This document shows, in pieces, positions 1-10,075 of a stretch of DNA of 10,075 nt. Below the pieces are notes generated by a model, which saw only the letters and a program-made list of their open reading frames with translations, had not been told where the DNA came from and did no database searches. The translations under genes were made by a program, and so were the position numbers. Numbering within the stretch: position 1 is the first letter of the stretch; each line of letters starts with the position of its first letter. Source of the DNA: Minisyncoccota bacterium (lineage in GTDB: Bacteria > Patescibacteriota > Minisyncoccia > Phycocordibacterales > GCA-2747955); the NCBI GenBank assembly GCA_023143935.1, contig JAGLGQ010000009.1, positions 1-10,075 on the forward strand, written 5' to 3'.

Positions 1-111
1 ATGAATTTGTGTGTAGGGGTAAAGTTCAAGTCGGACTTTTTGAAAAACGTCCATCGTCGTCCGCGTCAGTCGAACCTTTCAAAAAACACCCATTTCTTTA
101 ACCATTGTTGA
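1..111 (+). other. Left-edge region with a 36-codon ORF of unknown status
   Basis: An ATG at base 1 opens a 36-codon frame ending in TGA at 109-111. It is rich in Lys, Arg and Asn and contains VHRRPRQSNLSKN. The stretch is more GC-rich than its surroundings. It holds a degenerate direct repeat at 29-52 and 68-91 (AGTCG-ACYTT, then A-rich, then CC) and a near-palindrome at 34-51. I recognise no protein family. It could be a tiny gene, the end of a gene cut by the window edge, or an intergenic repeat that happens to be open. The internal repeat favours the last. Confidence 0.25.
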
Positions 112-121
112 AAAAAAACCC

Positions 122-156
122 AAAAAATGAAAAATGCTCCGCATTTTTCATTTTTT
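122..156. terminator. Strong bidirectional intrinsic terminator
   Basis: Bases 122-137 and 141-156 form a perfect 16-bp stem closed by the 3-nt loop TCC. The outer stem is A-run against T-run, so a U-tract follows the GC-containing core on either strand. It would end transcription coming from the left of the window and shield the promoter at 329. Confidence 0.8.
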
Positions 157-179
157 TCAAAGTTAAACAATAACAAATA

Positions 180-227
180 AAAAAATAGATGCATCTATAG
201 ATGCATCTATAGATGCCTCTATTTTTT
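180..227. repeat. 48-bp near-perfect palindrome made of 12-bp tandem units
   Basis: Three tandem 12-bp units (ATAGATGCATCT, the last with a C for A) lie between an A-run and a T-run. The whole block folds into one hairpin with 24-bp arms and a single mismatch (190 against 217). It ends in six T, so it may be a second terminator behind the one at 122-156. The unit is itself palindromic, so smaller alternative hairpins can form. Confidence 0.75.
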
Positions 228-239
228 AGAATTAAATAA

Positions 240-252
240 TAAGCGAAGTTTG
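240..252 (+). repeat. Orphan right half of the intergenic stem-loop element
   Basis: TAAGCGAAGTTTG matches the right stem arm of the full element at 5083-5095 (TTAGCGAAGTTTG) at 12 of 13 positions, and a similar A/T-rich tail follows in both. No matching left arm or GGGGTCGG loop is seen beside it. It lies just before the first gene module. Confidence 0.45.
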
Positions 253-328
253 TAAAAGATATATGTGGGGGGGGTATTTAAGATATGTTAAAAAATTAAT
301 TTAATTGTTATTTTTTAGTTGTATGCGA

Positions 329-337
329 TGTTATAAT
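329..337 (+). promoter_or_regulatory. Extended -10 promoter of the membrane/HEPN operon
   Basis: TGTTATAAT is a perfect extended -10 (TG-n-TATAAT). Its last base is 17 nt before the ATG at 355, giving a leader of about 10 nt with no Shine-Dalgarno sequence. No good -35 box sits at normal spacing, as expected for an extended -10 promoter. A G8 tract lies about 55 bp upstream (267-274). Confidence 0.65.
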
Positions 338-354
338 ATATTTAATAAAAAAAT

Positions 355-1275
355 ATGAAAAATTTTAAAAAAGATAGTAAAATAAAAAAATGCATTTTAT
401 TTTTGCTTGGGTTTTTTGTTTTATTTTTTTCTTGGGACAAATATAATTTTTTTAATAATTTTAGTGTTATTTTGGAATGGTATCATGGTTTCAAATTTGA
501 AAAGTTGTTTGATTATGTTAAAGAATGGCAGACTTTAATTTCGGTTTCAATTGCTTCTATTTTGATTCCTTATTACAGTTATCGTTTTAAAAAAGGACAA
601 CTTTACAAAAAAAATAATTTAATTGTTTATAAAAATATAGTTTATGATTTAAATCAATTTTTAGATATAAGAAGGGGTTTATTAGATTTTGAAGATAATA
701 TTAATATCATTGTTAAAAAAACACAAAAGAGTATTGGTAAGGCGAGTTTTAATCCAGAACATACGAATGTTCCTTTTGAAGATATAAAAAAATTAGGAGA
801 ACATATTAATTCTCTAGAAATAAAAGATTTAGTTATTTTAAACAAAGGGTTAAATATTGTAAGGTTAATTGATATTTTAAATAAAAACATAAATTCATTG
901 GTTGAAAATTTAAATTTTATTATAAAAAAAGAAGATGATGTTTTAAAAAATATTCGTGATAAAATAAATAATAAAATTGATGTACAAATTGAGGAAACAG
1001 ATTCATGTAAAAAAGAGTATATTTTAGAATTAGAGAAAATTATGAAAAACACAGCAATAACTTATTCTTCAACGGGAGTTATTTTGGAACAGTTAAGTGA
1101 ATTAAAAGTTTATATTGAATTTTTGTTTCCAGATAAAAATAAATCTAAAATAAAAAATGAATATGACTATAATAATATTGGTGAAAAAAATAAAGAAAAA
1201 TCTGTTCAATTTATTCAAGAAATAAAAATGAGTGAGCAAAGAGCGCGTTTAGAAAAAAATGATAAAAAAAGATGA
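355..1275 (+). CDS. Two-helix membrane protein of unknown function, partner of the HEPN gene
   Basis: I do not recognise the family of this 306-aa protein. A short basic N-terminus is followed by a hydrophobic helix at about residues 12-27 (CILFLLGFFVLFFSW) and a second at about 59-76 (WQTLISVSIASILIPYYSY). Both termini would then face the cytoplasm. Residues 80-306 are hydrophilic, Lys/Glu/Asn-rich and probably mostly helical, ending in a very charged tail. No catalytic motif is visible. The ATG directly follows an extended -10 promoter and no Shine-Dalgarno sequence is present. The 3' end overlaps the HEPN-motif gene by 17 bp, so the two are probably translated together. By inference it could anchor or sense for the HEPN protein at the membrane. 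Existence of the gene is likely; its function is unknown. Confidence 0.8.
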   Translation: MKNFKKDSKIKKCILFLLGFFVLFFSWDKYNFFNNFSVILEWYHGFKFEKLFDYVKEWQTLISVSIASILIPYYSYRFKKGQLYKKNNLIVYKNIVYDLNQFLDIRRGLLDFEDNINIIVKKTQKSIGKASFNPEHTNVPFEDIKKLGEHINSLEIKDLVILNKGLNIVRLIDILNKNINSLVENLNFIIKKEDDVLKNIRDKINNKIDVQIEETDSCKKEYILELEKIMKNTAITYSSTGVILEQLSELKVYIEFLFPDKNKSKIKNEYDYNNIGEKNKEKSVQFIQEIKMSEQRARLEKNDKKR

Positions 1276-2053
1276 AAAAATAGAATTAAAACTAAATTAT
1301 GGAGGGGTAACTAATTCTTTATATGATAAATTAAGAAAATGCAATGATTCAGTTACATTTGGTTTGCAAACTTTGGAATTGATTAATGAGATACCTCCAG
1401 AATTAGAAATAGATTCTAGTTTTTTAAAAATGAAAATGGGAGAGAACGACATAGATATTTGTGCTAAAAAACAAAAATATAAAGATTGGTTATTAGAAAG
1501 AGGTTTCGAGGATCTTATGAAAGGGGTTGAATATACATTAAGAGATGCTTATAAGTATTCATATATTATTTCTAATCCAATAAAATTTACAAAGTTAAAA
1601 AATTTAAATGATTTTCAAAAAAAAGCTGAATTTTGTACTATTTCAAGTATGATTGAAAAGATTAAATTTTTTTCTATTAAAGATTTAGTTTATGTTGAAC
1701 ATATACTTTCAATTAATAAAGTGAGAAATTGTCTTGTACACAGGGGAGGCATTGTCGGAGAAAAGGATATAAATAATAAAAATTTAAAAATTTTAGAATT
1801 AAAATGGATTAAAATGAAATTATTTTATAAAAATAATAAAAGTGAAGAGGTTGATATTGTTGGAGGAACAAAAATTCAAAATGTTGGACATAGTGGGGCT
1901 TTGGTTTTGTTAAAAAAAGACGAAAAGATAAAAAATTTTAAAAAAGGGGAAAAAATAAGTTTTGATTATAAACAATTTAATGAAATTATTTCAACATGTT
2001 TTCTTTTTGGTGAAGATCTTAAAAATTGTTTACCAAAAAAGATAAAGACATGA
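1259..2053 (+). CDS. HEPN-motif protein, putative RNase/toxin-like partner of a membrane protein
   Basis: This 264-aa soluble protein has the sequence RNCLVHRGG at residues 156-164, which fits the R-N-x3-H signature of HEPN domains. Predicted helices precede it (about 80-155), as expected in that fold. In active HEPN ribonucleases the Arg and His act in metal-independent RNA cleavage; such proteins are common in toxin-antitoxin, CRISPR and abortive-infection systems. About 100 residues follow the motif (170-264), with a VGGTKIQNVGHSGALVLL stretch that may be a small beta domain. The start overlaps the upstream membrane-protein gene by 17 bp and a terminator follows closely. HEPN membership rests on one short motif plus helical context, so a non-catalytic HEPN-like protein is possible. 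No MNT-type antitoxin is seen next to it. Confidence 0.75.
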   Translation: MIKKDEKIELKLNYGGVTNSLYDKLRKCNDSVTFGLQTLELINEIPPELEIDSSFLKMKMGENDIDICAKKQKYKDWLLERGFEDLMKGVEYTLRDAYKYSYIISNPIKFTKLKNLNDFQKKAEFCTISSMIEKIKFFSIKDLVYVEHILSINKVRNCLVHRGGIVGEKDINNKNLKILELKWIKMKLFYKNNKSEEVDIVGGTKIQNVGHSGALVLLKKDEKIKNFKKGEKISFDYKQFNEIISTCFLFGEDLKNCLPKKIKT

Positions 2054-2057
2054 TAAC

Positions 2058-2080
2058 AAAAAAAACTTCCGCGTTTTTTT
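2058..2080. terminator. Intrinsic terminator after the HEPN gene
   Basis: An A-run plus C (2059-2066) pairs with G plus a T-run (2073-2080) across a 6-nt loop, starting 5 nt after the TGA stop. It overlaps the left arm of the stem-loop element at 2063-2107, so the RNA could fold in either of two ways. Confidence 0.6.
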
Positions 2081-2107
2081 CTTGGGGTCGGCTGTTTACG
2101 GAAGTCT
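2063..2107 (+). repeat. Intergenic stem-loop element, copy 2
   Basis: The arm AAACTTCCG (2063-2071) pairs with CGGAAGTCT (2099-2107) with one mismatch. The loop carries TTGGGGTCGGCTG (2082-2094), identical to 13 bases in the loop of the copy at 5049-5098. The stems of the two copies differ but each is self-complementary (CTTCCG/CGGAAG here, CTTTGC/GCGAAG there), so pairing is kept by paired changes. Confidence 0.6.
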
Positions 2108-2143
2108 GGAGTAGATATACCAAAATAGTGTAGGGTTTTCACA

Positions 2144-2182
2144 CATGTTAGATGTATGTGAAAAAAAGAATCGTCTAACATG
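2144..2182. promoter_or_regulatory. Inverted repeat abutting the -10 box, possible operator
   Basis: CATGTTAGATG (2144-2154) and CGTCTAACATG (2172-2182) form an 11-bp inverted repeat with one G-T pair, 17 bp apart. The right arm runs into the TG of the extended -10 at 2181-2189, covering the usual -35/spacer zone. A repressor site is plausible; an RNA hairpin is less so, since it lies upstream of the likely transcription start. Confidence 0.4.
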
Positions 2183-2189
2183 GTATAAT
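2181..2189 (+). promoter_or_regulatory. Extended -10 promoter of the membrane/propeller operon
   Basis: TGGTATAAT is a perfect TG-n-TATAAT. It ends 12 nt before the ATG at 2202, giving an almost leaderless transcript. This placement is the main reason for choosing the start at 2202 rather than the in-frame ATG at 2145, which would lie upstream of the promoter. Confidence 0.65.
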
Positions 2190-2201
2190 CTTCATAGTTT
2201 T

Positions 2202-3671
2202 ATGAAATTAAAAAAAATAAAAGACTTGTTTAATACGAATTGGGAAACTAGAAAAAAGACGATATTTATAGTGATGATTTTTTTGTTTGTTTATTTTTTT
2301 ATTTTAGAAATATTATTTGGTAAAATGGCTTTCTTTGAAGCTGTAAATGAGATATCTTCTGTAGATTTTTCGGAGCTTATGATATTTATTTTAATATCGT
2401 ACACAGTCTTTTATATTTTATCTTTTTTACCAAAATGGTTATTTTTTCTGTTAACTACTATTGCAATAATAGTTATATCATCTTTTTTATATTTACCAGG
2501 AACTGCTATTCAATATTACATTAGAGGTTATATGGATACAAAACATCAAGTTGATTACCAAATTTCTATGCTAGATAATGCTGAATTAGTGTTAGTTGGA
2601 ACGAGTCATGATAAATATACTTCTTCTGGTTATAGTTCTAATAATACAGATTTTAACATTTTAAAATATTTAGATATTCAAGATAATAATCAAAAAATGG
2701 TGAATGTGGCTATGTTCAATGAAGATTATAGCTCTTTCTATGATTCGGTAGTCAAAGGTGAAATTATTTATTATTTAAAACATAAAAAAAAGATTTTAGA
2801 ATTATATGAATATAATTTAAATAATAAAGTCAGTAATTTGTTGGATGTGTGGGAGCATGAACATGATGGAATATTTTATTATGGTGATGGAATTAAAACT
2901 AAATTATTTTTAAACAAAGACGAGTTAATTTGGTATTTTAAGGGTTCTATTAGAAAATACGATTTAGCTGATGATAAAAAAGTATCAGAAAGTCTTTTGA
3001 TTCCTAATAAATTTAATATAGATAAAAATGGATTTTATGAAACAAATTACGATGAAGATACCTATTTTATTCTAGGAGATATTGCAAGTATTTTTTTTGA
3101 GGATAATATTTTATCAATTACTTCAAAAGATTTAGGAATAAAAAAAGATTCACAAAGGTCAACTTCATCTTTATGTTTTAAAAGAAGAAATAGTGGATAT
3201 GGTGATTACCCTGGAGTGGTTAAATGTGATTTGGAGAGTAATAAGTGTAAAATGGAATGTGTTAAGGATGAGCATGGTGAAATATATGCAGAAGCTTCGG
3301 GCCAGCGTTATCCAATTGTAAAATTAAATGATAATGAGATTATTCATATAAGTAATAAGAAAATACATTCAGTTAATTGTGGGGGGTATTTTCAAATTGG
3401 CAAGTGTAGGTTATATTCACAATCTTTTATCAATATATTTAATGGTGTAAAAAGTAGAGAAGTATATAGTTATGTTAGCAGTATTGAACCTAACGGACAC
3501 ATAGGACACATGATTATTTCTAAGGATAATAATTATATTGTTTATTCTTTGAGTGGTTATAAGAATATAGATACATATTTACTCGACATTCGTGGTGGCA
3601 ATAAACCAAAATTGTTGGCCAAAAATGCTTACCCTATATTTTTTAATGTTAAACAAGTTGTTTATGATTAA
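2202..3671 (+). CDS. Membrane protein with a cysteine-rich, probably propeller-like extracytoplasmic region
   Basis: This protein of 489 aa has no family I can name. Three hydrophobic helices lie near the N-terminus at about residues 20-38, 59-76 and 79-98, followed by roughly 390 residues likely outside the membrane. Cysteines cluster at about residues 320-420 (VKCDLESNKCKMECV, VNCGGYFQIGKC), suggesting disulfides. The C-terminal part (SSIEPNGHIGHMIISKDNNY, then YSLSGYKNIDTYLLDIRG) resembles a TolB/WD40-like blade, where a Ser-Lys-Asp turn precedes a strand; this is a weak similarity. A frame extends upstream to an ATG at 2145, but that start precedes the promoter. The stop overlaps the next gene by 8 nt (ATGATTAA), implying coupled translation with the RCC1-repeat protein. 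Confidence 0.75.
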   Translation: MKLKKIKDLFNTNWETRKKTIFIVMIFLFVYFFILEILFGKMAFFEAVNEISSVDFSELMIFILISYTVFYILSFLPKWLFFLLTTIAIIVISSFLYLPGTAIQYYIRGYMDTKHQVDYQISMLDNAELVLVGTSHDKYTSSGYSSNNTDFNILKYLDIQDNNQKMVNVAMFNEDYSSFYDSVVKGEIIYYLKHKKKILELYEYNLNNKVSNLLDVWEHEHDGIFYYGDGIKTKLFLNKDELIWYFKGSIRKYDLADDKKVSESLLIPNKFNIDKNGFYETNYDEDTYFILGDIASIFFEDNILSITSKDLGIKKDSQRSTSSLCFKRRNSGYGDYPGVVKCDLESNKCKMECVKDEHGEIYAEASGQRYPIVKLNDNEIIHISNKKIHSVNCGGYFQIGKCRLYSQSFINIFNGVKSREVYSYVSSIEPNGHIGHMIISKDNNYIVYSLSGYKNIDTYLLDIRGGNKPKLLAKNAYPIFFNVKQVVYD

Positions 3672-4998
3672 GTATTTTAAAAAACATAAAATCGGTTTAA
3701 TTATATGGATTATCTTTATAATTTTTATAGTGATTTCAAATATCAATAGTATTATATATGTTTTTAATGCACCTCATGAAAAAAAAATACCAGAGAAGTA
3801 TTTGATAATTCAACAAGAAACATTAAAAAAGCAAAAAGATTATTTAAAAAAGTTGGAGATATGTGGAAATTCAGATGATATAGTTGATAATATAAAATTT
3901 AAAAAGGTTGTTACTGGTAAAGATTTTACTTGCGCACTTTCTTTGAACGGAGACGTAGCGTGTTGGGGTGCTAACGATAAAGGTCAACTAGGTTTAGGTT
4001 GCAACTTGGATAAAGATATTCCGTATAGAATCAAAAATCTTGAAGGTGCTGTGGATATTTCTGCGGGTATTGATCACGTCTGTGCTGTAATTAAAGATGG
4101 AACTGTAAAATGTTGGGGTAGTGGTGAATACAGAAAGCTGGGACAGAAGGAACTAAAATCTTTTAGTAAGGAAAAGTATAAAAATAGTAATACTCCAATA
4201 CTTGTAGAGGGATTTAGTGACGCTATTTTAGTTAGTGTTGGTGATAAAAGTTCTTGTGCTGTAATTAAAGATGGAACTGTAAAATGTTGGGGGGAAGGTG
4301 GTTTGGATTTGAGACATTTTAATAAAGTTGATTATGATATAGATGGAGAAATGGTGGTTATTCCAATAATCAACTTAGTTAATGTTGTAAAAATATCTGT
4401 AGGTGATAATGTCGCCTGTGCCATAATTAAAGATGGAACCGTAAAATGTTGGGGAGATGATTATGGTTATAAGAAGATAAATAAAAAAGGTCCTTTTTAT
4501 GATTATGAACCTATTATTTTTGAATATTTGAAAAAAGTGCAAGATATTTCAGTGGGTCATGATCACGTCTGTGCTGTAATTCAAGATGGAACTGTAAAAT
4601 GTTGGGGTAGTGGGTCAATGAGTAGGTTCGGAGATGGAAGATTAAATACCCGTGAAGATTATCCTTTTAAAATTAAAGAGTTAAATAATATTGAAAGTGT
4701 AACTGTCGGGAGAAGTCACACTTGTGTCGAAGGAATATCTGGAGATACCAAGTGTTGGTCTAGTGGTGGTTATGGTAAATTAGGAAATGGGAATACTAAT
4801 TATGAAAAGTATCCTAAAATCATTTCAGGTTTAAAAGTAAAACAAATTGATGCTGGAGTTAATCATACTTGTGCTATAATTAAAGATGGAACTGTAAAAT
4901 GTTGGGGAGCAAATATAAGGGGGCAAATTGGCAACCCAAGCGCTTTTTATGCTCAATTAGACCCCATAAATCCTCTTTTTTATCCAAATAGTAAATAA
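3664..4998 (+). CDS. Membrane-anchored RCC1-type seven-repeat beta-propeller protein
   Basis: This 444-aa protein begins with a basic stretch and one hydrophobic helix (about residues 9-33), then a linker, then seven repeats from about residue 88 to the end. Each repeat has a core of the form C-A-x-I-K-D-G-T-V-K-C-W-G, with cores near bases 3933, 4081, 4255, 4417, 4570, 4722 and 4870. Seven is the blade number of RCC1 propellers. Each core carries two cysteines, so one disulfide per blade in an extracytoplasmic domain is plausible. The sixth copy is divergent (TCVEGISGDTKCW). The function is probably binding of a protein or surface ligand; no enzyme motif is seen. I chose the ATG at 3664, which overlaps the upstream stop, over a GTG at 3592 that would add 24 residues unlike a signal sequence. 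It is probably co-transcribed and may be a partner of the upstream membrane protein. Confidence 0.85.
   Translation: MIKYFKKHKIGLIIWIIFIIFIVISNINSIIYVFNAPHEKKIPEKYLIIQQETLKKQKDYLKKLEICGNSDDIVDNIKFKKVVTGKDFTCALSLNGDVACWGANDKGQLGLGCNLDKDIPYRIKNLEGAVDISAGIDHVCAVIKDGTVKCWGSGEYRKLGQKELKSFSKEKYKNSNTPILVEGFSDAILVSVGDKSSCAVIKDGTVKCWGEGGLDLRHFNKVDYDIDGEMVVIPIINLVNVVKISVGDNVACAIIKDGTVKCWGDDYGYKKINKKGPFYDYEPIIFEYLKKVQDISVGHDHVCAVIQDGTVKCWGSGSMSRFGDGRLNTREDYPFKIKELNNIESVTVGRSHTCVEGISGDTKCWSSGGYGKLGNGNTNYEKYPKIISGLKVKQIDAGVNHTCAIIKDGTVKCWGANIRGQIGNPSAFYAQLDPINPLFYPNSK
4081..4907 (+). repeat. Five near-identical 38-bp DNA repeats inside the RCC1 gene
   Basis: A 38-bp block beginning TGTGCTGTAATT and ending AAATGTTGGGG recurs at 4081, 4255, 4417, 4570 and 4870. 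The copies at 4081 and 4255 are identical and the others differ at one to three bases, mostly silently. The surrounding blade sequence is much more diverged. The copies at 4072-4124 and 4561-4613 match over about 52 of 53 bases, including their left flank. Confidence 0.85.
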
Positions 4999-5000
4999 TA

Positions 5001-5027
5001 AAAACAAACTCTAAAAGTTTGTTTTTT
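5001..5027. terminator. Intrinsic terminator of the propeller operon
   Basis: The arms AAAACAAACT (5001-5010) and AGTTTGTTTT (5016-5025) form a perfect 10-bp stem with a 5-nt loop and T-tail, starting 2 nt after the stop codon. A very similar hairpin sits at 8973-9001. Confidence 0.8.
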
Positions 5028-5028
5028 G

Positions 5029-5075
5029 TTTATAAACGAAATTTATGATTCTAAACTTTGCTTACTTGTTGGGGT
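5029..5075 (+). repeat. 47-bp direct repeat, copy A
   Basis: Identical to 9003-9049 over 47 bases, running from TTTATAAACG to GTTGGGGT. Similarity continues leftward through both terminators with a few changes, giving about 75 bp of homology. To the right the copies diverge at once: this one runs into CGGCTGGTTAGC, the other into the tRNA-His acceptor stem. Confidence 0.85.
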
Positions 5076-5098
5076 CGGCTGGTTAGCGAAGTTTGGAA
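5049..5098 (+). repeat. Intergenic stem-loop element, copy 3 (most complete)
   Basis: Left arm 5049-5065 (TTCTAAACTTTGCTTAC) pairs with right arm 5082-5098 (GTTAGCGAAGTTTGGAA) at 16 of 17 positions, counting two G-U pairs, around a 16-nt loop TTGTTGGGGTCGGCTG. It lies between the terminator at 5001 and the promoter at 5117, the same position that copy 2 occupies between its own flanking operons. Confidence 0.7.
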
Positions 5099-5116
5099 AA
5101 TATATATTAGGTGATG

Positions 5117-5122
5117 TATAAT
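5117..5122 (+). promoter_or_regulatory. Likely -10 box of the YhhQ-family gene
   Basis: TATAAT is preceded directly by TG (5115-5116). Transcription from about 5129 would give a leader of about 45 nt. The leader has no Shine-Dalgarno sequence and no C-rich preQ1 riboswitch-like fold that I can see. A 17-codon GTG frame from 5131 overlaps the start and is not called. Confidence 0.5.
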
Positions 5123-5174
5123 ATCATTAAGTGAAAAAAGATATTATTAATAATATGAGTAATAAAATAATACT

Positions 5175-5858
5175 ATGGAGTTAATTTTAATTTGGTTATT
5201 GGTAACTTTTTCGATTGCAACATTTTCAGTTTTAATTGGAAAAAAGTATGGGGTGATTTATCCAACAGTAATATTTGCGGGATTATCAGTATTGGCAAAT
5301 ATATTAGCAGTAAAATTAGTAACAATTGGAGAGTATGTGGTGCCAGCAGGAACATTTGTTTTTATCACAACTTATCTAATTACAGATCTTGTGTCTGAAA
5401 TTTGGGGGAAGAAGGAATCAAGAAATGCGGTATGGGCTGGGTTTTATTTAAATATTGTAGCGGTAGTATCTATATACATCGCAATACAATGGCCAACAGC
5501 AGTATTTGCAATTGAGATGGGAGATATGTTTGCGCAGGTTCTTGGTGGCACATGGAGAATTATTACGGCCTCAATGATTGCATATTTAATATCAATGCAT
5601 TTAGATGTAACATTTTTCCATATGATTAAAAAATGGACAAAAGGAAAACATTTATGGTTGAGAAATAATTTAGCAACAATTCCTGCAAATGCCATTGGAG
5701 CAACAGTTTTTGTTCTTATTGCTTTTTGGGGAGTTGTGCCAAATGTTTGGAGTATGATTCTTACGTTAGCAATCGCCCAGTCTGTAATGGTATTAATTGA
5801 TACACCTTTTGTATATTTAATTAGATATTTAGCGAATAAAATTGAAACAAAAAAATAA
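5175..5858 (+). CDS. yhhQ: Queuosine-precursor transporter, YhhQ/VUT (DUF165) family
   Basis: This 227-aa integral membrane protein has about six hydrophobic segments, the size usual for the family. The stretch VVPAGTFVFITTYLITDLVS at residues 56-75, followed by EIWGKKESRNAVW, is a hallmark of the YhhQ family. Members import the queuosine precursors preQ0/preQ1 for salvage into position 34 of tRNAs with GUN anticodons. A late NAIGATVFVLIAFWG segment and a short basic tail (IETKK) also fit. The start follows a TATAAT box by about 50 nt, and the gene ends convergently 10 bp from the glycosyltransferase gene. No queuosine-pathway gene is adjacent, so salvage with a tgt gene elsewhere is inferred. 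A target tRNA, tRNA-His(GTG), lies about 3.2 kb downstream. Confidence 0.9.
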   Translation: MELILIWLLVTFSIATFSVLIGKKYGVIYPTVIFAGLSVLANILAVKLVTIGEYVVPAGTFVFITTYLITDLVSEIWGKKESRNAVWAGFYLNIVAVVSIYIAIQWPTAVFAIEMGDMFAQVLGGTWRIITASMIAYLISMHLDVTFFHMIKKWTKGKHLWLRNNLATIPANAIGATVFVLIAFWGVVPNVWSMILTLAIAQSVMVLIDTPFVYLIRYLANKIETKK

Positions 5859-5882
5859 ATAATATTTTTTATTTTTTTTGTT
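5846..5882. terminator. Shared bidirectional A/T hairpin between convergent genes
   Basis: AACAAAAAAATAAAT pairs imperfectly with ATTTTTTATTTTTTTTGTT around the 10-bp gap between the two stop codons. The arms overlap the last codons of both convergent genes, so each gene would end in a U-rich hairpin. The stem has no G-C core beyond its outer pair, so the call is moderate. Confidence 0.5.
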
Positions 5883-6960
5883 CATAATTTTTTATTAAGT
5901 TTAACGCTACCGTAGATGCTTTATATTTAATTGCTTCTTTTTTTAATTTATTTAAATTTGAATTTCTTTTATTTTGTAATTCTTGTTTTACTTCATGAGT
6001 GAATTTGGATATATTACCGGGTGATACTAGATTTATATAATTACATGTTAAATTTGGTAAATTACCAGAAGAGGTAGTAATTAAGGGTGTTTTATAAGCC
6101 ATAGCTTCTAACGCCGCTAGCCCAAAAGACTCTGTCTTGGTTGGTAATAATATTATACGTGCATTTGATACTATTTCGGGTATTTTTTTCCATGGAATTG
6201 AATCCAATATACTTATGCGATTAGTATATTGTGATTTTTTTATTTTATCAATAACCGATTGATAATATTTTCGATTATCTATAAAAGGAAAGTTTCCTCC
6301 ACATAAAACAAGTTTCACATCTTTAAAGTTATTAGCTATTTCTTCAAATATTTTTAATGCATCAATTGTATTTTTTTCTGGACTAATGCGTGCATTTACA
6401 AATATATAATTTTTTTTAGATTTTGTTTTATTAATATTTTGGATAATTAATGAATTAGGTAGGATTTTTATTTCTTTAGATATAACATTTTTTATTTCTT
6501 TAGATAATGATGTGCTGACAGAAAAAAGATCGTATTTTTTATTTTCTAAAGATTTTAATATTTGTTTATTGTGAAAAATATGTAACCATAAAATGGTTGG
6601 AATAGAATATTCAAGTCCAAGTATGGGTACGATTCCCCATAGATGGTCAATGCAAATAATTAAGTCAATTTTATCTGATTTAATTATTTTTTTTATTTCT
6701 GAATCTATAGTAGTCTTTTTTTTATGTAAAAAATTAATTATGGTATTATCAGTGCCATCAAATGGTATACGAAGATTTTTGCTTGCATATATAAAAAGAT
6801 TATTTTTTTTATATATACCAACTTTCATTTTGAATGGTCCAGTGTATATTGATACATTATGTCCATTTTCTCTTAATCCATGAACTAGATTATTTGTAGC
6901 ATGTTCTATTCCCCCAAACGTATTTTCACCATATGTAAGAAAAGTTATTAAAATGTTCAT
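5869..6960 (-). CDS. GT4-family glycosyltransferase
   Basis: This 363-aa GT-B fold enzyme probably transfers a sugar from an activated donor to a lipid-linked or surface glycan at the inner face of the membrane. The N-terminus MNILITFLTYG and the GG loop (residues 16-17, FGGIEH) fit the first Rossmann domain. The second domain starts near residue 187 (NYIFVNARISPEKN), with the Arg and Lys typical of donor phosphate binding. The C-terminal E-x7-E motif is at E277-E285 (ESFGLAALE), then PLITTSSGNLP. Length is normal for GT4. Donor and acceptor cannot be told. It follows the deoxyribosyltransferase-like gene by 3 nt, so the two share a minus-strand transcript. No other polysaccharide genes are nearby, making it an isolated glycosyltransferase in this window. 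Confidence 0.88.
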   Translation of the reverse strand: MNILITFLTYGENTFGGIEHATNNLVHGLRENGHNVSIYTGPFKMKVGIYKKNNLFIYASKNLRIPFDGTDNTIINFLHKKKTTIDSEIKKIIKSDKIDLIICIDHLWGIVPILGLEYSIPTILWLHIFHNKQILKSLENKKYDLFSVSTSLSKEIKNVISKEIKILPNSLIIQNINKTKSKKNYIFVNARISPEKNTIDALKIFEEIANNFKDVKLVLCGGNFPFIDNRKYYQSVIDKIKKSQYTNRISILDSIPWKKIPEIVSNARIILLPTKTESFGLAALEAMAYKTPLITTSSGNLPNLTCNYINLVSPGNISKFTHEVKQELQNKRNSNLNKLKKEAIKYKASTVALNLIKNYEQKK

Positions 6961-6963
6961 GTA

Positions 6964-7389
6964 TTATTTTGTAAAATAATTTATTATATCTTCTCTAGTT
7001 TTAAATATTTTTGAGGTACTGTGAGTAATCATAATATTATCTTTACCGTAGGCATCCATAGCCCTACTGTCTGTTTTAAAAATTAAACATTTTTTCTTAT
7101 GAGCATAAGCATATCCTAATTCAAAAATTGTTCCTTCATCTGGTACGCGACCATCTAATAAACATAAAATAGTGTCACACCAATCAAGCGCTTCTATGTC
7201 TTTTTTAAATATTGTAGATCTTATCTCTTCTTCTTTTTTTGGATTTGTAATTATTTTTTTGATAGCAATTCCAGCATCATCTTGAGGTAAGTATACTTCG
7301 TGTTTTAACTTTTTTAATATATCGGATATTTCAATATTTCTTTGTTGTTCCATTTCATTAAACAATGGTCCAGCGATGTAAATTTTCAT
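6964..7389 (-). CDS. Nucleoside 2-deoxyribosyltransferase-like protein
   Basis: This 141-aa protein has the normal length for a stand-alone nucleoside 2-deoxyribosyltransferase (PF05014-type). The N-terminal YIAGPLF (residues 4-10) fits the nucleoside-binding Rossmann-like core, and DIEALDWCDTILCLLDGRVP then DEGTIFELGYAYA (84-96) holds the presumed catalytic Glu90. A KDNIM stretch at 116-120 may supply the conserved Asn. Classical members swap or hydrolyse the base of deoxynucleosides in salvage. Related proteins also act as retron effectors (Ec86/Eco1) and as nucleotide-depleting defence enzymes. Here it is first in a minus-strand pair with the glycosyltransferase and its start lies 40 bp from the divergent reverse transcriptase gene. 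Housekeeping salvage is the default reading; a link to the reverse transcriptase is speculative. Confidence 0.87.
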   Translation of the reverse strand: MKIYIAGPLFNEMEQQRNIEISDILKKLKHEVYLPQDDAGIAIKKIITNPKKEEEIRSTIFKKDIEALDWCDTILCLLDGRVPDEGTIFELGYAYAHKKKCLIFKTDSRAMDAYGKDNIMITHSTSKIFKTREDIINYFTK

Positions 7390-7395
7390 AATACA

Positions 7396-7407
7396 TATGA
7401 TATCATA
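7396..7407. promoter_or_regulatory. Palindromic divergent -10 region
   Basis: TATGATATCATA is a perfect 12-bp palindrome and reads TGATATCAT, an extended -10 with one change from TGnTATAAT, on both strands. On the minus strand it ends 8 nt before the deoxyribosyltransferase ATG (leaderless). On the plus strand it ends 24 nt before the reverse transcriptase ATG. One site could serve both genes, making their transcription mutually exclusive, or be a repressor site. Confidence 0.45.
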
Positions 7408-7429
7408 AACTTAAATTTATTTTTAATAT

Positions 7430-8179
7430 ATGAATATTGATTTGAAAATTATTGATTTAATTTTAAAAAGAAAAAAAAGACAAAAAAGTAGTGTTAGTAC
7501 AGATGGTTTATCGTGGAAAATAATGTATAAAAATAAAGAATACCATATTTTGAAAATTAAAGAGTATATTGAGAATTATAAATTTAATAATATTGAGGAA
7601 ATTCAAAGTTATAAGGTTAGTAATTTTTGTATATATGTTCCAAACATGTATGAAAGAGTTGTGCAACTTTATTTTTGTGAAATTTTAGAAAAATTAAAAA
7701 AGAAAGAAATTCCAATGGTGATTAGAAGAGAGTCATTGATAAAAGAGTGGTTTTTTAATAAGAGTAAAATCTATAATAAATATTATTGTACGCATTTAGA
7801 CATAAAACATTATTTTAATTCAATAACCATTAAACATGTGGAAAGCTTGATATTAAGTTTCTTTAATACCGACTCCGTTACAAGAAATATGATACTTCAG
7901 ATGATTCGTTTTGGTAAAAATGGAGAGGGTCTTTTGGTTGGTTTTCCATTAAATTCTTATATAGCAGATCATATATTGTTATTTATAGATGTTAAATTAA
8001 TTAATGACGATGTAATAAGGTTTCATGATGATTTTTTTGTGTATCACAAAAAACCAAATATGCCATTAAGTATTAATGATAAAATATTTAATGAAATTGT
8101 AAAATTGAATTTTGAAATGAATAGTAGTAAAATTAAAACACTACAATATCCTTTTGTTATATATGACTTTTTCAAATAA
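7430..8179 (+). CDS. Small stand-alone reverse transcriptase
   Basis: This 249-aa protein has the order of palm motifs of prokaryotic reverse transcriptases. A fingers-type stretch MYERVVQLYFCEIL (73-86) resembles the D-R-V-V-Q region. Motif A is LDIKHYFNSI with D124; motif B is GLLVGFPLNSYIAD (167-180); motif C is IRFHDDFFVY with D200-D201; motif D is LNFEMNSSKIKTL (226-238). All three catalytic aspartates are present. Motif C has FHDD instead of the usual YADD. The protein stops about 10 residues after motif D, so the thumb is minimal or absent; retron and DGR enzymes are usually 300 aa or longer. No maturase, integrase or primase domain is fused. It cannot be assigned to retron, group II, DGR or Abi/UG classes by eye. 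The 3' end overlaps the 5'-3' exonuclease gene, implying joint expression. Confidence 0.85.
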   Translation: MNIDLKIIDLILKRKKRQKSSVSTDGLSWKIMYKNKEYHILKIKEYIENYKFNNIEEIQSYKVSNFCIYVPNMYERVVQLYFCEILEKLKKKEIPMVIRRESLIKEWFFNKSKIYNKYYCTHLDIKHYFNSITIKHVESLILSFFNTDSVTRNMILQMIRFGKNGEGLLVGFPLNSYIADHILLFIDVKLINDDVIRFHDDFFVYHKKPNMPLSINDKIFNEIVKLNFEMNSSKIKTLQYPFVIYDFFK

Positions 8180-8969
8180 AAAACTTTTAATTGTGGATGG
8201 ACATAATCTTTTGTTTAAAAGTTTTTTTGGTATTCCAGCATTTAAGTCAAGACATGGAAAATATGTTCATGGAATTGTGGGGTTTTTGGGCATGTTGCGA
8301 AAAATAATTAATTTATCTAAATGTGAATATTGTCATGTTGTATTTGATGGGGAGCAAGTTTCTGAAAGAAAGAAAAAAGATAATACTTATAAAGCAAATC
8401 GCATAGATTATAATAAAGTTCATGATAGTGAAAATCCGTTTACTCAGTTGGATTCTATTCAACGTGTACTTACATATTTAAAAATTTCCTGGGTAGAAAC
8501 TAAATTTGGACAGGAGGCAGATGATTTGATAGCAACAATTGTTGCACAAGAAAAGAAAATGGATAAAGTTATTTCATCTTTTGATAGTGATTTTTTTACA
8601 CTTCTTGAATCACATACTAAAATTTTAAGGTATCGTGGAAAGAAGTCTTATTTTGTAGATCGTGATTGGGTGTTTCAAAAATATGGGGTAGAACCAGAAG
8701 ATTTTTCAAGGTTTAAATCAATAGTCGGTGATTCAGCAGATAACATAAAAGGTATTTCTGGTTTTGGTCCTGTTATTGCACGAAAAGTTTTGAGTGGTGA
8801 AAGGCGCTTGACTGCAGAAGAAGAAAAACAAATGAAATTTTGTCTTGAATTAATATTGTTTAATAAAAAAATTAAATATAAACTACCTCCTAAGAAAAAA
8901 ATAAGCATTCCCAATAATTTATTGGAAATTAAAATGAACGAAATACTTGAATCATTAGATATTTTATAA
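8163..8969 (+). CDS. FEN/PolA-type 5'-3' exonuclease (flap nuclease)
   Basis: This 268-aa protein matches the 5'-3' exonuclease domain of DNA polymerase I and phage T5/T4 FEN enzymes, without a polymerase. The metal-binding acids are in place: D12 (LIVDGHNLLF), D62 (VVFDGE), E118/D120/D121 (QEADDLIA), D141/D143 (SFDSDFF), D190/D193 (VGDSADNIKG). YKANR (76-80) is typical, and GISGFGPVIARKVL (197-210) is the helix-hairpin-helix DNA-binding element. It should cut 5' flaps and degrade DNA or RNA from 5' ends in duplexes. E. coli ExoIX-like homologues lack part of the acidic set; this one does not. I chose ATG 8163 (17-bp overlap with the reverse transcriptase gene) over TTG 8154. It probably works with the reverse transcriptase, by removing RNA from hybrids or trimming flaps; this is inferred. 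A terminator follows the stop by 3 nt. Confidence 0.9.
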   Translation: MTFSNKKLLIVDGHNLLFKSFFGIPAFKSRHGKYVHGIVGFLGMLRKIINLSKCEYCHVVFDGEQVSERKKKDNTYKANRIDYNKVHDSENPFTQLDSIQRVLTYLKISWVETKFGQEADDLIATIVAQEKKMDKVISSFDSDFFTLLESHTKILRYRGKKSYFVDRDWVFQKYGVEPEDFSRFKSIVGDSADNIKGISGFGPVIARKVLSGERRLTAEEEKQMKFCLELILFNKKIKYKLPPKKKISIPNNLLEIKMNEILESLDIL

Positions 8970-8972
8970 AAT

Positions 8973-9001
8973 AAAAAACAAACCTTAAAAGTTTGTTTTT
9001 T
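8973..9001. terminator. Bidirectional terminator shared by the RT-nuclease operon and tRNA-His
   Basis: AAAAAACAAAC (8973-8983) and GTTTGTTTTTT (8991-9001) form a perfect 11-bp stem with a 7-nt loop. It follows the nuclease stop codon on the plus strand and lies about 43 nt beyond the tRNA-His 3' end on the minus strand. It resembles the terminator at 5001-5027 closely. Confidence 0.8.
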
Positions 9002-9002
9002 A

Positions 9003-9049
9003 TTTATAAACGAAATTTATGATTCTAAACTTTGCTTACTTGTTGGGGT
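9003..9049 (+). repeat. 47-bp direct repeat copy B, with left half of the stem-loop element
   Basis: Identical to 5029-5075. It contains the left stem arm TTCTAAACTTTGCTTAC (9023-9039) and the start of the loop (TTGTTGGGGT), but the right arm is missing: from 9050 the sequence is tRNA-His. The repeat includes the last six bases of the tRNA (ACCCCA on the minus strand). Confidence 0.85.
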
Positions 9050-9119
9050 GGCTACCCGGAATTGAACCGGGGTTTTCGGTACCACAAACCGAAGTAATAA
9101 CCATTATACCATAGCCACC
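9044..9119 (-). tRNA. tRNA-His (anticodon GTG), CCA and G-1 encoded
   Basis: On the minus strand the acceptor arms GTGGCTA and TAGCCAC pair fully. The anticodon stem TCGGT/ACCGA encloses loop TTGTGGT, giving anticodon GTG. The T arm is CCCGG-TTCAATT-CCGGG. The D arm is short (GTA, loop, TAC). The extra G-1 that marks histidine tRNAs is encoded at 9119 opposite discriminator C73 at 9047, and CCA is encoded at 9044-9046. G34 with U33 and U35 makes it a normal target for queuosine. Confidence 0.97.
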
Positions 9120-9122
9120 ATA

Positions 9123-9150
9123 TTTATATTTTTTATAGTTTAGTATGCAA
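9123..9150 (-). promoter_or_regulatory. Promoter of tRNA-His
   Basis: On the minus strand TTGCAT (9150-9145) and TATAAA (9128-9123) are separated by 16 bp, with the start expected at or just before the tRNA 5' end. The -35 box lies inside the small open frame at 9133-9249. Confidence 0.55.
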
Positions 9151-9249
9151 TTTTAATAATTCAGTTTTTTTAGTTATTGACCGTAATAACCATACTGATT
9201 TTATATTTGCATAGTCAATATAACCCTTATGCAGACGATATTTTACCAT
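9133..9249 (-). CDS. Possible small protein or C-terminal gene remnant
   Basis: An open frame runs from ATG 9249 to TAA 9133 (38 codons) with the residue string MVKYRLHKGYIDYANIKSVW near its start. The frame stays open further upstream into the antisense of lemA; the upstream codons read WYILAPVLFLARL, which looks like a membrane segment. The mix of residues is more protein-like than most shadows here. There is no promoter, ribosome site or recognised family, and it ends 14 bp before tRNA-His. It could be the decayed tail of a membrane protein. Weak call; otherwise the 9120-9289 gap holds only promoters. Confidence 0.2.
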   Translation of the reverse strand: MVKYRLHKGYIDYANIKSVWLLRSITKKTELLKLHTKL

Positions 9250-9254
9250 TAATC

Positions 9255-9282
9255 TTGCTAAAAACAAAACTGGTGCTAAAAT
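9255..9282 (+). promoter_or_regulatory. Promoter of lemA
   Basis: TTGCTA (9255-9260) and TAAAAT (9277-9282) are spaced 16 bp, with TG one base before the -10 (extended). The -10 ends 7 nt before the ATG at 9290, so the transcript is probably leaderless. Confidence 0.55.
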
Positions 9283-9289
9283 ATACCAT

Positions 9290-9874
9290 ATGATTACATT
9301 AAATTTATTTATAGGTGCCGTATTATTAATTGGTATAATATTAGTTATTTTTTATAATTCTTTGGTAAAAAGAAGAGTTAGAACAGAAGAAGCATGGGGA
9401 GATATAGATGTGCAATTAAAAAGAAGATATGATTTAATTCCAAATTTAGTTAATGCGGTTAAAGGATATGCAAAACATGAGGCAGAAACTTTACAAGCAG
9501 TAATGGAAGCGCGTTCACAAGCTACAGCTATAAATGTAGATGCGTCTGATATTTCACCAGAACAAATGATGGCGATGGCTTCTGCGCAAACTGGAATTAG
9601 CGGAGCTTTAGGAAAACTTCTTGCAGTAGCGGAAGCGTATCCTGACTTAAAAGCAAATCAAAATTTTATTGAACTTCAAAGAGATTTAGTAGATACAGAA
9701 GATAAAATTCAAGCGTCTAGAAGATTTTTTAATTCTACAATACAAGAATATAATACAACAGTTGAAGTTTTTCCTTCAAATATTATTGCGAGCATGTTTA
9801 AGTTTGGTAAAAAAGAATTCTTTGAATTAGAAGAAAACGATAAAGCAAAAGAAGCAGTAGAAGTAAAATTTTAA
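9290..9874 (+). CDS. lemA: LemA family membrane-anchored protein
   Basis: This 194-aa protein has one N-terminal hydrophobic helix (about residues 4-22) and then a helical domain outside the membrane. The block RTEEAWGDIDVQLKRRYDLI followed by PNLVNAVKGYA (residues 31-61) is the LemA hallmark. LQRDLVDTEDKIQASRRFFN (about 129-148) and VEVFPSNIIA with FGKKEFFE near the C-terminus complete the family pattern. Length is normal for LemA. The cellular role is poorly defined; it is often next to an HtpX-type protease or TPM-domain proteins, and the window ends too soon to see such a partner. The codons are less extreme in A/T than in the genes at 355-4998. The start lies just behind a good promoter. 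Confidence 0.95.
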   Translation: MITLNLFIGAVLLIGIILVIFYNSLVKRRVRTEEAWGDIDVQLKRRYDLIPNLVNAVKGYAKHEAETLQAVMEARSQATAINVDASDISPEQMMAMASAQTGISGALGKLLAVAEAYPDLKANQNFIELQRDLVDTEDKIQASRRFFNSTIQEYNTTVEVFPSNIIASMFKFGKKEFFELEENDKAKEAVEVKF

Positions 9875-9906
9875 TTTAAATTTAAAAAACATTTGTTGTA
9901 GTTAGG

Positions 9907-9978
9907 ATATTTTTCACAAAGCAAGGCTTAACACATAGAAAATTTTCTATGTGTTAAGCCTTGCTTTGTGAAAAATAT
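9907..9978. repeat. Perfect 72-bp palindrome
   Basis: Bases 9907-9942 and 9943-9978 are exact reverse complements (36-bp arms, no spacer). The arms are less A/T-rich than their surroundings and contain CACAAAGCAAGGCTTAACAC. It starts 33 bp after lemA, so it may end lemA transcription, but it lacks a clean T-tail and is far longer than needed. The DNA could extrude a cruciform. Confidence 0.95.
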
Positions 9979-10007
9979 TTTTAAAAAATATTCGTAATTT
10001 TTATCAC

Positions 10008-10034
10008 AGCACATTCTATAGAATGTGCTTTTTT
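10008..10034 (+). terminator. Intrinsic terminator
   Basis: GCACATTCTATAGAATGTGC (10009-10028) is a perfect 20-bp palindrome, extended by an A-T pair and followed by a T-tract to 10034. It is the second terminator-like element behind lemA, or belongs to a minus-strand gene beyond the window. Confidence 0.75.
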
Positions 10035-10046
10035 ATAAAAATAAAA

Positions 10047-10072
10047 TAGTTATTTAAATAGCTATTTAAATA
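10047..10072. repeat. Tandem 12-bp repeat forming a 22-bp palindrome
   Basis: Two copies of TAG(T/C)TATTTAAA (10047-10058 and 10059-10070) overlap a perfect 22-bp palindrome at 10051-10072 centred on AGCT. It sits at the window edge, where the next promoter or operator could be; what follows cannot be seen. Confidence 0.55.
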
Positions 10073-10075
10073 TAC

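Follow-up and report, generated by a model that had tools for sequence, protein, structure and literature searches.

A compact reverse transcriptase and a FEN-type nuclease linked with preQ0/7-deazaguanine and glycosyltransferase genes in a mobile-looking bacterial island

We identify a compact reverse transcriptase (RT) and a standalone FEN/PolA-type 5'-3' exonuclease (FEN), encoded by overlapping genes on the 10,075-nucleotide stretch of DNA analyzed here (the window), as members of a larger, recurring cluster. Around the pair, this cluster holds YhhQ or QueC, a nucleoside 2-deoxyribosyltransferase-like protein (NDT) or a phosphoribosyltransferase (PRTase), a GT4 glycosyltransferase, and often PIG-L, DUF6884, and FemAB/GNAT-like proteins. 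The linkage of RT and FEN with preQ0/7-deazaguanine genes is well supported; the biochemistry attached to it we infer. Tentatively, and somewhat short of calling it probable, we propose that RT and FEN form the nucleic-acid half of a mobile-looking preQ0/7-deazaguanine island and handle glycosylated deazaguanine nucleic acid. An earlier sequence-only reading of this DNA had suggested a new RT system made of the RT and the nuclease. The recurring pair stands, whereas the notion of a two-gene system does not, since the pair is part of the larger preQ0/7-deazaguanine cluster. RT-FEN islands occur in the phylum of the window (probably Patescibacteria), in Bacillota, and in Actinomycetota, and in part in Bacteroidota. 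We rate the system as categorically new, although every protein in it falls in a known family, and no description of such a cluster was found in open-access papers, most subscription journals lying outside the search.

The window corresponds to the 10-kb contig C119 of a source genome of 630 kb in 129 contigs that is 88% complete. The RT gene (7430..8179, forward strand) encodes 249 amino acids and is assigned by a Pfam match (PF00078, E 1.3e-6) whose RVT_1 score is low, together with a structural model that matches RT folds; it is the one RVT_1 match found in the source genome. The FEN gene (8163..8969, forward strand) encodes 268 amino acids (PF02739, 115.6 bits) and most likely starts at the ATG at 8163, the start of P0002, and the two open reading frames overlap, as the sequence-only reading had it, here measured at 17 nt. 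The 5_3_exonuc_N domain is present and the acidic metal-ligand residues are invariant across 18 sequences, which bears out the earlier claim that the nuclease retains its metal ligands. A second PF02739 protein is encoded on contig C53 of the source genome (364 amino acids, with no fused polymerase), and the FEN of the window is therefore an extra 5' nuclease, in keeping with the dedicated nuclease first proposed. Downstream of FEN, a terminator-like hairpin with a T run (8969..9005, forward strand; -12.5 kcal/mol, z -5.96) lies largely within the right border repeat described below; it is absent from the list returned by a consensus terminator scan.

RT and FEN make up one half of an island that spans about 4 kb (5.0-9.05 kb). 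The other half consists of a YhhQ-type queuosine (preQ0/preQ1) precursor transporter of 227 amino acids (5175..5858, forward strand; TIGR00697, 131.2 bits against a cut-off of 50.95; PF02592), a GT4 glycosyltransferase of 363 amino acids (5869..6960, reverse strand; PF00534, 92 bits), and the NDT-like protein of 141 amino acids (6964..7389, reverse strand; PF05014, 83.4 bits; PDB matches to NDTs); the island is without PIG-L, DUF6884, and FemAB. The GT4 matches those of other clusters, with a blastp E of 1.8e-25 for an actinomycete protein and a tblastn score of 170 bits for the Clostridia locus L086. PF05014 and the ELG motif make the NDT-like protein a predicted NDT, which may act as a transferase or as a hydrolase. 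The signature DGR(V/T)PDEG..ELG is common to the window, L183, L086, and L159, and we take its ELG to be the motif of the catalytic Glu. The divergent NDT and RT genes are separated by only 40 bp (7390..7429), which leaves no room for a retron-type RNA gene.

The borders of the island are marked by a 76-bp direct repeat (left copy 5000..5075, right copy 8974..9049, both on the forward strand), identical at 73 of 76 positions (96%); this self-match scores 126 bits, whereas none of 30 dinucleotide-shuffled sequences gave a self-repeat above 38.3 bits. The left copy starts just past the stop of an RCC1-repeat gene, and the right copy starts just past the FEN stop, reaches the 3' end of a tRNA-His (GTG) gene (9044..9118, reverse strand; ARAGORN, Rfam RF00005), and ends 6 nt inside it, placing the island on the 3' side of the tRNA. 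When the tRNA-His/LemA stretch was used as a query, eight of nine related genomes gave a match. In one of them (G004, locus L223), tRNA-His adjoins LemA (60% identical), as in the window, with an isoleucyl-tRNA synthetase and no island on its other side; in the remaining matched loci, LemA was not found beside tRNA-His. Because L223 carries the synthetase in place of the island, we read the tRNA-His site as a putative insertion hot spot, and the island looks mobile, with no integrase recognized among the window proteins scanned. The tRNA itself was considered as a functional partner and rejected, as L086 adjoins tRNA-Lys and no tRNA is found in L101, L183, L159, L121, or L120.

A tRNA-adjacent hot spot may also collect neighbors by chance, with no joint function, and the synthetase that the congener L223 carries to the left of tRNA-His would fit such a view. 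We consider it highly improbable, and it was already disfavored by the co-occurrence of RT and FEN in separate FEN lineages and by the geometry of the pair in a second family of the phylum. That locus, L183, encodes PIG-L, GT4, a DUF6884-like protein, a second GT4, YhhQ, NDT, RT, FEN, and a FemAB-like protein; it repeats the divergent NDT/RT-FEN layout of the window, with NDT on the reverse strand, and its RT and FEN overlap by the same 17 nt in different bases. In a Clostridia metagenome-assembled genome (MAG), L086 holds YhhQ, NDT, a GT4 split over two frames, PIG-L, RT, FEN, and a FemAB/GNAT-like protein between two tRNA-Lys genes that have 56 identical bases in common. Locus L101, from a Bacteroidales MAG, is seen in part, as its contig begins within the RT; the C-terminal part of the RT directly precedes FEN, followed by a FemAB-like gene. 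Locus L238, again from the phylum of the window, likewise retains a C-terminal RT part (57.5% identical to the L183 RT over 40 residues) that overlaps FEN by 4 nt; an IS-type transposase takes the place of the RT front, and radical SAM and GT4-like genes flank the pair (transposase and flanking genes were identified by eye). FEN is immediately preceded by RT in the window, in L183 and L086, and, with the RT seen in part, in L101 and L238, and the recurrence of this adjacency, proposed earlier as a check, is affirmed. In the 10 actinomycete loci of a genome scan and on an Embleya megaplasmid (L159), RT and FEN share one cluster in nonadjacent positions. Genes for preQ0 transport or synthesis are present in every lineage with enough sequence, except L238, whose 8.1-kb contig has no YhhQ, NDT, or QueC.

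Occurrences are few. The phylum-wide FEN search covered 379 genomes and gave 19 with E of at most 1e-26, that of the window included; with about 1.5 kb inspected on each side in the other 18, and more in L183 and L238, those two were the further pairs. Fourteen additional FEN loci in the order of L183 have no cluster genes within about 1.5 kb. Searched against 5.8 billion proteins, the window RT returned a single match, a near-identical fragment (P0001), and against 98 relatives it returned its own genome and one match (E 8.7e-4) within a methyltransferase-like open reading frame; little was found in IMG/VR or, by tblastn, in phages and plasmids. The L183 RT has no match in IMG/VR and matches 29 phage records at less than 60% identity, several of them annotated as retron-type RTs, while the L086 RT has none in plasmids and phages and, among 297 genomes of its order, finds itself and three weak matches. 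IMG/VR searches with FEN gave 1 and 4 distant loci, near which tblastn revealed no cluster genes.

The actinomycete clusters make the deazaguanine connection most explicit. Their 10 loci follow the gene order RT, FGE, DUF6884, GT2, radical SAM, PRTase, GT4, FEN, and PIG-L; in L122, L130, and L139 the RT lies only partly within the locus, and the RT of L124 was recognized via L237. Of the 10 actinomycete genomes, nine encode QueC just upstream of an RT of the family and in the same orientation, at a distance of about 0.25 or 1.2-1.4 kb; the genome of L158 is the tenth and is left out of the nine. In eight of these nine, the stretch with QueC and the RT-FEN locus overlap with identical bases. 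The ninth, that of L139, carries QueC twice with an RT behind each copy, one of these RTs accompanied by FGE in a second cluster. In the longer gaps between QueC and RT, four loci encode a protein for which QueE models are the best matches, at 88-100 bits and all below the cut-off; QueD was matched in both loci tested, at 90.9 and 87.1 bits against a cut-off of 89.25. On the Embleya megaplasmid, which carries QueC, a DUF6884-like protein, PIG-L, FGE, GT4, RT, FEN, and NDT, the distance from RT to FEN is 1.4 kb, QueC lies about 6 kb before RT, and the NDT resembles that of the window (94.7 bits). YhhQ scores above the TIGR00697 cut-off in all three clusters tested. DUF6884, the domain named for dpdC (PMC11888242), scores above its cut-off of 30 in L121 (48.9 bits) and weakly in L183 (24.2 bits), and matches of the cluster DUF6884 proteins to DpdC itself are near noise (E 0.003-0.011).

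Gene content of this kind invites a different reading, in which the product would be a free 7-deazapurine nucleoside, glycosylated by the cluster and released as a natural product or signal, with RT and FEN needed for self-protection, copying, or regulation. The preQ0 genes together with glycosyltransferase, PRTase, radical SAM, FGE, and PIG-L do look like a biosynthetic cluster, and for huimycin a glycosyltransferase was proposed to place GlcNAc on a preQ0-derived base (PMC7439116). Set against this, neither a reverse transcriptase nor a nuclease is named in the main text of that paper, and a small island in a 0.63-Mb genome still keeps both RT and FEN. We consider this reading rather unlikely.

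Counts and trees speak to whether RT and FEN are linked beyond chance. For the genome scan, aligned standalone FENs served as the query; of 534 loci the best 80 were kept, from which prevalence cannot be drawn. Within these best 80 of 534, an RT is found in 11 loci, a window-like GT4 in 11, and both in 10 (Fisher 7e-11, a p-value that is overstated, as the test treats kin loci as independent); the RT of L124 falls outside the test, and with it added the counts become 12, 11, and 11. Among the non-actinomycete FEN loci of the best 80 of 534, a recognized RT accompanies 2 of 66, leaving 64 of 66 without, where "without RT" means that none was recognized by a detection that is weak: the home-made RT HMM missed the RT of L086, which, like that of L238, was found via neighbors or tblastn. 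In L129 and L153, parts of the GT4/FEN/PIG-L set persist and no RT was recognized within 6 kb; L119, L125, and L132, whose FENs belong to the actinomycete clade, are without cluster genes nearby.

On the FEN tree (108 rows), RT-linked FENs fall at four places, namely, the window, L086 with L101, L183, and the actinomycetes. One genome from the phylum of the window shares an identical FEN with a named Ca. Peribacteria genome, which is why we take that phylum to be Patescibacteria. The RT-linkage label requires 6 changes compared with a shuffled mean of 16, and the starred branches force at least 5, with losses counted along with gains; the same sequence appears twice, as L167 and as L183, and the labels of L168 (the L238 pair), L129, and L153 would now be set differently. 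Since the RT-linked FENs occupy four places, a pattern that hitch-hiking would not predict, the sequences suggest that FEN probably joined such RTs more than once or was exchanged. The cluster RTs form no supported clade, and a single clade is not rejected either (p-AU 0.171): the RTs of the window and L183 join as long branches, and the L086-type RTs fall by the diversity-generating retroelement (DGR) RTs. For this tree, 34 loci of the order were tried, of which L024, L025, L027, and L054 had no open reading frame passing the filter, and 20 further RT loci were left out; its "GII" group includes L020-L023, placed there only by a missing DGR motif.

In the RT protein of the window, the motif A Asp (D124; 7799..7801, forward strand) falls in an invariant column of the RT alignment A5, and its motif C reads F-H-D-D (F198-D201; 8021..8032, forward strand) in both the alignment and a pattern check, so that the catalytic motifs are intact, as first noted. 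Three residues do not vary across 14 aligned RTs, namely, the motif A Asp, the first motif C Asp, and one Lys of motif D. At the second motif C position, the window and L183 have Asp, the L086 family Ser (LIDS or LMDS), and the actinomycetes Asn (FADN or FVDN), and because of this substitution catalytic activity cannot be assumed family-wide; in the L086 family and in actinomycetes, the RT may have little activity or play a structural part. One could speculate from here that domestication has reduced a group II-like RT in its catalysis and left it as a scaffold that binds nucleic acid for FEN or the modification enzymes. The loss of the second Asp in two of three lineages would agree with this, as would the reduction of the window, L183, and L086-type RTs to the core alone (244-256 amino acids), although the DD kept in the window and L183 and the three residues invariant throughout the alignment argue against it, and we regard such a scaffold role as quite improbable. 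Actinomycete RT frames are open up to about 325 amino acids, with the start uncertain.

The RT fold of the window protein became clear through the cluster relatives added to the alignment, with an AF2 model at pLDDT 82.3 and pTM 0.80, compared with pLDDT 42 for the single-sequence model. Foldseek places this model closest to the G2L4 RT and a group II intron RT (GsI-IIC), and the A5 family profile ranks group II RTs first (GsI-IIC, 144 bits, 3.5e-41), followed by Cas6-RT-Cas1 (98 bits, 4e-27), G2L4 (46 bits), DGR (40 bits, 2e-9), and retrons (23-27 bits; Ec86, 4e-4). VIA ranks DGR (19.0) and G2L4 (18.8) level. The RT core thus resembles group II intron and Cas1-linked RTs at the sequence level, most clearly by profile and less so by tree and VIA.

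Starting from the genes, the catalytic residues of the window RT and FEN, the recurring linkage, and the island borders, all of which were observed, we infer a route whose every enzymatic step, substrate, template, and biological purpose is put forward conditionally. The genes would fall into four groups: supply (YhhQ or QueC/D/E), base-sugar joining (NDT or PRTase), decoration (GT4, GT2, PIG-L, and FemAB-like), and nucleic acid handling (RT and FEN). A 7-deazaguanine precursor would be imported by YhhQ or made by QueC, which QueD and QueE join in some clusters, and the base would be joined to (deoxy)ribose by NDT or, in actinomycetes, by the phosphoribosyltransferase; where DUF6884 is present, the nitrile would perhaps be altered, as by its relative DpdC. 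GT4 might then attach a sugar by chemistry like that of BshA/BshB or MshA/MshB, and the PIG-L deacetylase and FemAB/GNAT-like acyltransferase, where present, could help attach or trim it. Finally, copying either RNA or DNA, the RT would polymerize DNA while the 5' nuclease would clear away RNA or flaps, and modified nucleotides would come to lie in a DNA strand or an oligonucleotide, which might serve DNA marking or defense. No template gene is visible, and genes crowd the RT in the window, L183, and L086.

If the NDT acts on 2'-deoxyribosides, the RT makes DNA, and the nuclease can remove RNA or flaps, these activities would fit best with a decorated base that ends in a DNA strand. The authors of a 2019 paper on deazaguanine in the DNA of phages allowed for 2'-deoxyribosyltransferases that had escaped detection (PMC6884629), and a 2026 QueC-family survey names an NDT-like neighbor for one QueC-like cluster (PMC13329287). 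The more specific version, in which a dedicated deoxyribosyltransferase supplies a glycosylated 7-deazaguanine nucleotide and the RT and FEN of a horizontally moving system write it into DNA, is one that we entertain with considerable doubt. If true, it would provide a polymerase-based alternative to DNA modification by the transglycosylase DpdA, or a factory for modified oligonucleotides.

Defense offers another context. An RT that makes cDNA or an oligonucleotide on infection, in the manner of DRTs and retrons, could be combined with deazaguanine and glycosylation genes that mark self DNA or protein, in a way that resembles Dpd, Qat, or type IV CBASS, with protein deazaguanylation as in CBASS being a possible variant. 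Island borders flanked by tRNA, few and scattered occurrences, and the use of QueC homologues by Qat and type IV CBASS (PMC13279940 and PMC13329287) are consistent with an anti-phage role, as are weak PADLOC matches of the window RT to RT_UG26 (37.3 bits, next to 36.7 bits for the generic RT model PDLC01136) and to other DRTs; for the L183 RT, PADLOC prefers PDLC01136 (128 bits). We nevertheless find it unlikely, as the RT of the window, L183, and L086 has no space for a noncoding RNA beside it, the proteins scanned against PADLOC included no recognized effector or sensor, and QueC from L187 and L159 scores above the cut-off as canonical QueC and weakly as QatC. The two QueC-family papers contain no occurrence of "reverse transcriptase" (PMC13329287 and PMC13279940).

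What the proposed handling of glycosylated deazaguanine nucleic acid by RT and FEN adds is a concrete gene set with which to ask whether bacteria place hypermodified nucleotides by reverse transcription, a question made testable by the presence of the cluster in named actinomycete strains. It would join two fields, RT systems and deazaguanine biology, and homologues of cluster genes (QueC in Qat and CBASS, and DpdC) already serve defense or DNA marking. Prokaryotic RTs are known from mobile introns, DGRs, retrons, CRISPR memory, antiviral synthesis, and repair, and to our knowledge none is tied to 7-deazaguanine supply and glycosylation.

Comparison with these systems places the pair outside retrons, DGRs, and group II introns, none of their tested defining features having been found. 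The window shares with retrons and DRT-UG RTs an RT with a partner protein in an island setting; it differs in having no room for a noncoding RNA, no C-terminal extension, and neither of the retron RT motifs, NAxxH and VTG, which are also absent from the L183 and L086 RTs. A retron was rejected for want of RNA room, with 40 nt before the RT and FEN overlapping its end, and no msr-msd RNA was detected by the RT, only the tRNA reaching Rfam gathering thresholds. The DGR RT motif, [LIVM]G[NQ]xxSQ, is carried by 26 of 30 extracted RTs of the order and is absent from the RTs of the window (which reads VGFPLNS), L183, and L086. Self-blastn of the window, L183, L086, L121, L120, L127, and L159 gave no template or variable repeats; the repeats it returned were those of borders and tRNAs, RCC1 repeats, palindromes, and, some 9 kb away from the RT of L121, a single 197-bp repeat. 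A DGR was rejected on both grounds, motif and repeats. Group II intron RTs, RT-Cas1, and G2L4 are the closest RTs by profile and Foldseek, whereas here (window, L183, and L086 type) the RT core stands alone, with RVT_1 as the sole Pfam domain of the window RT and no maturase domain; no intron family appeared in the Rfam scan and no cas1 among the genes identified, and a group II intron was rejected for lack of both maturase domain and intron RNA.

The remaining likenesses lie with modification and glycosylation pathways. Bacillithiol and mycothiol synthesis (BshA/BshB and MshA/MshB) share the GT4 and PIG-L pair, with BshA as the best match of the L183 GT4 (68.9 bits, below cut-off) and the second match of the window GT4 (67.5 bits), and BshB1 as the best match of the L086 PIG-L (46.8 bits, below cut-off), but here the pair is tied to RT, FEN, and deazaguanine genes and not to thiol synthesis. 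Huimycin and toyocamycin clusters share the preQ0 pathway and a glycosyltransferase, a likeness by gene content to which RT, FEN, NDT or PRTase, DUF6884, and PIG-L are added here. Dpd islands (PMC11888242) are in some cases close to preQ0 genes or YhhQ, include the dpdC domain DUF6884, and have a genomic-island character; the first and last of these recur here, and DUF6884 does so in some of the clusters outside the window. No TGT-like DpdA was found by Pfam among 10 window open reading frames and nine L183 genes, and in its place stand RT, FEN, NDT, and GT4.

The reverse transcriptase (RT) encoded at L086 (5218-5988), a Clostridia locus with a related cluster, belongs to a family for which the 5.8 billion proteins searched yielded eight members (P0122-P0129). 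This family lies on a very long branch in the RT tree, and motif C reads LIDS or LMDS in the L086 RT and its relatives, in the rows read. The same locus carries, within 7953-8102, a third piece of tRNA-Lys, a 51-bp fragment at 8051-8101. As this fragment is present besides two tRNA-Lys genes, it suggests that recombination has been repeated at this site.

The genome of the actinomycete FEN locus L139 holds an additional QueC-RT-FGE set (L194), and the L194 RT is 79% identical to that of L121, another actinomycete FEN locus. At two further actinomycete loci, L129 and L153, which may be decayed clusters, GT4, FEN, and PIG-L pieces are present and an RT was not recognized within 6 kb. Within the phylum of the window, an IS-type transposase gene occupies the expected place of the front of the RT on the 8.1-kb contig L238, within 818-3110, followed by an RT remnant and then FEN. 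The FEN relative at L172 (genome G842), with an open frame of just 175 amino acids and 47% identity across query residues 6-151, is truncated or frameshifted.

In the window itself, the left island repeat starts at the stop codon of an RCC1-repeat protein gene (3592-4998), which contains near-identical internal DNA repeats of 38-71 bp. Further upstream, two neighboring ORFs (355-2053; 306 and 264 amino acids) could not be convincingly assigned to a family with Pfam, NCBIfam, PHROGs, or PADLOC; an inverted repeat of 48 bp lies nearby (180-227). A perfect 72-bp inverted repeat with 36-bp arms, beyond LemA (9907-9978), is possibly a transposon-like structure or a strong terminator, and a weaker palindrome lies directly behind it (9980-10058).

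Across the order of the window's genome, RVT_1 is present in 133 of 297 genomes. As 26 of the 30 RT ORFs extracted from this order carry the DGR-type motif, DGRs seem to be common there.
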